From Paenibacillus dokdonensis (GTDB taxonomy: Bacteria; Bacillota; Bacilli; Paenibacillales; Paenibacillaceae), in assembly GCF_004916975.1 (NCBI RefSeq), contig NZ_STGQ01000001.1:1946993-2010992 (forward strand): 64,000 nt of DNA, read 5' to 3'. The translations under genes were made by a program, and so were the position numbers. Numbering within the stretch: position 1 is the stretch's first letter; each line of letters opens with the position of its first letter. The notes beneath the pieces were generated by a model, which had not been told where the DNA came from, searched no databases, and worked only from the letters and a program-made list of their open reading frames with translations. Shown one piece after another: positions 1 through 64,000 of this stretch.

Positions 1-1
1 T

Positions 2-247
2 CCCGAAGTGCAGGAGCGCATTCAGTATAAGAAACCCCATTTTTTGAAAAACGGGAAATATGCAGCCGTCATCTCCACTTCGAAAGATGCGGTTAGTTTT
101 ACGGTCTTTAATACGAGTGAAATCGAGCTTCCCGAAGGATTGTTTGATGGTCCACCGGAGAGAAAAACGATGAAGCTGCGTCAAGGACAGACGTTTGATT
201 CTGAACAACTGGTGGGATGGGTAAGCCTTGCATCCGCAGCACTTTAA
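2..247 (+). CDS. DUF1801-type (YdhG/iron chaperone-like) protein, C-terminal part
   Basis: The open frame runs in from the left edge, so the start is missing. The visible 81 residues (PEVQERIQYKKPHF, then KNGKYAAVIS and a C-terminal LVGWVSLASAAL) resemble the C-terminal half of DUF1801 proteins, which have a 'P.. ..NGKY..' strand followed by a helical tail. The family is small and its biochemical role is poorly defined; some members are called iron chaperones. An internal GTG at position 8 could be mistaken for a start, but the frame is open upstream of it. The family assignment is from memory of the pattern only. Confidence 0.5.
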   Translation, partial: PEVQERIQYKKPHFLKNGKYAAVISTSKDAVSFTVFNTSEIELPEGLFDGPPERKTMKLRQGQTFDSEQLVGWVSLASAAL

Positions 248-379
248 CATCTTCTGCAAAGTAATAAGAACATTACATATATATGACATACACCTGGCAT
301 CGCAACTCGAATTGCGGTGTTTTTCTTTTTTTGAAAAAAATAATTTTCTTGACTTTGTCATATAACTATGGATTATAAT

Positions 380-690
380 AACGTTAATTCAAAACTTAGC
401 TTTGATCAAAGACATGATTTCTTATACGAGCTGCCCAGAGAGAGAAGTACCAGCTGAAATCTTCTCCAGTAACCGGTTAGAAATTACCCCTTTGTAGCTG
501 TGGCGTTGAACCCGCTCATCCATGGATAGCGGCAGTAAGTGTCACCGACTTGTCCCCGTTACCGGATACCAATAAGAACCTGCATATCCTTCTTTGTCCC
601 ATGGGCCAAGGCTGAAATGTTTGCAGGTTGAATTAGGGTGGAACCACGAGCTGAACGCACTCGTCCCTTTGTGGAGAGAGGCGTTTTTTT
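380..690 (+). promoter_or_regulatory. T-box leader of thrS
   Basis: The stretch between the first gene and thrS is a tRNA-sensing leader. The T-box core AGGGTGGAACCACG lies at 635-648. It is followed by a terminator hairpin (653-690, AACGC...GCGTT then a T-run). An AGAGAG apical-loop motif is at 437-442 or nearby. By alignment with other leaders (GAAA..XXX..TTTGAG) the specifier is most likely ACC at 486-488, a threonine codon, which fits the downstream gene. Uncharged tRNA-Thr should favour the antiterminator. The core and terminator are clear; the specifier position is inferred. Confidence 0.88.
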
Positions 691-734
691 GCGTTCATAA
701 ATCAAACAAATACCAAGAAATGGAGGTAAAAGTC

Positions 735-2648
735 ATGGAGATCAATATTACGCTGCCAGATGGAACAATTAGGAGGTATCCGCAAGGCACCACTATCGAA
801 GAAGTTGCGGAGTCCATCAGTATCGGTCTGAAGAAAAATGCAGTTGCAGGCAAATTGAACGGCAAGATTGTTGATCTGAGTCAACCGATTGATGCGGATA
901 GCCATATCGAGATTGTAACGCTGGACAGCCAGGATGGTCTGGAAATATACAGACATAGTACTGCACATCTGATGGCTCAGGCTATTAAACGGATCTACGG
1001 AGAAACAAGCGTTAAACTTGGCATTGGACCAGTTATTGAAGACGGATTTTATTATGATATCGATATCGAGAAGCCGCTGTCTTCGGAGGATCTCGAAGCG
1101 ATAGAGCGGGAAATGGCCAAGATTACGCAAGAGAACCTGCCCATTATCCGCCGGGTCGTCAGTAGGGAAGAAGCTATTCGGGTCTTTGAAAAAGCGGAAG
1201 ATCCGCTGAAACTAGAGCTCATCCGCGATTTGCCGAATGATGCTGAAATATCCATTTACGATCAAGGTGAGTTTTTCGATTTATGCCGTGGGCCGCATCT
1301 TCCTTCAACAGGCCGTATCAAGGCGTTCAAACTGCTGAACGTATCGGGTGCTTATTGGCGGGGAGATTCAAGCAACAAAATGCTGCAGCGTATTTACGGA
1401 ACTGCATTTCCTAAAAAAGCGCAGCTCGATGAGCATCTTCATTTGCTTAAGGAGGCCAAGAAACGCGATCACCGCAAGCTTGGCAAGCAACTTGAGTTGT
1501 TTATGTTTTCGGAAGAAGCACCAGGCATGCCTTTCTTTCTGCCAAAAGGAATGACGATCCGTACAGAACTTGAGAATTTCGCTCGCGAGCAGCAGAGACA
1601 AAGAGACTACGATGAAGTTCGGACCCCACTCATGATGAACAACCGCGTCTGGGAACAATCCGGACATTGGGATCATTATAAAGACAATATGTACTTCACG
1701 AATGTGGACGAAACGAAGTTTGCGCTTAAACCGATGAACTGTCCGGGACATATGCTTATTTTCAAAAATAAGCTCCGCTCCTATCGGGAGCTGCCGATCC
1801 GCATATCAGAGTTTGGCCAAGTGCATCGGCATGAGTATTCGGGGGCGCTGAACGGGATGATGCGGGTACGGACGTTTTGCCAGGATGATGCACATCTCTT
1901 CGTCCTGCCTGAGCAAATTGAAGCAGAAATCGGACGGATCATTGAGCTGATCGATCATATGTATCAAGTGTTCGGGTTTGAATATAAGATTGAGCTGTCT
2001 ACACGGCCAGAGGATTCGATGGGATCTGATGAGCTATGGGCTGAAGCGGAGACATCGCTGCAAAATGTTTTGGATAACCGCGGTATTGATTATCGTGTGA
2101 ATGAAGGCGATGGGGCATTTTACGGACCGAAGATCGACTTTCATATTATGGATGCACTCAAAAGAAGCTGGCAATGCGGCACGATCCAGCTGGACTTTCA
2201 AATGCCAGAGAAATTCGATCTCACTTATGTCGGCGAAGATGGTCAAAAATACCGGCCGGTCGTTATCCACCGTGCAGTTTACGGTTCCATTGACCGGTTC
2301 ATGGGGATGCTGACTGAGCATTACGCTGGGGCTTTTCCATTGTGGCTTGCACCTGTTCATGCGAAGCTGCTGCCCGTTTCTGAGAACTATGTCGACTATG
2401 CTTTTCAAGTGAAGCAATCATTAGAAGACGCAGGAATTCGGGTCGAAATCGATATTCGTAACGAAAAGCTTGGATATAAAATCCGTGAAGCTCAGCTGGA
2501 AAAGATGCCTTATATGCTGGTGCTGGGTGAAAATGAGAAGAACTCTGGCAGCGTCTCTGCAAGGAAACGCGGGGAAGGGGATCTTGGCTCAATGACGATC
2601 CAGAGTATTAAGGAACAAATAATTAAGGAAATTGCATCTAAACAATAA
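735..2648 (+). CDS. thrS: threonyl-tRNA synthetase
   Basis: This enzyme charges tRNA-Thr with threonine in the cytoplasm. The 637-residue protein has an N-terminal TGS domain (about 1-60), the editing-domain HSTAHLMAQA motif near residue 73, and a class II catalytic core. The zinc ligands fall where the E. coli enzyme has them: Cys near 334 (NCPGHM), His near 385 (DDAHLF) and His near 511 (VVIHRAV). The frame stays open upstream to 594, inside the T-box leader, but GGAGGT at 722-727 sets the start at ATG 735. It is controlled by the T-box leader and followed by a terminator at 2660-2709. Confidence 0.96.
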   Translation: MEINITLPDGTIRRYPQGTTIEEVAESISIGLKKNAVAGKLNGKIVDLSQPIDADSHIEIVTLDSQDGLEIYRHSTAHLMAQAIKRIYGETSVKLGIGPVIEDGFYYDIDIEKPLSSEDLEAIEREMAKITQENLPIIRRVVSREEAIRVFEKAEDPLKLELIRDLPNDAEISIYDQGEFFDLCRGPHLPSTGRIKAFKLLNVSGAYWRGDSSNKMLQRIYGTAFPKKAQLDEHLHLLKEAKKRDHRKLGKQLELFMFSEEAPGMPFFLPKGMTIRTELENFAREQQRQRDYDEVRTPLMMNNRVWEQSGHWDHYKDNMYFTNVDETKFALKPMNCPGHMLIFKNKLRSYRELPIRISEFGQVHRHEYSGALNGMMRVRTFCQDDAHLFVLPEQIEAEIGRIIELIDHMYQVFGFEYKIELSTRPEDSMGSDELWAEAETSLQNVLDNRGIDYRVNEGDGAFYGPKIDFHIMDALKRSWQCGTIQLDFQMPEKFDLTYVGEDGQKYRPVVIHRAVYGSIDRFMGMLTEHYAGAFPLWLAPVHAKLLPVSENYVDYAFQVKQSLEDAGIRVEIDIRNEKLGYKIREAQLEKMPYMLVLGENEKNSGSVSARKRGEGDLGSMTIQSIKEQIIKEIASKQ

Positions 2649-2659
2649 GATGACTTAAA

Positions 2660-2709
2660 TAAACCCATTGCTTAAGTGGATTCATTTCACATGGCAGTGG
2701 GTTTTTTTG
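2660..2709 (+). terminator. terminator after thrS
   Basis: AAACCCATTGC pairs with GCAGTGGGTTT across a 22-base loop and is followed by a run of seven T. It lies directly after the thrS stop. Confidence 0.7.
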
Positions 2710-2798
2710 ATGATCATTTCGTTCATGAATAAAGCTGAATACCACCTGAAAACTGTGAAACAATATAACAATTCAATACAACATGAGGAGGGAACTTA

Positions 2799-3263
2799 AT
2801 GAAGAGGATCATTATGTCTATGATCGTGGTTCTATCTCTGATTATCCCTACAGGCAGAATTATGGGAGCGGAGAACAAAGATTGTAAAGTGCTCGATCAG
2901 ATGTTTAACACAACAGTGAGACAGGAGAACGGCGTATGCAAGCTGGAGATCATGCGCAAGAACATTCCTGTGTCGAACTTGGGTGTAAAGCTTTCCCCTG
3001 AAACGATTGAACTTGGGTTTGGTGCCAACTTTGAAAAAGTAGGTGATAATACGGCAGTTATTGGTGAGTTTGCACTCCTCAGCGATGAAGTGAATCCCGT
3101 AATTGATGCGCTTCGCAAAGGAAACGTGGAAATATCTGCCGTGCATAACCATTTAATCGGCGAGCAGCCTCAGATCATTTATTTGCATTTTCAGGGACTG
3201 GGGAATGTTGAATCGTTAGCTAAGACGGTTAAAGAAGCCATCGCTTCTACAGATAGCAAGTAA
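2799..3263 (+). CDS. secreted DUF1259 (LppY/LpqO-like) protein
   Basis: A 154-residue exported protein of unknown function. A hydrophobic signal peptide covers about residues 1-23 (IIMSMIVVLSLIIPTG, then a likely cut after MGA). The rest matches the DUF1259 pattern: 'GEFALLSDEVNPVIDALRKGNVEISAVHNHLIGEQPQIIYLHFQG' is spread over residues about 88-133, with the family's conserved HNH and HF.G residues. A strong ribosome site (GAGGAGGG) precedes ATG 2799. It is a single-gene unit between two terminators. The signal peptide has no lipobox cysteine, so secretion rather than lipid anchoring is expected. Confidence 0.82.
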   Translation: MKRIIMSMIVVLSLIIPTGRIMGAENKDCKVLDQMFNTTVRQENGVCKLEIMRKNIPVSNLGVKLSPETIELGFGANFEKVGDNTAVIGEFALLSDEVNPVIDALRKGNVEISAVHNHLIGEQPQIIYLHFQGLGNVESLAKTVKEAIASTDSK

Positions 3264-3275
3264 ATGAGATAAACA

Positions 3276-3309
3276 AATAAGGTGTGGAATCCATTCACAC
3301 CTTATTTTG
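3276..3309 (+). terminator. terminator after the DUF1259 gene
   Basis: AATAAGGTGTG and CACACCTTATT form an 11-bp perfect stem with a short loop, followed by a T-rich tail. Confidence 0.75.
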
Positions 3310-3456
3310 TGTTTCTCATAGTTATACAGCTTTAAACCAGCTCTCCATATTTATTTTATTAAGCATCACTAAGCTTGAGGACATATGTCCTTTCTTTTAA
3401 ATCCCAATTTATTATTTAATTATTATCAAATAAGAATGGATGAGGAGTTAAGTCAG

Positions 3457-3882
3457 ATGAGGGGAATTTTGTTTGCCTTTTTAGGAGGCGCGTTTATTAC
3501 ACTGCAAGGAGTGGCCAATGCCAGAATCAGTCAAGGCATCGGCACGTGGCAGGCAGCCGCGTTAACCCAGTTCACAGGCTTTGTCGCAGCATTGATTGTC
3601 ATGCTCATCTTGCGTGATTTTAAAAGGCAGGGCTTCAAAAAAGTTAAACCTTTATACCTGAGTGCAGGAGCCTACGCAGCGGTTATTATTTTCAGTAATG
3701 TGACTGCCATTCAACATATTGGCGTAACGCTAACCGTGGCGTTAGTTATCATTGCCCAGCTGGCTTTGACCTTCCTGATGGATCATTACGGATGGTTCGG
3801 GCTGCAAAAGAAAAGAATGGGACTCCCCCAATTTTTCGGTATAGCCATGATGATTGCGGGTGTGGTGATCCTGAAATTTTAA
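3457..3882 (+). CDS. small DMT-family transporter (YdcZ/DUF606 type)
   Basis: A 141-residue inner-membrane protein with about five hydrophobic segments, half the size of a normal EamA transporter. Motifs: an N-terminal 'GILFAFLGGAFITLQGVANARIS' segment and a C-terminal 'QFFGIAMMIAGVVILKF' helix. The frame is open from 3385, but GAGGAG at 3442-3447 fixes the start at ATG 3457. A second gene of the same family lies at 4658, with a Crp/Fnr regulator between them, so the two halves may form a heterodimer. The substrate is unknown. Confidence 0.8.
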   Translation: MRGILFAFLGGAFITLQGVANARISQGIGTWQAAALTQFTGFVAALIVMLILRDFKRQGFKKVKPLYLSAGAYAAVIIFSNVTAIQHIGVTLTVALVIIAQLALTFLMDHYGWFGLQKKRMGLPQFFGIAMMIAGVVILKF

Positions 3883-3933
3883 ACGTATAATTAACCCGGA
3901 AGATGAACATAGAAGGCTGGGGGATACAACGTC

Positions 3934-4632
3934 ATGAAAGAAATAAAAGATCGCTCGCTATTGGCAGAGTATATGCACATTCATCAATTGCAGGACATTT
4001 TTAATGAGCCGCTGATCCCGCATATGTGCTTGTACAGCTTTGGACAAGGGGAATTCATATGCTCTCAAGGCGAGCCTGCACATTATTTATATGTTCTCGT
4101 TAAAGGAAAAATCAAAGTATACAACACTTCTACGGAAGGTAAAACGCTGATCATCTCTTTTAAAACAGCACTCGAAGTGATCGGTGATGTTGAATACGTT
4201 CAAGAAGCGGATTTTATCAACACGGTTGAAGCCGTATCTCCCGTATATATGATTGGGATTCATCATCAGTGGGTGAACATGTATGGAAAGGATCATATGC
4301 CACTGCTCCAATTTTTACTGAAAATTATTACGGGAAAGTTCTATATGAAATCGAATGCGCTTAGTTTTAATCTCATGTATCCGGTAGAAGTAAGACTCGC
4401 CAGTTACATCCTGTCGGTATCCTTTGATCCAACTGACGTTTTGTTCAGAGGTCATCTAAGCACATCCGAGTTACGGGATGCGGCGAACCTGATCGGAACG
4501 AGCTACAGGCATCTCAACCGGGTCATTTTACAGCTTTGCAATGAAGGGATTCTTGAACGTGGCAAAGGCTTCATTCATATTAAGGACAGAGAGCGGTTAA
4601 TCACAATCGCGGGTCATAGTATCTACGAATAA
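3934..4632 (+). CDS. Crp/Fnr-family transcriptional regulator (YeiL-like)
   Basis: A 232-residue regulator. An N-terminal cyclic-nucleotide-binding-like beta barrel spans about residues 25-130 (GQGEFICSQGEPAHYLYVLVKGKIKVY). A C-terminal winged helix spans about 165-225 (STSELRDAANLIGTSYRHLNRVILQL). It resembles YeiL more than Fnr: the four N-terminal cysteines that would hold an Fnr iron-sulfur cluster are absent. It lies between the two small DMT transporter genes, with 51 and 25 bases between them, and probably controls them. The effector is unknown. Confidence 0.85.
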   Translation: MKEIKDRSLLAEYMHIHQLQDIFNEPLIPHMCLYSFGQGEFICSQGEPAHYLYVLVKGKIKVYNTSTEGKTLIISFKTALEVIGDVEYVQEADFINTVEAVSPVYMIGIHHQWVNMYGKDHMPLLQFLLKIITGKFYMKSNALSFNLMYPVEVRLASYILSVSFDPTDVLFRGHLSTSELRDAANLIGTSYRHLNRVILQLCNEGILERGKGFIHIKDRERLITIAGHSIYE

Positions 4633-4657
4633 ATGATTGGGTAGGGGAGATAAAATA

Positions 4658-5131
4658 ATGATTTCGGGACTTTTACTAGCCTTGTTGGCCGGTTCACTCG
4701 TTAGTTTGCAAAATATATTTAATAATAAAGTGAATATTCATGTGGGATCCTGGACCACAACAACTTTGGTGCTGGGTCTGGGCTTTGCAGCTTCCTTTAC
4801 GCTCGGCTTGGTGTTTGAAGGTTCTGCAATGTTTGCTTTGCATCATTTGAAGCTCTGGTTTTGCTTCAGCGGATTGATCGGTGTTGGCGTCGTAACCTGT
4901 ATGGTGCAGGGGATCAATCGTCTCGGGCCTACGTTTGCCGTTTCGATCAGCATGTGTGCGCAGCTTGGTTTTGCTTTATTATTTGATTCGATGGGCTGGC
5001 TCGGACTGGAGAAAGTCGACTTTACTTTCAAGCAGCTGATCGGGGTATTGGTCGTTGTTTGCGGTATCATTGTATTTAAGGTTGGTGGACGTGAGAAAAG
5101 AACGGCGAATGAACAGGGGTTGGTCGGATAA
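4658..5131 (+). CDS. small DMT-family transporter (YdcZ/DUF606 type), second copy
   Basis: A 157-residue membrane protein with about five hydrophobic segments, a paralogue of the product of 3457-3882 (both have an N-terminal 'LQ...N' helix and an 'FALLFDSMGWLGL'/'LTFLMDHYGWFGL' segment). ATG 4658 is favoured by GGGGAGA at 4644-4650; the TTG 21 bases upstream has no ribosome site. It follows the Crp/Fnr regulator by 25 bases and is likely in the same operon. Substrate unknown. Confidence 0.8.
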   Translation: MISGLLLALLAGSLVSLQNIFNNKVNIHVGSWTTTTLVLGLGFAASFTLGLVFEGSAMFALHHLKLWFCFSGLIGVGVVTCMVQGINRLGPTFAVSISMCAQLGFALLFDSMGWLGLEKVDFTFKQLIGVLVVVCGIIVFKVGGREKRTANEQGLVG

Positions 5132-5175
5132 GAATACTACAGGTTTAGTAGATTATTCACAAATATTTTAAAGAA

Positions 5176-5217
5176 GATGATAGAGCGGCTGCTTCAAGCC
5201 TGCACTATCATTTTTTT
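5176..5217 (+). terminator. terminator after the DMT/Crp group
   Basis: ATGATAG pairs with CTATCAT, with GC-rich extra pairing inside, followed by a run of T. Confidence 0.65.
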
Positions 5218-5333
5218 GTGCCCCCGCGGAACCACTAGCACAAGACGTATGTTGGCCAATCGAATAATCTTTCCAAGAAAGGGTAATGTTATACAGAATA
5301 TGACTCGCGAACCGGATAAGGGAGGCTTTCAAC

Positions 5334-7037
5334 ATGGAAAATACAAAAAATAAGAATCTAGCAGGGTCAACGATACAGAAGACGGTAGGAGATTACCTTT
5401 TCGATTGTCTGAAGCAGGTGGGAATCACGGAGATTTTTGGCGTGCCCGGCGATTATAATTTCACGTTGCTTGATGCGCTTGAGAGATCTGCAGGCATACG
5501 TTTTATCAATGGCCGGAATGAGCTGAATTCGGGATATGCTGCCGATGCCTACGCTAGAATAAAAGGAATATCGGCATTGATTACAACGTTTGGCGTCGGA
5601 GAAATGAGTGCTTGTAATGCGATTGCTGGAGCCAATAGCGAACATGTGCCCATCATTCACATTGTGGGCTCTCCGCCGGATATGGCTCAGAAAGAGCGTA
5701 AGCTAATGCATCATACGTTAATGGATGGAAATTATGATGCGTTCCGCAAAGTCTACGAACCGATCACGGCCTATACAGCGGTCATTACACCAGAGAATGC
5801 AGCGATCGAAATTCCAAATGCCATCCAAATCGCAAAGCAGAAGAAGAAACCAGTCTATCTTGTCGTTGCGGACGATCTGGTCACGAAGCAGGTCATGGCT
5901 CATCATGAAGCCGCTATGCCAAAACCAAAAACAAATCCGGGTACGCAGCAGGCTGCTCTGGATCATTTTAAACAGATGTTACACTCGGCTCAAAAAACGG
6001 TGATATTGGCTGATGTCAAAACGCAGCGTTTCCATCTGGAGGAATATGTACGCAAGCTTGCTGAATCGATGAATGTGCCGGTAGCATCCACCATGTTCGG
6101 AAAAGGGGCGTTTGATGAAAGCCATCCGTTATTTATAGGAATGTACGGCGGCGCTTTCGGCAGCCCTGAGGTGCGTGAAACGGTAGAAAAAGCGGATTGT
6201 GTTATTGCTGTAGGATTAGTATGGGCGGATACCAATACGACTAACTTTACGGCGAAACTGAATCCACTTCAGATGGTTAATATTCAGCCGGACAAGGTTA
6301 AGGTTGGGGAGGCGGAGTACCCGAATGTGCTTGCGGAAGATATACTGCTGGCATTACAGAATACAGGATATAAGCAGCAAGATACAGTTGCGAAGGGGCA
6401 GTACCCATACGACATGATGGCAGGTAATCCTGATGATCCACTCTCAGCCGTATCCTATTATCCGCGTTTTCAGCGGATGCTGAAAGAAGGGGATGTCGTT
6501 GTAGCGGAGACGGGTACCTTTTTTTACGGAATGGCACAGGTTAAACTTCCACATGCTGTGACATATATTGCCGAAGGTGGTTGGCAGTCCATCGGCTATG
6601 CGACACCATCGGCATATGGTGCCTGTATTGCGGCTCCAGCGCGGAGGGTGCTGCTTTTTACAGGGGATGGTTCTCTGCAGCTTACAGCCCAGGAGATTAG
6701 CTCGATGCTGTATTATGGCTGTAAGCCGGTCATTTTTGTTCTGAATAATGATGGGTATACGATCGAAAAGTACTTAAATGTGAAAACCGAAAACCAGACA
6801 TATAATAAGATTCCGAAGTGGTCTTATACCAAGCTGGCAGAGGCATTCGGAGGGGATGCTTATACGGTCACCGTGTGCACCAATAAGGAATTGGATGAGG
6901 CGATCACCCGTGCGGAAACCGAGTGCAGCAGCAGGTTATGCATCATCGAAATGATCGCAAGCGATCCCATGGATGCTCCGGATTATATGCATAAGATGCG
7001 CGATTATATGGAGCAGCAGGAAAAGCAGCGCAGCTAG
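5334..7037 (+). CDS. ipdC: thiamine-diphosphate 2-oxoacid decarboxylase (indolepyruvate/phenylpyruvate decarboxylase family)
   Basis: A 567-residue cytoplasmic enzyme that removes CO2 from 2-oxo acids to give aldehydes. Seen: the N-terminal family signature EIFGVPGDYNFTLLDALE, the cofactor-activating Glu in RNELNSGYAADAYAR (about residue 62), and the ThDP/Mg motif GDGSLQLTAQE...NNDGYTIEKYL (about 443-476). The length and motifs match the pyruvate/indolepyruvate decarboxylase group rather than acetolactate synthase. In plant-associated Paenibacillus such enzymes are linked to indole-3-acetic acid formation, but the true substrate (indolepyruvate, phenylpyruvate or pyruvate) cannot be read from sequence alone. 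GGAGG precedes the ATG. Confidence 0.85.
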   Translation: MENTKNKNLAGSTIQKTVGDYLFDCLKQVGITEIFGVPGDYNFTLLDALERSAGIRFINGRNELNSGYAADAYARIKGISALITTFGVGEMSACNAIAGANSEHVPIIHIVGSPPDMAQKERKLMHHTLMDGNYDAFRKVYEPITAYTAVITPENAAIEIPNAIQIAKQKKKPVYLVVADDLVTKQVMAHHEAAMPKPKTNPGTQQAALDHFKQMLHSAQKTVILADVKTQRFHLEEYVRKLAESMNVPVASTMFGKGAFDESHPLFIGMYGGAFGSPEVRETVEKADCVIAVGLVWADTNTTNFTAKLNPLQMVNIQPDKVKVGEAEYPNVLAEDILLALQNTGYKQQDTVAKGQYPYDMMAGNPDDPLSAVSYYPRFQRMLKEGDVVVAETGTFFYGMAQVKLPHAVTYIAEGGWQSIGYATPSAYGACIAAPARRVLLFTGDGSLQLTAQEISSMLYYGCKPVIFVLNNDGYTIEKYLNVKTENQTYNKIPKWSYTKLAEAFGGDAYTVTVCTNKELDEAITRAETECSSRLCIIEMIASDPMDAPDYMHKMRDYMEQQEKQRS

Positions 7038-7101
7038 AGTGTAATACATGGTTCTGGATTTGATATATAACAGCATGTCTTTCAGGCAAATCAAGAATTC
7101 C

Positions 7102-7144
7102 CCGTTGTTCGGTCATTGTATTTCACCGGGCAACGGTTTTTTTT
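7102..7144 (+). terminator. terminator after the decarboxylase gene
   Basis: CCGTTGTTCGG pairs with CCGGGCAACGG and is followed by eight T. The stretch 7038-7279 otherwise shows only the next gene's ribosome site; an open frame across it cuts through this hairpin and is judged spurious. Confidence 0.8.
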
Positions 7145-7279
7145 CATCTCGTCTTAACGGAGGGCGGTACGAGCTGAACTCAATGATGAGTGCCGACATT
7201 CTTGCAGAGGATGATGCATTTCTATTATATTTAGACAACGGCGTTCTTTTTTCGGACAAAGTAGATAAGGGGGAATCTT

Positions 7280-8392
7280 ATGGCTGACGCATTAAAATCG
7301 ATGTATAACCGGGATTTTTTTCGGGATTTCGGGGAAAAGGTTAAAGAAGCATACTCCGCTTTTGAGATCGAAGGATTTATAACAAAAATCATGGATGATA
7401 CATGGGAAGAGCTTGCGTTAAAAGCGAGAACCCGCCGGATCAGCGAAACGCTGGGTGAATTTTTGCCGTCAGCTTATGAAGATGCCGTAGGTGTACTGTT
7501 TCAAATTGATGAGAAATGCGTCGGATTTCGATACTTATTTTTTCCGGATTTCGTAGAGGTTTATGGACTGACGGAAGAGCATTGGAGTCTTTCCATGGCG
7601 GCTCTGGAGAGATTCACCCAAAGGTCATCTGCTGAATTTGCGGTAAGATCGTTCATTATCCACGATCCGATACGAATGATGCGGCAAATGCTGGACTGGT
7701 CGCAGCATCCGAGTGAACATGTCAGGCGTCTGGCAAGTGAAGGATGCAGGCCTCGTCTCCCATGGGGGCAAGCGCTGACGATGTTCAAGAAGGATCCTGC
7801 TCCTGTGCTTATGATTTTGGAGCAGTTGAAAGAGGATTCCTCGCTGTATGTCCGCAAAAGCGTGGCCAACAATCTCAATGACATAGCTAAAGATCATCCT
7901 GCTGTAGTGATTAGTCTTGCCAAACGGTGGTTGGGCAGCAATGCCGATACGAACTGGATTGTCAGGCATGCCTGCCGAACCCTGATACGCAAGGCTGATC
8001 CGGAAATTCTGGAGCTTTTTGGCTATGCGAATTCGGACGAAGACGATCCTCTTGCTGCGACCGCAAGCTTGTCTATTGAACCTGAAATGCTCTCGATTGG
8101 CAGCGGCAGCGTGCTGCAATACGCGCTCCGCATCCGTGAGGGGGCATCTGCCCGTGTTCGGATTGAATATGGGATATATTTTGTGAAAGCGAACGGACAG
8201 ACCTCCCGTAAATTATTTTTACTGTCTGATAAAACCGTTCCCGGAGGGTCCGGCTTGAATGGAGAACGCAAGCACAGTTGGGCAGATTTGACGACGCGGC
8301 GCCATTACCCGGGAGAGCACCGGATCGTGTTATTGGTGAATGGACAGGAAGTCGCGGAAACGATGCTCGTCCTTGACAAGGCTTCCCAATAA
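7280..8392 (+). CDS. DNA alkylation repair protein, AlkC-type HEAT-repeat
   Basis: A 370-residue HEAT-like repeat protein. Characteristic features: an N-terminal helical part (MADALKSMYNRDFFRDFGEKVKEAY), 'HPSEHVRRLASEGCRPRLPWGQAL' near residues 148-170, and 'SSLYVRKSVANNLNDIAKDHP' near 192-212. These match the AlkC/AlkD superfamily of glycosylases that excise alkylated bases. The C-terminal 110 residues (from about 262) form an all-beta extension seen in AlkC-type proteins. AAGGGGG lies seven bases before ATG 7280. It appears to be a single gene, with no sign of an ada-type regulator nearby. Confidence 0.82.
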   Translation: MADALKSMYNRDFFRDFGEKVKEAYSAFEIEGFITKIMDDTWEELALKARTRRISETLGEFLPSAYEDAVGVLFQIDEKCVGFRYLFFPDFVEVYGLTEEHWSLSMAALERFTQRSSAEFAVRSFIIHDPIRMMRQMLDWSQHPSEHVRRLASEGCRPRLPWGQALTMFKKDPAPVLMILEQLKEDSSLYVRKSVANNLNDIAKDHPAVVISLAKRWLGSNADTNWIVRHACRTLIRKADPEILELFGYANSDEDDPLAATASLSIEPEMLSIGSGSVLQYALRIREGASARVRIEYGIYFVKANGQTSRKLFLLSDKTVPGGSGLNGERKHSWADLTTRRHYPGEHRIVLLVNGQEVAETMLVLDKASQ

Positions 8393-8472
8393 AGGCTAAT
8401 CGCACACGAATATTGATGTATTTAAAAGGCACGGGGACATATTCCTCATGTCTTTTATTTTACTTTAAACTA

Positions 8473-8501
8473 TTGACATACGGATAAGAGTTGAGTGATA
8501 A
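8473..8501 (+). promoter_or_regulatory. promoter of the LacI-family regulator
   Basis: TTGACA at 8473-8478 and TGATAA at 8496-8501 are separated by 17 bases, a good vegetative-sigma arrangement. The 16-base palindrome begins at the last base of the -10 element. Confidence 0.6.
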
Positions 8502-8516
8502 TGTACGCGCGTACAT
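8501..8516 (+). promoter_or_regulatory. palindromic operator, probably for the LacI-family regulator
   Basis: ATGTACGCGCGTACAT is a perfect 16-base palindrome with a central CG. LacI-family operators are typically palindromes with this central step. Its place at the transcription start suggests that the regulator represses itself. Confidence 0.6.
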
Positions 8517-8567
8517 AAAATTGATAATAGATATTTAAATTGAATAACCACAGTTTTTTTCAAAGGT

Positions 8568-9650
8568 GTGAGCCATATCGTTACACGAAAAGCGGTTGCC
8601 GAGATGGCTGGAGTCTCAGAAGCCACAGTCTCCCGCGTACTCAACAATGTGGGGCCGATGAGGGAAGAGACGAAGCAAAAGGTTCTGGAGGCCGCGGAGA
8701 TTCTTGGCTATTATCCCAATGCCATTGCGCAAAGCTTTGCCCGCCGCCGAAGCGGGAATTTGGGAGTGATTCTCCCTTATGTACCGAAAGTGCATATTTT
8801 TTCAACCTATTATTTCTCGGAGATTTTAAATGGTATTGGAGAGCAGGTACGAGAGCTTGGATATGACATGCTTCTGATTTTTCGGAAACCCAGGCATGAG
8901 AACGGTTACATGGATCTATTCCGCTCGCAAAAGGTGGATGCTTGTATTCTGCTGGGTACGACGGATACGCCTGAGGAACGGACAGCTTTGAAAGCACTGG
9001 AAGAAGCGGGACATCCATTTTGCCTGGTGAACCAGCATTTTGAGGGGGAGCATTTCCTTGAAGTGGATGCAGATCATGAACAAGGTGCTTATGAAGCGGT
9101 GAAGCATTTGCTTAATGAGGGATACCGCAAGATTGCTTTTCTGAATGGTCCGCCGCAATACTCCAATAGTTTGGATCGTTTGAAGGGGTATGTACGGGCG
9201 ATGACTGAAGCAGGACTGTTTAACCCTGATAAAAGCATAACTGAAGCGGTTCCTCCAGAATGGCTGAATTCGGGGAATTACAGCAGAACAAGCGGATATG
9301 AGGCTGCTTCACGTTTCTTTTGCAATAAAGATCATATTGAAGCGGTCTTTGCTGCGAATGACCGTATGGCGATCGGGCTGATGCAGGGTTTTCGGGATTT
9401 GGGCGTGCTTCCGGGCAAGGATGTCGCCATTGCGGGATACGATGATTCGGACGCGGCGAGGATTACGGATCCTCCGCTGACGAGTGTCGCGGTACCTTTT
9501 TACCAGATGGGGGTGATGGCTGCCAAGCTGCTGCTATCGGATTCTGGATCAGAAGATTCTGAGATGGATGGCGCATTTGATCATCGGCAGCAGGTCCAAT
9601 TGGGGACGAAACTGATTGTTCGTTCATCAAGCAAGGGTAACCAGGCATAG
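8568..9650 (+). CDS. LacI-family transcriptional regulator
   Basis: A 360-residue repressor. The N-terminal helix-turn-helix and hinge are clear (RKAVAEMAGVSEATVSRVLN, about residues 7-26; then YYPNAIAQSFARRRSGNLGV). A periplasmic-binding-protein-like sugar domain follows, with AVFAANDRMAIGLMQGFRDLG and IAGYDDSDAA near 262-300. Translation starts at GTG 8568. The downstream operon (oxidoreductase, ThuA-like, oxidoreductase) is separated by about 40 bases and is probably its target; the effector is likely a sugar or sugar acid, inferred from the neighbours. Confidence 0.93.
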   Translation: MSHIVTRKAVAEMAGVSEATVSRVLNNVGPMREETKQKVLEAAEILGYYPNAIAQSFARRRSGNLGVILPYVPKVHIFSTYYFSEILNGIGEQVRELGYDMLLIFRKPRHENGYMDLFRSQKVDACILLGTTDTPEERTALKALEEAGHPFCLVNQHFEGEHFLEVDADHEQGAYEAVKHLLNEGYRKIAFLNGPPQYSNSLDRLKGYVRAMTEAGLFNPDKSITEAVPPEWLNSGNYSRTSGYEAASRFFCNKDHIEAVFAANDRMAIGLMQGFRDLGVLPGKDVAIAGYDDSDAARITDPPLTSVAVPFYQMGVMAAKLLLSDSGSEDSEMDGAFDHRQQVQLGTKLIVRSSSKGNQA

Positions 9651-9689
9651 GATTCATAGAGTTGTAAATGAAAAGGAGGACGGAAATCG

Positions 9690-10850
9690 ATGAAGCAGAT
9701 TCATGTGGGGATGGTAGGATACAAATTTATGGGGAAAGCACATAGTCATGCGTACCGGGATATTCCGATGTTTTTTCCAAATACAATTCAGCCAGTGATG
9801 CAGGCTGTTTGCGGACGTGATGCAGATGGAGTATCCAAGGCTGCCAAGCAGTTCGGCTGGAATGAATATGTGACTGACTGGAAAGAGCTCGTACAACGTG
9901 AAGACATTGATCTTATCGATATCAACGCACCTAGTGATATGCACAAAGAGATTACGTTGGCAGCTGCGAAAGCAGGAAAGCATCTTTTTTGCGAGAAGCC
10001 ACTCGCGCTGTCCTTAAAGGATTCGCGAGAAATGTTGGAAGCTGCAGAAGCCGCGGGTGTAAAGCATATGGTTGGTTTTAATTACCGCTTTGCTCCTGCC
10101 GTTCAGCTCGCCCGGAAACTGATCCAGGAAGGCCGTCTGGGACAGATCTATCATTTCCGCGGCTGGTTTTTGCAGGACTGGATTTTGGATCCGGATTTCC
10201 CGCTTGTATGGCGCTTGCAGAAGGATGTAGCGGGATCAGGTTCACATGGCGACCTGGGTGCACATACCATCGATTTGGCCCATTATCTTATTGGTGATAT
10301 CGAAGAAGTGATTGGAATGAGTGAGACCTTTATTAAAGAACGCCCGCTTCCGGGATCGATGAGCGGGCTCAGTGCCAAAGGGAGTCAAAGTAATGAAAAA
10401 GGTGAAGTTACCGTGGACGATGCGACGATGTTCCTCGCCCGCTTTGGAAATGGAGCCTTGGGCAGCTTCGAGGCAACACGCTTCGCGGCAGGTCACCGCT
10501 GTACGAATTCCTTTGAGATCAATGGAAGCAAAGGCAGTGTGAAATTTGATTTCGAGCGGATGAACGAGCTGCAGGTATATTTCACGGATGATGCCGAAGA
10601 TGTTCAGGGATTTCGTCGTATTCTCGCAACAGATCCCGCGCATGCTTACGCCGAAGCCTGGTGGCCTCCAGGTCATACGATTGGTTTTGAACACACGTTC
10701 ATCCATGAAACGGTTGAGCTGCTGCAGGCTATTGAAGAAGACCGTCAGCCTGTCCCTAACTTCGCCGATGGCGTAAAATGCCAGCAGGTGCTTGAAGCCG
10801 TGGAATTATCGATAACCGAAAGACGCTGGGTACAAACGAAAGAGCTGTAA
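9690..10850 (+). CDS. Gfo/Idh/MocA-family oxidoreductase
   Basis: A 386-residue NAD(P)-dependent dehydrogenase of sugars or cyclitols. The Rossmann start (IHVGMVGYKFMGKAHSHAYR) and the family signature CEKPLALSLKDSREM (about residues 99-113) are clear, and 'SGSHGDLGAHTIDLAHYLIG' (about 182-201) holds the usual substrate-site His/Asp. GGAGG precedes ATG 9690. It is the first of three genes after the LacI regulator. A second family member lies at 11640 and a ThuA-like gene between them, a layout typical of catabolic loci for modified sugars. The substrate cannot be inferred. Confidence 0.9.
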   Translation: MKQIHVGMVGYKFMGKAHSHAYRDIPMFFPNTIQPVMQAVCGRDADGVSKAAKQFGWNEYVTDWKELVQREDIDLIDINAPSDMHKEITLAAAKAGKHLFCEKPLALSLKDSREMLEAAEAAGVKHMVGFNYRFAPAVQLARKLIQEGRLGQIYHFRGWFLQDWILDPDFPLVWRLQKDVAGSGSHGDLGAHTIDLAHYLIGDIEEVIGMSETFIKERPLPGSMSGLSAKGSQSNEKGEVTVDDATMFLARFGNGALGSFEATRFAAGHRCTNSFEINGSKGSVKFDFERMNELQVYFTDDAEDVQGFRRILATDPAHAYAEAWWPPGHTIGFEHTFIHETVELLQAIEEDRQPVPNFADGVKCQQVLEAVELSITERRWVQTKEL

Positions 10851-10889
10851 GGTACAACAATATTTGATTGTAAAGGAGATGTCCATCTT

Positions 10890-11609
10890 ATGAAGAAGGC
10901 ATTGATCGTCTGGGGAGGCTGGCTCGGGCACCAACCCGAGGAAGTCTCAGCGATATTCCGCGGGATATTGGAAAATGAGGGTTATGCAGTGGAAGTGGCA
11001 AATACACTCGCGGCTTTTGATGACGCGGAAAAGCTGAAATCGCTTGACTTGATTGTTCCGGTGTGGACCATGGATGAAATCAGTCAGGACCGAGTTAATA
11101 ATGTGTCGGCAGCCGTACAAAGCGGCGTTGGCTTGGCTGGTTGTCATGGCGGTATGTGCGATTCTTTCCGCAGCAACGTCGATTGGCAGTTCATGACGGG
11201 TGGGAATTGGGTGGCTCATCCCGGCAATGACGGAACAGCGCATCGCATTAATATCGTCAATACATCGAGCGCACTGATGGAAGGCATTCAGGATTTTGAT
11301 GTATCCACCGAGCAATATTATCTTCATATTGATCCGGCAATCGAAGTGCTGGCTACGACTCGTTTTCCGGTTGCAGATGGTCCTCATATATTCAATAAAG
11401 CCGTTGATATGCCGGTAGTCTGGACGAAGAGATGGGGCATTGGCCGGGTGTTCTATTGCTCACTTGGACATCAGGCGGACGTAATCGAGCTCCCTCCGGT
11501 GAAGGAGATCATGCGCAGAGGCCTGATGTGGGCTGCCGAAGGCAAATCAAAGTCTGAGAAGCAGAGCGCGGAAGGCGTATATACCGGAATGCAGGATAGT
11601 CAGGTCTGA
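10890..11609 (+). CDS. ThuA-like glutamine-amidotransferase-fold protein
   Basis: A 239-residue protein of the ThuA domain family, linked in rhizobia to trehalose/sugar utilisation. The sequence begins KKALIVWGGWLGHQPEEVS and has 'GVGLAGCHGGMCDSF' near residue 80-94, with 'VVWTKRWGIGRVFYCSLGH' near 176-194, as in other ThuA proteins. The family fold is like class I glutamine amidotransferases, but the amidase triad is not kept, so the activity is unknown. AAAGGAG precedes ATG 10890. It lies between two Gfo/Idh/MocA genes in one operon. Confidence 0.88.
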   Translation: MKKALIVWGGWLGHQPEEVSAIFRGILENEGYAVEVANTLAAFDDAEKLKSLDLIVPVWTMDEISQDRVNNVSAAVQSGVGLAGCHGGMCDSFRSNVDWQFMTGGNWVAHPGNDGTAHRINIVNTSSALMEGIQDFDVSTEQYYLHIDPAIEVLATTRFPVADGPHIFNKAVDMPVVWTKRWGIGRVFYCSLGHQADVIELPPVKEIMRRGLMWAAEGKSKSEKQSAEGVYTGMQDSQV

Positions 11610-11639
11610 TAGACTACATAGATTGGAGAGTCCGTGTAC

Positions 11640-12743
11640 ATGAGAAAAGTAAATATAGGCATTATCGGTTGCGGGAATATCAGCGGGATTTATTTTGAAA
11701 ATCTGAGGATGTTCAGTGCAGTCGATGTTATCGCTTGTGCTGATCTGGATCTTAATCGGGCACAGGCAAGAGCTGAAGAGTTCGGGATTCCCAAAGGCTG
11801 CACGGTAGCCGAACTGCTCGCGGATCCGCAAATTGAGCTGGTCGTGAATCTTACCATTCCCGCTGCGCATAGTCAGGTTTGCCTTCAAGTATTAGAAGCA
11901 GGAAAACATGTCTACGTTGAAAAACCGCTTGCGGTTACGCGGGAAGAAGGTCAGGCGATCCTTGCCAAAGCGAAGGAGAAGAGTCTGCTTGTAGGCAGCG
12001 CTCCGGACACCTTTCTCGGTGGTGGAATCCAGACCTGCATCAAACTGATTGAGGACGGGTGGATTGGCACGCCAGTCGCTGCAACCGCCTTTATGATGTC
12101 CCGGGGGCATGAGCATTGGCATCCGGATCCGGAGTTTTATTATGCCAAGGGCGGAGGACCGCTGTTTGATATGGGGCCTTATTATCTGACTGCTTTAATT
12201 GCCATGCTGGGCCCTATTAAACGCGTGGCGGGTATGGCGAAAATATCCTATCCGGAACGTACGATTACAAGCAAGAAAAAGTTCGGACAGGTCATTCCTG
12301 TGGAAACGCCAACCCATGTGGCAGGGGTTCTTGATTTTCACAGCGGCGTCGTGGGAACGATGATCACTTCCTTTGATGTATTTGGTGACAGCCATCTGCC
12401 GTGGATTGAGATCTATGGAAGCCAGGGAACGATTCATGTTCCGGATCCAAATACCTTTGGGGGCCCTGTGCTGCTTAAGCGTCATGACTCACCGGATTGG
12501 AAGGAGATACCTCTTTCCCACGGTTATACGGCGAACTCTCGGGGGATTGGCGTTCTCGACATGGTCTATGCGCTGAATGGCAGCAGGATCAACCGCGTAA
12601 ATGGTGAGCTTGGTTATCACGTACTTGAAGCGATGCATGCTTTCCATGACTCTTCCGAGCAAGACCGATATTATATGATGAAAAGCACATGCGAACGGCC
12701 GATGCCGATGCCGCAGCATTTACCGTTTGGCGTTTTGGATTAA
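11640..12743 (+). CDS. Gfo/Idh/MocA-family oxidoreductase
   Basis: A 367-residue dehydrogenase. The N-terminal Rossmann motif is VNIGIIGCGNISGIYFENLR. The YVEKPLAVTREEG motif (about residues 94-106) holds the catalytic Lys, and 'GGGPLFDMGPYYLTAL' (about 169-184) carries the substrate-binding residues. ATG 11640 is preferred over GTG 11634 because TTGGAGAG at 11623-11630 is nine bases from the ATG. It is the last gene of the LacI-linked operon and ends before a strong hairpin. The oxidised sugar is unknown. Confidence 0.9.
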   Translation: MRKVNIGIIGCGNISGIYFENLRMFSAVDVIACADLDLNRAQARAEEFGIPKGCTVAELLADPQIELVVNLTIPAAHSQVCLQVLEAGKHVYVEKPLAVTREEGQAILAKAKEKSLLVGSAPDTFLGGGIQTCIKLIEDGWIGTPVAATAFMMSRGHEHWHPDPEFYYAKGGGPLFDMGPYYLTALIAMLGPIKRVAGMAKISYPERTITSKKKFGQVIPVETPTHVAGVLDFHSGVVGTMITSFDVFGDSHLPWIEIYGSQGTIHVPDPNTFGGPVLLKRHDSPDWKEIPLSHGYTANSRGIGVLDMVYALNGSRINRVNGELGYHVLEAMHAFHDSSEQDRYYMMKSTCERPMPMPQHLPFGVLD

Positions 12744-12747
12744 AGTC

Positions 12748-12778
12748 AAAAACCCATTACTTATGTAATGGGTTTTTT
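12748..12778. terminator. bidirectional terminator
   Basis: AAACCCATTAC and GTAATGGGTTT form an 11-bp perfect stem with a 4-base loop, with T-runs on both strands. It separates the oxidoreductase operon from the converging AraC gene and overlaps the stop codon of the latter. Confidence 0.88.
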
Positions 12779-13667
12779 ATTGTGATTCATTAGGATCCGA
12801 TGGCTTCCGGTACTGCTTCCGGTAATTCTGAGGCGATAAACCGAATTTATGCTTGAAGCATCTCGAAAAATAGCTGACCTGAGAAAAACCGATGTCTTCC
12901 GTAATCCGCTGGACGGATGCATCCGTTTGGATTAAGAGGCTTCGTCCTTGATCTAGTCGATACTGCAGTAAATACTCCAGCGGCGTGCAGTTATAGGTGG
13001 CTTTCATGCATCTCGCCAAATAATTCTCATGCACATGAAAATGTGTGGACAGATCATGGTTGGTAATCGAGTTGCTGAAATTTTGCCTCAGATAGATTTC
13101 AACCTGTTCCGCCAGTTGGGTGGAGCTATCCTTCTGGTTCTCGCCCAGTTCAAGACTTTGGATAACCTGCATAAAAGTCTGCTGCGTTTCCCATAATGCA
13201 AGCTTACCAGGCTTAAGCGTGGATGCCATTAATAGGTCTAGAATTCTAAATAACTCATGTGGGTAAGCAACCCGCTGAAATTTGGGCAGATGGACCGTGG
13301 TATTCTCGGTATGAAAATGGAGCTTTGAAATGGATGAGTTCCCTGTCATGAAAGCAGGCTCCAGCTGAGCGTTCCAACGATTATGTGTTTGAAAATGAAA
13401 CCAATAAAAGGATGTCTCTTCAGGGCAAGCTTCAATCGAAAAGTGATGCTTGTCCGGTTCAAGAATCAACGCATGATTCTCTGTTATTTCCCACTGCTGA
13501 TCCTCTTCGCCTATAAACAATATCCCCTTTTTAACGATGATTACATCAAAATATCCCAGTTTGAACCGATCCGGGTGAACGTCGCCTTTGCGATAGGTTG
13601 TGATGTTTCCTTCAATGAAATATGGAAAGGGAGGAACAAGAAAGGAAAGATAACCGGATGTTGTCAT
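12777..13667 (-). CDS. AraC-family transcriptional regulator
   Basis: A 296-residue regulator: an N-terminal cupin-like sensing domain (about 20-170) and a C-terminal pair of helix-turn-helices (LSTHFHVHENYLARCMKATY and IGFSQVSYFSRCFKHKFGLSPQNYRKQYRK). A good ribosome site (AAAAGGGG) precedes the ATG. It is divergent from the GH127 gene at 13858 with about 190 bases between them, so it is a candidate activator of arabinoside use. The effector is unknown. Confidence 0.9.
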   Translation of the reverse strand: MTTSGYLSFLVPPFPYFIEGNITTYRKGDVHPDRFKLGYFDVIIVKKGILFIGEEDQQWEITENHALILEPDKHHFSIEACPEETSFYWFHFQTHNRWNAQLEPAFMTGNSSISKLHFHTENTTVHLPKFQRVAYPHELFRILDLLMASTLKPGKLALWETQQTFMQVIQSLELGENQKDSSTQLAEQVEIYLRQNFSNSITNHDLSTHFHVHENYLARCMKATYNCTPLEYLLQYRLDQGRSLLIQTDASVQRITEDIGFSQVSYFSRCFKHKFGLSPQNYRKQYRKPSDPNESQ

Positions 13668-13817
13668 GATGCATCCCCTTTTGTATGAAATTGTGCAACT
13701 GTTGGTTTGAATAAGTGATTTCTACTAAAAAAATGATCTGCTAAAATGATCACCATAACAAGGATAATGACAGTCATAGCAAGATTATATTTTACTTTAC
13801 CGTGAATGGCAAAGAAA

Positions 13818-13831
13818 TGAAAGCGTTATAT
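13818..13831 (+). promoter_or_regulatory. cre-like site before the GH127 gene
   Basis: TGAAAGCGTTATAT matches the CcpA cre consensus TGWAARCGYTWNCW at 13 of 14 positions and lies 27 bases before the start codon. It would place the glycosidase under carbon catabolite control; inferred from consensus only. Confidence 0.55.
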
Positions 13832-13857
13832 AAATTTTGAAAAGGATGGTTGCTATA

Positions 13858-15801
13858 ATGAAACTAATTACGCCAGTCAAGCATGCAATCGTAGAAGATC
13901 ATTTTTGGAAGAAATATAAGGATATCGTCGCAGAAGAGGTTATTCCATATCAATGGAAGGCATTAAATGATGAATTGCCGGATACCGAACCAAGTCATGC
14001 GATAGAAAATTTCAGGATTGCCGCCGGCGAGTCCAGCGGGGAATATTACGGCACCGTGTTTCAGGACAGCGATGTAGCGAAATGGCTCGAAACCGTAGCT
14101 TACAGCTTAAGGGATCATCCCAATCCATTATTGGAAAAGGAGGCAGATGAGCTGATCGCATTACTAGGCCGTGCACAAGGAGAGGACGGATACTTAAACA
14201 CCTATTATTTGTTGCAAGAACCGGATAACCGGTGGACGAACCTTCGCGATAACCACGAGCTATACTGCGCCGGCCATTTCATTGAAGCGGCTGTGGCGTA
14301 TTATGAGACGACAGGCAAATCAGAATTACTGGACATCATCGAGAAGTATGTAGCTTTAATCGACAGCGTATTTGGCCCTGAAGAGGCAAAGTTAAAAGGA
14401 TATCCCGGGCATGAAGAGATCGAACTTGCTCTCGTCAAATTGTACGAAGTAACCGGAAAAGAACCATACTTAAATTTAGCCCGGTACTTTATTGATCAAC
14501 GCGGCCAGCATCCGGTCTATTTTGTGGAAGAAAAAGAAAATAGGAAGCAGAGGATCTCCGCACCAACATGGAATGACGAGAATCAGGTGAATTTTGGACT
14601 GGGTTTTGAATACCAACAAGCGCATCAACCGGTGAGGGAGCAGACAGAAGCTGTAGGGCATGCGGTACGGGCGATGTATTTGTATATTGCGATGGCCGAT
14701 CTGGCAGCGATAACCGGAGACCCCGAGCTCAAGAAAACCTGTGAGCTTCTCTGGCAAGATGTAACGGAGCATAAAATGTATATCACGGCAGGGATCGGTT
14801 CGGCAGTTAACGGGGAGGCATTCACATGTAATCACGATCTGCCTAATGACAGCATGTATTGTGAGACCTGCGCTTCTGTAGGACTGGCTTTCTGGGCAAG
14901 CCGGATGCTGCGTTTGGAGCCGGATCGGCAATACGCGGATGTTCTGGAGCGCGCCCTCTACAATGGAACCTTAAGTGGAATGGATTTGGACGGAAAACGA
15001 TTCTTTTACGTCAATCCCTTGGAAGTGAATCCTTATCAAAAGGCCAGAAAAGATCAGGAACATGTCAAAACGGAGCGTCAAAAATGGTTTTTCTGTGCAT
15101 GCTGCCCGCCAAACCTGGCGCGAATGATTGCATCCGTAGAAGATCATATATACAGCCAAACCGAAGATACATTGTTTGCGCATTTGTATATCGCAGGGAA
15201 AATGAAAACATCCCTTTCCGGCGCAGAGGTTGAGATTTCCCAAACCCACCTGTATCCATGGGATGGAAGCATTGAGTTCCTGATCCATACCGGAGACGCT
15301 GTGAAGTTTAATCTTGCCTTACGAATTCCGGGCTGGTGTAAGGATGCAAGAGTTAAGATCAATGGGGAAGAGGCTTCGCTTGAACATCTGGAGAAGGGGT
15401 ATCTGTATATTCACCGGACATGGAATGATGATGATATCGTTTCGATCGAATTGCCCATGCGAGTAGAACGTCTAAGAAGTAATCCGCTGGTGTCCATGAA
15501 TCAGGGACAAATCGCCCTGCAGCGCGGTCCGGTTGTGTATTGTGTGGAAGAAGCGGATAACGGAGCCAACTTGGCAGCTCTTCGGCTACCCCAGGATAGC
15601 GATATGAAGGCTGACTATGATGAACATCTCTTGAATGGGATTGTAAAAATCACGGCTGAGGGTTATCGGGTGGAGCCTGTAGCTGCATTATATACGACCG
15701 AAGCGCCCAAGCTGAGTCCACAGACCATCACGGCAATTCCTTATTATGCGTGGTGCAACAGGGAAAAGGGAGAAATGCGCGTTTGGCTGCATGAAATGTA
15801 A
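13858..15801 (+). CDS. GH127 beta-L-arabinofuranosidase
   Basis: A 647-residue glycoside hydrolase that releases beta-L-arabinofuranose. The catalytic set is visible: YCETC gives Glu336 and Cys338, and CACC gives Cys415 and Cys416, each two residues before the equivalent in the Bifidobacterium HypBA1 enzyme (Glu338, Cys340, Cys417, Cys418), where the cysteines bind zinc. There is no signal peptide, so it acts inside the cell on imported oligosaccharides. The ATG at 13858 follows AAGGATGG; the TTG at 13837 is in frame but less well placed. It is divergent from an AraC regulator and has a cre-like site upstream. Confidence 0.9.
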   Translation: MKLITPVKHAIVEDHFWKKYKDIVAEEVIPYQWKALNDELPDTEPSHAIENFRIAAGESSGEYYGTVFQDSDVAKWLETVAYSLRDHPNPLLEKEADELIALLGRAQGEDGYLNTYYLLQEPDNRWTNLRDNHELYCAGHFIEAAVAYYETTGKSELLDIIEKYVALIDSVFGPEEAKLKGYPGHEEIELALVKLYEVTGKEPYLNLARYFIDQRGQHPVYFVEEKENRKQRISAPTWNDENQVNFGLGFEYQQAHQPVREQTEAVGHAVRAMYLYIAMADLAAITGDPELKKTCELLWQDVTEHKMYITAGIGSAVNGEAFTCNHDLPNDSMYCETCASVGLAFWASRMLRLEPDRQYADVLERALYNGTLSGMDLDGKRFFYVNPLEVNPYQKARKDQEHVKTERQKWFFCACCPPNLARMIASVEDHIYSQTEDTLFAHLYIAGKMKTSLSGAEVEISQTHLYPWDGSIEFLIHTGDAVKFNLALRIPGWCKDARVKINGEEASLEHLEKGYLYIHRTWNDDDIVSIELPMRVERLRSNPLVSMNQGQIALQRGPVVYCVEEADNGANLAALRLPQDSDMKADYDEHLLNGIVKITAEGYRVEPVAALYTTEAPKLSPQTITAIPYYAWCNREKGEMRVWLHEM

Positions 15802-15888
15802 TACATCATCAAGATTCGGGATGCTGGGCAAGGAAGCATTCGTTCTATTTAACGAAATGGCTGCAGGGGATACGAATGAATCGCGGAT

Positions 15889-15932
15889 TCAAAAAAGCTG
15901 ACTACGGAATTCACCGTGGTCAGCTTTTTTAT
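15889..15932. terminator. bidirectional terminator between GH127 and degV
   Basis: AAAAAAGCTGAC pairs with GTCAGCTTTTTT around a small inner stem (TACGG/CCGTG). It is shared by two converging genes. Confidence 0.85.
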
Positions 15933-15947
15933 ATCAGGGCTGTTCGT

Positions 15948-16787
15948 TTAAAAGGCTACTCCGATTCCACCCTCCCCTGCGTACACGCCCATAATTGGAC
16001 CCATGTTGGAGAAGAGGATTTCTTTAAACGGATGCTTTTCCAAGATTCGCTCTTTGAATTCGAGTGCACGCTTCTCACAGTTACTGTGCACGATCGCAAG
16101 GATACCCTTTTCATAGTCATGCTGTTTATCTTCCAGCCGTGCCATAATACTGGACAAAGCTTTTTGGAACCCTCGATTTTTCTCAACGACTTCAACCGTT
16201 CCATCTTCACTGATTTTCAGCAACAGTTTAATATGGAGTACGGAAGCAACCGCCCCGGATAGACGGCTTAGACGTCCACCCTTGATTACATTCTCCAATG
16301 TATCCAGTGTGAAGAACGCGCTTACATCCTTTACCTGCTTAAGAACTCTATCTTTTAATTCATGTATACATGTGCTGGTTTGGGACCACTTAGCGGCCAG
16401 GGCTACAAGCAGAGAGAGTCCGCCAGAGAAAGTTTTGGAGTCAACAACCTCAACACGGCTCGTATGGCCTTCTTCCTCATACATTTCTTTTGCGATCATT
16501 GCCGCCTGATACGTACTGCTTATATTGGATGACATGCTAATGACAAGGATATCAGTGCCTGCTTCAACTTCCCTGAATTTCTCAAGGAACTGCATTGGAC
16601 TCGGGCTAGCTGTAGTCGGCAGGTCTTTGGATTCCTTCATTTTGGAATAAAACTCGCAGGCATCCATATTGTCATCCATCTTTTCATTGTGAAAATGCAC
16701 CGCAAGCTTGACAATGGAAATATTAAATTTCTCAATATACTCAAGGGGCAGGTCGGAACCGCTGTCGGTAATAATCTTGATCGGCAT
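15948..16787 (-). CDS. DegV-family fatty-acid-binding protein
   Basis: A 279-residue cytoplasmic protein that binds a fatty acid, by comparison with DegV/FakB proteins. The sequence opens with KIITDSGSDLPLEYIEKFNI and has 'TTASPSPMQFLEKF' (about 57-70), 'SSNISSTYQAA' (about 85-95) and 'RLSRLSGAVASVLHIKLLLKI' (about 173-193), all family landmarks. AAAGGAGC lies nine bases before the ATG. FakB-type partners deliver fatty acid to a FakA kinase, but no fakA is in this window. Confidence 0.92.
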   Translation of the reverse strand: MPIKIITDSGSDLPLEYIEKFNISIVKLAVHFHNEKMDDNMDACEFYSKMKESKDLPTTASPSPMQFLEKFREVEAGTDILVISMSSNISSTYQAAMIAKEMYEEEGHTSRVEVVDSKTFSGGLSLLVALAAKWSQTSTCIHELKDRVLKQVKDVSAFFTLDTLENVIKGGRLSRLSGAVASVLHIKLLLKISEDGTVEVVEKNRGFQKALSSIMARLEDKQHDYEKGILAIVHSNCEKRALEFKERILEKHPFKEILFSNMGPIMGVYAGEGGIGVAF

Positions 16788-17062
16788 AAAGCAGATGCTC
16801 CTTTTATGTCCATGATGGACGAATACTCAAAAATCAAGATGTTGTTTTACCAAGCAGCTTCACCTTGTATATATTGAGTTCTACTAACTCTACCTTATAA
16901 TTGATAGGAAGTCTATTCACCATAAAATACCATAAAAACAAGGAGAAACACATGCTGTGGGGAATTAGAATCTAATGAAATAATATATGGACAAAACGCA
17001 CAAGCATATCACTCATACCAGAATACATTATTATTTATAAAATGAATTCTGAGGTGAAGAGG

Positions 17063-17473
17063 ATGCCTGCGAAAAAGAAGATGAGCAAAAAGAGATCATC
17101 AGCGAAGTGGTTGGGAAAACCGGTTCTGGTGGTACTGAAAGATGGCAGCTATTATGTAGGGACGATGAGCGGGATAGACCAGCATGGTGTGACTTTATCC
17201 GGATTTCGGGCGGACCCAAAGATGACGGATGCAATCATGCGAAGCGGGGACAAAGCCCAAGTCTCTGGCCTGTTAAGTTCTCTATTCTTTGGTGGTTCTT
17301 CCCGTGCCCGTGCGGCCCGTCCGACCCGTCCGGGAGGCGTAAGAGCCGGCGGTGGCAATGGCGGTAATGGGAAAGGGATGTTTGGTTTCATCGGACAAAT
17401 GATCCCGCATATTCGTATTGGAATGAATGTGATGAGAACGATCATGCCTTTGATGGGAGGATTTTTCAAATAG
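17063..17473 (+). CDS. small basic protein with an Sm-like N-terminal segment
   Basis: A 136-residue protein that I do not recognise as a named family. Residues about 20-45 (KPVLVVLKDGSYYVGTMSGIDQHG, here split) read like an Sm/LSM strand pair, 'V.LKDG..Y.G.M...D..'. Then come a basic, glycine-rich linker (ARAARPTRPGGVRAGGGNGG) and a hydrophobic C-terminus (MFGFIGQMIPHIRIG...MGGFF). The N-terminus is lysine-rich. GAGGTG at 17050-17055 favours ATG 17063 over the in-frame ATG 17042. An RNA or membrane role is only a guess. Confidence 0.7.
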   Translation: MPAKKKMSKKRSSAKWLGKPVLVVLKDGSYYVGTMSGIDQHGVTLSGFRADPKMTDAIMRSGDKAQVSGLLSSLFFGGSSRARAARPTRPGGVRAGGGNGGNGKGMFGFIGQMIPHIRIGMNVMRTIMPLMGGFFK

Positions 17474-17594
17474 TTCAAGATGGACTGCTTTTCTCAATCA
17501 TTTCAAGCATCGGGCATCCGGAGGAAAGGGGGGTAATCCGTTCCTTCAGGGTGTTTTCTTTTTGAAAATTCGGAACATTACAGGGAGAAGCGTT

Positions 17595-18053
17595 ATGAAA
17601 AAATACGATAAATACATTCCTTTGTTCGTTATTCTTTACATATTGGCTTTGTTTGGGACGGTTATTTACACCGTTGGTTTATTTACTTCATTCGAGAGGG
17701 AAGTAACGACCGGAATTATTAAAGGTAAAGAAGTTACTTCTATTCAAATAAACAGAATGGAATCGTCGGCAGATCAAGAAATCATCGTAAAAGACAAGAA
17801 GGAAATAGCAGAAATAATGTTTTCTTTCTCAAAAGTGAAGTTAAGAGAAACGAACTCATCGCATATTCGGTTTAAGGTGTCGTACTGGATGATGATCCAT
17901 GTCGATAATGAAAGAAGATTACTACTCACTCTATATGACGATAAATTTTTAACCATTTATAATCCTGAAAAAACCAAAGATAAAAGCCGCGTTTACAAAA
18001 TAAGAAATAAATATGATCTGAAATCCATTGAAGACGCGTTCACATCCCAATAA
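17595..18053 (+). CDS. hypothetical membrane-anchored protein
   Basis: A 152-residue protein of unknown function. Residues about 6-31 form one hydrophobic segment (YIPLFVILYILALFGTVIY), and the remainder is hydrophilic, with 'TSIQINRMESSADQEIIVKDKKEIAE', suggesting a single-pass protein with an extracellular domain. The ATG at 17595 follows AGGGAG by seven bases; the longer open frame from 17562 has no ribosome site. It is a monocistronic unit with its own terminator. Confidence 0.7.
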   Translation: MKKYDKYIPLFVILYILALFGTVIYTVGLFTSFEREVTTGIIKGKEVTSIQINRMESSADQEIIVKDKKEIAEIMFSFSKVKLRETNSSHIRFKVSYWMMIHVDNERRLLLTLYDDKFLTIYNPEKTKDKSRVYKIRNKYDLKSIEDAFTSQ

Positions 18054-18099
18054 TATGTGTAAGTTTTACTAACGGATCATTGTCATTTTGGAAGTCATA

Positions 18100-18154
18100 T
18101 GGGTAAAGACTCAAACATCAATCTATGATTTATGTTTGTCTTTACCTATTTTTT
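18100..18154 (+). terminator. terminator
   Basis: GGGTAAAGAC pairs with GTCTTTACC, extended by CAAACAT/ATGTTTG, and is followed by TATTTTTT. Confidence 0.8.
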
Positions 18155-18280
18155 CGTGAAAGCCTTTTCACTTTTGTTTAAATGTGGTATCTTGGAAATA
18201 ACTTAAATGTGTCTAAATTGTGAATCGATGCGAAATCTGAGCGTATGATAAAGCATCATTGTTATTAGGAGGAGTTATCC

Positions 18281-18547
18281 ATGATCACCACGTTGATTCT
18301 TGTATTGTTCACTGCTGCATTAATCGGAGTATTAATTTTCGGAAAGAAACATGAAATTTTAATTGCAAACCTCATGAATGCGATGCTGTTTATCGGACTT
18401 GCGGTTGCATTTGGATTGAACAATAACCCGAGTGGACTGTTTTATCTGACGATTGCTTTTTACTTTGTCATCCCAATGTACGGCGTAATTGGACTCTTTG
18501 CCGTGATGAAGAAAAGCCGCACGAATAAACCGGATTCTCTCGTTTAA
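18281..18547 (+). CDS. small membrane protein
   Basis: An 88-residue protein with about three hydrophobic segments (TTLILVLFTAALIGVLIFG; AMLFIGLAVAFGL; LTIAFYFVIPMYGVIGLFAVM) and a short basic tail. A strong AGGAGGAG site precedes ATG 18281, which supports real translation. I do not recognise the family. It is flanked by terminators. Confidence 0.75.
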   Translation: MITTLILVLFTAALIGVLIFGKKHEILIANLMNAMLFIGLAVAFGLNNNPSGLFYLTIAFYFVIPMYGVIGLFAVMKKSRTNKPDSLV

Positions 18548-18576
18548 ACCACTGCACATTCGATGATTTGTTCATG

Positions 18577-18606
18577 AAACCGACTCCTCTGTGGGGTTGG
18601 TTTTTA
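18577..18606 (+). terminator. terminator
   Basis: AACCGACTCC pairs with GGGGTTGGTT across TCTGT, with a T-run after it. Confidence 0.75.
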
Positions 18607-18707
18607 TTCGTTTGGTCACCAGATACCCACAATCCTGGGCCAGGTGTTATAATTATATTATAGGGTTCATAGTAGACGAATGATCGACATGTGAGGGGGA
18701 GATTACA

Positions 18708-19454
18708 ATTAGAACATTAGCGATTAGTGATATTCATGGCTGTTACGGCGAGTTTAACCAGCTTTTACAAAAAATCCAGTTTGATCCTGCGGAGGACACA
18801 CTAGTACTGCTGGGAGATTATGTGGATCGAGGCGCTAACAGTAGAGAGGTTATTGAAAAGGTCAAAGCATTAAAGGAAGATTATGGGGTTATTACACTGC
18901 GAGGCAATCATGACCAGATGATGTATGATGTCCTGATAAAAGATACGGAAGAGCTGAATGCGAGATGGATCAGAAACGGTGCACGCCAAACCATCGAAAG
19001 TTACTGTGGGCATGATTATTTCGGTGAAGAAATGGAAAAGGAAAAATTTATGGAGGCGAAAAAATACATCAAGAGCCAATACATGCATCATTTGGATTTT
19101 ATCAATAGCCTCGATTTTTATTATGAATCTGACACACATATCTTTGTCCATGCAGGGATTAACCCATTGTATGAAGACTGGAGGAAGCAGCCTCATGATG
19201 ATTTTATATGGATCAGGGATCCTTTTTACAGTAATCCGACCGGGTTGGATAAAAAGGTTGTTTTTGGTCATACTCCGGTGATTTATCTGCATGAATCGGA
19301 ACACATCTGGTTCAGTCCGGCGGGTGATAAAATCGGGATCGATGGAGGCTGTGTGTTCGGTAAGCAGCTGAATTGCCTGGAAATCAGTGAGGATGACGAG
19401 TATACCATGCATTATATAAGAAAGGGAGAGTCTTCCCTTTTTGATGCTGTATAA
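18708..19454 (+). CDS. metallophosphoesterase (serine/threonine phosphatase-like), ATT start
   Basis: A 248-residue calcineurin-like phosphatase. Metal-ligand motifs: SDIHGC (about residues 7-12), LLGDYVDRG (about 34-42), LRGNHD (about 60-65) and VVFGHTPV (about 184-191). A start at the first ordinary codon, GTG 18822, would delete the first motif and half of the second. The frame has no ATG, GTG or TTG between a stop at 18681 and that GTG, but GAGGGGGAG at 18693-18701 stands six bases before ATT 18708. This gives I/M-RTLAISDIHG, matching how such proteins usually begin. The start is inferred. Confidence 0.8.
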   Translation: MRTLAISDIHGCYGEFNQLLQKIQFDPAEDTLVLLGDYVDRGANSREVIEKVKALKEDYGVITLRGNHDQMMYDVLIKDTEELNARWIRNGARQTIESYCGHDYFGEEMEKEKFMEAKKYIKSQYMHHLDFINSLDFYYESDTHIFVHAGINPLYEDWRKQPHDDFIWIRDPFYSNPTGLDKKVVFGHTPVIYLHESEHIWFSPAGDKIGIDGGCVFGKQLNCLEISEDDEYTMHYIRKGESSLFDAV

Positions 19455-19476
19455 CTTCCAGGGAATAGAATAAATC

Positions 19477-19517
19477 ACAAAAAGAAGACCCGCTCTTGAG
19501 CGGGTCTTCTTTTTGTC
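19477..19517 (+). terminator. strong terminator
   Basis: ACAAAAAGAAGACCCGCT pairs with AGCGGGTCTTCTTTTTGT, an 18-bp perfect stem. Confidence 0.9.
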
Positions 19518-19629
19518 TAATCAGCAAATTGCTGGGTAATGGAATGTCTGGAATGATCTTGGCTGAAATGGATCAAAATAAATGTAAATAAATCCATAAT
19601 TAAGATGATGAAAGGAGATGGATTGGCTA

Positions 19630-21633
19630 GTGGAAATCTTTTTAATGGTTCTTGTATTGCTTATCCTTATAGGCATTTCCAATGTGGTCAATCACTTCCT
19701 GCCCGTAATCCCGGTTCCATTAATACAGATTGCACTGGGCGTCATTGCGACATTTGTGCCAGGAATGCATCATATCCCATTAAATCCGGAACTGTTCTTA
19801 CTGCTGTTCATTGCGCCGCTGCTCTTTAACGATGGTAAGATTACTCCGCGGGATGAGTTGTGGCAGCTCCGCTCCAGTATTTTGCTGCTGGCGCTTGGGC
19901 TTGTCTTTGCCACCGTTCTGATTGCAGGCCCGTTCATTCACTGGATGATCCCTGCGGTACCGCTGTCGGCAGCCTTTGCTTTGGCGGCTATTTTATCTCC
20001 AACGGATGCGGTAGCCGTCGGCTCACTCTCAGGGAGGGTGAAGCTTCCGGGTAAAATTATGCGTTTGCTCGAGGGCGAGGCCTTGATGAATGACGCTTCC
20101 GGTTTGGTCGCTTTTAATTTTGCCATTGCAGCCACCGTGACCGGACATTTCTCATTGCCAAAAGCGATTGGCAGCTTTCTTGTCATTGCCGTAGGTGGCA
20201 TTATTGTGGGCGCATTTCTTGGTTTTCTGGTTATTGGCATCCGAATGCAGCTGCGGAGACTTGGGATGGAGGACGTAACGCTGCATATGCTGATCATCAT
20301 CCTGACACCCTTTATCATCTATTGGATCGCCGAAGAATTCCATGTATCCGGTATTTTAGCCGTAGTTGCGGCCGGAGTAACGCATGCAATCGAACGGGAT
20401 AAAATGAGAAGGGGATCAGCACGACTGCGCATCGTATCGGACAGCACATGGTCGGTTATTCTTTTTTCACTTAATGGTCTTGTATTTATATTGCTCGGGC
20501 TGGAAATACCAGGCGTTATATCTGAGGTGTGGAAAGATCCGGCTTATAATAATGGGCAAGTCATCGGTTACATTGTCCTGATTACTGCAGTGTTGATTCT
20601 TTTGCGATTTCTATGGGTCTGGGCGGCAAACCGACATTTCCGGGCAGCTCTTCTTACAGCCTTATCTGGTGTCCGCGGAGCATTGACGTTATCTGCGGCT
20701 TTTTCCATACCGTTGACTCTTGCCGACAGCAGCCCGTTTCCTGAGAGAAGCTTAATTCTATTTATATGCTCGGGTGTTATCCTGATCACGCTCATTGTTG
20801 CTAGCGCCTTGCTGCCAATACTCACGCGCGACACAAAAGCGGATCCGAATGAGTTGGAGGAAATTGAACGAACGGCTCGGGTCAGAGTACTGGAAGCCGG
20901 TTTAAATGCAATCCGTGAGGAGATGAATGACGAGAATACCCAGGAGGGAATGAGCCTGATCTCTTCTTACACCTATAGACTGCAGCTCGCCAAACTGAAA
21001 AATAAAACAGAACTTGGAGATGCCTGGAAAGAGGCTTTGAACATCAGGTTGGAAGGATTACATGCGGAAAAAAAGGTTGCTGAAAAATGGCTTCGGGAAG
21101 AACGGATTTCCCCTATACTGGTTGATAAATTCCAAACCTCCCTCAGCAAGATTGAGATGCTGCTGACGACCCGATTCAAGTGGAAAAAGCTGCTGATTTT
21201 GGGTTGGGCAACCTTGCAGCGGATGTTAATCAGGTTCAAACGGAAGGATAAAAAATTCAATAAGTCCCATCCCACATGGGGAGCTTATAAAGCACTTAAG
21301 CTTGAAGCTGTCCGTGCAGCAATCCACCGAGTCAAGGAATTGGAGACAGCCGGCAATCAGGATACGATTCAAACCATCATTGCTGATTACCAAAGTCTGG
21401 AGCTTCAGCTTGTGAATGATACTTTCGCGAGTGAATCAGGCAAGAAGCTCAGCGTGGAACGAAGGGAGCTTGAACTTAAAGCAATTCAGGCAGAGCGTAA
21501 TGAAATTCAGAATTTGTACGAACGAGGTGACATCAGCCGTACCCTGGCCAACACGCTTCGGGTGGACGTGAATTATCACGAAGGCCATGTCTATGAGACG
21601 CAGACAGTTCATGATGAAGAAACGGAGCATTAA
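19630..21633 (+). CDS. Na+/H+ antiporter, CPA1/NhaP family
   Basis: A 667-residue membrane antiporter with a transport domain of about 12 helices (residues 1-400), including 'ALAAILSPTDAVAVGSLSGRVKLP' (about 118-141) and 'GEALMNDASGLVAFNFAI', where the Asp pair is the ion-binding site of CPA1 exchangers. A long cytoplasmic tail of about 260 residues is rich in charged helices. GTG 19630 gives a homologue-like start (MEIFLMVLVLLILIGISN), though AAAGGAG at 19611-19617 is 12 bases away; ATG 19618 is in frame but abuts the ribosome site. It probably exports Na+ in exchange for protons. Confidence 0.9.
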   Translation: MEIFLMVLVLLILIGISNVVNHFLPVIPVPLIQIALGVIATFVPGMHHIPLNPELFLLLFIAPLLFNDGKITPRDELWQLRSSILLLALGLVFATVLIAGPFIHWMIPAVPLSAAFALAAILSPTDAVAVGSLSGRVKLPGKIMRLLEGEALMNDASGLVAFNFAIAATVTGHFSLPKAIGSFLVIAVGGIIVGAFLGFLVIGIRMQLRRLGMEDVTLHMLIIILTPFIIYWIAEEFHVSGILAVVAAGVTHAIERDKMRRGSARLRIVSDSTWSVILFSLNGLVFILLGLEIPGVISEVWKDPAYNNGQVIGYIVLITAVLILLRFLWVWAANRHFRAALLTALSGVRGALTLSAAFSIPLTLADSSPFPERSLILFICSGVILITLIVASALLPILTRDTKADPNELEEIERTARVRVLEAGLNAIREEMNDENTQEGMSLISSYTYRLQLAKLKNKTELGDAWKEALNIRLEGLHAEKKVAEKWLREERISPILVDKFQTSLSKIEMLLTTRFKWKKLLILGWATLQRMLIRFKRKDKKFNKSHPTWGAYKALKLEAVRAAIHRVKELETAGNQDTIQTIIADYQSLELQLVNDTFASESGKKLSVERRELELKAIQAERNEIQNLYERGDISRTLANTLRVDVNYHEGHVYETQTVHDEETEH

Positions 21634-21694
21634 ATGCTTAATCGAGAACAGGTGATAACGACCATCACTTCAGCCCCAAGCAATTCCTGAGAGC

Positions 21695-22156
21695 ATGATG
21701 GATGCTCCATGGACCTTGGAACAATTTCGGGCAGCGCTGGACAGGCATGTGTTTTTTTGGCCTACTCTGAAGGATTGTCAAAAAATGCTCGACACTTACA
21801 CCCGTAGAGAACCGGGTGAAATGTTTGCCGTTTTGGAACTCGATGCGTATTCTCTGATGCTGGATCATTATCCAGCGGTGAAGTTATCCAAATACGACTC
21901 AGGGAGCTCGCCGCGATTCCCGAAGCATTGTACATATAAAAAGAGTCCGGATATGTTTTTGCCCTTGGATGAATTCAAGATCAAAAGAAATCACACGGTG
22001 CCTGTAATCCCGTCTGAAATACGCGAGGTGCTCATTGAGGAGCAGGTGAAACATATCACGAAATATTTACGCTCCATCTATGTTGAGGATAGCAAGATGA
22101 TACCCGAGCGTTGGCAGCAGCTTGCAAAGCCGTTGTCGGAATTGTTTATTGTATAA
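21695..22156 (+). CDS. hypothetical protein
   Basis: A 153-residue hydrophilic protein without a signal peptide or membrane segment. I do not recognise the family. Notable segments are 'PWTLEQFRAALDRHVFFWPTLKDCQKMLDTYTRREPGE' (split here), and a C-terminal tail LSELFIV. The frame is open back to 21659, but ATG 21695 is the first usual start; the ribosome site is weak (GAGAG). It follows the antiporter by about 60 bases on the same strand. The C-terminal coding bases also contain a 19-base sequence repeated in the glnS leader region. Confidence 0.6.
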   Translation: MMDAPWTLEQFRAALDRHVFFWPTLKDCQKMLDTYTRREPGEMFAVLELDAYSLMLDHYPAVKLSKYDSGSSPRFPKHCTYKKSPDMFLPLDEFKIKRNHTVPVIPSEIREVLIEEQVKHITKYLRSIYVEDSKMIPERWQQLAKPLSELFIV

Positions 22157-22331
22157 AACAAATGTTGAGGAAAAGGAGCATTTACGCAATACCAAAGGCT
22201 GAGTTAATTCGTTTCGGCATTCCAAGATCACGCAAATAAGTAATAAAGGTACATATTTTGAATTTTTACCAACAATGATGGACATATTACCTTAAAAAAG
22301 TGTCTGAATATTACAAAAGGGGATTTCTCCA

Positions 22332-24077
22332 ATGAAAAAAACTCGCATAAAGATTGGGATTGCTATTTTGAGCACAAGTCTTGCATTGAGCGCTTGCAGT
22401 ACAAGCACGGACAAGAATGCCAATAAAACCGAACCTGCCCCTGCACCTAATCCTTCTGAGAGCACACCAACACCTGCAGAACCAGGAAAGGTCACGGGAA
22501 CTTCTTTTAAAAACTTTGGTACATATGGCTTTGATTTAAAAAATACACGTCATGTGCCTTATAAAGAAGTCACCGCCGAGAACGTGAAAGATTTGGGAAT
22601 GATTTGGAGCGCGGATCTCAAGGCGCTGGACAAGGACGTGAAGAACGGAAACCAATGCTACCCTGTTGTCGTTGATGGTGTTGTGTATATTACCACAGCA
22701 GGAAATCAGGTTTTCGCCTTCGATGCCGTAACGGGCGGACCGATCTGGCACTGGAAGCCTTCCGCGGAACAGGCCGCAAACTTCAGCAAGGCAGGGATCA
22801 TTGCAAACCGGGGTGTCGCCGTTGGCGAAGGCAAAGTATTCATGCTCACCGTGGACAATCAAATCGTTTCCTTGGATCAGAAGACAGGCAAACTCGTCAA
22901 AATGGTGCCGATCTCCGACTCCGTCAAAGGAGTAACTTTGGAAAACGGGTATTACGAGACAACGGCTCCCGTGTATTATAAGGGAAATATTTATATCGGC
23001 AGCAGTGGCGGCGATAATGGCATCCGTGGTTTCGTGAATGCTTACAAAGCGAGCGATTTGACGCCCGCATGGGATACGCCATTCTGGACAGTTCCTCCCA
23101 AAGGCCAAGACTGGCTGGCAAACAGTAAGTTCCAAGGCGGGGGGGCAGTATGGAATCCTCCGGCCATTGACGAAGAGACGGGAATCATGTATTTTGCGGT
23201 CGGCAACCCCGCACCAAATTTTTACGGCGAATCTAGGCCGGGAGACAACCCTTACACAGACTCGGTTGTTGCCGTCAATGCATCAACGGGCAAGCTGATC
23301 TGGGCGAAGCAGGAAATTAGCCACGACCTCTGGGATTATGATGCCGCTGCTTCGCCGATGATCCTGAATGCAACCGTAAAAGGGAAGAAACAAAAAATCG
23401 TTGTTCAGGGCGGGAAGTCGGGACAATGGTTTGCATGGGATGCGAAAACGGGGAAAGTGGTCTGGGATGGCATTCCTTTTGCCAAGATCGATCATCCGAA
23501 ACCGACGCCGGAAGGCGTAACCGTTTATCCGGGCGTGCTTGGCGGGGAAAACTATGCCCCCGAAACGTATGATCCCAAGACCAATTACGTGCTGATTCCG
23601 GGTATTGAACAGGGGGCTCTCCTGAAGTCGGCGAAAAATCAGGATGAAGCGTCCACGCCTGACGCGCCGGGAGCTGCCGCATTTGGTACGACAACATTGG
23701 CGGCCCAAAACGACGTAGCTTTCGGGACAATCACCGCCATGGATGTAAACACAGGGAAAAAAGCATATCAAGTCAAGACGAAAGACCCGATGCGCGGGGG
23801 GTTCACGAGTACCGTAGCCGGGTTGGCCTTCTATGGTGAGTTAGACGGGAAAATTAACGCACTTGATATCAAATCAGGAAAAGTGATTTGGACTTTTCAA
23901 ACAACGGGCAACAGCGTTCAAGCTGCACCGGCGATTTTTACAGTAGACGATAAACAATACATTACCTTCACGACCGGTGGTGTAACCCCCCAAGTTTTCG
24001 TGTTTGGGCTCGGTGGAGACAAAACGCAAGGCAAAGCCGGCACCGCCGAAGATACGAATGCGCACCAGAAAAAATAG
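22332..24077 (+). CDS. PQQ-dependent dehydrogenase, lipoprotein (quinoprotein alcohol dehydrogenase family)
   Basis: A 581-residue exported quinoprotein. A lipoprotein signal peptide ends at LSAC (cysteine about residue 22), followed by a Pro/Ala linker to about 55. The body has the beta-propeller repeats of PQQ alcohol dehydrogenases: 'CYPVVVDGVVYITTAGNQVFAFD', 'NRGVAV', 'GGDNGIRGFVNAY', 'AVGNPAPNFYGE' (Ca2+/PQQ Asn), and 'ISHDLWDYDAAASPM' with the catalytic-type Asp. No CxxCH haem motif and no vicinal Cys-Cys pair are visible. An AAGGGG site precedes ATG. It is probably fed with PQQ made by the pqq genes 2 kb downstream. Substrate unknown. Confidence 0.85.
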   Translation: MKKTRIKIGIAILSTSLALSACSTSTDKNANKTEPAPAPNPSESTPTPAEPGKVTGTSFKNFGTYGFDLKNTRHVPYKEVTAENVKDLGMIWSADLKALDKDVKNGNQCYPVVVDGVVYITTAGNQVFAFDAVTGGPIWHWKPSAEQAANFSKAGIIANRGVAVGEGKVFMLTVDNQIVSLDQKTGKLVKMVPISDSVKGVTLENGYYETTAPVYYKGNIYIGSSGGDNGIRGFVNAYKASDLTPAWDTPFWTVPPKGQDWLANSKFQGGGAVWNPPAIDEETGIMYFAVGNPAPNFYGESRPGDNPYTDSVVAVNASTGKLIWAKQEISHDLWDYDAAASPMILNATVKGKKQKIVVQGGKSGQWFAWDAKTGKVVWDGIPFAKIDHPKPTPEGVTVYPGVLGGENYAPETYDPKTNYVLIPGIEQGALLKSAKNQDEASTPDAPGAAAFGTTTLAAQNDVAFGTITAMDVNTGKKAYQVKTKDPMRGGFTSTVAGLAFYGELDGKINALDIKSGKVIWTFQTTGNSVQAAPAIFTVDDKQYITFTTGGVTPQVFVFGLGGDKTQGKAGTAEDTNAHQKK

Positions 24078-24086
24078 ATATGGAAG

Positions 24087-24118
24087 ACAGGGTAAGGCTA
24101 TTCCAAGCATTACCCTGT
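24087..24118 (+). terminator. possible weak terminator or attenuator
   Basis: ACAGGGTAA pairs with TTACCCTGT across 14 bases, without a clean T-run, between the quinoprotein and the following lipoprotein. It may modulate rather than end transcription. Confidence 0.4.
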
Positions 24119-24173
24119 TTGCATTTCAGACCGCATTTTGCAAAGCCGTTAGAAAGGAGTAAGAAATGAACCG

Positions 24174-25301
24174 ATGAAGTTCTTTTATAATGCGCCAATT
24201 CTTCTCTTACTGGCCGCATACCTTGCCGGTTGTACGGTGAAACCGCCGCAGTCGGCCTCTGCAACGTCTCCGTTATTGCCATCGGGGACGAAACACATCG
24301 TTCGATTAGACATCGATCAACCTCATGTACCGCTTAAACAGTGGAAAGCGGACGGATCCCATATAGCCTCTGTGAAAGGAAAGCTGCTTCTAGATAATCA
24401 GCCCGTCGTGAATGGCATTCTGCACATAACGAACAGCTCGAATCAGGTCGTAACTGGCCGGGACGGATCATTCCGGTTGAACATTGACCAGAGCCTTCTG
24501 TCTGACATCAAAGTCAATGTAGCTTCACTTGACCAAGCGACCGTTTCCGGAAAGCATCTTACTGAAGTGATGTCCAAGGAACTCCAAGCTGCCTCGGCGG
24601 CAGTCAGCGTGTATTATCCTATTCGAGTGATAAGGGTCGAAGACTTTCCTGCGGATGCTTCAAAGGTTCAAGTACACGGGCAGATCATTCCCGCCAAGGG
24701 TGATGTGGTATCTTATTTCCAAGTGGATAAATACCGAATGGGCGGGGTTATCAAGGACGCGGACGGTAAACCTGTTGAGCATGCGGTTGTTTGGTTCGAC
24801 CGGGATTTGGGGGAGGGATTTGGAAAATCGACTCCCACAGATCGGGAGGGACGCTATTCCATTTACTATTGGCCCGAAGATGAAGAAACGAATTTATCGG
24901 TAACGCTCGGAACCAAGCGATACACGCTGCCCAAAGGCAAAGTGTTTAAGATGCCTGAAAATACGAGCGTTGAGATCGACATAACTTTACCACGAACAGG
25001 TACGGTCCTCGTCGATGCACCTCCGGCCCTGGTCAGCGTCACATCAGCGGGAGCTATGTACACCGGGGTATTGGTAGGATTGAATGTGCCTAAAGACGTC
25101 CCGTACTCTGTCTCAATTCCGGACAAACATGGAAGTTTCATCCTTACGGTCTCGAAAAAAGTATGGGAGCAAGAGCCGGCCTTTTTCGAAACAACAGCCT
25201 CTAAATTTGTTGAGGGCAGATTATACGGGGGAGACACTCTTCCTCCTAACTATATCGAGGCAGTCGAAGAAGACCCGAAGAATATTAAGCCATTTATGTA
25301 G
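24174..25301 (+). CDS. lipoprotein with carboxypeptidase-regulatory-like beta domains
   Basis: A 375-residue lipoprotein of unknown function (lipobox LAGC at about residue 19). Two stretches have the fold pattern of carboxypeptidase regulatory-like domains: 'GKLLLDNQPVVNGILHITN...VVTGRDGSFRLNI' (about 65-105) and 'GGVIKDADGKPVEHAVVWFDRD...TDREGRYSIYYWP' (about 190-240). The ATG is preceded at a distance by AAAGGAGT, with a three-codon frame (24166-24177, stop overlapping this start) in between. Its position after the quinoprotein suggests that the two work together at the cell surface, which is inference. Confidence 0.75.
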   Translation: MKFFYNAPILLLLAAYLAGCTVKPPQSASATSPLLPSGTKHIVRLDIDQPHVPLKQWKADGSHIASVKGKLLLDNQPVVNGILHITNSSNQVVTGRDGSFRLNIDQSLLSDIKVNVASLDQATVSGKHLTEVMSKELQAASAAVSVYYPIRVIRVEDFPADASKVQVHGQIIPAKGDVVSYFQVDKYRMGGVIKDADGKPVEHAVVWFDRDLGEGFGKSTPTDREGRYSIYYWPEDEETNLSVTLGTKRYTLPKGKVFKMPENTSVEIDITLPRTGTVLVDAPPALVSVTSAGAMYTGVLVGLNVPKDVPYSVSIPDKHGSFILTVSKKVWEQEPAFFETTASKFVEGRLYGGDTLPPNYIEAVEEDPKNIKPFM

Positions 25302-25330
25302 CAGAAACCTTGATATTGAAACCGTCCTTC

Positions 25331-25368
25331 AAAAGCCCTGACAATAACGCATTGTCAGGGCTTTTTCT
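25331..25368. terminator. bidirectional terminator
   Basis: AAAAGCCCTGACAAT and ATTGTCAGGGCTTTTT form a 15-bp stem with a five-base loop, shared by the converging lipoprotein and WGxxGxxG genes. Confidence 0.9.
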
Positions 25369-25392
25369 ATCCTACAATTAAGTTTTTATGAG

Positions 25393-25836
25393 TTAACTGC
25401 GTTCGCGATCCGAATTTTTGTTCCGCATTCCCGCAAGTCCGAATAAACCGAGTAGACCAAGCCATCCCCAACTGCCGACACCTCGATTAGTTGTGGTTGA
25501 ATTCGTGTGCAGCCCACGGTCTGTGGAGTTCGACAGCATATCCGGCCGATTGCCGTTATAGTTGGTTGTTTCCATCCTTCCTGTATCAATCATTCGATTC
25601 TTCGTATTCAAATACTGGCTTCCCGTACTTGTTCCATAGACGCTTACATCATAGTTTGGTCCTGTCCCCACCTCGTTTACTTTATAGTTAGAACCGTTGT
25701 TCGTTTTCGCGGTTCCCATGCCGTTACCCATTCCGCCATTGCCGCCATCCTCTGCCGCTGTATGCGCATAGGCTGGAACCGCCAACATCAAGGACAAGCC
25801 TGCGACCAATAAGCCGCCTTTGATTTGTCTTTTCAT
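25393..25836 (-). CDS. secreted WGxxGxxG-family protein
   Basis: A 147-residue exported protein. An N-terminal signal peptide (KGGLLVAGLSLMLAVPAYA) is followed by a low-complexity region rich in Gly, Asn and Thr. The C-terminus is WGWLGLLGLFGLAGMRNKNSD, a WGxxGxxG-type hydrophobic segment followed by a basic tail, as in small WGxxGxxG-CTERM proteins of Bacillota. These are thought to be surface anchored; the function is unknown. It is on the strand opposite to the quinoprotein and pqq genes and starts about 210 bases from pqqA. Confidence 0.85.
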   Translation of the reverse strand: MKRQIKGGLLVAGLSLMLAVPAYAHTAAEDGGNGGMGNGMGTAKTNNGSNYKVNEVGTGPNYDVSVYGTSTGSQYLNTKNRMIDTGRMETTNYNGNRPDMLSNSTDRGLHTNSTTTNRGVGSWGWLGLLGLFGLAGMRNKNSDRERS

Positions 25837-25943
25837 AGGGTACCTACCTTTGGTGTGTGATTTTTATTCCTTGCAATTAGTGTGTGACATCGCTTCCGGT
25901 CTTATACAATCCTAGCGAACTGGCCGAATAGGCGAAGGGGGTT

Positions 25944-25988
25944 TCATTGTTATAGAACGCCAAACAGAAACATAGGATATAACAATGA
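25944..25988. promoter_or_regulatory. 10-bp inverted repeat upstream of pqqA
   Basis: TCATTGTTAT (25944-25953) and ATAACAATGA (25979-25988) are perfect inverted copies separated by 25 bases, 58 bases before pqqA. It could be an operator, with the two half-sites about 3.5 helical turns apart, or an RNA hairpin. The rest of 25837-26045 holds no clear consensus promoter. Confidence 0.4.
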
Positions 25989-26045
25989 TTCTCAGTTTTT
26001 TTCTCCTTATACAGATGGATAGCAGGATCTCCGGGGGGTGAGGGA

Positions 26046-26117
26046 ATGTGGGTTAAGCCTGAGTTTGAAGTCATTGAAGTATGCGCCGAAGTTACTGCAT
26101 ATGCGTATCAAAAGTAA
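26046..26117 (+). CDS. pqqA: PqqA-type precursor peptide for pyrroloquinoline quinone
   Basis: A 23-residue peptide beginning MWVKPEFEVI. PqqA supplies the Glu and Tyr from which PQQ is built, and its hallmark is E-V-T-x-Y. Here this is AEVTAY, with Glu15 and Tyr19 at the family's fixed Glu-x-x-x-Tyr spacing; the MW-KP start also agrees with pseudomonad PqqA. A strong ribosome site (GGGGGTGAGGG) precedes ATG 26046. It is 55 bases upstream of pqqB, in the right order. It is too short for length-filtered ORF searches and may be missed in annotations. Confidence 0.88.
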   Translation: MWVKPEFEVIEVCAEVTAYAYQK

Positions 26118-26172
26118 AGTCATCAACCATATGCCGGAGCAATCCGGCATCTATTTTTTAGGGGGGAAGAAC

Positions 26173-27090
26173 ATGTTCTTGAAGGTGCTGGGATCAGCGG
26201 CAGGAGGAGGTTTTCCGCAATGGAATTGTGACTGCCCTAACTGCCGCCGTGTCCGGTCGAATGACCGTTCATTTTACAACCGAATGCATAATTCCCTGGC
26301 CCTTAGCGATAATGGGGAAAAATGGTATTTATTTAACGCGACCCCGGATGTGCGTTCGCAAATTGAATCCCATGCCGAGCTTCAGCCGGGTTTAAGGATA
26401 CGAAATACGCCTGTATTAGGGGTGCTGCTTACCGATGCGGAACTGGATCATACAATCGGATTACTTCAGTTGAGAGAATCTGCGGAATTGGAGGTTTACG
26501 CGGCGCCTCCTGTACTCAATGCCCTTCAAGAGCAATTTCCTGTTCGAAAAATGCTCGAACCCTATGCGAAATTTCGATGGTTGGCAGCGAGGCCTGATGA
26601 ATCTTTGCCACTTTTTGGGGGAAGAGTAATCGTATATCCGTTTTATTTAGGCAGCAAGCCTCCGCGATACGCTTCCATTCATGAAAATAAGAGTACTGTG
26701 CCATCTTCCCCTTGGGTAATCGGATATCGAATCGTGGATCAAAGTACGGGGGGGACGGCCATATATGCGCCCGGAGTCGAACAATGGACGGAAGAGCTGG
26801 AACAACAACTGGAACATGCGGACTGCGTTTTCATGGACGGAACCTTTTGGCATTCGGATGAACTTAACCGTTTAAACATCTCCGAGCTGGTTGCGGCAGA
26901 TATGGGGCATATCCCCATTACCGGTCCGAGTGGCAGCCTTGAGCGCTTTGCCAAGGTATCTGCAGATCGTAAAATTTATATTCACATCAATAATACCAAT
27001 CCGATTCTTGACGAAGACTCTCAGGAGAATCTTCGCCTCAGGCAGCTGGGCATTGAGGTTAGTTATGACGGTTTGGAATTGGAGGTTTAA
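26173..27090 (+). CDS. pqqB: PqqB, pyrroloquinoline quinone biosynthesis
   Basis: A 305-residue metallo-beta-lactamase-fold protein of the PQQ pathway; in Gram-negative bacteria PqqB is proposed to hydroxylate a tyrosine-derived precursor. The N-terminus MFLKVLGSAAGGGFPQWNCDCPNC is diagnostic (split here: FPQWNCDCPNCRRVR), and 'LLTDAELDHTIGLLQLRE' holds the variant metal site (about residues 85-100). The frame extends upstream without a ribosome site, but ATG 26173 follows AGGGGGGAAG and gives the normal length. It begins the pqqBCDE operon. Confidence 0.95.
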   Translation: MFLKVLGSAAGGGFPQWNCDCPNCRRVRSNDRSFYNRMHNSLALSDNGEKWYLFNATPDVRSQIESHAELQPGLRIRNTPVLGVLLTDAELDHTIGLLQLRESAELEVYAAPPVLNALQEQFPVRKMLEPYAKFRWLAARPDESLPLFGGRVIVYPFYLGSKPPRYASIHENKSTVPSSPWVIGYRIVDQSTGGTAIYAPGVEQWTEELEQQLEHADCVFMDGTFWHSDELNRLNISELVAADMGHIPITGPSGSLERFAKVSADRKIYIHINNTNPILDEDSQENLRLRQLGIEVSYDGLELEV

Positions 27091-27092
27091 AT

Positions 27093-27803
27093 TTGAACGC
27101 TTATTTATTGTCCAACGAAGAATTAACAATGAGGTTAAGGCAAGTCGGGGAATTACGATACCACGATAAACACCCCTATCACATACGGATGCATGAGGGA
27201 AAGTTAAGTCCGGAGCAGCTTCGAGCTTGGGTTGCGAATCGATTTTATTATCAAAAGAACATCCCGGTCAAAGATGCTCTCATTCTGTCCAAACTCCCGA
27301 CGAGTGAAGATCGGCGCAAATGGATTCAGCGTATCATGGACCACGATGGGACAACGGGTAATGAAGGTGGAATCGAAGCCTGGATTCGTCTTGGCGAAGC
27401 TGTAGGGATCCCTAGAGAGGAAATGCTGGATGAGCGTCATGTGCTGCCGGGCGTTCGTTTCGCGGTGGATGCCTACGTGAACTTCTGCCGTAATCAACCT
27501 TGGCTCGTAGCCGTTGCTTCCTCATTAACGGAAATGTTTGCACCTATTCTCATTTCCCACAGAATCGCAGTGTTTGAACAGCTGTATCCATGGATACAAC
27601 CGGAAGGGCTGGAGTATTTCCAATCCAGGCTGCACCAGGCGCCACGCGATGCGGATCACGGACTTGAACTCGTATTGCGCGAATGCAAAGATCGCATGGA
27701 TCAAGATCAAACCATCGCCGCACTTCAGTTCAAATGCGACGTACTGTGGGCCCTTCTTGATGCGTTAAGCTTGGCATATCCAAATATGGAGGACGAGCGA
27801 TGA
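27093..27803 (+). CDS. pqqC: PqqC, pyrroloquinoline-quinone synthase
   Basis: A 236-residue oxygen-dependent enzyme that closes the second ring and completes PQQ. The 'HPYHIRMHEGKLSPEQLRAWVANRFYYQKNIPVKDA' region (about residues 24-60) holds the family's active-site His, Arg and Tyr. It starts at TTG 27093, with GGAGG seven bases upstream and a two-base gap from the pqqB stop, so translation is probably coupled. It is slightly shorter than the roughly 250-residue norm, but the core is complete. Confidence 0.95.
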   Translation: MNAYLLSNEELTMRLRQVGELRYHDKHPYHIRMHEGKLSPEQLRAWVANRFYYQKNIPVKDALILSKLPTSEDRRKWIQRIMDHDGTTGNEGGIEAWIRLGEAVGIPREEMLDERHVLPGVRFAVDAYVNFCRNQPWLVAVASSLTEMFAPILISHRIAVFEQLYPWIQPEGLEYFQSRLHQAPRDADHGLELVLRECKDRMDQDQTIAALQFKCDVLWALLDALSLAYPNMEDER

Positions 27804-28078
27804 TACAATGGGAGCTATCGGAGCGGCTCCGGCTGCGCAGCCCGGCTCGGATAAAATTTGACAAAACAAGGCAAACCGATTTGCTTCTTCTTCCCGAACG
27901 GGTCGTTCATCTGAACCCTACCGCCGGAGCGATTCTTTGGTTATGCGATGGTGAGCGGACTGTTTCACAAATCATTGGGGAACTGGAGACCAAATACAAT
28001 CAACCGGAACTGAAAACGGATATTCTGGACTTTCTGACACAAGCGACAGACAGAGGGTGGGTGGAAATATGGAAGTAA
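27800..28078 (+). CDS. pqqD: PqqD, peptide chaperone
   Basis: A 92-residue protein that binds PqqA and presents it to PqqE. Typical PqqD motifs are visible: 'LLLPERVVHLNPTAGAILWLCDGERTVSQIIGELETKY' (split: PERVVHLNPTAGAILWLCDG near 31-50). Its ATG overlaps the pqqC stop (ATGA), and pqqE starts inside its 3' end at 28069, so the three genes are translated as a coupled unit. Confidence 0.94.
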   Translation: MIQWELSERLRLRSPARIKFDKTRQTDLLLLPERVVHLNPTAGAILWLCDGERTVSQIIGELETKYNQPELKTDILDFLTQATDRGWVEIWK

Positions 28079-29178
28079 GCATACCCTATGCGCTTACGGC
28101 GGAGCTTACACATCGTTGTCCCCTGCACTGCGTGTATTGCTCGAATCCGATCGAGCTCCAAAAAAGGGAACATGAACTTACGACTCGGGAGTGGATCAAA
28201 GTATTGGAAGAAGCAAGCGACATGGGGATAGTACAGGTTCATCTTACGGGCGGGGAGCCGCTTTTGCGGCCAGACGTAAACCAGCTTATTGAGCGAGCCC
28301 GCGAGTTAGGTCTTTTTGTAAATTTAATTACAAGCGGTGTCGGAGTCACTGAAAACCGTATCCGGCAGTTGGCAAGCGCAGGGATTGACAGTATTCAATT
28401 AAGCATGCAAGCTCCAACGGCTGACCTCGCTGATTCGATTGCAGGCTCCCATGCACACGAATTCAAAAAAAGAACCGCGAAATGGATACGTGCTGCGGGT
28501 CTCCCTTTACATATGAACGTTGTACTGCACAGGCAAAACATACATTTGGTGGAGAATATAATCGAGCTTTGCGTGTCGTGGGGAGCGGAGCGGCTCGAGC
28601 TAGCCAACACCCAGTATTATGGCTGGGCTCTTATAAACCGCCAGCACTTGCTTCCAACAAGGGAGCAGCTCACAGGCGCTGAAGAGGCTTATGTACGTGC
28701 AAAAGAACGCTTTGACAACAAGATCGAACTGATCTGGGTAATCCCGGATTATTATGAGGAGTTCCCCAAACCTTGTATGGGAGGATGGGGGAAACTATCC
28801 ATGACGGTGACGCCTGATGGAAAAGTACTGCCCTGTACCGCGGCATCCGATATCCAAACGATGACATTCGAATCCGTGAAAGAGAAGAGTTTAAAATGGA
28901 TTTGGGAGGATTCTGCCTCTTTTCGCGCCTATCGCGGACTCGACTGGATGACAGAGCCCTGCCGAAATTGTGAACACCGTTTTCGGGATTTTGGGGGCTG
29001 CCGTTGTCAAGCATATCTATTGACAGGCGACTCCAGTCAAGCAGATCCGGTATGTAAGTTTTCGCCTCATCATCATCTGGTCACCGATTTCGTCGCCTCC
29101 ATGAACGAAAAAGACGCTTACCGTTCCGACTCCGATCCTAATCGGCTTTTGCCCTCATACTCTTATCGCAGCAGGTGA
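28069..29178 (+). CDS. pqqE: PqqE, radical SAM PQQ cross-linking enzyme
   Basis: A 369-residue radical SAM enzyme that joins the Glu and Tyr side chains of PqqA. The CxxxCxxC cluster is CPLHCVYC (about residues 15-22), followed by HLTGGEPLLR (about 60-69). The C-terminal SPASM domain has cysteines in 'CMGGWGKLSMTVTPDGKVLPC' (split: PDGKVLPCTAA) and 'CRNCEHRF...GGCRCQA'. ATG 28069 is favoured because it gives the usual MEVSIPYALTAELTHRCPL start; the in-frame GTG 28057 adds four residues. It lies at the end of the coupled pqqCDE set. Confidence 0.95.
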   Translation: MEVSIPYALTAELTHRCPLHCVYCSNPIELQKREHELTTREWIKVLEEASDMGIVQVHLTGGEPLLRPDVNQLIERARELGLFVNLITSGVGVTENRIRQLASAGIDSIQLSMQAPTADLADSIAGSHAHEFKKRTAKWIRAAGLPLHMNVVLHRQNIHLVENIIELCVSWGAERLELANTQYYGWALINRQHLLPTREQLTGAEEAYVRAKERFDNKIELIWVIPDYYEEFPKPCMGGWGKLSMTVTPDGKVLPCTAASDIQTMTFESVKEKSLKWIWEDSASFRAYRGLDWMTEPCRNCEHRFRDFGGCRCQAYLLTGDSSQADPVCKFSPHHHLVTDFVASMNEKDAYRSDSDPNRLLPSYSYRSR

Positions 29179-29207
29179 GCAGGTAACCATAAACGGAGGA
29201 CTTGCCC

Positions 29208-30158
29208 ATGAAAATATTTGATGCCCATTGTGATGTGCTGAGCAAACTATTGGAAGATCCCCGGCTTGATTTTATACAGGAGAAGGATCGGTTGGACGTG
29301 ACGCTCGAACGCATGCTCGAATCCAAGATCGGCTTTCAAAATTTCGCGGTCTATTTACCTGTATCATTTGCCGGAGAATTCCGGCATGTCCTTCAAAGTA
29401 TCGATCTTTTTTACGAACGAATTCTCTCAAACCGGCAAATTCATTTGATCCAAACTGAAGACGATTTAAGGTATGCCCATAACAAAGGCTTGATCGGGGC
29501 GCTGTTGTCGCTTGAAGGCGTAGATGCACTTCAGGGGAACATAACTTATCTAAGAATTTTATATTATTTGGGCGTTCGGAGTATCGGCATTACCTGGAAC
29601 TACGCGAATTGGGCTGCGGATGGCGTCCTGGAGCAGCGGCAGGGTGGATTCACGGCACAAGGGATGAACCTGATCACAGAATGCAACCGGCTGGGCATGA
29701 TCCTGGACGTATCGCATCTATCCGAAAAGGCCTTCTGGGAGCTGCTGACACGATCCGATAAGCCGTTTATTGCCTCTCACTCCAATTCCAGCAGAATATG
29801 CCCGAAACTCAGAAATCTGAATGATGAGCAGATAACTTCAATCATCCAAACCGGGGGAGTTATAGGGCTAACCTTTGTTCCGCCTTTCGTGCATGCGGAG
29901 GAACCGGTAACGATGGATCGTTTACTGTCTCACATCGATCATATTTGTTCGCTAGGCGGCAGCCGGCATATCGGATTCGGCTCTGATTTCGACGGAATCA
30001 AAGAGAAAATCACCGGCTTGGAACATGCAGGGAAATATCATCAACTTATCGAATTGCTACAGAAGAATTACAGCGAAGAAGATGTGGAACATTTCATCTA
30101 TAAAAATTGGTATCATTTTTATATGGATCATTTGCCATCCCATCATCGTATAGAATAA
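29208..30158 (+). CDS. M19 (renal-type) dipeptidase
   Basis: A 316-residue metallo-dipeptidase. It opens with IFDAHCDVLSKLLE, whose His and Asp are the first zinc ligands. 'GALLSLEGVDAL' (about residues 103-114) carries the bridging Glu, 'LDVSHLSEKAFWEL' (about 165-178) a His, and 'ASHSNSSRI' and 'GFGSDFDGI' the later sites. GGAGGA seven bases before ATG 29208 decides the start. It follows pqqE by 29 bases and may clean up or help cut the PqqA peptide, since no M16 protease (PqqF/G) is seen; this is inference. A terminator follows. Confidence 0.88.
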   Translation: MKIFDAHCDVLSKLLEDPRLDFIQEKDRLDVTLERMLESKIGFQNFAVYLPVSFAGEFRHVLQSIDLFYERILSNRQIHLIQTEDDLRYAHNKGLIGALLSLEGVDALQGNITYLRILYYLGVRSIGITWNYANWAADGVLEQRQGGFTAQGMNLITECNRLGMILDVSHLSEKAFWELLTRSDKPFIASHSNSSRICPKLRNLNDEQITSIIQTGGVIGLTFVPPFVHAEEPVTMDRLLSHIDHICSLGGSRHIGFGSDFDGIKEKITGLEHAGKYHQLIELLQKNYSEEDVEHFIYKNWYHFYMDHLPSHHRIE

Positions 30159-30164
30159 CGTGAA

Positions 30165-30214
30165 TAAAAAAGATAAGGAGCTGGTAATCAATCATCAGCA
30201 CCTTATCTTTTTTT
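30165..30214. terminator. terminator at the end of the pqq region
   Basis: AAAAAAGATAAGG pairs with CCTTATCTTTTTT around a loop of about 22 bases, with a smaller inner stem. It serves both the dipeptidase and the converging small gene. Confidence 0.8.
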
Positions 30215-30248
30215 GTTTATTTATAGAGGATAAAATAATGGTCTCATC

Positions 30249-30509
30249 CTATGAATGAGATTCGAGGTTGGTCGTACTTTTGGCTTCAAAGGTTTCGATG
30301 GCTTCAGTGCCTGCTCTTGCGGACTCTTGCTGTTCGAACATTTTGCCGATCTTCCACCCGATCCCTATGTTCAATACGGCCATTGCCGCAAATAAGACCA
30401 CGTCTCCCCAGGGCTCCGGAAGAAGCAGGTCTGCCAGTAACCAGCCACCAGTCATTGTACCTCCCAAGATTGCACCTTTTACGGATGACTTTAAGTAAGT
30501 TTTCCCCAT
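30249..30509 (-). CDS. small membrane protein
   Basis: An 86-residue protein of unknown function. Residues about 12-32 (GAILGGTMTGGWLLADLLLPE) and 36-55 (GDVVLFAAMAVLNIGIGWKIG) are hydrophobic, followed by a charged tail. GGGGGGT precedes the ATG at 30509 on the minus strand; the longer open frame upstream has no ribosome site. It converges on the pqq-linked dipeptidase gene and sits before the glnS leader on the opposite strand. Confidence 0.6.
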   Translation of the reverse strand: MGKTYLKSSVKGAILGGTMTGGWLLADLLLPEPWGDVVLFAAMAVLNIGIGWKIGKMFEQQESARAGTEAIETFEAKSTTNLESHS

Positions 30510-30782
30510 CTTGCACCCCCCAATCATTTGATTGAACTGTATTACATGGCTACAGCATCGCGTATACGTTCCCGCCCCTAAACGCAACGTTGCTTCATGG
30601 AAAGGCCGATTGCTTACCTTCAAAATCGAGTATATGTTGGAGACAAGAATGTTTATGCCTTTTAAAATGAATCACCGCCTGGTGATTCGACTAAGCTTGG
30701 AGAAATTGTTTATTGTATAAAATAGGGTTACTGCAAACCGGTTTACTTTTGCATAAGATGATGATAATATGTACCAAACCAT

Positions 30783-31070
30783 AAACGCGATGAAGAGAAG
30801 AGTAAATGAAACGAATTCCGTACAGAGAGCTCCGGCAGCTGAAAAGGAGCAGGATGAAATTCATCGAACCAAGCCTCTGAGCGGCGCATCGGAACTTATC
30901 GAATAAGGGATGATGCAACAGGAGCTCCTGTTACAGAGCTAGGGTATAAGCAATCAACGTGACTGCCGTACCTGAAGAGGCGGAGATAGCGATAGATCCG
31001 CGAACAGGGGTGGCACCACGAAACCAAATCTCGTCCCCAAGACTACAGTCTTGGAGGCGGGATTTTTTTG
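30783..31070 (+). promoter_or_regulatory. T-box leader of glnS
   Basis: The T-box core (AGGGGTGGCACCACG) lies at 31006-31020 and is followed by a terminator hairpin at 31029-31070 (TCTCGTCCCCAAGAC/GTCTTGGAGGCGGGA then seven T). AGAGAG at 30824-30829 is the apical-loop motif. Alignment with known leaders (GAA..XXX..TTTGAG) puts the specifier at 30870-30872, CAA, a glutamine codon followed by G. This supports glutaminyl-tRNA sensing. The remainder of 30510-30783 holds no confident gene. Confidence 0.9.
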
Positions 31071-31110
31071 TTTTTCTAAAATTCATAAACAAATTAAGGA
31101 GGTTTCACCC

Positions 31111-32794
31111 ATGAATCATGATCAAGAGAAAGAAACAGCCGTGGATTTTTTAACGAAGATGGTGGGGGATGATGTGCATAACAGTGAGTATCACAGACCT
31201 GTCGCCACAAGATTTCCTCCCGAACCTAACGGTTACCTGCATATTGGCAGCGCTTATGCGATACATGTCAATCACTCTATCGCTAATACATTTAACGGGA
31301 CATTTAACCTGCGTTTTGATGATACCAATCCTTTAAAAGAGGACATTAAGTATGTTGAGGCCATTAAGGAAGATATCGAATGGTTCGGAATCAAACCGCC
31401 TGTGTATTTTGGTTCAGATTATTCTGAACCATATTATGAAGCAGCTACACAATTGATCCGCAAAGGAAAGGCATATGTATGCGATCTGACCCCGGAACAA
31501 ATGATGGAGTATCGAGGCACGTTGACCGAACCGGGGAAGGATAGTCCTTACCGGAAGCGGTCTGTAGAAGAAAATCTGAACTTGTTTGAACAAATGAAAA
31601 AAGGGGGTTTTCCGACCTCTTCCAAGGTTTTGCGGGCCAAAATCGACATGTCCTCACCAAACATGAATTTACGTGATCCTGTTCTATACCGAATAATTCA
31701 TGCAGAGCATTACCGCACTCGGAATGAATGGTGTATTTATCCGATGTATGATTTTGCCCATCCGATACAGGATTGGCTGGAAGGAATTACGCATTCGTTA
31801 TGTTCGGCAGAATTTAAGGATCATCGTCCCCTGTACGATTGGGTGCTGAGTGAGCTTGATGTTGTGGAACCTCCCAAACAAAGAGAATTTGGACGGTTAA
31901 ATATATCTGGTCTGGTCACGAGCAAAAGGTATCTGAGAGAACTGGTCGAATTGGGGATATGTAAACGGTTGGGATGATCCAAGACTTCCAACGTTAAAAG
32001 GACTACGACGAAGAGGAGTCACGCCAGAGGCGATCAAGCTATTTCTGAATGAAATCGGGGTGTTCCGCCAAAATACTGCTGTGGGTGCTGCAATGCTGGA
32101 TCATTTCATCCGGCAGGACTTGAAGGAGCGGGCAGTTAGCGTGATGGCTGTCCTGGATCCCATCAAAGTCATCATTACGAACTATCCGGAAAAACAAACT
32201 GAAATGCTGAGCATCAAAAATAATGAAGTTAATGAAGTGATGGGCATCAGGGAGGTCCCTTTTTCAAGAGAACTGTATATTGAAAGAGAAGATTTTATGG
32301 AAGTACCTGTAACCGGATTTCACCGCTTGTTTCCAGGTTCCGAGGTTCGGCTAAAAGGGGCTTATTTTATAAAATGCGAGCAAGTGGTAAAGGACTCGTT
32401 TACTGGAGAAATCACCGAGCTGCACTGCACCTATGATCCTTTGACCAAGAGCGGGTCCGGATTCAATGCGCGAAAGGTAAAGTCGACTATCCATTGGGTT
32501 TCGGCTGCGCATGGGGTAACAGCAGAGATCCATTTGTATGATAAGCTTCTGAAGGAAAAGTCCATGATCTTGGAATCCGATAACAAGTGGGAAGATATGA
32601 TGAATCCGGAATCGTTTGTTAAAGTAAAGGAAGCGATCCTGGAGCCCTGCATGAAGAATGTGAGTTTGGGTGAGACTTATCAATTCATTAGACATGGCTA
32701 TTATTGTCTGGATACCAGATATACAACAGAGAACAAACAAGTGTTCAACCGGATTGTTTCTTTAAAAGATTCGTGGAAAAAGGCAAAAGGATAA
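31111..32794 (+). pseudogene. glnS: glutaminyl-tRNA synthetase, interrupted by a single-base insertion
   Basis: The two open frames together encode about 560 residues of class Ic glutaminyl-tRNA synthetase. The first frame starts at ATG 31111 after AAGGAGG, has [17 protein letters not shown] (HIGH-type motif, about residues 33-49) and '[16 protein letters not shown]', then stops at 31977. The second frame continues from [20 protein letters not shown] to the end (32794). One extra G in the GGGG at 31953-31956 causes the shift; removing it restores [12 protein letters not shown]. It is either a sequencing error or a true mutation. The gene is unusual in Bacillota, which mostly make Gln-tRNA by transamidation. 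Confidence 0.88.
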
Positions 32795-32796
32795 AA

Positions 32797-32840
32797 AAAG
32801 GCGATCTGCTTCCCATCATGCGGAAGAGGTCGCCTTACTC
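32797..32840. terminator. terminator between glnS and the tusA-like gene
   Basis: AAGGCGATCTGCTTCC and GGAAGAGGTCGCCTT form a stem with a mismatch, between converging genes. Confidence 0.7.
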
Positions 32841-32845
32841 TTGTT

Positions 32846-33073
32846 TTATTTTTTTTGAACAGTTATGGTCCAAGAAGCATCGTCAATCTGTTCGAAATTT
32901 GTGACCGCATGTCCTGCTTCAGCAGCCCAGCGTGGTATAGCCTCCGTTGCTTGTGTACAATCGAAGTCAATGACTAGCTCATCACCGCTGTCGAGTGTTT
33001 CAATCGCTTGCTTTGCTTCAATTAATGGAAATGGACAAACCATTCCGACGACGGCCAGTTTTTGTTGTTTCAT
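32846..33073 (-). CDS. TusA-family sulfur carrier (TsuB-like)
   Basis: A 75-residue small protein. 'LAVVGMVCPFPLIEAKQAIETLDSGDELVIDFD' (split: GMVCPFPLIEAKQAIE) has the Cys-Pro-x-Pro signature of TusA proteins; Cys14 or thereabouts is the sulfur-carrying residue. AAGGAGGT precedes ATG at 33073, which is preferred to upstream starts. It directly follows the YeeE/YedE gene. In thiosulfate uptake systems the membrane protein TsuA works with a TusA-like TsuB, and this pair fits that arrangement. Confidence 0.88.
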   Translation of the reverse strand: MKQQKLAVVGMVCPFPLIEAKQAIETLDSGDELVIDFDCTQATEAIPRWAAEAGHAVTNFEQIDDASWTITVQKK

Positions 33074-33086
33074 GTGAATAACCTCC

Positions 33087-34154
33087 TTAGGTTGTCGTTG
33101 TGCGGAGTGCCGCACCTTGATTATGTTTAGCCTTGCTCCGTGGGCGGACAAAAACGAAGCAAGATGCTGTCCATGTACCCAGAATCATAAATACCAGAGA
33201 CACCCAGCCCTGCCAAGTCATCATGGCTGTCATTACCAGACCGTTGCCGATGGAGCAGCCTCCGGCCCAGCTGGCGCCAAATCCCATCAAAATACCACCG
33301 GAAAAGCTCGAGATGGCTGTCTTCGCATCTGGTGCACGGAACCGGAACTCCCGGCTGCCTTTTGCAGCAATAAAGGAACCAAGGAAAATACCAAGAACGA
33401 GGAACATGCCCCAGTTTACGTATTTATCACGGTCTCCAGTGACCAGGTATTGCAGTATATTCGCAGATGGTGTTGTAATTCCGAGACCGGACATCCGGCC
33501 AGTCGCTTCGCTGAGCGGCCAAGCAAGCAGAGCAATCAAACCAACCAGAATGGCTGTGAAGAATGGATGCCAGCGCTTCTCGAACAGCAGATGATTCAAG
33601 CCCTTCCGTTTGGCTTTCATGGATGGAATCGCAACTTTCGGCTTACGCAATTGCCGGATGACAAGCACAATTGTAATGATGGATAGTGCTGCTATGAACG
33701 GCCACACCGAGAGACCAAAGGTTTCCGGAATGGAGTTGACAGGAGCGTCGTATTTCTTGATTCCGTCATTCACTGGAACAAGCGCACCCGATTTCATGAT
33801 CGCGCTCATTGCCATGTAGCCGAAGAGGGCAATCCAGCTGCCTATAAGCCCTTCACCGGCGCGGTACCATGTTCCGGTCGCACATCCACCGGCCAGAATA
33901 ATGCCAATCCCAAAGATAAAGGACCCAAGAATCGTGGCAATCCAAGGGAAATCTCCGGCGCTGAAATCAATAAGTCCAAATTGAATAAGGGCAAAGACTC
34001 CGATGCTTTGAATCGAGATCGCAATCAGTAAAGCGTAAAACATCCGATTATCCTTTGTCAGATACATATCCCTGAATCCGCCCGTCAGGCAGAAACGTCC
34101 ACGCTGCATGACGAAGCCAAGCAAGGCGCCGCATAGCAAGCCTGTTAATATCAT
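33087..34154 (-). CDS. YeeE/YedE-family membrane protein (thiosulfate uptake, TsuA-like)
   Basis: A 355-residue inner-membrane protein with about nine hydrophobic segments. Conserved cysteine motifs match TsuA: RGRFCLTGGFRD (about residue 23), AGGCATGTWYRAGEG (about 90) and WAGGCSIGNGL (about 299). These relay thiosulfate sulfur through the membrane by established work on TsuA. The ATG at 34154 follows AAAGGAG; the TTG at 34172 lies inside the ribosome site. The following gene encodes a TusA-like partner, 13 bases away, so this is a sulfur-acquisition operon. Confidence 0.88.
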   Translation of the reverse strand: MILTGLLCGALLGFVMQRGRFCLTGGFRDMYLTKDNRMFYALLIAISIQSIGVFALIQFGLIDFSAGDFPWIATILGSFIFGIGIILAGGCATGTWYRAGEGLIGSWIALFGYMAMSAIMKSGALVPVNDGIKKYDAPVNSIPETFGLSVWPFIAALSIITIVLVIRQLRKPKVAIPSMKAKRKGLNHLLFEKRWHPFFTAILVGLIALLAWPLSEATGRMSGLGITTPSANILQYLVTGDRDKYVNWGMFLVLGIFLGSFIAAKGSREFRFRAPDAKTAISSFSGGILMGFGASWAGGCSIGNGLVMTAMMTWQGWVSLVFMILGTWTASCFVFVRPRSKAKHNQGAALRTTTT

Positions 34155-34191
34155 GAGAAGAGCTCCTTTCAAATTCGGATATTGTATTTTA

Positions 34192-34224
34192 AATACTAGT
34201 AATTAACTATGAATTATTGGTATT
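34192..34224. promoter_or_regulatory. imperfect palindrome at the start of the yeeE/tusA operon
   Basis: A 33-base palindrome of the form AATAC-n-A-n-TAATT ... AATTA-n-T-n-GTATT overlaps the transcription start region. Ten of the 12 outer pairs match. It resembles the size and AT-rich style of CymR-type sulfur-control sites, but the factor is inferred. Confidence 0.45.
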
Positions 34225-34228
34225 TTCG

Positions 34229-34256
34229 ATTTTAGCAAATTAGGATGAGATGTCAA
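34229..34256 (-). promoter_or_regulatory. promoter of the yeeE/tusA operon
   Basis: On the minus strand, TTGACA (34256-34251) and TAAAAT (34234-34229) are 16 bases apart, about 75 bases before the start codon. The palindrome lies just downstream of the -10 element. Confidence 0.6.
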
Positions 34257-34402
34257 TGGTCATAAATTCCATATATGTATGATCTGCGTAGCGATTTGGA
34301 TATGAATGCAAATCGACTGGCATCACCCTGTTTCTGATATACTCAGATAAGCAAACAAGAGAATAATTAAATGAAATCATATCAGACGGACGTGATCACA
34401 TA

Positions 34403-36364
34403 ATGGGGAAAAGGAACAAAACAATCGGATTGCTGGCTCATGTCGATGCGGGGAAAACGACTTTCGCGGAGCAGCTTCTCTATCATACAAACAGCATTCG
34501 CAGCCGGGGAAGGGTTGATCACAAGGATGCTTTTTTGGATAGCCATGATCTGGAACGAGCCCGCGGAATAACGATTTTTGCCGATCAAGCTGTGATGTCC
34601 TATGGGAATGCGGATTATTATCTGATCGATACTCCCGGGCATGTCGATTTCTCTGCCGAGATGGAGCGGGCATTGCAGGTGATGGACTATGCCGTCATCA
34701 TTATCAGCGCAGCAGAAGGAGTAGAAGGACATACCGAGACCGTATGGCAGCTTCTTCAGACATATGGCATACCCGTATTGTTTTTTATCAACAAAATTGA
34801 CCGGGAAGGAGCTGATGTGGCAGTTGTCATGGAAGAGATCCGGCTTCAATTGACTCCTGACGCTCTTCTCATTTCCGGCAGTTTAACAGAGAAGATTGCA
34901 CCAAATGTGCTTGAATTTGCCGCTGAGCGTGATGAAAATCTTTTGAACGCTTATTTGGAAGGGCAAGCTGAAGCGTCTATGGTTACTGAAACGATGGGTT
35001 CCTTAATGAAAAGTCGTCTGGTTTTTCCGGTGATGTCCGGTTCAGCCCTTCAGGATCAAGGTATTGACGAATTTCTTGCCAATTTGGAGTTGTTGACGGA
35101 GACAGCTTATGATACCTCCGGTTCCTTTGCTGCGCGGGTATTTAAAATACGACATGATCAGCAGGGAGTACGCCTAACCTTTATGAAGGTATTACAGGGC
35201 AAGCTGAATGTAAGGGATGAGCTTACATATGTAGACAGCAATGGAGAACTAAAGTGTGAGAAGATCACTTCCATTCGGGTATACAATGGAGAAAAGCATC
35301 TATCCACCGATGAGGCAGCAGCAGGGCAATTGATTGCAGTGACGGGAATATCCGGTGCTTCGGCTTCGGACGTCTTGGGTACACTGGAGGAGAAGATACC
35401 ATTTGAGCTTGTTCCTGCACTCCAATCCAAGGTTAAGTACGACCCGTCCATTCCGATTCGTGAAGTGCTTCGCTGTTTTCGGATATTGGATGCGGAGGAT
35501 CCTTCACTCGGCGTGATTTGGGATGAGGCTTTGCAGGAGCTTCATATTCACGTGATGGGTAAAATCCAACTGGAGGTACTGGCGAAGGTCGTTCTTGATC
35601 GTTTTCATCTCTCTGTTACCTTCGGCAAGCCGGAAATTTTATATAAAGAGACGATATCCAATGAGATGATCGGTTATGGCCACTTCGAGCCTCTGGGGCA
35701 TTATGCCGAGGTTCACTTACAGATTGGACCGGGTCCCGAGGGCAGCGGAGTAACATTTGTTAACCGCTGTCATCCAGATGATCTGAGTATCGGTTTGCAG
35801 AATCTGATCGGGCAACATGTGACGGAGAAGGATCATCGTGGTCTGCTAACAGGATCTCCCTTGACGGACATCATCGTGACGCTTTTGACGGGCCGCTCCC
35901 ATAACAAGCACACAACTGGCGGTGACTTCCGGGAAGCGACTATTCGGGCACTCAGGCAGGGTCTTGAGAAAGCGGATAATAAGCTGTTGGAGCCGTATTA
36001 CGCATTTAAGGTGAAAGTCGGATCGGATCATATCGGCAGGGTAATGTCGGATATACAGCAAGCGCAGGGCAGCTTTGAAGCTCCGGAAATCCATGGGGAT
36101 ACAGCGATCTTCAGCGGAGAGGCCCCTGTGGCTTCGTTCATGGATTATGCGGCGGTGCTGGCTTCGTTCACGAAAGGAAAGGGAGCTTTGACGCTGAGAC
36201 TGAGCGGCTACAAACCGTGCCGTTCATTCGAGAACATTATTGCCTCCAAAAATTACGATAAAAACGCCGATCCTGAATGCACATCCTCTTCCATCTTTTG
36301 CTCAAAAGGGAAAGCGTTTAGCGTTGCCTGGCATGAGGCGGAGGATTATATGATCAAGAGCTGA
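34403..36364 (+). CDS. TetM/EF-G-like ribosome-protection GTPase
   Basis: A 653-residue translational GTPase with an EF-G-like domain order. G-motifs: AHVDAGKTT (G1, about 12-20), RGITIFA (G2, about 54-60), DTPGHVD (G3, about 75-81) and NKIDREGAD (G4, about 129-137). Its length and C-terminus resemble tetracycline-resistance proteins (Tet(M) family) rather than EF-G, and the C-terminal region has 'KNYDKNADPECTSSSIFCSKG'. Whether it protects ribosomes from a drug or serves another ribosome rescue role is not shown. No typical mobile element is adjacent. The ribosome site is weak. Confidence 0.82.
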   Translation: MGKRNKTIGLLAHVDAGKTTFAEQLLYHTNSIRSRGRVDHKDAFLDSHDLERARGITIFADQAVMSYGNADYYLIDTPGHVDFSAEMERALQVMDYAVIIISAAEGVEGHTETVWQLLQTYGIPVLFFINKIDREGADVAVVMEEIRLQLTPDALLISGSLTEKIAPNVLEFAAERDENLLNAYLEGQAEASMVTETMGSLMKSRLVFPVMSGSALQDQGIDEFLANLELLTETAYDTSGSFAARVFKIRHDQQGVRLTFMKVLQGKLNVRDELTYVDSNGELKCEKITSIRVYNGEKHLSTDEAAAGQLIAVTGISGASASDVLGTLEEKIPFELVPALQSKVKYDPSIPIREVLRCFRILDAEDPSLGVIWDEALQELHIHVMGKIQLEVLAKVVLDRFHLSVTFGKPEILYKETISNEMIGYGHFEPLGHYAEVHLQIGPGPEGSGVTFVNRCHPDDLSIGLQNLIGQHVTEKDHRGLLTGSPLTDIIVTLLTGRSHNKHTTGGDFREATIRALRQGLEKADNKLLEPYYAFKVKVGSDHIGRVMSDIQQAQGSFEAPEIHGDTAIFSGEAPVASFMDYAAVLASFTKGKGALTLRLSGYKPCRSFENIIASKNYDKNADPECTSSSIFCSKGKAFSVAWHEAEDYMIKS

Positions 36365-36395
36365 AAATTCATAGTTAGTGACTTCACGAAAAAGA

Positions 36396-36428
36396 GAGCG
36401 GGTCACCATCATTTGGTGAACCACTCCC
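36396..36428. terminator. possible terminator between converging genes
   Basis: GAGCGGGTCACC pairs with GGTGAACCACTC in 10 of 12 positions across ATCATTT, followed by a few T, between the TetM-like gene and the pentapeptide-repeat gene. Confidence 0.5.
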
Positions 36429-36459
36429 TTTTAATATGTTCATTTTTTAATTTCCCGAT

Positions 36460-37332
36460 TTATTGGGCTGTGATCCAGTGTGATGGGCGTGTGAGAGAAG
36501 ACGGCAGTTTAGTGCTGGCGTCGCCTTTCGCTGAATTAATCTGGGCTTGGGTAAGAAAAATGCTTCCGGTGAGATCGGCACCCTTGAGGTCTGCGTCCCG
36601 GAGATCTGCTCCAATGAGATCAGTCACTCTCAAATCAGCGCCTCTGAGATCAGCGGCAATTAGATAGGCACCCCGGAAGCTTTGATACCGGAGATCAGCA
36701 CTTCTCAGCTTGGCCCCGATGAGATCCGCTCCACGAGACTGGATCTTTTTTTGATGTCTCAAAGATCCTTTATGCTTATTCCGGGCGTCATCTCTTACAA
36801 GCTCGCTTGACCGAAGGAGAAGAGTATTAATTTCAGCACGGTATACCGATATATTGATTTCCAAGAGGGATTCAGGATTCATCTGTGTGAGACGATCTGT
36901 CTCTTCAAGTGCTAAACGAAGATCATCAAAGATCGGCCTTGCAGGCTGCAATGTTAATGCTTCTGTCAAATACCATAACAGCTCGTGAAGCTGCCACATG
37001 ATCGGAAACACAGCAAACATTTGCTTCGCAGTTTCTGGAGCTTGGCGCCAGTCACGCCCTTCGTAAGTTATGTGCGAAACCTTCTGTCCCGCGCCGAAGC
37101 AGTCATAAACCGTACAACCGCGCATCCCTCGTTGTCTGAGACTGTTGTGTACGCTGCAGCGGAAGTCTGATTGCAGGTTATTGCAGGGAGTCCCTGCATC
37201 TTTGTCAAAAGCAAAGTCCGACGAAGATGAAAAGGGAAGAGCAGCGCAGCACAGACCGAAGCAGTTTTCACAATCAGCATGCAGATGGCTTCGATCCTGC
37301 GGATGATCTGAATATTCATGAATCCTAGACAT
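36460..37332 (-). CDS. pentapeptide-repeat protein with cysteine-rich N-terminus
   Basis: A 290-residue protein. The C-terminal part (about residues 205-270) is a run of A(D/N)LxG-type pentapeptides (GADLIGAKLRSADLRYQ, RGAYLIAADLRGADL, LIGADLRDADLKGADL), giving a right-handed beta helix. The N-terminal 85 residues hold ten or so cysteines (CENCFGLCC, TPCNNLQ, FRCSVH, GCTVYDCFG), suggesting metal or iron-sulfur binding. Pentapeptide-repeat proteins can mimic DNA and protect gyrase, but the family is diverse. It is not a domain pair I recognise. AAAGGAG precedes the ATG by a long spacer. Confidence 0.85.
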   Translation of the reverse strand: MSRIHEYSDHPQDRSHLHADCENCFGLCCAALPFSSSSDFAFDKDAGTPCNNLQSDFRCSVHNSLRQRGMRGCTVYDCFGAGQKVSHITYEGRDWRQAPETAKQMFAVFPIMWQLHELLWYLTEALTLQPARPIFDDLRLALEETDRLTQMNPESLLEINISVYRAEINTLLLRSSELVRDDARNKHKGSLRHQKKIQSRGADLIGAKLRSADLRYQSFRGAYLIAADLRGADLRVTDLIGADLRDADLKGADLTGSIFLTQAQINSAKGDASTKLPSSLTRPSHWITAQ

Positions 37333-37560
37333 AAGTTTGTGAAATCTCCTTTGATTCTTTATCGTCTTATGAATGAATGGGATAGTCTAATTTAAAAATA
37401 AAAATTGGCAGTCTCCCAGATACTTTTTTAATATAATTATATTTTACAATAAGTAAATATCAAGCAGGTACTACTTTAACCGGTGAAAATCATATCTAGC
37501 TTAATTAATAATTGAAATGAAGATGACTCCCATACCTGGATCGACAAACAAGTATTTGCC

Positions 37561-37610
37561 AAATATAGAATAATCTCTTAAACTATCATTAGTACGGTCG
37601 TTCTATATTT
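37561..37610. repeat. 10-bp perfect inverted repeat upstream of the glycosyltransferase
   Basis: AAATATAGAA (37561-37570) and TTCTATATTT (37601-37610) are perfect inverted copies with 30 bases between, in the 300-base AT-rich gap before the glycosyltransferase. Nothing else is evident in 37333-37645. It may be a regulatory site. Confidence 0.4.
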
Positions 37611-37644
37611 CGATTCCCTATTTATTTCTGCAAGGAATCCGTTT

Positions 37645-38832
37645 TTGGTTGTTGAGATTAGAACGAACGTTCAATTTATTCGAAAGTGGTGGATGATATT
37701 GAATGGAGTGTACTGGATACTAGGTGGATTGAATGTGTTAATGTGGGGTATCATTGCGGTTATTTTTACAGCTAAAGTAAGAGGAATTGGTGCATTACAT
37801 CAAACGCAGGAGAAAATGGACGGAGAACAGCCGATGATTTCTGTCATCATTGCTGCCAGGAATGAACAGAAGGCGCTGGAGCGCTGTGTTTTATCTTTGA
37901 TAAACCAAACATATCCGCGACTGGAGGTTATTGTTGTCAATGATCGTTCTGATGATTCCACAGGTGAGATCATAGCAAGGCTGGCAGGAACTTATTCAAA
38001 CGTAAAGGGTATTGAAATTAGTGAACTGCCGGAACAATGGATGGGGAAAAGCCATGCGTTACTCCAGGGAACGAAGCAAGCAGAAGGGGAATGGCTGCTC
38101 TTTACGGATGCCGATATCCTTTTTCACCCGCACTGTATAGCCAAGGCAGTTACTTATACTGAGCAACATGGGCTCGATCATTTAACGATGATTCCTGATT
38201 TTGAAAGACCTCACGTATTCTCCAAATGGTACGCTGCCTTTATTTTCATGAGTGCTTCATCATTCGGTCAGCTATGGAGGATTAAAGATCCCAAATCACC
38301 GCAATCACTGGGAGTAGGGGCATTTAACTTCGTTAAACGGGATGTGTATGAACAGATTGGAACCCATGCCGAGTTTTCATACATTACAACAGATGACGCA
38401 GCACTTGGAAAAAGAGTCAAACAGGCAGGATACCGCCAGGATGCGATCTATGGAACCCGGATGATAGGCGTCTGGAACTGGTATGAGAGCCTGAAACAGC
38501 TCATTGGTAGTGTCGAGAAATCGGTATTTAGCTATAAGAATGCAATCATCACTACCATTTCCTGTCTTCTGACGATGATTTATCCTTGGATTGGCTTGTT
38601 TGTGGGTCCGCTTTCTGCGAGAATTCTGTGCGCGGTAAGTCTAGTATCTGTATTCTGGCTTTATTTTATATATTCAAGGCATTCAGGCAGCGGGTTCTGG
38701 TATGGAATTGCTCATCCTTTCGTTGGCTTGTTTTTGATTATAGGGGGATTACGAGGAGCTTTTAACGCTCAACGTAGTGGAGGCATGACATGGCGGGGAA
38801 CGACATATGATCGTACGAATCTGAAAGCATGA
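37645..38832 (+). CDS. family 2-like glycosyltransferase with membrane segments
   Basis: A 395-residue membrane-associated glycosyltransferase. A GT-A domain spans about 60-280: VIIAARNEQKALERCVLSL, then VVNDRSDDSTGEI, LLFTDADILFHP (the DxD-type motif) and 'ITTDDAALGKRVKQAGYR'. One N-terminal and two or three C-terminal hydrophobic segments flank it. The start is uncertain: TTG 37645 has AAGGA at eight bases, whereas ATG 37693 and TTG 37699 are in frame and closer to GGTGG. It resembles the HpnB-type enzymes that act on hopanoids or lipids; substrate unknown. Confidence 0.82.
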   Translation: MVVEIRTNVQFIRKWWMILNGVYWILGGLNVLMWGIIAVIFTAKVRGIGALHQTQEKMDGEQPMISVIIAARNEQKALERCVLSLINQTYPRLEVIVVNDRSDDSTGEIIARLAGTYSNVKGIEISELPEQWMGKSHALLQGTKQAEGEWLLFTDADILFHPHCIAKAVTYTEQHGLDHLTMIPDFERPHVFSKWYAAFIFMSASSFGQLWRIKDPKSPQSLGVGAFNFVKRDVYEQIGTHAEFSYITTDDAALGKRVKQAGYRQDAIYGTRMIGVWNWYESLKQLIGSVEKSVFSYKNAIITTISCLLTMIYPWIGLFVGPLSARILCAVSLVSVFWLYFIYSRHSGSGFWYGIAHPFVGLFLIIGGLRGAFNAQRSGGMTWRGTTYDRTNLKA

Positions 38833-38906
38833 TCAAGGAGATTCATGCAGACTTCAGCTTAGTTGATGAAGGAATTGGTGCTTTTGTTACGTATATTAAT
38901 AAATAG
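38829..38906 (+). CDS. possible small coupled open frame
   Basis: A 25-residue frame (start MIKEIHADFSLVDEGI) begins at an ATG overlapping the stop of the glycosyltransferase (ATGA) and ends before the next gene. It has no clear ribosome site. It may be a coupled peptide or the remnant of a longer gene. I do not recognise it. Confidence 0.25.
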   Translation: MIKEIHADFSLVDEGIGAFVTYINK

Positions 38907-38936
38907 AATTCAGCGTTTGAAGTAACATATTCTGAG

Positions 38937-40079
38937 GTGAGCCCAATAGAAAACTTTTTTGAAACAGAAGAAGGAGTACATATTGATCCTGCTTTTCTCC
39001 AATCGCTCATTCAGAGAATGTCAGATTCTGATGAAATGCAGCTAATGTCATGGAATTGCAAACCGATTGGAAAAAGCAAAGAAGAAAGCGCGGTATTCAG
39101 AGTCTGCTGCCATCTTTCTAATAATGAACAAACATCCGCATGTACCCTGATACTTAAGATTTTAAAGAAGGATTCGTCAAGAGATCAGGAAAGTCATTAC
39201 TTTTATTGGAAACGAGAAGCTTTAGTATATCGTTCTGGTATTATGGACCGATTGCCGCGGGTTATATGCGCTCCTAAATGCTACGCAGTGACAGAGAAGG
39301 ATGACGGAAGTCAGTGGGTTTGGCTGGAGGATATTGATTTTGAATCAATGCAGCATGACTGGACATTAACCCACCAACAAAAAACGGCCCGATTACTTGG
39401 ATCGTTTAATGGGGCTTATTTGTCAGGTACACCAGTTCCGGCTGAAAACTTTTTGTGCCATCACTGGATGCGTTCCTGGGTAGAGGCTTGTAGTGCTTAT
39501 TCCAGGCCTTTTGAGAGGCAACAAAAGATATGGGATACTAACATGACTGAATGGAACGGCAAGGATGACATGTGGACAAGCTATGTGAGCAGCCTATCCC
39601 GGATGAACGGTTTACTGGAAAATTTGGATTTACTGCCCCGCGTTTTCGCACATCAGGATGTCCATTGGGATAACATATTCATGAAGCAAGAAGGCGGCAT
39701 TACTTCACTGATTGCGATTGACTGGCAGTTCGCAAGTGTCTCTGGAATTGGGGAAGACCTTGGCCGAATGTTCGGGTATGCATTAATGAAAAACAAAATA
39801 CCGATCAGCAGTTTAGAGGAATATAAGGAATCAATATTTGAAAGCTATGTACAAGGTTTACGCGATGCGGGATGGAAAGGAAATTCTGATCTGGCCCGCT
39901 TCGGATTTAACGTGTCGGCGGGACTCCGGTTCGTGCTGGGCATGGATAAGCTATTTACAGGTCTTGAAAGAGGTGACACAAACCGAAGTGTAGAATTGGG
40001 TCATCATATAGATGTCATCCAAGCGCTGCTTGGTATGGTTGATGAAGCTTGGAAGCTCATTGAAGAAAATATGCCTTGA
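38937..40079 (+). CDS. aminoglycoside-phosphotransferase-like kinase
   Basis: A 380-residue protein kinase-like phosphotransferase. The C-lobe has the APH-family catalytic motif HQDVHWDNIFMK (about residues 240-251, catalytic Asp in the HxDxxxxN pattern) and the metal-binding IDWQFAS (about 262-268). It starts at GTG 38937, with a weak ribosome site. Such enzymes phosphorylate antibiotics or small molecules, and many have unknown substrates. It follows the glycosyltransferase by about 100 bases. A hairpin overlapping its stop ends transcription. Confidence 0.82.
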   Translation: MSPIENFFETEEGVHIDPAFLQSLIQRMSDSDEMQLMSWNCKPIGKSKEESAVFRVCCHLSNNEQTSACTLILKILKKDSSRDQESHYFYWKREALVYRSGIMDRLPRVICAPKCYAVTEKDDGSQWVWLEDIDFESMQHDWTLTHQQKTARLLGSFNGAYLSGTPVPAENFLCHHWMRSWVEACSAYSRPFERQQKIWDTNMTEWNGKDDMWTSYVSSLSRMNGLLENLDLLPRVFAHQDVHWDNIFMKQEGGITSLIAIDWQFASVSGIGEDLGRMFGYALMKNKIPISSLEEYKESIFESYVQGLRDAGWKGNSDLARFGFNVSAGLRFVLGMDKLFTGLERGDTNRSVELGHHIDVIQALLGMVDEAWKLIEENMP

Positions 40080-40102
40080 GGGTTAATTCCTCAAGGTTTT
40101 TT
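40074..40102 (+). terminator. terminator overlapping the stop codon of the kinase gene
   Basis: CCTTGAGG pairs with CCTCAAGG across TTAATT and is followed by six T. Confidence 0.85.
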
Positions 40103-40152
40103 CATGCGAGACATTATGTATGCGGTTACATATATTTCTTAATGAAATTAGC

Positions 40153-40181
40153 TTGACGAACAATGTGCTAACCGTTAATAT
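40153..40181 (+). promoter_or_regulatory. promoter of the MarR/MFS operon
   Basis: TTGACG (40153-40158) and TAATAT (40176-40181) are separated by 17 bases, giving a strong vegetative-type promoter 120 bases before the MarR start. Confidence 0.7.
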
Positions 40182-40183
40182 TG

Positions 40184-40204
40184 CTTAAGTATTTAATATT
40201 TAAG
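40184..40204 (+). promoter_or_regulatory. probable MarR operator palindrome
   Basis: A 21-base AT-rich palindrome (CTTAAGTATT...AATATTTAAG, eight of ten pairs) lies directly after the -10 element, where a MarR repressor would control its own transcription. Confidence 0.5.
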
Positions 40205-40303
40205 TTACTTACTAGTTAAGTGGTTATTATATTAATCCTAATCATTTAGCTTCTCAACATATTAAAAAAGATATCGTTTTCCAAAGCTAAGGAGGGTTTT
40301 AGT

Positions 40304-40747
40304 TTGGCTAAGAGCGAACTGCTGTTTGAAGTTTCGGCAATGTTCCGTACGTTGTTGAAAAATCTATCGCAGGAATGGAACAAAAAAAGTGCAAAAACCT
40401 ACAGTCTGACTTTTCCTCAATTTCAAGTCCTATATACGCTGAAAATACGCGGCTCTCTAAAAGTATCTGAACTGGCAGAAGCGTTAGCGTTAACATCACC
40501 AGCCATTACAAGCCTTACAGATAAGCTCATTGCTGCGGGCTATGTACAGAGAGAACGTGCCGAAGAAGATCGTAGAGTGGTGTATACCATGATTACGGAA
40601 AAAGGGTATGAAATTATCGCTAAGATTGCAGAGGATCAAAAAGAAATGATTCAAGTGTTTTTCAATATGTTATCGGAGGAAGATATACAGCATTTGAGAA
40701 GAATATTCTCATCCATGCTTTTGGATATAGATCATAACGACATATAG
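40304..40747 (+). CDS. MarR-family transcriptional regulator
   Basis: A 147-residue winged-helix repressor. 'TFPQFQVLYTLKIRGSLKVSELAEALALTSPAITSLTDKLIAAGYVQRERAEEDRRVVYTMITEKG' (split: SPAITSLTDKLIAAGYV and RAEEDRRVVYTMITEKG) is the classic MarR DNA-binding and wing motif. It begins at TTG 40304 after GGAGGG. It is 16 bases upstream of an MFS exporter, so the usual model is a ligand-released repressor of efflux. Its own promoter carries an operator-like palindrome. Confidence 0.93.
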   Translation: MAKSELLFEVSAMFRTLLKNLSQEWNKKSAKTYSLTFPQFQVLYTLKIRGSLKVSELAEALALTSPAITSLTDKLIAAGYVQRERAEEDRRVVYTMITEKGYEIIAKIAEDQKEMIQVFFNMLSEEDIQHLRRIFSSMLLDIDHNDI

Positions 40748-40763
40748 AGGTGAAGCAGAAAGA

Positions 40764-42392
40764 ATGGAGCATTTAACACTTAAACGCAAAGTAACGATCA
40801 TGATCGCGGTCATGGCTGCGATGTTTTTTGCCGCAATCAACCAGACGATTACGAGTACGGCAATGCCGCGGATTATCGCGATTCTTGATGGTATGGACTA
40901 CTATACATGGACCATTAATATTTATTTGCTGACATCCACGATCGCGACCATCCTGGTCGGTAAGCTGTCAGATATGTTTGGACGTAAGCCTTTTATTCTT
41001 ATAGGTATATTAATCTTCATGTTAGGGGCGTTCTTGACAGGTACGTCAACAGACGTCTACCAGTTTATTATTTACCGTGGTATACAAGGTATAGGCGCAG
41101 GTATCATTCAGTCGACTGCCTTCACAGCCGTTGGTGATTTGTTCCCGCCGCGTGAACGTGGTAAGTGGATGGGGCTTATGACGGCCGTGTTCGGCTTCTC
41201 AAGCGTACTTGGGCCAACACTAGGCGGTTATCTGGTCGATCATATTGATTGGCACTGGCTGTTCTGGATCTTCCTCCCGCTGGGTATTGTAGCATTCGTT
41301 ATGATTATGATGCTGTTTCCTAAGGTTGACCGTAAGCGAGGGCAAAGCATTGATTATCTCGGCTCGCTCTTCCTGACAACCACGATTGTTCCGCTGCTGC
41401 TCGCATTCTCTTGGGCAGGTACAGAACATCCTTGGGGTTCATGGCAAATTCTTAGTCTTCTTGGCGGTTCAGTCGTATCCGCAATCATTTTCATTATCAT
41501 TGAGAATTATGTGAAGGAACCAATCCTTCCACTGCATTTATTTAAAAATAGCGTTGTAACGATCTCGAATATCATCGGCTTTATTATGAACTTTGGACTC
41601 ATGGGCGCGATGATTTATATCTCTTTCTATGTACAGGGAGTCTTGGCAATTTCACCGACCTATGCAGGTTATGTAACCCTGCCAATGTCGATCTGTATGG
41701 TGGTGACCAGTGCCATTACAGGTCAGCTGATCGCAAAAACGGGCAAATATAAGCGTTTTGCGTTGATCGGAATGCCAATCATGATTGTTGGTATGGCAAT
41801 TATGATCTTTATGAATAACTTAGGACTCACCATAGTCAGCTTGGTCGTATTCGGTGTTGGTCTTGGTCTCGGGATGCCGGTCTTCTCCCTGGCTACGCAA
41901 AATGCCGTATCACATAAAGAGCTTGGTGTTGTTACAGCATCCTCTCAGCTCTTCCGTAACCTGGGTGGTACGATTGGTATCGCAGTCATGGGTACAGTGA
42001 TGTCGAACAGCCTGACCAAGAATTTGAAGGAAGCTTTACAATCGCCTACTGCACCAGACTTCAGTAAAGTGGATCCTCAAGTGGCTCAGAATATGCTGTC
42101 ATTCGCCAATCCGCAGACGCTGATGAACAAACCTCTGGTAGAAAAGACGGAAGCAAGCCTGCCTGCGGAAGCGAAAACGCTGTTCATCCAGATGATCGAT
42201 AGTATCCGTGATGCGCTTGGCAGTACACTTTCCACTGTTTTCTTGACAGGAACGGTAGTTTTGTTTGTTGCGCTTATACTCGTATTTTTCCTCAAAGAGC
42301 TGCCGCTTCGTTCAACGAATCAGGCTCCAGCAGCTGAAGGTTCAACTGGCGATGTTAACGTGAATCAAGGCAAGGCATTAACTGCCGAGTAA
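40764..42392 (+). CDS. MFS drug exporter, DHA2 (14-helix) family
   Basis: A 542-residue membrane transporter. The N-terminal half has the antiporter signature 'LVGKLSDMFGRKPFILIGILIFMLGAFLTGTS' (split: GKLSDMFGRKPF), and the length with about 14 hydrophobic segments suits the DHA2/EmrB-QacA group. The extracytoplasmic loop near residues 425-475 (MSNSLTKNLKEAL...LPAEAKTLF) is typical. It probably exports toxic compounds by proton antiport. It is cotranscribed with the MarR gene, and GAGGTG precedes its ATG. Confidence 0.93.
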   Translation: MEHLTLKRKVTIMIAVMAAMFFAAINQTITSTAMPRIIAILDGMDYYTWTINIYLLTSTIATILVGKLSDMFGRKPFILIGILIFMLGAFLTGTSTDVYQFIIYRGIQGIGAGIIQSTAFTAVGDLFPPRERGKWMGLMTAVFGFSSVLGPTLGGYLVDHIDWHWLFWIFLPLGIVAFVMIMMLFPKVDRKRGQSIDYLGSLFLTTTIVPLLLAFSWAGTEHPWGSWQILSLLGGSVVSAIIFIIIENYVKEPILPLHLFKNSVVTISNIIGFIMNFGLMGAMIYISFYVQGVLAISPTYAGYVTLPMSICMVVTSAITGQLIAKTGKYKRFALIGMPIMIVGMAIMIFMNNLGLTIVSLVVFGVGLGLGMPVFSLATQNAVSHKELGVVTASSQLFRNLGGTIGIAVMGTVMSNSLTKNLKEALQSPTAPDFSKVDPQVAQNMLSFANPQTLMNKPLVEKTEASLPAEAKTLFIQMIDSIRDALGSTLSTVFLTGTVVLFVALILVFFLKELPLRSTNQAPAAEGSTGDVNVNQGKALTAE

Positions 42393-42415
42393 CACCATAT
42401 TTAAGCGTAAATCAT

Positions 42416-42446
42416 GCCCCGGGCAGCACTGCTGCTTGGGGTTTTT
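42416..42446 (+). terminator. terminator after the efflux gene
   Basis: CCCCGGGCAGC pairs with GCTGCTTGGGG and is followed by five T. Confidence 0.8.
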
Positions 42447-42502
42447 CGTGTTATACAAGTAAAAATATCTAGTGAGTGGAATCATGACTTGGAACAAAAT
42501 GG

Positions 42503-42531
42503 TTGACATTCGAATAAGGTAAATCTATAAT
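42503..42531 (+). promoter_or_regulatory. consensus promoter of the NAD regulator gene
   Basis: TTGACA (42503-42508), 17 bases, then TATAAT (42526-42531): both elements are perfect consensus. The NrtR-box candidate starts six bases later. Confidence 0.9.
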
Positions 42532-42536
42532 ACAAT

Positions 42537-42556
42537 TAACAAAACGTTAAATGTTA
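42537..42556 (+). promoter_or_regulatory. candidate NrtR operator before nrtR
   Basis: TAACA-n10-TGTTA, containing GTTAAATGTTA, overlaps the transcription start. The same pattern with identical inner GTTAAATGTTA occurs before pncA. A repeat of AACGTTAA at 42543 and 42563 extends the site. Confidence 0.65.
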
Positions 42557-42587
42557 AATAAAAACGTTAAGAAATGAGCGAGGTCAA

Positions 42588-43364
42588 ATGTCCAACGAAC
42601 AAGCGCTAAAGCAATACGATATTAAGAAATATAAAACCCCGGATGGTTATACTTCAGATATCGCTGTATTTACCATCGTGTCGACAAGAATGGAAACATT
42701 CAAACCGCCTGTTATGGATCTGAAAATTATGCTTATCAAGCGCAGCATGGTGGATAGTGAAGGACGTCCCAATATTGAAGCAGGCAAATGGGCATTACCG
42801 GGAGGGTTTGTTGATCCGAATGAATCCGCTTTTCAATCCGCACAAAGAGAATTAAGAGAAGAGACAGGCGTCGATCACATTCATCTCGAGCATTTTGGAG
42901 TGTACGATACACCCGGTAGAGATCCAAGAGGTTGGATTATCTCTAATGCTCACTTTGCGATCGTACCAGAACATCAAATAGCGAAACGTGAAGCGAGTGA
43001 TGATGCCAGTGAGGTGGAACTCTTTTCGGTCGAAAATGTGTTAAATTTTGATCTCGCTTTTGATCATGCACAAATCATCCAGGATGCGATTCAAGTGATT
43101 CGCCAGAAGCTGCTTGAGTCCACAGTCGCCAAAGAATTTTTACCTGCAGAATTTACGTACTCGGAGCTGCAAGCCGTTTTGCTAACCGTTACAAACGAGT
43201 CCGCGATTGCCTTGGATGCCGCATTTGCCAGAAAAATCAAATCATTGCCTTTCATTCAAGAAATAATAGGTAAAAAGACAACAAGAACATCGAAAAAGCC
43301 GACGCAGTTATACCGTTTTATAGATATGGAAGTGAATAACTCCATTTACCACGCCAAAAAGTAA
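42588..43364 (+). CDS. nrtR: NrtR-type NAD-metabolism regulator (Nudix domain plus winged helix)
   Basis: A 258-residue protein. An N-terminal Nudix domain (about 30-145) has the box GGFVDPNESAFQSAQRELREETG (about residues 71-93; split here: GGFVDPNESAF, RELREETG), and the rest is a C-terminal winged helix (about 165-250: 'EFTYSELQAVLLTVTNESAIALDAAFARKIKSLPFIQE'). NrtR regulators bind operators of NAD genes and are released by ADP-ribose. The Nudix box is complete (REx2EE), so hydrolase activity may also be kept. It stands just before a NAD salvage block and has its own operator-like site. Confidence 0.9.
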   Translation: MSNEQALKQYDIKKYKTPDGYTSDIAVFTIVSTRMETFKPPVMDLKIMLIKRSMVDSEGRPNIEAGKWALPGGFVDPNESAFQSAQRELREETGVDHIHLEHFGVYDTPGRDPRGWIISNAHFAIVPEHQIAKREASDDASEVELFSVENVLNFDLAFDHAQIIQDAIQVIRQKLLESTVAKEFLPAEFTYSELQAVLLTVTNESAIALDAAFARKIKSLPFIQEIIGKKTTRTSKKPTQLYRFIDMEVNNSIYHAKK

Positions 43365-43380
43365 TTTTTGATTTTATATC

Positions 43381-43400
43381 TAACAATCAGTTAAATGTTA
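43381..43400 (+). promoter_or_regulatory. candidate NrtR operator before pncA
   Basis: TAACA-n10-TGTTA with the inner GTTAAATGTTA, an 11-base identity with the site before nrtR, is placed 22 bases before the pncA start. It implies joint control by the NrtR protein. Confidence 0.65.
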
Positions 43401-43422
43401 TATATATTGGGAGGGATTACTC

Positions 43423-43983
43423 ATGAATACGAATAAGGTAAGAGCGCTGATCAACATTGATTACACGAATGATTTTGTCGCAACCGATGGGGCTTTAACT
43501 TGCGGGAAACCCGGTCAAGCGATTGAACAACGGATCGTTGACATCACCAACATGTTTGTAGAAAATCAAGAATTTGTCGTCTTTGCTATCGATCTGCATC
43601 AAGCTGGGGATACGCTTCATCCTGAAACCAAACTTTTTCCTCCGCATAATATCGAAAATACTCCAGGGCGCAAACTCTACGGTGGATTGGAAGCCGTGTA
43701 CCAAGATAACAAAAATAAGGCTGACGTTTATTGGATGGACAAAACAAGATACAGTGCATTTGCAGGGACGGATCTGGAATTAAAGCTTCGGGCGAGAGGG
43801 ATTACCGAGCTTCATCTTGTGGGCGTTTGCACAGATATTTGTGTTCTCCACACGGCTGTTGATGCTTATAATAAAGGCTTTGATCTGGTCATTCATCAGG
43901 ATGCGGTAGCAAGCTTTGACCAAGAGGGTCATGCATGGGCATTGCGGCATTTTAAAGGCTCGTTGGGTGCGGAAATTCAATAA
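43423..43983 (+). CDS. pncA: nicotinamidase / isochorismatase-family hydrolase
   Basis: A 186-residue amidase that turns nicotinamide into nicotinic acid. Key residues are visible: Asp in NIDYTNDF (about residue 10), Lys in MDKTRYSAF (about 107) and the catalytic Cys in LVGVCTDICVLHT (about 136), with metal ligands DLHQAGD (about 53-59). GGGAGG precedes the ATG. It is the first gene of the pncA-pncB-nadD-nadE salvage set, with the candidate operator just upstream. Confidence 0.94.
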   Translation: MNTNKVRALINIDYTNDFVATDGALTCGKPGQAIEQRIVDITNMFVENQEFVVFAIDLHQAGDTLHPETKLFPPHNIENTPGRKLYGGLEAVYQDNKNKADVYWMDKTRYSAFAGTDLELKLRARGITELHLVGVCTDICVLHTAVDAYNKGFDLVIHQDAVASFDQEGHAWALRHFKGSLGAEIQ

Positions 43984-43999
43984 AAGGAGGATAACGAAT

Positions 44000-45490
44000 A
44001 TGACAAACCAAAAGATACAAATACCAGAGACTCCTTATACAGATGACAGTCTGGCACTTCACACAGATAAATACCAGATCAACATGACACAGGCATATTG
44101 GAGAGATCAAATTCATGAGCGCAAGGCTGTATTCGAAGTCTACTTCAGAAAAATTCCATTCCGGAACGGGTATGCGATTTTTGCGGGATTGGAACGGGTT
44201 ATCCGTTATCTTCATGAATTCCGCTTTACGGACAGCGACTTGGCATTTTTAAGAGAAGACGGCTATGGTGATGACTACCTTGAATATTTGGCATCGCTTC
44301 GGTTTACCGGGACGGTTCGCTCGATGAAAGAAGGAGAATTGGTTTTTGCCAATGAACCGATCATGCGGATTGAAGCTCCACTGGCAGAAGCACAGCTGAA
44401 TGAAACGGCCATTCTCAATATCGTAAATTATCAAACCCTTATCGCAACCAAAGCTTCCCGGATTAGGCAGGTCGCCGGTAAGGAGACAACGATGGAGTTT
44501 GGCACCAGACGGGCACAAGAAATGGATGCTGCAATTTGGGGCACGAGAGCTGCTTATCTTGCCGGTTTTGACGCAACATCGAACATGAGGGCGGGTAAAC
44601 TCTTCGGCATTCCTACTGCGGGGACACATGCCCATGCCATGGTTCAGGCTTACCGGGATGAATACACCGCCTTTCGTAAATATGCCGAGTGCTACACGGA
44701 TTGCGTATTTCTGGTGGATACGTATGACACGCTCCGGTCTGGGGTTCCGACTGCCATTGAAGTTGCCAAAGAATTCGGAAATCAAATAAACTTTAAGGGT
44801 ATTCGTTTGGATAGCGGAGATCTTGCTTATTTATCTAAAGAAGCAAGAAAAATGCTGGATGAGGCGGGTTTTACAAATGCAAAGATATATGCTTCCAATG
44901 ATCTCGATGAACAGACTATTTTGAACCTGAAGGCGCAGGGAGCCAAAATCGATGTCTGGGGTGTAGGTACTAAACTGATTACAGCGTATGATCAACCTGC
45001 TCTAGGTGCTGTCTACAAACTGATTTCCATTGAAAATGAGCATGGAGACATGGTGGATACCATTAAGATCAGTTCGAATCCAGAAAAAATATCAACACCT
45101 GGACGAAAGAGAGTGTTCCGCATCATCAATAAGTCCAATCAGAAATCGGAAGGTGACTACATCGCTCTAGAAAATGAGGAGCCGCAGAACCAGGAATGTC
45201 TGAAAATGTTCCATCCGGTTCATACGTATATTGCGAAGTTCGTTACTAATTTTGAAGCCAAAGAACTCCACCATACCATTTTTGAGAACGGTGAATTGGT
45301 ATATGCGATTCCTGCCTTGCAAGAAATTAAAGCATTTGTGAATGAGAACCTGAATGTACTGTGGGAGGAATATAAAAGACTGCTGAATCCGGCTGAATAT
45401 CCGGTGAATTTAAGCCAAGATTGCTGGGATAACAAAATGAAGCTGATCGCAGAAATACAACAGAAAGTGAATCAGCGGATTCAAATTTAA
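44000..45490 (+). CDS. pncB: nicotinate phosphoribosyltransferase
   Basis: A 496-residue enzyme joining nicotinate and PRPP to give nicotinate mononucleotide. Typical features: LHTDKYQINMTQAYW (about residues 20-34), 'FEVYFRKIPFRNGYAIFAGL' (about 46-65), 'MEFGTRRAQEMDAAIWGTRAAYLAGFDATSN' near 160-195, and 'GIRLDSGDLAYLS' near 270-282. AAAGGAGG at 43983-43990 sets the ATG at 44000; the longer open frame begins inside pncA. It follows pncA by 16 bases in the NAD salvage operon. Confidence 0.95.
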   Translation: MTNQKIQIPETPYTDDSLALHTDKYQINMTQAYWRDQIHERKAVFEVYFRKIPFRNGYAIFAGLERVIRYLHEFRFTDSDLAFLREDGYGDDYLEYLASLRFTGTVRSMKEGELVFANEPIMRIEAPLAEAQLNETAILNIVNYQTLIATKASRIRQVAGKETTMEFGTRRAQEMDAAIWGTRAAYLAGFDATSNMRAGKLFGIPTAGTHAHAMVQAYRDEYTAFRKYAECYTDCVFLVDTYDTLRSGVPTAIEVAKEFGNQINFKGIRLDSGDLAYLSKEARKMLDEAGFTNAKIYASNDLDEQTILNLKAQGAKIDVWGVGTKLITAYDQPALGAVYKLISIENEHGDMVDTIKISSNPEKISTPGRKRVFRIINKSNQKSEGDYIALENEEPQNQECLKMFHPVHTYIAKFVTNFEAKELHHTIFENGELVYAIPALQEIKAFVNENLNVLWEEYKRLLNPAEYPVNLSQDCWDNKMKLIAEIQQKVNQRIQI

Positions 45491-45500
45491 GGAGGTCAAG

Positions 45501-46115
45501 ATGGCTAAAATCGGAATATACGGTTCATCCTTTGATCCAATTACGAACGTTCATCTCTGGACTGCCAGCACGGTTGCGCACCGCTGTAAGCTGAATCAGG
45601 TGATCTTCCTGCCTTGTTCCAGCAAAAGACCTGATAAAAACATGAATATTAGTGACGAGCATCGCTGGAGTATGATTTTGATGGCTATCGAAGGCAATGA
45701 TAAGTTCGTTGCTGACGATTATGAAATGAAGCAGGTCGGATGGGAAATCGCAACCTATTTAACGCTCAAGCATTTCAAAGAAAAATATCCCGATGATGAA
45801 ATTTACTTTATTATGGGAGCCGATTTACTGATTGATATCGGTGAAGAGAAATGGAAAAAGTCCAGAGAACTGATTGAGGAAAACAAGTTTATTGTGATGG
45901 CGAGGGATGGTATTAACATGCTGTCTGCCATCAGCAAATCACCCATCCTGCGCAATGCGGATGATGGGCACACATTTCATTTGATCGATAAGGGTTTAGC
46001 CATGGAGATCAGTTCAAGCTATATCCGTGATGAGTTTAAAAAAGGGGGAGAACCCCGATATTTGGTGCCTGACAGATTCTATGATTATATTCATACAAAT
46101 CAATTATATAAGTGA
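45501..46115 (+). CDS. nadD: nicotinate-nucleotide adenylyltransferase, atypical HxGH motif
   Basis: A 204-residue nucleotidyltransferase that makes deamido-NAD from nicotinate mononucleotide and ATP. 'IGIYGSSFDPITNVHLWTAS' (about residues 4-23) aligns with the GGSFDPxHxGHL signature, but here the first His and the Gly are Thr and Val (TNVH). 'EISSSYIRDEFKKGGEPRYLVPD' (about 169-191) matches the ISSTxIR motif. Genome context (pncB before, nadE after) strongly supports the NadD role. The first His contributes to catalysis in relatives, so the change is notable. AAGGAGG precedes ATG. Confidence 0.85.
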   Translation: MAKIGIYGSSFDPITNVHLWTASTVAHRCKLNQVIFLPCSSKRPDKNMNISDEHRWSMILMAIEGNDKFVADDYEMKQVGWEIATYLTLKHFKEKYPDDEIYFIMGADLLIDIGEEKWKKSRELIEENKFIVMARDGINMLSAISKSPILRNADDGHTFHLIDKGLAMEISSSYIRDEFKKGGEPRYLVPDRFYDYIHTNQLYK

Positions 46116-46133
46116 CAGGGAGAGTATGCAGAG

Positions 46134-46952
46134 ATGAATACACAAGAACAAAACATAAAAGCTTTGAACGTTAAACCGGTCATTCATGCAAAGGAGGAAA
46201 TCCGCAGCCGGATTGATTTTCTAAAAGCTTATTGCAAAAAGGCAGGCGCAAAAGGCTTTGTATTGGGGATTAGCGGCGGGCAGGATTCCACGCTTGCTGG
46301 AAGATTGTCGCAGCTTGCAGTTGAAGAACTGCGGGCGGAGGGATATGAAGCAACCTTCTACGCGGTTCGTCTGCCTTTTGGTATTCAACGGGATGAGGAC
46401 GACGCTCAGGAGGCATTGGCCTTTATTAAGCCGGATGAAGCTTTTGATTTCAATATTGAGGATTCCGTGAATGCTTTTGCCCAAACCTACATGGACACGA
46501 CGAAAGGTACGCTGCCTGATTATCATAAGGGTAATGTCAAAGCGAGAATGCGCATGATTGCACAGTACGCCATTGCAGGCGAACGTCAGTGTTTAGTCGT
46601 AGGGACAGACCATGCAGCGGAAGCTCTAACAGGATTTTTCACGAAATTCGGGGATGGCGGAGCAGATATCATTCCACTGACCGGGCTGACCAAAAGCCAA
46701 GGACGGGAGCTGCTGCAAGAATTAGATGCCGCTGAGCGGTTATATCTGAAAACCCCAACCGCGGATCTCCTGGATAACAAGCCGCAGCAAGCGGATGAAA
46801 CTGAGCTGGGCATGGAGTATAACGTGATTGACGAGTATTTGGTTGGAAATAAAGTGGATCCTGAAGATCAAGCAAATATCGAAAAACGCTTTAGAAACTC
46901 CCAACATAAACGCGAGCTGCCGGTGTCACCATTTGATGAATGGTGGAAATAA
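46134..46952 (+). CDS. nadE: NH3-dependent NAD synthetase
   Basis: A 272-residue enzyme that amidates deamido-NAD with ammonia. The adenylate-forming PP-loop is [12 protein letters not shown] (about residues 44-55), and '[38 protein letters not shown]' (split: [20 protein letters not shown] near 160-179) is typical of NadE. No glutaminase domain is attached, so ammonia is the nitrogen donor. It ends the NAD salvage operon and is followed by a terminator. Confidence 0.94.
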
Positions 46953-46967
46953 TCGGCAGATCAAAGC

Positions 46968-47007
46968 AGGAAGCCAGGTTGCGAGACGCATCCAGGCTTC
47001 TTTTTTT
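46968..47007 (+). terminator. terminator after nadE
   Basis: GAAGCCAGG pairs imperfectly with CCAGGCTTC and is followed by seven T. Confidence 0.8.
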
Positions 47008-47044
47008 ATGGGGGTTTACTCGGAAATACAGATGTATATCACAT

Positions 47045-47085
47045 AGTACCTTGCATTGCACAGTACTTGGTGGTATTATAGTACC
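47045..47085 (+). promoter_or_regulatory. AGTAC repeats upstream of padR
   Basis: AGTACC, AGTACT and AGTACC occur at 47045, 47062 and 47080, 17 to 18 bases apart, around a TATTAT element. They may be the binding sites of the PadR regulator. Inferred only. Confidence 0.35.
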
Positions 47086-47104
47086 GAAAGGGGCTTAGCA
47101 ACGT

Positions 47105-47446
47105 ATGGAAATGTCAGAATGGACTTCTCAGGTTCGCAGAGGAATCTTGGAATATTGCATATTGCAGCTTATTGGCAAGGAGCCCAGATATGGATATGAG
47201 CTTGTAACTTTGCTTGATCGCTGGGAATCGCTTGCGATAACAGAAGGTACGTTGTATCCGCTGCTTCGCAGACTGCTTAAAGACAATTATATAGAATCGT
47301 TCTGGAAGGAATCGGAGTCTGGACCACCACGGAAGTATTACAGCCTGACATCTTCCGGTCGTGACTTGACGGAAATGATGTCTGTGGAGTGGAATAAAAT
47401 CAGCAGTGCAGTAGGGCATATTCAGTTATTTGGAGGAGAAAATTAA
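47105..47446 (+). CDS. PadR-family transcriptional regulator
   Basis: A 113-residue winged-helix regulator. 'LRRGILEYCILQLIGKEPRYGYELVTLLDRW' (split: EYCILQLIGKEPRYGYELV), then 'EGTLYPLLRRLLKDNYIESFW' and 'PPRKYYSLTSSGRDL', is the full PadR pattern. It overlaps the next gene at the stop, as PadR/DUF1700 pairs normally do. The three AGTAC repeats lie just upstream. The ligand is unknown. Confidence 0.92.
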   Translation: MEMSEWTSQVRRGILEYCILQLIGKEPRYGYELVTLLDRWESLAITEGTLYPLLRRLLKDNYIESFWKESESGPPRKYYSLTSSGRDLTEMMSVEWNKISSAVGHIQLFGGEN

Positions 47447-48015
47447 TGATTAGTTCTTATGAAAGGTCGTATCTGGAGAAGTTAAACCAGTATTTAGAGA
47501 AAATGCCGGATGCAGAAAGATTGGATGCCGTTATGGAAATTGAAAGCCATATTACGGAAGGAATCGCGAATGGGCAGTCGGAGACCGTGATTCTATCACG
47601 TCTGGGGGATCCGCGAAAGTTAGCTAAGGCATATCGAAGTGAGCACATGGCAGGGCTTAATCATGTGAAATCATTTAAAGATGTCCTGTCCATGATTGGA
47701 TTTTATTGTACCACGGGCCTGCTTAGCATCATGGTTATACCGATATTGGCTACAGTTGCCTATGGCTTTGGTTTTTCTACGATTTTAATTATCCTTGCTG
47801 GTATTCTCCGGACATTCGGAGCCACTTGGATCAGTATGAATCTTGGCCCGGGAATGGAAATACCGGCCCAGTACAGCATGGTGTTTTCGGTTGTGTTAGG
47901 GGCTATCGTCGGAGGAATTGCTTATTTCAGCTGGAAAGGTCTAAAGAAATACCTTGCATTCCTGTCTGAGCAATACAGACGTTCATTGCCCGGCAGTCAT
48001 AAGGTGGGTTATTAA
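47446..48015 (+). CDS. DUF1700/HAAS-domain membrane protein
   Basis: A 189-residue membrane protein that is a standard partner of PadR regulators. The N-terminal HAAS domain (about 1-65; YLEKLNQYLEKMPDAERLDAVMEIESHI, split) is followed by three hydrophobic segments (about 85-170). Such proteins probably sense or relay signals; function not established. In related genomes a DUF4097 gene often follows. Here the IS1182-family element begins 38 bases after the stop, so any third gene may have been lost. Confidence 0.86.
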   Translation: MISSYERSYLEKLNQYLEKMPDAERLDAVMEIESHITEGIANGQSETVILSRLGDPRKLAKAYRSEHMAGLNHVKSFKDVLSMIGFYCTTGLLSIMVIPILATVAYGFGFSTILIILAGILRTFGATWISMNLGPGMEIPAQYSMVFSVVLGAIVGGIAYFSWKGLKKYLAFLSEQYRRSLPGSHKVGY

Positions 48016-48371
48016 TAGATCGGGGCAGCCTATCTTGTATCCAACTGTATAACAAAGGGGCTGTCCCAAAAGCCATGAAATGGCTGCTTGGGACAGCCTT
48101 GTCTTTTACGTAGGATATACTTAGACTTTTTGGGTGGACGCTGCGCGAACGGACCATTGTTCCAATCGCTGTGCTCTCCGGATTTTTTTTCATTCCCCTT
48201 AGCGGTGAAAATCCGGAGATCAAGGCGAACGCTGCCGCTTTTCCACAATCCGTCCGTCCTCTCCGCTGTTTATGCGGGGAATGGATCTTCAATCTTTAAA
48301 AAAACACAAAAAAGAAACCTTTCTTTTGGTAAAATGGAAGTGTGACCAACCATTTCAAAGGAGAGGTTTCT

Positions 48372-49931
48372 TTGTACATTCAATATACCATGGACCAACT
48401 TTGTTTGCCAATGGATCTGGAAGAAGATATTCCAGAAAACCACCTCGTTCGTGTCGTGAATGCTGCCGTCAATCGATTGGACGACGCCATTTTTGACGCT
48501 GCCTATCCCGGCGGCGGCCGTGACAGTTACCATCCCAAAATGCTCACCAAAGTCATCATCTACGCCTACACACAGCGCATCTATTCCTCAAGACAAATCG
48601 CCAAAGCCATCCGGGAACACATCCCCTTTATGTGGCTAGCCGGACGGCAACGTCCGGATTTCCGCACGCTTAACCGCTTCCGTTCTGAGCGGATGAAAGA
48701 CGTCCTCGAAACCGTGTTCTCCGCCGTACTTCAATTTCTTGCAGATGAAAAGTACATCTCCTTGGAACATTATTTCGTAGATGGTACCAAGATTGAGGCC
48801 AATGCCAATCGTTACACCTTCGTCTGGGGTAAAGCGGTCAGCAAACACAAGACCAAACTGCAAGAGAAGGTACATGCACTTTTCTCCACCATCGAAGCCG
48901 CAGAGCATCAGGAAGAGCGCGAGCATCACGGCAAAGACCTGACCGAACTCGGTGAGGCTTCCGAGTTAGATAGCAGCAAGCTCGAACAAGTCACGCAGCA
49001 ACTGGAAGCTCAGCTGCTGAAACATCCCAAGGATAACCCCTTAAAGAAAGCCGTTCGGAAGCTTCGGAAGGACTTGCTTCCAAGACTTGTGAAGTACGAA
49101 CATTACCAAAAGTTGCTTGGAAATCGAAACAGCTTCAGCAAAACCGATACGGACGCCACCTTCATGCGGATGAAAGAAGACCACATGCGAAATGGACAGT
49201 TAAAACCGGGATACAATGTGCAGATTGGCACGGAAAATCAGTTCATTTTAGCCTACAGTGTCCACCAAAGACCCACGGATACCCGTTGTTTAGAGCCTCA
49301 TCTGGAAATAGCACGGCGGATCTTGGGGCAACATCCACAGACAATCATTGCAGATGCAGGCTATGGAAGTGAAGAGAACTATGCCTATCTGGAAAAGGAA
49401 GAGATCACAGCAGTCGTTAAATACGGCAGTTACCATAAAGAAAAGAGCAAAGCGTGGAAAGCAGATGTGAGTAAAATCGAGAATTGGACGTACAACGCAG
49501 CCGAGGATAACTGGACGTGCCCCGCCGCGCAAACACTGCATTTCCACAGAGAAAGCAAGGAAACACTAGAAAGTGGATATGAGATTCGCAGGCGTCATTA
49601 CCGAAGTCAAAGCTGTGAAGGCTGCCCGCTGAAAGATCGGTGCACAAAAGCAGCAGGGAACCGGGAAGTAGCGGTAAGTCTGGAAAGGCTGCGATACCAA
49701 AGTCAGGCCCGGGACCTCCTCCGAAGTGAGGAAGGCTATGCCCTGGCCGTACGGCGAATGATTGAGCCGGAGAGTGTGTTTGGCCAACTGAAAAACAACC
49801 GGGGCTTCCGGCGGTTTCTGCTTCGCGGCATGAAGAAAGTGACGCTGGAGGTCGGATGGCTTTCGCTTGCCCATAATATGCTGAAGCAAGCCGGAGTAGA
49901 GCAAAAACGCAAAGGAGCGATTCTCCAATAA
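48372..49931 (+). CDS. IS1182-family transposase
   Basis: A 519-residue DDE transposase. It begins YIQYTMDQLCLPMDLEEDIPENHLVR, the usual IS1182 start (split: MDQLCLPMDLEEDIPE), has 'EHYFVDGTKIEANANRYTFVW' (about 137-157), 'ADAGYGSEENYAYLE' (about 330) and a C-terminal transposase DDE domain ending with 'MIEPESVFGQLKNNRGFRRFLLRG'. TTG 48372 lies after AAAGGAGAGG; the upstream ATG is unlikely. It is intact in this window, so the element may still be active. Confidence 0.93.
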   Translation: MYIQYTMDQLCLPMDLEEDIPENHLVRVVNAAVNRLDDAIFDAAYPGGGRDSYHPKMLTKVIIYAYTQRIYSSRQIAKAIREHIPFMWLAGRQRPDFRTLNRFRSERMKDVLETVFSAVLQFLADEKYISLEHYFVDGTKIEANANRYTFVWGKAVSKHKTKLQEKVHALFSTIEAAEHQEEREHHGKDLTELGEASELDSSKLEQVTQQLEAQLLKHPKDNPLKKAVRKLRKDLLPRLVKYEHYQKLLGNRNSFSKTDTDATFMRMKEDHMRNGQLKPGYNVQIGTENQFILAYSVHQRPTDTRCLEPHLEIARRILGQHPQTIIADAGYGSEENYAYLEKEEITAVVKYGSYHKEKSKAWKADVSKIENWTYNAAEDNWTCPAAQTLHFHRESKETLESGYEIRRRHYRSQSCEGCPLKDRCTKAAGNREVAVSLERLRYQSQARDLLRSEEGYALAVRRMIEPESVFGQLKNNRGFRRFLLRGMKKVTLEVGWLSLAHNMLKQAGVEQKRKGAILQ

Positions 49932-49955
49932 CGGGAGAATTGCTCCTTTTTTTGG
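49911..49955 (+). terminator. terminator at the end of the transposase gene
   Basis: AAAGGAGCGATTCTCC pairs with GGGAGAATTGCTCCTTT; it overlaps the stop and is followed by a T-run. Confidence 0.8.
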
Positions 49956-50052
49956 ATCCCAAAATAAAACGGAGCTGTCTCTGTCGTGGGAAATCCACTT
50001 ATGAGACAGCGCCTTTGTCGTACTCTGCGCAAAAGACAGTTCAACGGTTATA

Positions 50053-50865
50053 TTACTTCTCCAGGCGGTACCCGCCATGAAAGACAGGTCCGACATACTC
50101 ATTAAATTGATAGCCGCTGCGAATTGCTGCCGATACAAAGTCCTTTGCCTTGGCAACAGCTTCACTCACCGGCAACCCGTTTGCCAAACCTCCGGTAATG
50201 GCTGCGGCGAAAGTGCAGCCTGCGCCATGATTATAGGCTGGCTCGATCTTGGTTGATTCCAACACAGTGAATTCACTGCCGTCAAAGAAAACGTCGATTG
50301 CTTTCTCGCCATCCAGAGCTTTACCGCCTTTAACGACGACATTTTTGGCTCCAAGCTCATGAATCCGGCGAGAAGCTTTTTTCATATCTTCAATAGTAGT
50401 TAGTTTGCCAAGACCGGAGAGTACGCCAGCTTCAAATAAATTTGGTGTTACCACTGTCGCAAGCGGAAGGAGCAAATCACGAATCGCGTCGGCGCTATCC
50501 GGATTCAATACTTCATCTTCCCCTTTGCAGACCATCACCGGATCTATTACTACATTGTTCTGATGGTTATCCTTAATCGCTTTTTCTGCGACACGGACGA
50601 TCTCAACACTGCCGAGCATTCCAGTCTTCATGGCGTCTACAGGGCCGCCAGCGAAAATCGTCTTGAGCTGCTCAGCAACGAGGGCGGCATCTACAGGATA
50701 GACACTATGATGCCAGCTGTTGTCCGGATCCATCGTCACAATGGTAGTTAATGCGCTGAAGCCATAAGTGCCGTACTCTTCAAATGTTTTGAGATCGGCT
50801 TGAATGCCTGCGCCCCCGCTGGAGTCGCTTCCGGCAATAGTTAAGGTCTTGATGATTTTGGACAC
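50053..50865 (-). CDS. pdxK: pyridoxine/pyridoxal kinase (ThiD-like)
   Basis: A 270-residue ribokinase-fold kinase. 'TLTIAGSDSSGGAGIQADLKTFEEYGTYGFSALT' (split: GSDSSGGAGIQADLKTF) is diagnostic of ThiD/PdxK, and 'GAGCTFAAAITGGLANG' (about 217-233) holds the anion hole and catalytic Asp/Cys region. Length and sequence are close to the Gram-positive PdxK (ThiD-like) enzymes, which phosphorylate pyridoxal and also hydroxymethylpyrimidine. GTG 50865 follows AGAGGA by eight bases and is preferred over TTG 50889. Its 3' end is 36 bases from the IS1182 element. Confidence 0.85.
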   Translation of the reverse strand: MSKIIKTLTIAGSDSSGGAGIQADLKTFEEYGTYGFSALTTIVTMDPDNSWHHSVYPVDAALVAEQLKTIFAGGPVDAMKTGMLGSVEIVRVAEKAIKDNHQNNVVIDPVMVCKGEDEVLNPDSADAIRDLLLPLATVVTPNLFEAGVLSGLGKLTTIEDMKKASRRIHELGAKNVVVKGGKALDGEKAIDVFFDGSEFTVLESTKIEPAYNHGAGCTFAAAITGGLANGLPVSEAVAKAKDFVSAAIRSGYQFNEYVGPVFHGGYRLEK

Positions 50866-51106
50866 GATCGTATTCCTCTTTTCCTGCAATGAATTATGTA
50901 ACTTTCAAATCGAGTTGATTATACCAGAAAATCGACTTTTAGGTAGTTTTTTTGAAACAAAAATCGATCAAAACATTCAATCGAATCAATTTCATAACTC
51001 ACTAAAACGATAAAATTGAAACTATATAGAGACCAATAAAACCGTTTGGATCTATATATAGCCTTGATTGAAGCGGCTTAAGGTATTATGAAATTTATTC
51101 AATCAC

Positions 51107-53134
51107 TTAGTATTTTTCTAAAAAAGGACGAAGCTTATTCACAACGTAATGACTACCACCTCTGCCGTTAACATTCTCAACTAGAGCGGTAAGCAGGTAG
51201 GAAGAGGAATCGACGTCGAAAGCAACCAAAAATCCGTTTTCCTGCCCGGTCTCACCTTTTTTTGATTTCAGCTCGGCTGTTCCGGTTTTCGCAGCAAGAT
51301 TTCGTTTTGCAAAAGAAAGGGCATGCGCTGTCCCGCTAGAGCGTTTTACTACCTGGATTAGTGAGCTTTTGACTGTGTTCGCGACTTCAGGTGTGATGAT
51401 TTGCTGAACAGCTGCCTCATCTTCCTGATTTGCAAAAAGTACAGGTTTAATCATCTTGCCATCGTTAACAAACGGAGTAAAAGAAGCAGCCAGATGGATG
51501 GGTGACATCAACATTTCTCCTTGACCATAAGAAGTGTCGGCAAGCAAAACCTCCGAATCCAGATTCAAGTGATTCTTATTTGCATACTGGCTTGGTTTGA
51601 GATAAAGGGGAGCCAGGTTAAAATTTTCCTCGAACCCGAATTTCCGGATACCTTCAATAAATTTTTGGCTTCCCATTTCCAGAGCTTCCTGGGCAAAGTA
51701 GATATTATCCGAGTACACAAGGGCATCCACCATGTTTACACTCGCAGCATCTTTAACGCGGGTAACATAATATCCGCCCCAGCTGTCATCTTTGCGCCAA
51801 TGCAAGCCCTGAATATGATGCGTTTTTTCCGGTGTTGTAACCTTTTCGGTTAAGCCGGCTGCTGCCGTAACTGCTTTAAAAACAGAGCCGGGAGCGTAGC
51901 GGTTCGTAAAACGGTTGAAGAAAGGGAGAGTGGGGTCCTGGGAATACGAATCCCATTCACTCTGGGATAGTCCTCTGACCATTTTATTAGGGTTATAGGA
52001 AGGTGTACTCACAAGTGCCAAGAGGTCTCCATGAACCGGATCCATCATAACGGCTGCTCCGGCGTCGCTGGATAAGGTGTCGTATAACGCTTGTTGGACT
52101 TCGGAACGGATTGTCAGTTTGATCGTCTGACCATTTACTGCGGGCTTTTGTGCGATGATTGATTTACTTTTGCCTTGTTCATCGATTACTTCAATGCTTC
52201 CACCTTTTTGACCCCGGAGCTGGGTTTCCATAGATTGTTCCAACCCTGATTTGCCGATCCAATCATCTGCTTGATAGTAGCCTTCTTTATCTTTTTGCAA
52301 ATCTTCCTGCGTTACTTGCCTGACATAACCGGTCAGATGAGCTGCAGCTTCGCCAAGCGGGTACGAACGTACTTCTTTGGTATGTATGGATACCCCAGGC
52401 AGGCCATCCGGAATCTGGGGGTCGTCTATATTCATGACAGGCACAAAATATTCAGGCTTAACCCATTTCTGGGCGAGTTTCTTTTTTATAGCATCTGCGG
52501 GTATATGGAAATAGTTACTGATCTCCCCAATAGCCGCATCAGGATCCCCGCCCAATTTCGAGGGTGTGATTCCCCATTCATAGGCCGTGACTCTAGTAGC
52601 AAGAGCATACCCGTCACGATCTGTTATCTCACCTCGTTCAGGCTTCAGTATCTTGACACTTACTTTATCCCCTTTAGCCATATCGGGTAGGATGAGGGAG
52701 GGCATCCACTGTATTTTCCAAGGCTTGCCCTTATCGCTTTTTTCCTGGATCAGGATTAATTGATATTTCTCGTGGATTTGACCGATCCATGTGTTTAAGA
52801 TAGCCGAATAGTCCAGCATATAGTTTGATGAATCTTCCAACTTGATCGGCGTTCCTGCGTTCACTTCAATCTTGGTTACACCCATGCCTTCAAAAATAGA
52901 TTTGTATTTCTGGACGAACTGTTCACGTGACATATCTGATTGTTCCAACGATTCCGTGGACATGAGGTCATATAATTGTTCATAGTCCTGATTCCGTAAA
53001 CTGAGCATATATGTCTGTACGGTCTCGTTCGGTGATTGCTCATCCAGCCGGCCAAAAAAATACACATACAAAGCCAGGACGCTGGCAGCCAGGAAAGAGA
53101 GTATACCGTACATCACCATTTGTTTTGGTTTCAC
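51107..53134 (-). CDS. class B penicillin-binding protein (PbpC/MecA-like)
   Basis: A 675-residue transpeptidase anchored by one N-terminal helix (about 5-27). An NTF2/MecA-N-like domain (about 35-150), a dimerisation domain and a transpeptidase domain follow. Catalytic motifs are visible: SVFK in YAPGSVFKAV, SDN in VYSDNIYFA, and KTGTAE in AAKTGTAELK. This matches the PBP2a/PBP3 (PbpC) type, which cross-links cell-wall peptidoglycan outside the membrane. GTG 53134 follows GAGG at eight bases; the upstream frame to 53206 is less likely. Whether it lowers beta-lactam affinity is unknown. Confidence 0.9.
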   Translation of the reverse strand: MKPKQMVMYGILSFLAASVLALYVYFFGRLDEQSPNETVQTYMLSLRNQDYEQLYDLMSTESLEQSDMSREQFVQKYKSIFEGMGVTKIEVNAGTPIKLEDSSNYMLDYSAILNTWIGQIHEKYQLILIQEKSDKGKPWKIQWMPSLILPDMAKGDKVSVKILKPERGEITDRDGYALATRVTAYEWGITPSKLGGDPDAAIGEISNYFHIPADAIKKKLAQKWVKPEYFVPVMNIDDPQIPDGLPGVSIHTKEVRSYPLGEAAAHLTGYVRQVTQEDLQKDKEGYYQADDWIGKSGLEQSMETQLRGQKGGSIEVIDEQGKSKSIIAQKPAVNGQTIKLTIRSEVQQALYDTLSSDAGAAVMMDPVHGDLLALVSTPSYNPNKMVRGLSQSEWDSYSQDPTLPFFNRFTNRYAPGSVFKAVTAAAGLTEKVTTPEKTHHIQGLHWRKDDSWGGYYVTRVKDAASVNMVDALVYSDNIYFAQEALEMGSQKFIEGIRKFGFEENFNLAPLYLKPSQYANKNHLNLDSEVLLADTSYGQGEMLMSPIHLAASFTPFVNDGKMIKPVLFANQEDEAAVQQIITPEVANTVKSSLIQVVKRSSGTAHALSFAKRNLAAKTGTAELKSKKGETGQENGFLVAFDVDSSSYLLTALVENVNGRGGSHYVVNKLRPFLEKY

Positions 53135-53323
53135 TTTGATAACCTCGCTTTTGAAAATTAATTCACAAACTGTTAATATAGTTGAAGAGATAGCGACCCA
53201 TTCCATGTATAACTATAAAATCTGGCGTGTAAGCAAACAATGGAATGAATCTGATGAAGTTATCAGTTTTGGCGCAGCTATCATTAGAAATTATCAATGT
53301 GAAAAGAAAGTGAGAGATTCATC

Positions 53324-53995
53324 ATGCCGGATATCATAAAAATCGTGGTAGATACAGCCGGCCAGAAAGGTCATGGTTCATTTCACTATCTGGAGCAGGG
53401 GAAGAGCATCACCATCGGCAGACATACAGGTATGGATCATGCTGTTCTGTCCATCTATAATCAGCTTGTATCCAAGCAGCACTGCTGCGTTCACCGTGTA
53501 CATAATGAAATATATGTAGAGGATCTGGGCAGTAAAAATGGCACAGAACTTAATGGTCATCGTCTGGTTCCGCATCAAAAATACCTTTTTTCATTCGAAG
53601 ATTGTTTGACTCTGGTCAATGGACTCGTTGGGCTGCAGTTAGAGATAAGCAGTGACTTTGAAGAGACACGGGAATATTTGATTTCTGATCTGCTGGTTCG
53701 TGAGGTACGATTGAATGATCATTTGCAGACCATTCTGGTAGACGACGATAATATTACGCTGTCTAAAAAGGAGTATCAGTTGTTTAAGCTGCTGCACAGC
53801 CGCCTGGACCATTTTGTTACCAAAGAGGAGATTATGCAGCATGTATGGCCGGAGAGATGCATGGATAATATAGAGCTCGTCGGCATCGATGAAGTCAACT
53901 CGCTCATTTACCGGACTAACAAAAAGCTGGGTTCCAGCTTCATTATTAAATCCGTCTATAAAAAAGGCGTATTTATGAAGCGAGATGTGAGTTGA
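53324..53995 (+). CDS. FHA domain fused to a winged-helix DNA-binding domain
   Basis: A 223-residue regulator. The FHA domain (about 12-110) has 'SITIGRHTGMDHAVLSIYNQLVSKQHCCVHRVHNEIYVEDLGSKNGTELNGHRL' (split: LVSKQHCC and DLGSKNGTELNG), binding phosphothreonine in known proteins. The C-terminal part (about 120-220) is an OmpR/PhoB-type winged helix ('KKEYQLFKLLHSRLDHFVTKEEIMQHVWPE', split: KKEYQLFKLLHSRLDHFV). There is no receiver domain, so its signal would be a phosphoprotein partner. It is divergent from the penicillin-binding protein gene, a hint at cell-wall control by a Ser/Thr kinase. Confidence 0.85.
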   Translation: MPDIIKIVVDTAGQKGHGSFHYLEQGKSITIGRHTGMDHAVLSIYNQLVSKQHCCVHRVHNEIYVEDLGSKNGTELNGHRLVPHQKYLFSFEDCLTLVNGLVGLQLEISSDFEETREYLISDLLVREVRLNDHLQTILVDDDNITLSKKEYQLFKLLHSRLDHFVTKEEIMQHVWPERCMDNIELVGIDEVNSLIYRTNKKLGSSFIIKSVYKKGVFMKRDVS

Positions 53996-54009
53996 ATTCA
54001 GCAGCATGA

Positions 54010-54038
54010 AGAGGACCCTTGAGGGTTCTTTTTTTTGT
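54010..54038 (+). terminator. terminator after the FHA gene
   Basis: GAAGAGGACCC pairs with GGGTTCTTTTTTT across TTGA, with a long T-run. Confidence 0.8.
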
Positions 54039-54167
54039 TTCAGAGGAAAACGTCGTTTGATGACGAAAGCATAATAGGCAGTCATGGCTATTACTTAACT
54101 GCATGTTATTAATGGAAAGAAAATAAACCGACAATCGGTAAATATACAAATGAGAGGGTGCAGATGA

Positions 54168-56468
54168 ATGGGCGCGAAATTAAAGCTGTGGTATGACCAG
54201 CCTTCCACGCTTCCAGCAGCAAAAGAGAATTCGGATTGGAACCGGGCATTGCCTATCGGTAATGGAAGAGTGGGAGCCATGGTTTTCGGAAATTACCCCG
54301 TTGAGCGAATCCAAATAAACGAGGAATCCATCTGGGCAGGTCCACCTGTACCGGTCCATCAACATGGAGCGAAGGATGCCCTTCTGCAAGCCAGAGAGCA
54401 GATGTTTGCTGGAAATTATGAGGAAGCTGAGAGATTGATCCAAGAAAAAGTATTATCTCCCCATACAGGGCCAAGAAGCTATCAGCCGTTCGGTGATATT
54501 TGGCTTCAGAGCAACGATTGCGATGTTCAAGAGCTTGGCGGTTATCGGCGAGAGCTTCATTTGGATACGGCGTTAGCGTCTGTTACCTATGTTCAGCAAG
54601 GTGTTCGTCATTACCGTGAGACCTTCGTAAGTGCTGTTGACGAGGTTTTGGTCATTCGGTGGACAGCGGAAGCACCAGGACAAATACATACATCGATCCG
54701 GATGACGCGGGAAACGGATGCGGCAGTTTCAGGAAGAAACCATAACATATTAATTGTTGAGGGTCAGGCGGCCCATGGTTCAACACATCAAGGCGTGAAA
54801 TTTATAGGTGTCTTGAGAGCAGTTACAGAAGGTGGAACATTAGAACGGGAAGGTGGAGAATTACGAGTATGCGGGGCTGACAGTCTGACACTATATCTCG
54901 CTGTACGTACCAATTATCATTTCAAAAATCCGATGGAACCGCTGAGCCATGACTTGTCTGCCCAATGTGAATCCGATCTCGAAAAGGCATTGATTAAACC
55001 ATACCATGAATTGAAGCATGATCATATAGAGGCGCATCAACGTCTGTTCCAGCGTGTACAACTGCAGCTTGATGCGAACGATCCGGATGCCGCTATGCAT
55101 GAGACATTACCGACTGATCGTAGATTGGCTGCCTTTCAAGAAGGCCGAAAGGACGCGGATTTGGCCGCATTGTATTTCCAATATGGAAGGTACTTGCTGA
55201 TATCCTCCAGCCGGCCGGGCAATATGCCTGCCAATCTGCAGGGGATCTGGAATCCGCTGATGGAAGCTCCATGGGATAGTGATTATCATCTTAACATCAA
55301 TCTCCAAATGAACTACTGGCTGGCACAAGTAACGAATCTCTCCGAGTGTCATCTGCCGTATTTTGATCTCTTGGAGGGATTGGTGGAACCGGGAAGAAAG
55401 ACCGCTTCGGAGGTGTATGGCTGCCGCGGATTTGTAGCGCATTATACGACGGATGCTTGGCTGTTTACAGCGCCGCTTGGCAGGATCAGCTATGGCATGT
55501 GGCCGATGGGAGCGGGGTGGTGCGTCCGGGACTTTATGGAATACTATCGGTTTACGGGGGACAAAGCCTTCCTCAGAGAGCGTGCATATCCCATTCTGAA
55601 GGAAGCGGCTCTTTTTTTCCTGGACTGGTTAGTCAGACATCCTGAGTCCGGTTTATGGGTATCCGGGCCTTCTTCTTCACCCGAAAATATGTATTTTTCA
55701 CCCGAAGGAGCTAAAATCGGCTTATGCATGGCTCCGGCAATGGATCAGCAAATTATCCATGAGGTGTTCGTCAATGTCATCGAAGCGGCTGCTTTATTAA
55801 ATATAACGGATGACTTTATAGTTCAAGTGTCGGATGTCATGAAAGAATTGGCCATGCCAGGTATAGGGACTGACGGAAGAATTCTGGAATGGTGTGAAAA
55901 TGTGGAGGAAGTAGAGCCCGGACATCGGCATATTTCGCATTTGTATGGCCTGTATCCTGGATCACAATATACCTTTGAGGATTCTTCAGAGTATATGACA
56001 GCAGCACAAAAAACACTGGAGTACCGCTTATCACACGGCGGGGGGCATACGGGATGGAGCAGGGCGTGGATTATCAATTTCTGGTGCCGTCTGAGAAATG
56101 GTGCACAAGCTCATACCAATCTGGAAAGCCTGCTGAAGTTCTCCACGTTGCCTAATTTATTTGATAACCATCCTCCGTTTCAAATCGACGGTAATTTTGG
56201 AGGTACAGCGGGAATTGCCGAAATGCTGGTGCAAAGCCATACCGGAGTTCTGGAGCTGCTGCCTGCTCTTCCTCCGGAATGGAGGGACGGCTCGGTAAAG
56301 GGACTGAGAGCGCGCGGAGGTTTCGAAGTCGATCTGGAGTGGAAGGATGGAGAAATAAAAGAATTCAGGATCATATCATTTCAGGGCAACATGTGTAAGG
56401 TTAGATGGAATGATCAAGTGAAAGAATTCGGAACTATTGCGGGAGAAGTTTATTTCCCAATGAAATAA
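54168..56468 (+). CDS. GH95 alpha-L-fucosidase
   Basis: A 766-residue glycoside hydrolase of family 95, releasing alpha-linked L-fucose (some members act on galactose). It opens with [35 protein letters not shown], split ([17 protein letters not shown]), and the catalytic-region Asn pair appears in '[14 protein letters not shown]' (about residues 372-385), as in Bifidobacterium AfcA. No signal peptide is present, so it acts on imported sugars. GAGAGGG precedes the ATG. It stands alone between terminators, so a role in plant glycan use is only suggested. Confidence 0.9.
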
Positions 56469-56490
56469 TGTGGATATTGCAATCAGCAAG

Positions 56491-56525
56491 AAAATGCCCC
56501 TGGATGCACATCCTGAGGGCATTTA
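56491..56525 (+). terminator. terminator after the GH95 gene
   Basis: AAATGCCC pairs with GGGCATTT across about 17 bases that contain a weaker inner stem, followed by a short T-rich tail. Confidence 0.65.
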
Positions 56526-56619
56526 TTTCATGGAGTGTTTTTTACTATGAGAAAACGAATGCAAGTGATACAATTAATTAGTCTTTTTTTAAAAGCATCG
56601 GGGGAGGAAATCAGCATCA

Positions 56620-57243
56620 ATGGAACATGTACCATTTATTGCAGTTGAAGGTCCGATCGGAGCAGGGAAAACAACGCTGGCTTCGATGCTTGCGGACCAA
56701 TTGAAGTTTCCTGTTATCAAGGAAATCGTTGAAGAAAATCCATTTATCGATAAATTTTATCAGAACATGGATGATTGGAGCTTTCAACTTGAGATGTTCT
56801 TTCTCTGCAATCGTTACAAACAGCTCAAGGACACGGTAAGCGAGTTTATTGATCAAGGGAAGCCTGTCATCTCGGATTATCACATTTATAAGAATCTTAT
56901 TTTTAGCGATAGAACCCTGAAAGGGATCGAAAGGGAAAAATACCGGGAGATTTTCCATGTCTTAACGGATGATCTACCGAAGCCGAATGTCATATTTTAT
57001 ATTAGAGCAGATCTCGCGACACTCTTAAAACGAATTGCCAAACGGGGCCGTTCTTTTGAAGAGGACATCGACCAGAACTATTTACAGCAATTAATCGAAG
57101 ATTATGATGCTGCGATGGCATCGCTTGCGATCCGTGAACCAGCCACAAGAATTATTACCATTGACGGGAACACGGTTGATTTTGTAGAGAACAGAGAACA
57201 TTTTGAAGAGATCGCCTCTCATATAAAGGAGCTTATGGTATGA
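56620..57243 (+). CDS. dgk: deoxynucleoside kinase (deoxyguanosine kinase-like)
   Basis: A 207-residue kinase, the same length as B. subtilis Dgk. The P-loop is GPIGAGKTTLA (about residues 10-20), and the 'SDYHIYKNLIF' motif (about 86-96) replaces the DRS of other deoxynucleoside kinases, as in dGK-type enzymes. 'RIAKRGRSFEEDIDQNYLQQL' (split: AKRGRSFEEDIDQNYL) is the ATP-lid Arg cluster. It phosphorylates salvaged deoxyguanosine. Its stop overlaps the start of the next kinase gene (ATGA), so they are co-translated. Confidence 0.85.
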   Translation: MEHVPFIAVEGPIGAGKTTLASMLADQLKFPVIKEIVEENPFIDKFYQNMDDWSFQLEMFFLCNRYKQLKDTVSEFIDQGKPVISDYHIYKNLIFSDRTLKGIEREKYREIFHVLTDDLPKPNVIFYIRADLATLLKRIAKRGRSFEEDIDQNYLQQLIEDYDAAMASLAIREPATRIITIDGNTVDFVENREHFEEIASHIKELMV

Positions 57244-57893
57244 ATCAATATAATATCCCGGATCATGCAATCATTACGGTAGCAGGAACCGTTGGCGTCG
57301 GCAAATCGACATTAACTGCCGCGCTGGCAGAGCAACTGGGCTTTAAAACCTCGCTGGAGCAGGTTGACCACAACCCGTATCTGGAAAAGTTTTATCATGA
57401 TTTTGAGCGCTGGAGCTTCCATTTGCAAATTTATTTTCTAGCGGAGCGTTTTAAAGAGCAAAAGAAGATTTTCGAAATGGGTGGAGGCTTTGTCCAGGAC
57501 CGTTCGATTTATGAGGATACCGGTATATTTGCTAAAATGCATGCGGATCAAGGAACGATGACCAAAACGGATTATGAAACGTATTCGAGCCTGTTTGAAG
57601 CTATGGTTATGACGCCGTATTTTCCTCATCCGGATGTACTTATTTATATTGAAGGCAGTCTGCCATCCATTCTGAACCGAATCAATGAACGCGGCCGTGA
57701 AATGGAGATTCAGACAGAGGTATCCTATTGGGAACATATGCACGAGAGATATTCGGTCTGGATTAATGAATTTACAGCTTGTCCTGTGCTGCGTTTGAAC
57801 ATTGATGATTATGATGTCCATGACCCAGCGTCTATGTCTAATATTTTGAAGCTGGTAGGACAGAAAATTGGCAGTTCTGCAGCGATAATTTAA
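57240..57893 (+). CDS. dck: deoxynucleoside kinase (deoxyadenosine/deoxycytidine kinase-like)
   Basis: A 217-residue kinase, the same length as the B. subtilis deoxyadenosine/deoxycytidine kinase. P-loop GTVGVGKSTLTAAL (about 16-29), a QDRSIYEDTGIFAKM motif (about 85-99, with the DRS residues) and the lid 'RINERGREMEIQTEVSYWE' (about 145-163). It salvages deoxyadenosine and deoxycytidine. Its ATG overlaps the stop of the dgk-like gene, and the order dgk-dck suits a joint purine and pyrimidine salvage role. Confidence 0.87.
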   Translation: MNQYNIPDHAIITVAGTVGVGKSTLTAALAEQLGFKTSLEQVDHNPYLEKFYHDFERWSFHLQIYFLAERFKEQKKIFEMGGGFVQDRSIYEDTGIFAKMHADQGTMTKTDYETYSSLFEAMVMTPYFPHPDVLIYIEGSLPSILNRINERGREMEIQTEVSYWEHMHERYSVWINEFTACPVLRLNIDDYDVHDPASMSNILKLVGQKIGSSAAII

Positions 57894-57944
57894 AAGAAAA
57901 GCGGATAAGATTAGGGTATTTGAACAAATCATAGGAGCTGATTC

Positions 57945-58229
57945 ATGAAGACGTTTATGATTATCAGTCAAATCATTTATTTGTTGTTTATTTTACCGTG
58001 GCTCTTTATTTGGGGGATATCGTTTATGGGGTTTGACAGTGGGGTCAGCGGCGGTGCTATTGCTCTTGTGACGATTATTGGTGTGTACCCACTGGTTGCA
58101 ATCGCATGCTCGATCATAGCCTGGGTGTTGCATAAGCGGAAGACTCGTACGGCAGTCCTTATAAATTTAATTCCTATGCTGTGGGTCGTGGGCATTGGCG
58201 GTCCTGTCCTGTATATTAATTTGTTTTAA
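57945..58229 (+). CDS. small membrane protein
   Basis: A 94-residue protein with three hydrophobic segments (IISQIIYLLFILPWLFIWGI; IALVTIIGVYPLVAIACSII; VLINLIPMLWVVGIGGPVLYI). AGGAGCT precedes the ATG, and the gene lies 52 bases after the second kinase gene on the same strand. It is not a family that I recognise, and no function can be given. Confidence 0.7.
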   Translation: MKTFMIISQIIYLLFILPWLFIWGISFMGFDSGVSGGAIALVTIIGVYPLVAIACSIIAWVLHKRKTRTAVLINLIPMLWVVGIGGPVLYINLF

Positions 58230-58265
58230 TGAACAAAATCATACGTATTATGTGCTGCAAATAGT

Positions 58266-58299
58266 AAAATCCCGTCCGGATCTCCTGGCGGGATTTTTG
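58266..58299 (+). terminator. terminator
   Basis: AAATCCCG pairs with CGGGATTT around a small GC stem and is followed by a T-run. Confidence 0.75.
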
Positions 58300-58334
58300 A
58301 ATTAGTAATTAGTTATTTGGTTTCGCAACCTGAA

Positions 58335-58530
58335 TTAGGCGTAAAAGGTCGTGCTCTCTTCACTAGAGTCACAAGTTAAATAGCCATTATTTTTATCTAG
58401 GATCATGTTTACGATGGACAATCCTAATCCGGAACTTTGCTTTTGGATGTATAGTCCTCCTGTGATCATGTCTCTGAACTGCGCTGATTGATTTCATCCC
58501 TAATCGGGTTATTGGAAATCATCTTTGGGC
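58335..58530 (-). pseudogene. remnant of a histidine kinase ATPase domain
   Basis: Read on the minus strand, this interval encodes the tail of a GHKL histidine kinase: 'MISNNPIRDEINQRSSET' in one frame (upstream half) and 'GLYIQKQSSGLGLSIVNMIL' then 'KNNGYLTCDSS...TTFY' in another, ending at a stop at 58335. GLGLSIVNMI is the G2-box motif. One frame shift near 58465-58480 and loss of everything upstream show that it is a fossil. The region 58230-58600 otherwise holds only a terminator and the next gene's ribosome site. Confidence 0.72.
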
Positions 58531-58599
58531 ATCCTGTATACGGAAATAATAGCGGATATGACCATCATAATCCTAATCAGGGGAGCGATAGGAAAGATC

Positions 58600-60051
58600 A
58601 TGCGTAGAATAAATATTCGAATTTCTGCCGGTATTCTTCTCATACTTATAATCGCCATTTGTACAGTAGCCTATCTTAAACGTCATGATGATGAACAGAG
58701 TAACAAATCTCCTCAAAAACAGCTTACCATTAAGCAAATGAAGGAAAAAGAGATTATCTTGAAGACACAAAATCATCTCAATCAAGCTTACCCCTATAAC
58801 CAAAATCAGACTGCTGGCAGGAAGACCTATTTTGGAGTGGGGAGAGGTTACAATCTGATTATGGTTCAGTTTGAATCCATCCAAAATTTTGTGGTGAATT
58901 CATCGATCCAAGGTCAAGAAGTGACTCCGGTTATGAATAAGCTCGCTGCGGAGAGTTTGTATTTTCCTTATATATTTCAGCAGATCGGCATAGGGAATAC
59001 CTCTGATGCAGAGTTTATTAGTAATACCTCCATCTATCCGATCGGGTCGAACCCCATGTCTTCCAAATTCGGGAACCGGAAGCTTTCGAGCATGGCAAGA
59101 CTGATGAAAACCAAAAATTATACTACGAGCACATTTCACGTCAATGATGTGAGCTATTGGGATCGGGATCAATTATACCCTGCTTTGGGATTTGATACGT
59201 ATTATGATCGACCTTATTTTCAACAAGAAAAGTTCAATAAATTTGGAGCTTCGGATGAGGAGCTGTACCGGGTAGGTGTCAGCAAGCTAAAGACTTTGAG
59301 TACGCAACGAAAAAAATTCTATAGTCAGTTTGTCACCGTTTCGAGTCATTCTCCTTTTGTGATACCAAAAGACAGAAGGAGGCTGCAGCTTCCTCAGAAA
59401 TTGAGTGATAGTCGGCTGGAGAACTATCTTGTCGCGATTAACTATGCAGACTATGCCCTTGGAACTTTTATTGACGGACTTAAAAAGGAGGGCCTGTGGG
59501 ATAAGAGCGTATTTATCGTTTATGGTGACCATTTTGGCCTTCATAAAAAGTATCATGATCCGAAGGAAATTAATGAGGCACTAGGAATTCCCTATCATAA
59601 ACAGATCAGTACCTTCAATGTACCCGTGATAATTCATCTGCCCAAACAGCTCAGCGGAAAAGTAATTAATCGGACTGGAGGACAAGTCGATATTCTCCCG
59701 ACACTTGCCAATATCATGGGTATTGATCTCAAGAGTGAAGGATTCACAGCATTTGGGCATGATCTATTGAATGTGGGCCATAATATTGTTGGGATGCGTT
59801 ATTATTTGCCGACGGGGTCTTTTTTTAATGATGAGATTCTTTTTGTTCCTGGCAAAGAAGGGTTTAGGGATGGAGCGGCAACGTCGATCAAAACCCTAAA
59901 GTCCGTCAAAGATATTACGCCATATAAATTTGAATACGATTATATCATGCAATGGATGAAGCTCTCTGACAGATATGTAAAGCAGCTGCCTATCCGGCAG
60001 GATATGAAGGAAATGGAGCCTCAAAAGCAAACAAACCCGCCATTGAAATAA
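58600..60051 (+). CDS. LTA-synthase-like sulfatase with a single membrane segment
   Basis: A 483-residue protein. One hydrophobic segment (about 6-24, ISAGILLILIIAICTVAYL) anchors a sulfatase/phosphoglycerol-transferase domain facing out. 'VQFESIQNFVVN' holds the first metal Glu, and 'GNTSDAEFISNTSIYP' has the catalytic Thr (near residue 134), as in LtaS. 'FVIVYGDHFGLHKKY' and 'SSHSPF' carry the metal ligands. Normal LtaS has five helices; here only one remains, so it may be a variant that primes or modifies teichoic acids. The start is ATG 58600 after AGGAAAG; the longer frame to 58525 lacks a ribosome site. Confidence 0.82.
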   Translation: MRRINIRISAGILLILIIAICTVAYLKRHDDEQSNKSPQKQLTIKQMKEKEIILKTQNHLNQAYPYNQNQTAGRKTYFGVGRGYNLIMVQFESIQNFVVNSSIQGQEVTPVMNKLAAESLYFPYIFQQIGIGNTSDAEFISNTSIYPIGSNPMSSKFGNRKLSSMARLMKTKNYTTSTFHVNDVSYWDRDQLYPALGFDTYYDRPYFQQEKFNKFGASDEELYRVGVSKLKTLSTQRKKFYSQFVTVSSHSPFVIPKDRRRLQLPQKLSDSRLENYLVAINYADYALGTFIDGLKKEGLWDKSVFIVYGDHFGLHKKYHDPKEINEALGIPYHKQISTFNVPVIIHLPKQLSGKVINRTGGQVDILPTLANIMGIDLKSEGFTAFGHDLLNVGHNIVGMRYYLPTGSFFNDEILFVPGKEGFRDGAATSIKTLKSVKDITPYKFEYDYIMQWMKLSDRYVKQLPIRQDMKEMEPQKQTNPPLK

Positions 60052-60067
60052 TGGCGGGTTTGTTTTA
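60028..60067. terminator. bidirectional terminator
   Basis: AAACAAACCCGCCATT and AATGGCGGGTTTGTTT form a 16-bp perfect stem with a five-base loop, shared by the sulfatase and the converging reductase. It overlaps the stop codon of the sulfatase gene. Confidence 0.92.
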
Positions 60068-60077
60068 TTTTTTCTTG

Positions 60078-61016
60078 TCACAGTTTATCTTTCGTAAGAT
60101 CAAGCCAATCGAGCTCATCTTTTGTGAGATGAATGAGCGAGCCTTCGTCACAGGAACGAAGCTCCTCAGCTGACTGAGCTCCGATCAGAGCGCAGGTCGG
60201 ATAAGGCTGATTCAGTACATAGGCAAGGGCAATTTGAATGGCCGTGACCTGTTTGGTCGCTGCCAATCGCTTGGCACGCTCAAGTCTCTCCCAGTTGTCA
60301 TCATTATAGAAGACACGGACAAGGTCTGCGTTATCACGAATGTCAGGCGTAAACCTGCCTGTGAAAAATCCCCGAGCTTGTGATGACCATGAAAATAGCG
60401 GTAATTGTTCCTTCTCATGCCAAGCACAAGTCTCCACGTCTGCGGAAACACATCCGGTCCAGAATGGTTCATTGGGTTTGGCAAGGCTGAGATTAGGACT
60501 GCTGAACGAAAATCCCGCAAGTTGATGCGCCGCCGCGTATTCATTCGCTTCCTGTATGCGCTGCCAAGTCCAGTTGGACACACCGATTGCTCCAACAGTG
60601 CCGGCCTTCACATATTCATTGAGGGCCTCAATAACCTCACCCGCCGGAACATTAGGGTCATCGCGGTGCAGCGCGTAAAGATCGATAAAATCCGTCTGCA
60701 GCCGCTCAAAGCTTTTCGTGATATCATCACGGATATGCTGCTCGCTCACGCGCGGACCGTTCTGGTCATGATGGGCTCCTTTGGTCAGGATAACAAGCTG
60801 GTCCCGGTTGCCTCTCTCCTGCATATAGCGACCGATCACTTCCTCGCTTTGGCCGCCGCAGTAAATGTTGGCTGTATCGATCGAGTTGCCGCCAATCGCC
60901 ATAAAAGAATCCAGATTGGCTGCAGCTTTATCATAGGAATCGTGAAAAAAGTAATCTGAACCCTTCATTAGCCGCGAAATAGGCTTCTGTAGACCTTGAA
61001 CGGAAATATATTCCAT
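60078..61016 (-). CDS. aldo/keto reductase
   Basis: A 312-residue (alpha/beta)8 NADPH-dependent reductase. The catalytic Asp-Tyr pair is in 'SIDTANIYCGGQSEEVIG' (about residues 44-61); LTKGAH gives the Lys and 'YALHRDDPNVP' the His. AGGAGGCG precedes the ATG. The Gfo/Idh/MocA gene lies upstream on the same strand with 26 bases between, so the two form an operon likely acting on a sugar or inositol. Substrate unknown. Confidence 0.92.
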   Translation of the reverse strand: MEYISVQGLQKPISRLMKGSDYFFHDSYDKAAANLDSFMAIGGNSIDTANIYCGGQSEEVIGRYMQERGNRDQLVILTKGAHHDQNGPRVSEQHIRDDITKSFERLQTDFIDLYALHRDDPNVPAGEVIEALNEYVKAGTVGAIGVSNWTWQRIQEANEYAAAHQLAGFSFSSPNLSLAKPNEPFWTGCVSADVETCAWHEKEQLPLFSWSSQARGFFTGRFTPDIRDNADLVRVFYNDDNWERLERAKRLAATKQVTAIQIALAYVLNQPYPTCALIGAQSAEELRSCDEGSLIHLTKDELDWLDLTKDKL

Positions 61017-61042
61017 AGTGACGCCTCCTTGTCAGATGGTTT

Positions 61043-62044
61043 TTATAGAACAACCCTGATATGCTCACGGGCAGATACCAGACACGCATCAATGACCTTC
61101 ATGTTATGTATGGCATCCTGCGTATCGAAGCGCAGAGGTGTTCGATCATGAATTGCACGGGCAAGATGATCGGCCTGCTCTGTGTATGCATTGATATCCT
61201 GGACATGGATTTCCTTGCGTTCGCCTCCGCCTCCGGCAGATATAAAGAAATTACCACTGCCCGGGGAAGGAGTAACAAATGCAGAAGGGACCTCAATGAT
61301 TCCTTCGGTTCCAAGCACCTCAAGCGGATTACGGGATGCTGCCCACATACCGCAATCAAAGGAGAGGGACACATCACCGAATTCAATCAATCCCGAAGCC
61401 ATCATATCCACGTCGCCATGGTCAGGAGAGAAGAGGGCATTTACCGTAACCGCATCCGGTTCTTTGCCGAGGAGCAGTCTTGCGGCATTAATCGGATAGC
61501 AGCCGACATCATAGATGGAACCTCCGCCCCAATCCTTCCGGAACCGGACATTGCCTGTATTACCAGAACTGTTAAAAGTAAAAGCGCTGCGTATTCCCCG
61601 TAGTTCTCCGATTGCTCCCGAATCGATTAAATCCTTTATCGCATCGTACCGGGGATGATAACGATACATGAATGCTTCGGACAAATAGACACCGGCTTTC
61701 TCAGCGGCCTCAGCCATCTCAGCGGCTTCGGCTTCTGTCAAAGCAAGCGGCTTCTCACACAGTATATGCTTACCTGCTTGGGCAGCCCGAATGGTCCATT
61801 CCTTATGAAGATGATTGGGGAGCGGTATATAGACAACATCAATGGATGGATCTTCCAGAAGGGCTTCATAGCTGCCATATGCATTAGGAATGTGGAGCTC
61901 ACCCGCCGTTTGTTTGGCTTTGTCCAGATCTCTGCTTGCGATCGCAGCAACCTCATTTAATTCGGATAAATGCACACCGGGAATGACTGATCTCTTTGCG
62001 ATGCTGGCGCAGCCGAGTATACCCCATTTCAACTTTTGGTTCAT
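61043..62044 (-). CDS. Gfo/Idh/MocA-family oxidoreductase
   Basis: A 333-residue dehydrogenase. The Rossmann start is LKWGILGCASIAKRSVIPGV, 'ILCEKPLALTEAEAAEMAEAA' (about residues 91-111) carries the catalytic Lys, and 'GGSIYDVGCYPINAARLLLG' (about 172-191) the substrate-site residues. The AAGGAG site favours ATG at 62044 (11 bases) over ATG 62053 or GTG 62056, which overlap the site. It is divergent from an AraC regulator and cotranscribed with the reductase, which suggests a sugar-catabolic unit. Confidence 0.9.
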   Translation of the reverse strand: MNQKLKWGILGCASIAKRSVIPGVHLSELNEVAAIASRDLDKAKQTAGELHIPNAYGSYEALLEDPSIDVVYIPLPNHLHKEWTIRAAQAGKHILCEKPLALTEAEAAEMAEAAEKAGVYLSEAFMYRYHPRYDAIKDLIDSGAIGELRGIRSAFTFNSSGNTGNVRFRKDWGGGSIYDVGCYPINAARLLLGKEPDAVTVNALFSPDHGDVDMMASGLIEFGDVSLSFDCGMWAASRNPLEVLGTEGIIEVPSAFVTPSPGSGNFFISAGGGGERKEIHVQDINAYTEQADHLARAIHDRTPLRFDTQDAIHNMKVIDACLVSAREHIRVVL

Positions 62045-62167
62045 TATTTCCATCACTCCTTAGCTGATTTATATGATGATATTGCGATTATAAAAGATTG
62101 AATTTAAAATTAAAATGATATTATTTTGCTTTCCGATATAACAATATTGTCATCCAAAGGAGAAATG

Positions 62168-63007
62168 ATGAAGAGACAGATCCATCTGCTAACACTACCA
62201 CAAATGCCCTTCTTCTGTTTTCCGGAGTCTGTGGGCATTTATCAGAATGACCCGGAACACAGCGTATCTCGGAAGGCAGGAGCGATGAATAACTTCAACA
62301 TTCATTACGTAGCATCAGGCAAGGGATATGTGGAGATCGACAACATCGTTCATGAACTGCGCGCTGGCGAAGCGGTGCTATATTTTCCCATGCAGCAGCA
62401 GAGGTATTACAGCAGTGAAGATGATCCGTGGGATATCCGATGGTTCCATTTCTATGGGAATGGACTACAGCATTACTTGGTGGAGAGAGGGTTTCATACG
62501 AGTTTATTGTGGACGATACGTCAGACAGACCTGTATGAGCAGGCGCATGAAGCTCTTCTTCAAGAGGCTGAAAAGCATCGGATGCTGCATCCGGCGCATT
62601 TGTCCACGCTTACCTATGCATTAATCAGTGCATTTGTAGAACAGGCCGTCGCATTAACAGGCAGCAAATCCAATACTTCCAACAGCCGTATTTTAGAGCT
62701 CCTACCATTGATGCAGCAGGAAGCTGTGAAGCCTTTCAGTCTGGAGGACTGGTCTGGAAGGCTGGGAGTTAGCAGCTATTATTTTTGCAAATTGTTCCGC
62801 AGTGTGATGGAGATGACTCCAATGGAATTTATCACTCGCTGCCGGCTTCAGGCGGCTAAGCAGTGGCTTTTGGAACGAAAGGAGACAACCGTAGGACAAA
62901 TCGCGGAGGAGGCGGGATACCCAAGCGTCAGTTATTTCAATAAAAGGTTTATGGAGCATGAAGGGATGACTCCGACTGCTTATCGCCGGCTATATGGGAT
63001 TCATTAA
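62168..63007 (+). CDS. AraC-family transcriptional regulator
   Basis: A 279-residue regulator with an N-terminal cupin sensor (about 20-120; FNIHYVASGKGYVEIDNIVHELRAGEAVLYFP, split) and a C-terminal double helix-turn-helix (SLEDWSGRLGVSSYYFCKLFRSVMEMTPMEFI and VGQIAEEAGYPSVSYFNKRFMEHEGMTPTAYRR, each shown in part). ATG 62168 lies five bases from AAAGGAG. It is divergent from the oxidoreductase/reductase operon, its likely target. Confidence 0.9.
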   Translation: MKRQIHLLTLPQMPFFCFPESVGIYQNDPEHSVSRKAGAMNNFNIHYVASGKGYVEIDNIVHELRAGEAVLYFPMQQQRYYSSEDDPWDIRWFHFYGNGLQHYLVERGFHTSLLWTIRQTDLYEQAHEALLQEAEKHRMLHPAHLSTLTYALISAFVEQAVALTGSKSNTSNSRILELLPLMQQEAVKPFSLEDWSGRLGVSSYYFCKLFRSVMEMTPMEFITRCRLQAAKQWLLERKETTVGQIAEEAGYPSVSYFNKRFMEHEGMTPTAYRRLYGIH

Positions 63008-63540
63008 CATTATTTCCGGATTACTTTTTTGGGACGGTTCTATTTGCACATGAAGCGCAAATGCGAACGGAGGTTTCGTAGCATCTTATCCGATTACAGC
63101 GAATAACGTTGCTGGAATCACTATTATTGGTGCGGTATCTGTAAATTTTTATCCTGCAGATATGATTTTCAAATCACAGGTTGGTGTATAGACACAAATG
63201 CACAATTGCGATTTGTTGAACTCAACTGCAGGGAAAATGGAACTTTTAACGAGGTGATGGATGCTAAATGGATGTAATAATGGAATTCCTTTTTAGCGAT
63301 TCGTACTTACTTGTTTATCTAAAGCAAAAGGTTAATTCGCATAACGGGTACAACAGAGGTCATATTTGGTGAGTTCGGGTAAAGGCTAGTCGCAACGGTT
63401 AAGATTAGATTTCTCAGAGCTTTATTTGTTGAATATTTATATACCTTTCTCTCTTTGTTATACTTAAATGATGTTGTACGTCAGAAGATAAGAAATCAAT
63501 ATAAAAGTTTTTTATCATATACTGCAAGGGGAACTGTAAA
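63008..63540. other. 530-base gap before the racemase gene
   Basis: This stretch holds no gene I can support. One 45-codon frame at 63054-63191 has no start codon or ribosome site. The ribosome site AAGGGGA near 63524 belongs to the racemase gene. Confidence 0.5.
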
Positions 63541-64000
63541 TTGAAAACAATCGGAATGCTCGGTGGTATGAGCTAGGAAAGTACCGTACTATACTATCAG
63601 ATTGTGAATGAAGTTGTTAAGAAAGAACTAGGTGGATTACACTCAGCAAAAATCTTGATGTACAGCGTGGATTTTGCTGAAATTGAAGAATGTCAGGCGA
63701 ATGGCGACTGGAATAAGAGTGCGGCCATTTTGTCTGAAGCAGCACAGAATTTGCAAAAGGGCGGAGCCGACTTTATCGTCATTTGTACAAATACCATGCA
63801 CAAAGTCGCTCCGCAAATTCAAGCGAATATTGATATTCCCATTATTCATATTGCTGAAGCGACAGCAAACGAATTGTTACAGCATAAGATTCAAAAGGTT
63901 GCGCTGATAGGTACTAAGTACACCATGTCACAGGACTTCTATAAAAAGAAACTGATTGATTCGGGGATTGAAGTCCTGATTCCGAACGAAGAGGAAATAG
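63541..64000 (+). pseudogene. amino-acid (Asp/Glu-type) racemase, interrupted by an amber codon; runs off the edge
   Basis: The protein begins at TTG 63541 (AAGGGGA upstream) with KTIGMLGGMS, then an in-frame TAG at 63574-63576, and continues with ESTVLYYQIVNEVVKKE, then 'GGADFIVICTNTMHK' (catalytic-type Cys near residue 80) and 'VALIGTKYTM'. Family members read GGMSWES here, so the TAG replaces the Trp codon TGG by one base. The gene is cut by the window edge at 64000. It may be a pseudogene, a sequencing error, or a suppressed stop. Confidence 0.82.

Follow-up and report, generated by a model that had tools for sequence, protein, structure and literature searches.

The stretch of DNA analysed here (the window, 64,000 nucleotides of Paenibacillus dokdonensis; host genome 6.48 Mb, completeness 99.98%) raised the question of whether a bacterium with a single membrane can make PQQ and use it in an enzyme on the other side of that membrane. 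To our knowledge, the route by which PQQ leaves the cytoplasm is unsettled; the question is simpler in single-membrane bacteria, because there is no outer membrane. Based on the genes, their conservation and their co-occurrence, all of which were observed, the locus is probably a single-membrane PQQ oxidation module, with a biochemistry that would follow the steps proposed below.

A profile search of the window placed pqqA, pqqB, pqqC, pqqD and pqqE above the curated NCBIfam equivalog cut-offs, in the order A-B-C-D-E on the forward strand, as the preliminary description had read them. pqqA (26046-26117; TIGR02107, 24.0 bits, cut-off 20) encodes a precursor peptide of 23 aa, MWVKPEFEVIEVCAEVTAYAYQK, in which Glu15 and Tyr19 form the Glu-x3-Tyr pair that is to be cross-linked. 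PqqA-like peptides were found adjoining pqqB in 39 of 40 sequences examined (the window, L003-L040 and L075; none was found in L016), and all 39 carried ExxxY. pqqB (26173-27090, from the ATG of MFLKVLG; TIGR02108, 387.7 bits, cut-off 245), pqqC (27093-27803; TIGR02111, 330.7 bits, cut-off 240), pqqD (27800-28078; TIGR03859, 80.3 bits, cut-off 46) and the radical SAM/SPASM gene pqqE (28069-29178; TIGR02109, 509.7 bits, cut-off 381.35) follow closely. An alternative GTG start of pqqE at 28057 is possible. The roles of PqqA-E in PQQ synthesis are established, and family membership predicts the same roles here. The spacing fits the translational coupling proposed for the whole set only in part. 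From pqqB to pqqE the packing is tight (pqqB ends at 27090, just before the start of pqqC; pqqD starts within the last 4 bases of pqqC; the ATG of pqqE precedes the end of pqqD), but pqqA is separated from pqqB by 55 bases that contain a hairpin (26131-26150, forward strand; core GCCGGA-GCAA-TCCGGC, 8 pairs, T-rich tail). The hairpin core was kept in 30 of 35 Paenibacillaceae-type loci and an Rfam search gave no match, and on this comparison of sequences the conserved pqqA-pqqB hairpin is new here.

Directly 3' of pqqE lies a gene for an M19 membrane-dipeptidase family protein (29208-30158, forward strand; PF01244, 326.2 bits, cut-off 26; possible alternative start TTG at 29202), an arrangement found in only 16 of the 35 Paenibacillaceae-type loci. 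The gene had gone unmentioned in the preliminary description, although it lay within the region covered.

On the other side of pqqA is QP (22332-24077, forward strand), a gene for a quinoprotein dehydrogenase lipoprotein of 581 aa. The product passed the gathering cut-off of PF01011 (265.5 bits, cut-off 26.7); its propeller is of the PQQ alcohol dehydrogenase kind. A lipobox, LSAC, was recognized by eye and its Cys22 was invariant in 18/18 aligned sequences, consistent with the lipoprotein first described beside the pqq set. Membership of TIGR03075 was rejected (305.7 bits against a cut-off of 480) and QP was placed as a relative only; the second-best NCBIfam match was TIGR04528, 'acido-empty-quinoprotein' (275.8 bits, below the cut-off of 650). 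Two genes separate QP from pqqA. The first encodes CPreg, a lipoprotein with Ig-like/carboxypeptidase-regulatory-like domains (24174-25301, forward strand; assigned by PF13620 and neighbourhood), whose model had beta-sandwich domains (pLDDT 84.1, best Z 9.4) and whose counterparts occur within 2.5 kb of 35/38 Paenibacillaceae QP genes. The second, on the reverse strand (25393-25836), encodes a WGxxGxxG family protein with a signal peptide seen by eye (NF041742, 49.6 bits, cut-off 35), and recurs by tblastn in 15/35 Paenibacillaceae-type pqq loci.

Phylogenetic analysis of PqqB+C+E placed the Paenibacillaceae-type sets in one clade (36 rows, SH-aLRT 100), which groups with sets from Neobacillus and Obscuribacterales and lies apart from Pseudomonadota; this was the tree proposed at the outset. 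PqqC exceeded its cut-off in 16 of 197 Paenibacillaceae genomes, which tempers the view, stated in the available part of one source (PMC12926252), that pqq genes occur frequently in Paenibacillus. All 16 of these genomes carried QP (Fisher 1.9e-18, uncorrected for ancestry), and pqq and QP lay within about 10 kb of each other in 25/39 Bacilli loci. Conversely, 7 of the 23 QP-bearing genomes had neither pqqC nor pqqE over the cut-off, so owning QP does not require making PQQ. These seven QP-only genomes and nine of the makers fall under one genus code. In each of ten makers that lack QP, another candidate PQQ enzyme (PF07995) was present.

Downstream of the M19 gene, on the reverse strand, c13 (30249-30509) encodes a membrane protein of 86 aa with the core GGWLLADLLLPEPWGD, probably with two helices, the first weakly hydrophobic (best 17-residue mean 1.39), and without a Pfam or NCBIfam match over cut-off. 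Among the 197 Paenibacillaceae genomes, the 16 with c13 were exactly the 16 with pqqC; counted by loci, c13 occurred in 29/29 maker-plus-QP genomes, and it was not found in 10/10 makers without QP or in 7/7 QP-only genomes. In the genomes searched, c13 is new here as a gene found only where pqq genes and QP coexist, and its presence coincides with genomes that both make PQQ and own QP, making it a candidate for PQQ exit. Since genomes retain it only when they have both QP and PQQ of their own making, c13 most likely would help to export PQQ or to hand it to QP, this distribution being the one hint of function. There is about an even chance, however, that c13 does not deliver PQQ and is a mere passenger of the cluster, or else acts in the regulation or assembly of the pathway. 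It lies inside 24/39 Bacilli pqq loci, so a shared history could explain the co-occurrence; the co-occurrence statistic is weakened because the genomes are related, several of the ten makers without c13 are close relatives, and the starred branches of the QP tree require no more than 3 changes of maker state (independent pairs, p 0.25, too few for significance). Against a passenger, c13 is missing both from makers that lack QP and from genomes that have QP but no pqq genes, and in five genomes (G052, G149, G606, G206 and G197) it was kept on a contig different from that of pqqC, with no pqq, QP or partner gene labelled on those stretches of draft assembly.

The residues of QP were compared in an alignment of 49 rows, 43 from Bacilli and 6 far rows. 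Arg160, Trp274, Asn292, Asp335 and Asp337 were invariant in 49/49, Lys362 was present in 43/43 Bacilli rows, and position 228 was Asp in all 43 Bacilli rows and Glu in the 6 far rows. We take Asp335 to be the catalytic Asp and Asn292 the metal Asn, and Arg160, the stacking Trp274 and Lys362 presumably act at the PQQ site. The alignment supports the view that QP keeps its catalytic Asp, its metal Asn and most PQQ-contact positions, in line with the initial report of a full PQQ gene set with an exported quinoprotein in a Bacillota genome. Gln replaced the Glu of Gram-negative enzymes in 37/43 Bacilli QPs, and the vicinal Cys-Cys near PQQ, present at that site in all 6 far rows, was absent from its usual place in the 43 Bacilli rows (A154-G155 in the window). 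The AlphaFold model (pLDDT 72.8) matched PQQ dehydrogenases with Z 30.0-33.8 over 435-489 residues; the match gives no proof of function, because designed propellers, YxaL and BamB also reached Z 29-33.

Aligned to PDB enzymes, the second Asp of the DxD pair (Asp337) was common to QP, PedH (6zcw) and XoxF (6dam), with Thr at that position in 8gy2, 1kv9 and 1kb0. By this alignment QP carries the DxD signature of lanthanide-dependent enzymes, a new observation here. A serious contender, rated somewhat below even, is that QP is a conventional calcium-dependent PQQ dehydrogenase for alcohols or sugars and that DxD is not a lanthanide sign. The best PDB sequence matches of QP are calcium-type enzymes, and Asp serves as the acid ligand at 228 throughout the Bacilli rows. 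In addition, according to the available text of PMC11996626, membrane glucose dehydrogenases characterised with other metals also have DxD, which is thus no proof of lanthanide use. Against calcium stand the invariance of DxD in all 49 rows and its restriction, among the five PDB enzymes compared here, to the two lanthanide types. If DxD quinoproteins do use lanthanides, rare-earth enzymology would extend to Bacillota.

A further explanation, which appears unlikely, is that QP takes its PQQ mostly from outside, with home-made PQQ released as a public good and scavenged by QP owners that live among makers. Scavenging would need no importer, because QP sits outside the only membrane, and the seven QP-only genomes speak for it: PQQ and metal residues were kept in the five of these genomes that the alignment covers (rows L118, L119, L130, L133 and L135), the other two being absent from it, and a cupredoxin and CPreg adjoined QP in 7/7. 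PQQ scavenging is also common among Gram-negatives, as stated in the accessible part of PMC12124388. The presence of QP in all 16 sampled makers, the proximity of pqq and QP, and the confinement of c13 to genomes with both argue against it. Related genomes with genes for both making and using PQQ, for making alone or for using alone form a ready-made system for the study of PQQ sharing. Least probable is an empty QP that has lost PQQ binding while the pqq genes serve something else: the scores against TIGR03075 and TIGR04528 and the missing Cys pair would fit it, but the retained catalytic, metal and PQQ residues and the QP in every pqqC genome do not.

Genes for two lipoproteins, one Ig-like and one a CuA-like cupredoxin, often stand beside QP genes, an association that, judged by gene neighbourhoods, is new here. 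A cupredoxin gene lay within 2.5 kb of 26/38 Paenibacillaceae QP genes; none was found within that distance of the other 12, including the window QP. The partner cupredoxin (L110, 9081-9518; PF13473, 43.1 bits, cut-off 27) has a CuA-type ligand set, a His plus CxxxCxxxHxxM, in CSVMCGAGHDNM and HGLE, and matches the copper domains of NosZ and CoxB with scores well short of their cut-offs. In the host genome one cupredoxin adjoins a second QP and two further copies lie elsewhere; in Neobacillus (L037) QP is fused to cytochrome c in place of cupredoxin. Of the oxidation system first proposed, the one-way association is supported by the 16/16 pqqC genomes with QP, while its self-contained character is qualified by the position of the second QP and its cupredoxin, 1.4 Mb from the window locus, and by the 7/23 QP genomes without pqqC or pqqE.

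For the oxidation module as a whole, we infer PQQ production, metal, substrate, electron path and the roles of c13 and M19 from these sequences. PQQ would be built in the cytoplasm by PqqA-E, with the Glu15/Tyr19 pair as its source; trimming of the cross-linked fragment of PqqA may fall to the M19 dipeptidase. PQQ would then exit the cell, with c13 helping its export or handover, and fill QP on the outside face of the single membrane. There QP would oxidise a substrate of the alcohol or sugar type, using a metal that Asp228, Asn292, Asp335 and Asp337 coordinate; given the DxD pair, a lanthanide is predicted to be used or accepted. Electrons would pass from QP to the CuA-like cupredoxin lipoprotein and from there to a terminal oxidase. 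The joint reading, in which c13 passes home-made PQQ across the membrane to a lanthanide-dependent QP that reduces a CuA-type cupredoxin lipoprotein, is doubtful as a complete chain. We know of no protein previously assigned to PQQ export or handover and of no earlier lanthanide enzyme of Bacillota; if true, c13 and QP would be the first of each.

Compared with Gram-negative pqqABCDE, the window has the same five families over cut-offs, in the same order, and a 23-residue PqqA with E15-x3-Y19. PqqF/PqqG proteases are part of Gram-negative PQQ pathways; the window differs in its M19 dipeptidase after pqqE, its conserved hairpin, its c13 and its PqqB+C+E branch with Neobacillus and Obscuribacterales. 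PQQ in Gram-positives is already known and not new as such: the portions available of three sources describe a PQQ cassette that comes with a dehydrogenase of its own, MSMEG_3726, in Mycobacterium smegmatis (PMC3023750), PQQ synthesis in Actinobacteria with one xoxF5-like PCR product from an isolate (PMC5606694), and named pqq genes in Paenibacillus (PMC12926252). The M. smegmatis system resembles the window in its Gram-positive host and, in the part of the source available, in a cassette holding a single TIGR03075-type dehydrogenase, whereas Actinomycetota pqq rows sit elsewhere in the tree, the best QP segments of actinobacterial loci L054 and L055 share 29% identity with the window QP, and c13 was not found in the genome of L054. 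PedH (6zcw) and XoxF (6dam, 4mae) have a fold like that of the QP model (Z 32.9, 33.1 and 31.6), and 6zcw and 6dam share the catalytic Asp with a second Asp two residues on. In contrast, QP is a lipoprotein on a single membrane, with Asp rather than Glu at 228, no vicinal Cys pair, a neighbouring cupredoxin rather than cytochrome c, and a metal predicted from sequence. Quinohaemoprotein alcohol dehydrogenases (1kb0, 1kv9, 1yiq) are among the best PDB sequence matches of QP, and their plan of a propeller with a C-terminal cytochrome c is common to its Neobacillus relatives; the window QP is without the haem domain, and most Paenibacillaceae QP genes have instead a separate CuA-like cupredoxin lipoprotein nearby.

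The pqqA, pqqB, pqqC, pqqD and pqqE genes and an M19 dipeptidase gene occupied positions 26046-30158 on the plus strand of the window. Each Pqq protein scored over its curated NCBIfam cut-off, which bears out the complete pqq set noted for this Bacillota genome in the preliminary description; chance or misread genes are ruled out by the passing of five equivalog models. The translational coupling claimed for pqqA to pqqE stood in part: pqqB to pqqE were tightly packed or overlapping, whereas pqqA was set apart from pqqB by 55 bases that include a hairpin. Upstream of the pqq genes were those for a lipoprotein quinoprotein dehydrogenase (QP; 22332-24077, plus strand), a lipoprotein with Ig-like, carboxypeptidase-regulatory-like domains (CPreg; 24174-25301) and, on the opposite strand upstream of pqqA, a WGxxGxxG protein (25393-25836). 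Downstream and convergent lay the gene for c13, an 86-residue membrane protein (30249-30509, minus strand). The window spans bases 1946993-2010992 of contig 1 in a genome of 6.48 Mb. Relative to the record of P. chibensis (L003), whose genome (G191) belongs to the same genus, PqqC was 88% and QP 92% identical. An MntP-like cation exporter gene was found upstream of pqqA, near the WGxxGxxG gene, in 10 loci (L012 at 7646-8212, L013, L014, L016, L017, L018, L019, L021, L025, and L035). A second PqqD-like domain, apart from the pqq operon (L002, G000:C1:1448492-1448656), is perhaps part of another peptide-modifying cluster.

The preliminary description had left the set to group either with Gram-negative sets or on its own branch. 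In a tree of PqqB, PqqC and PqqE from the window and 80 loci (the best 80 of 117 candidates by likeness to the window's PqqC), the Paenibacillaceae-type sets formed a branch of their own, apart from Pseudomonadota. This branch contained 36 rows including the window (SH-aLRT 100), and a wider set of 44 rows (SH-aLRT 99) added four Neobacillus, one Limnochordaceae and three Obscuribacterales; the join with Neobacillus and Obscuribacterales (99*) contains long branches. A recent transfer from Proteobacteria was unsupported by this tree, which was built by a quick method without bootstrap, with far branches thinly sampled and several outer rows long. One Bacillota bin (L064) grouped with Actinomycetota. 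Marinobacterium stanieri carried two separate pqq loci in a single genome (L072, L076).

PqqC passed its cut-off in three of 398 genomes sampled over the whole phylum, a count that includes the window's own, and in 16 of 197 Paenibacillaceae genomes, with weak sub-cut-off matches in six more. A QP relative (E < 1e-100) occurred in 23 of the same 197, including all 16 with pqq genes (makers). The other seven, all of one genus (code g13), had no PqqC or PqqE over cut-off and are possibly PQQ scavengers lacking an outer membrane; their loci (L118, L119, L130, L133, L135, L178, and L179) held QP, a cupredoxin lipoprotein and CPreg. Among the named loci, 10 makers had no QP match (L026-L033, L036, and L075), namely P. 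tyrfis, elgii, ehimensis, oleatilyticus and relatives, FJAT-26390 and DMB20. The glucose/sorbosone dehydrogenase-type family PF07995 was matched in all 10 (best E 5.6e-76 or better); of four comparison genomes, three had no match and the window's own a weak one (9e-7), a contrast that may be a clade effect because those four represent a single genus. Eight of the matches in QP-less makers lay in open frames of 1148-1233 residues (L152-L157 and others), possibly large sugar dehydrogenases.

The small membrane protein c13 followed the joint presence of pqq genes and QP. It was present in 16 of the 197 Paenibacillaceae genomes, identical to the 16 with PqqC, and in none of the seven with QP only. 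Among a further 24 genomes, c13 occurred in all eight Bacilli having both pqq and QP, in 0/10 QP-less makers, in neither of two far Bacillota with pqqC (G401, G520), and in none of four other makers. Counted by 39 Bacilli loci (L003-L040, L075), which overlap with the 197-genome counts, it was found in 29/29 genomes with pqq and QP (24 inside the pqq locus, five elsewhere in the genome) and in 0/10 with pqq alone. In five genomes c13 was on a different contig from pqqC, and the stretches read around these genes carried no label for pqq, QP or a partner gene; aldo/keto-reductase-like and amidase-like neighbors each recurred in two of the five. As the c13 set equals the maker set, c13 also follows the changes of maker state in a QP phylogeny (23 genomes and an outgroup; five changes, three forced by starred branches; p 0.25), and the relatedness of the genomes weakens the co-occurrence statistics. 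Since QP-less makers and pqq-less QP owners both lack c13, its distribution is consistent with a protein required to supply QP with the cell's own PQQ, with export, handover, assembly and regulation all compatible.

No Pfam or NCBIfam family was matched by c13 over cut-off, and no PDB sequence at E up to 1; the sole Pfam match, DUF3180, was rejected as below cut-off (E 0.13, and 0.046 for the P. chibensis relative). Among 34 distinct rows, one was a fragment and the others carried GGWL-x2-DLL-x-P-x-P-x-GD or a near variant. The 17-residue mean hydrophobicity gave a weak first stretch (1.39) and a clear second one (up to 1.83), and charges read by eye suggest that both ends are inside and the conserved turn outside.

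QP was a lipoprotein, with Cys22 invariant in 18 sequences, and its best PDB sequence matches were quinohaemoprotein and membrane alcohol dehydrogenases. The AlphaFold model (mean pLDDT 72.8) had loops of low confidence, active-site residues 331-336 among them, and matched PQQ dehydrogenases at Z 30.0-33.8. These scores indicate the fold only, since alcohol, sorbose and methanol types were not separated, and designed propellers, YxaL and BamB matched too (Z 29-33). An alignment of 49 distinct rows, restricted to non-identical matches aligned over at least 450 query residues, comprised 43 from Paenibacillaceae or Bacillaceae and six farther ones. Residue roles are those of the solved enzymes. 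Arg160, Trp274, Asn292, Asp335 and Asp337 were invariant in 49/49 rows; residue 228 was Asp throughout the 43 and Glu throughout the six, and residue 362 was Lys in 43/43. In the L012 QP (HDMRDYDA), Arg replaces Trp ahead of the catalytic Asp. QP is a relative of the PQQ-dehydrogenase family TIGR03075 and not a member, because it scored below the cut-off, the Cys pair of the six far rows was absent at that place in Bacilli QPs, and Gln replaced Glu at position 108 in 37/43 rows. An Asp two residues past the catalytic Asp (DxD) was common to QP, PedH (6zcw) and XoxF (6dam), with Thr in 8gy2, 1kv9 and 1kb0. DxD is used as a lanthanide signature and, in the available part of the source, occurs in membrane glucose dehydrogenases too (PMC11996626), so lanthanide use by QP is a prediction only, made from sequence. 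No close QP relative was found on plasmids (0/570 matching plasmid records at 60% identity).

The window's genome encoded a second QP on contig 1 (3367593-3369374), 69% identical to the first. In its locus (L110, G000:C1:3361000-3376000), which lacked pqq genes, QP (6591-8378) was flanked on one side by two CPreg lipoproteins (5398-6498 and 4188-5294) and on the other by a cupredoxin lipoprotein (9081-9518). The cupredoxin contained CSVMCGAGHDNM, the CuA pattern, and matched the copper domains of NosZ and CoxB far under whole-protein cut-offs. Within 2.5 kb of 38 Paenibacillaceae QP genes, a set without one shortened duplicate (L161) and seven Neobacillus rows, a cupredoxin was found for at least 26 and CPreg for at least 35, both lower bounds, with many loci having only ~1.5 kb of flank. 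Both adjoined QP in 7/7 QP-only genomes; the window's QP had a CPreg neighbor and no cupredoxin within 2.5 kb. Neither was a neighbor in the seven Neobacillus rows (one a partial copy of the L040 gene; some flanks 1.5 kb). The Neobacillus QP of L037 (5825-7750) ended in a cytochrome c domain and that of L040 (6435-8420) had a C-terminal CxxCH by eye, both with DxD. As cytochrome c takes the place of the cupredoxin neighbor in these Neobacillus proteins, the cupredoxin probably takes electrons from QP. The CPreg model matched common Ig-like domains (best Z 9.4), which point to no particular function.

Between pqqA and pqqB lay a hairpin (26131-26150) whose core, GCCGGA-loop-TCCGGC, was shared by 30 of the 35 Paenibacillaceae-type loci compared (L003-L036, L075), always in this gap and in one copy per locus, with nearly invariant stem letters and a mostly GNRA-type loop; the core was absent from L012, L013, L014, L016 and L018. 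One further copy of the core in the window lay at 29370, inside the dipeptidase gene. A T-rich tail 3' of the hairpin was present in the window and some relatives, and not in others. An Rfam search with the hairpin gave no match. Promoter and terminator scans found fewer sites than expected (7 vs. 13.5 and 7 vs. 10.3) and thus provide no evidence; the case for the hairpin is its conservation. The hairpin may serve to yield more pqqA than pqqB-E message. The M19 dipeptidase directly followed pqqE in 16/35 of these loci (61-80% identity) and matched solved M19 enzymes, including GliJ of gliotoxin synthesis; a second M19 was encoded elsewhere in the genome. One guess is that the dipeptidase after pqqE trims the cross-linked PqqA fragment. 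In the available parts of the literature no role of an M19 dipeptidase in PQQ was found, the co-mentioned dipeptidase being PvdM of pyoverdine.

In the available parts of the cited texts, PQQ genes or enzymes are already published for Gram-positive Actinobacteria (PMC3023750, PMC5606694). Short pqqC PCR products came from 16 of 18 phosphate-solubilizing isolates, eight of the 18 Gram-positive, with pqqA found in six Pseudomonas only (PMC10147649), and in Bacillus subtilis KPS-11 a PCR for pqqE was unsuccessful (PMC4460431). Apart from those pqqC products and the pqq genes of PMC12926252, titles and abstract openings listed from an openly licensed library showed no lanthanide enzyme or PQQ operon from Paenibacillus, Cohnella or other Bacillota, and none described c13, the hairpin or this quinoprotein as part of such an operon. 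Over 428 Paenibacillus genomes, gcd, pqqC, pqqD, pqqE and pqqL were called frequent in the available text (PMC12926252), whereas the PqqC cut-off used here was passed in 16 of 197 Paenibacillaceae. The pqq genes are real, and their pathway is of a familiar type in a host where it is uncommon; the partners (c13, the cupredoxin swap, DxD and the hairpin) set this system apart and make it worth bench work.
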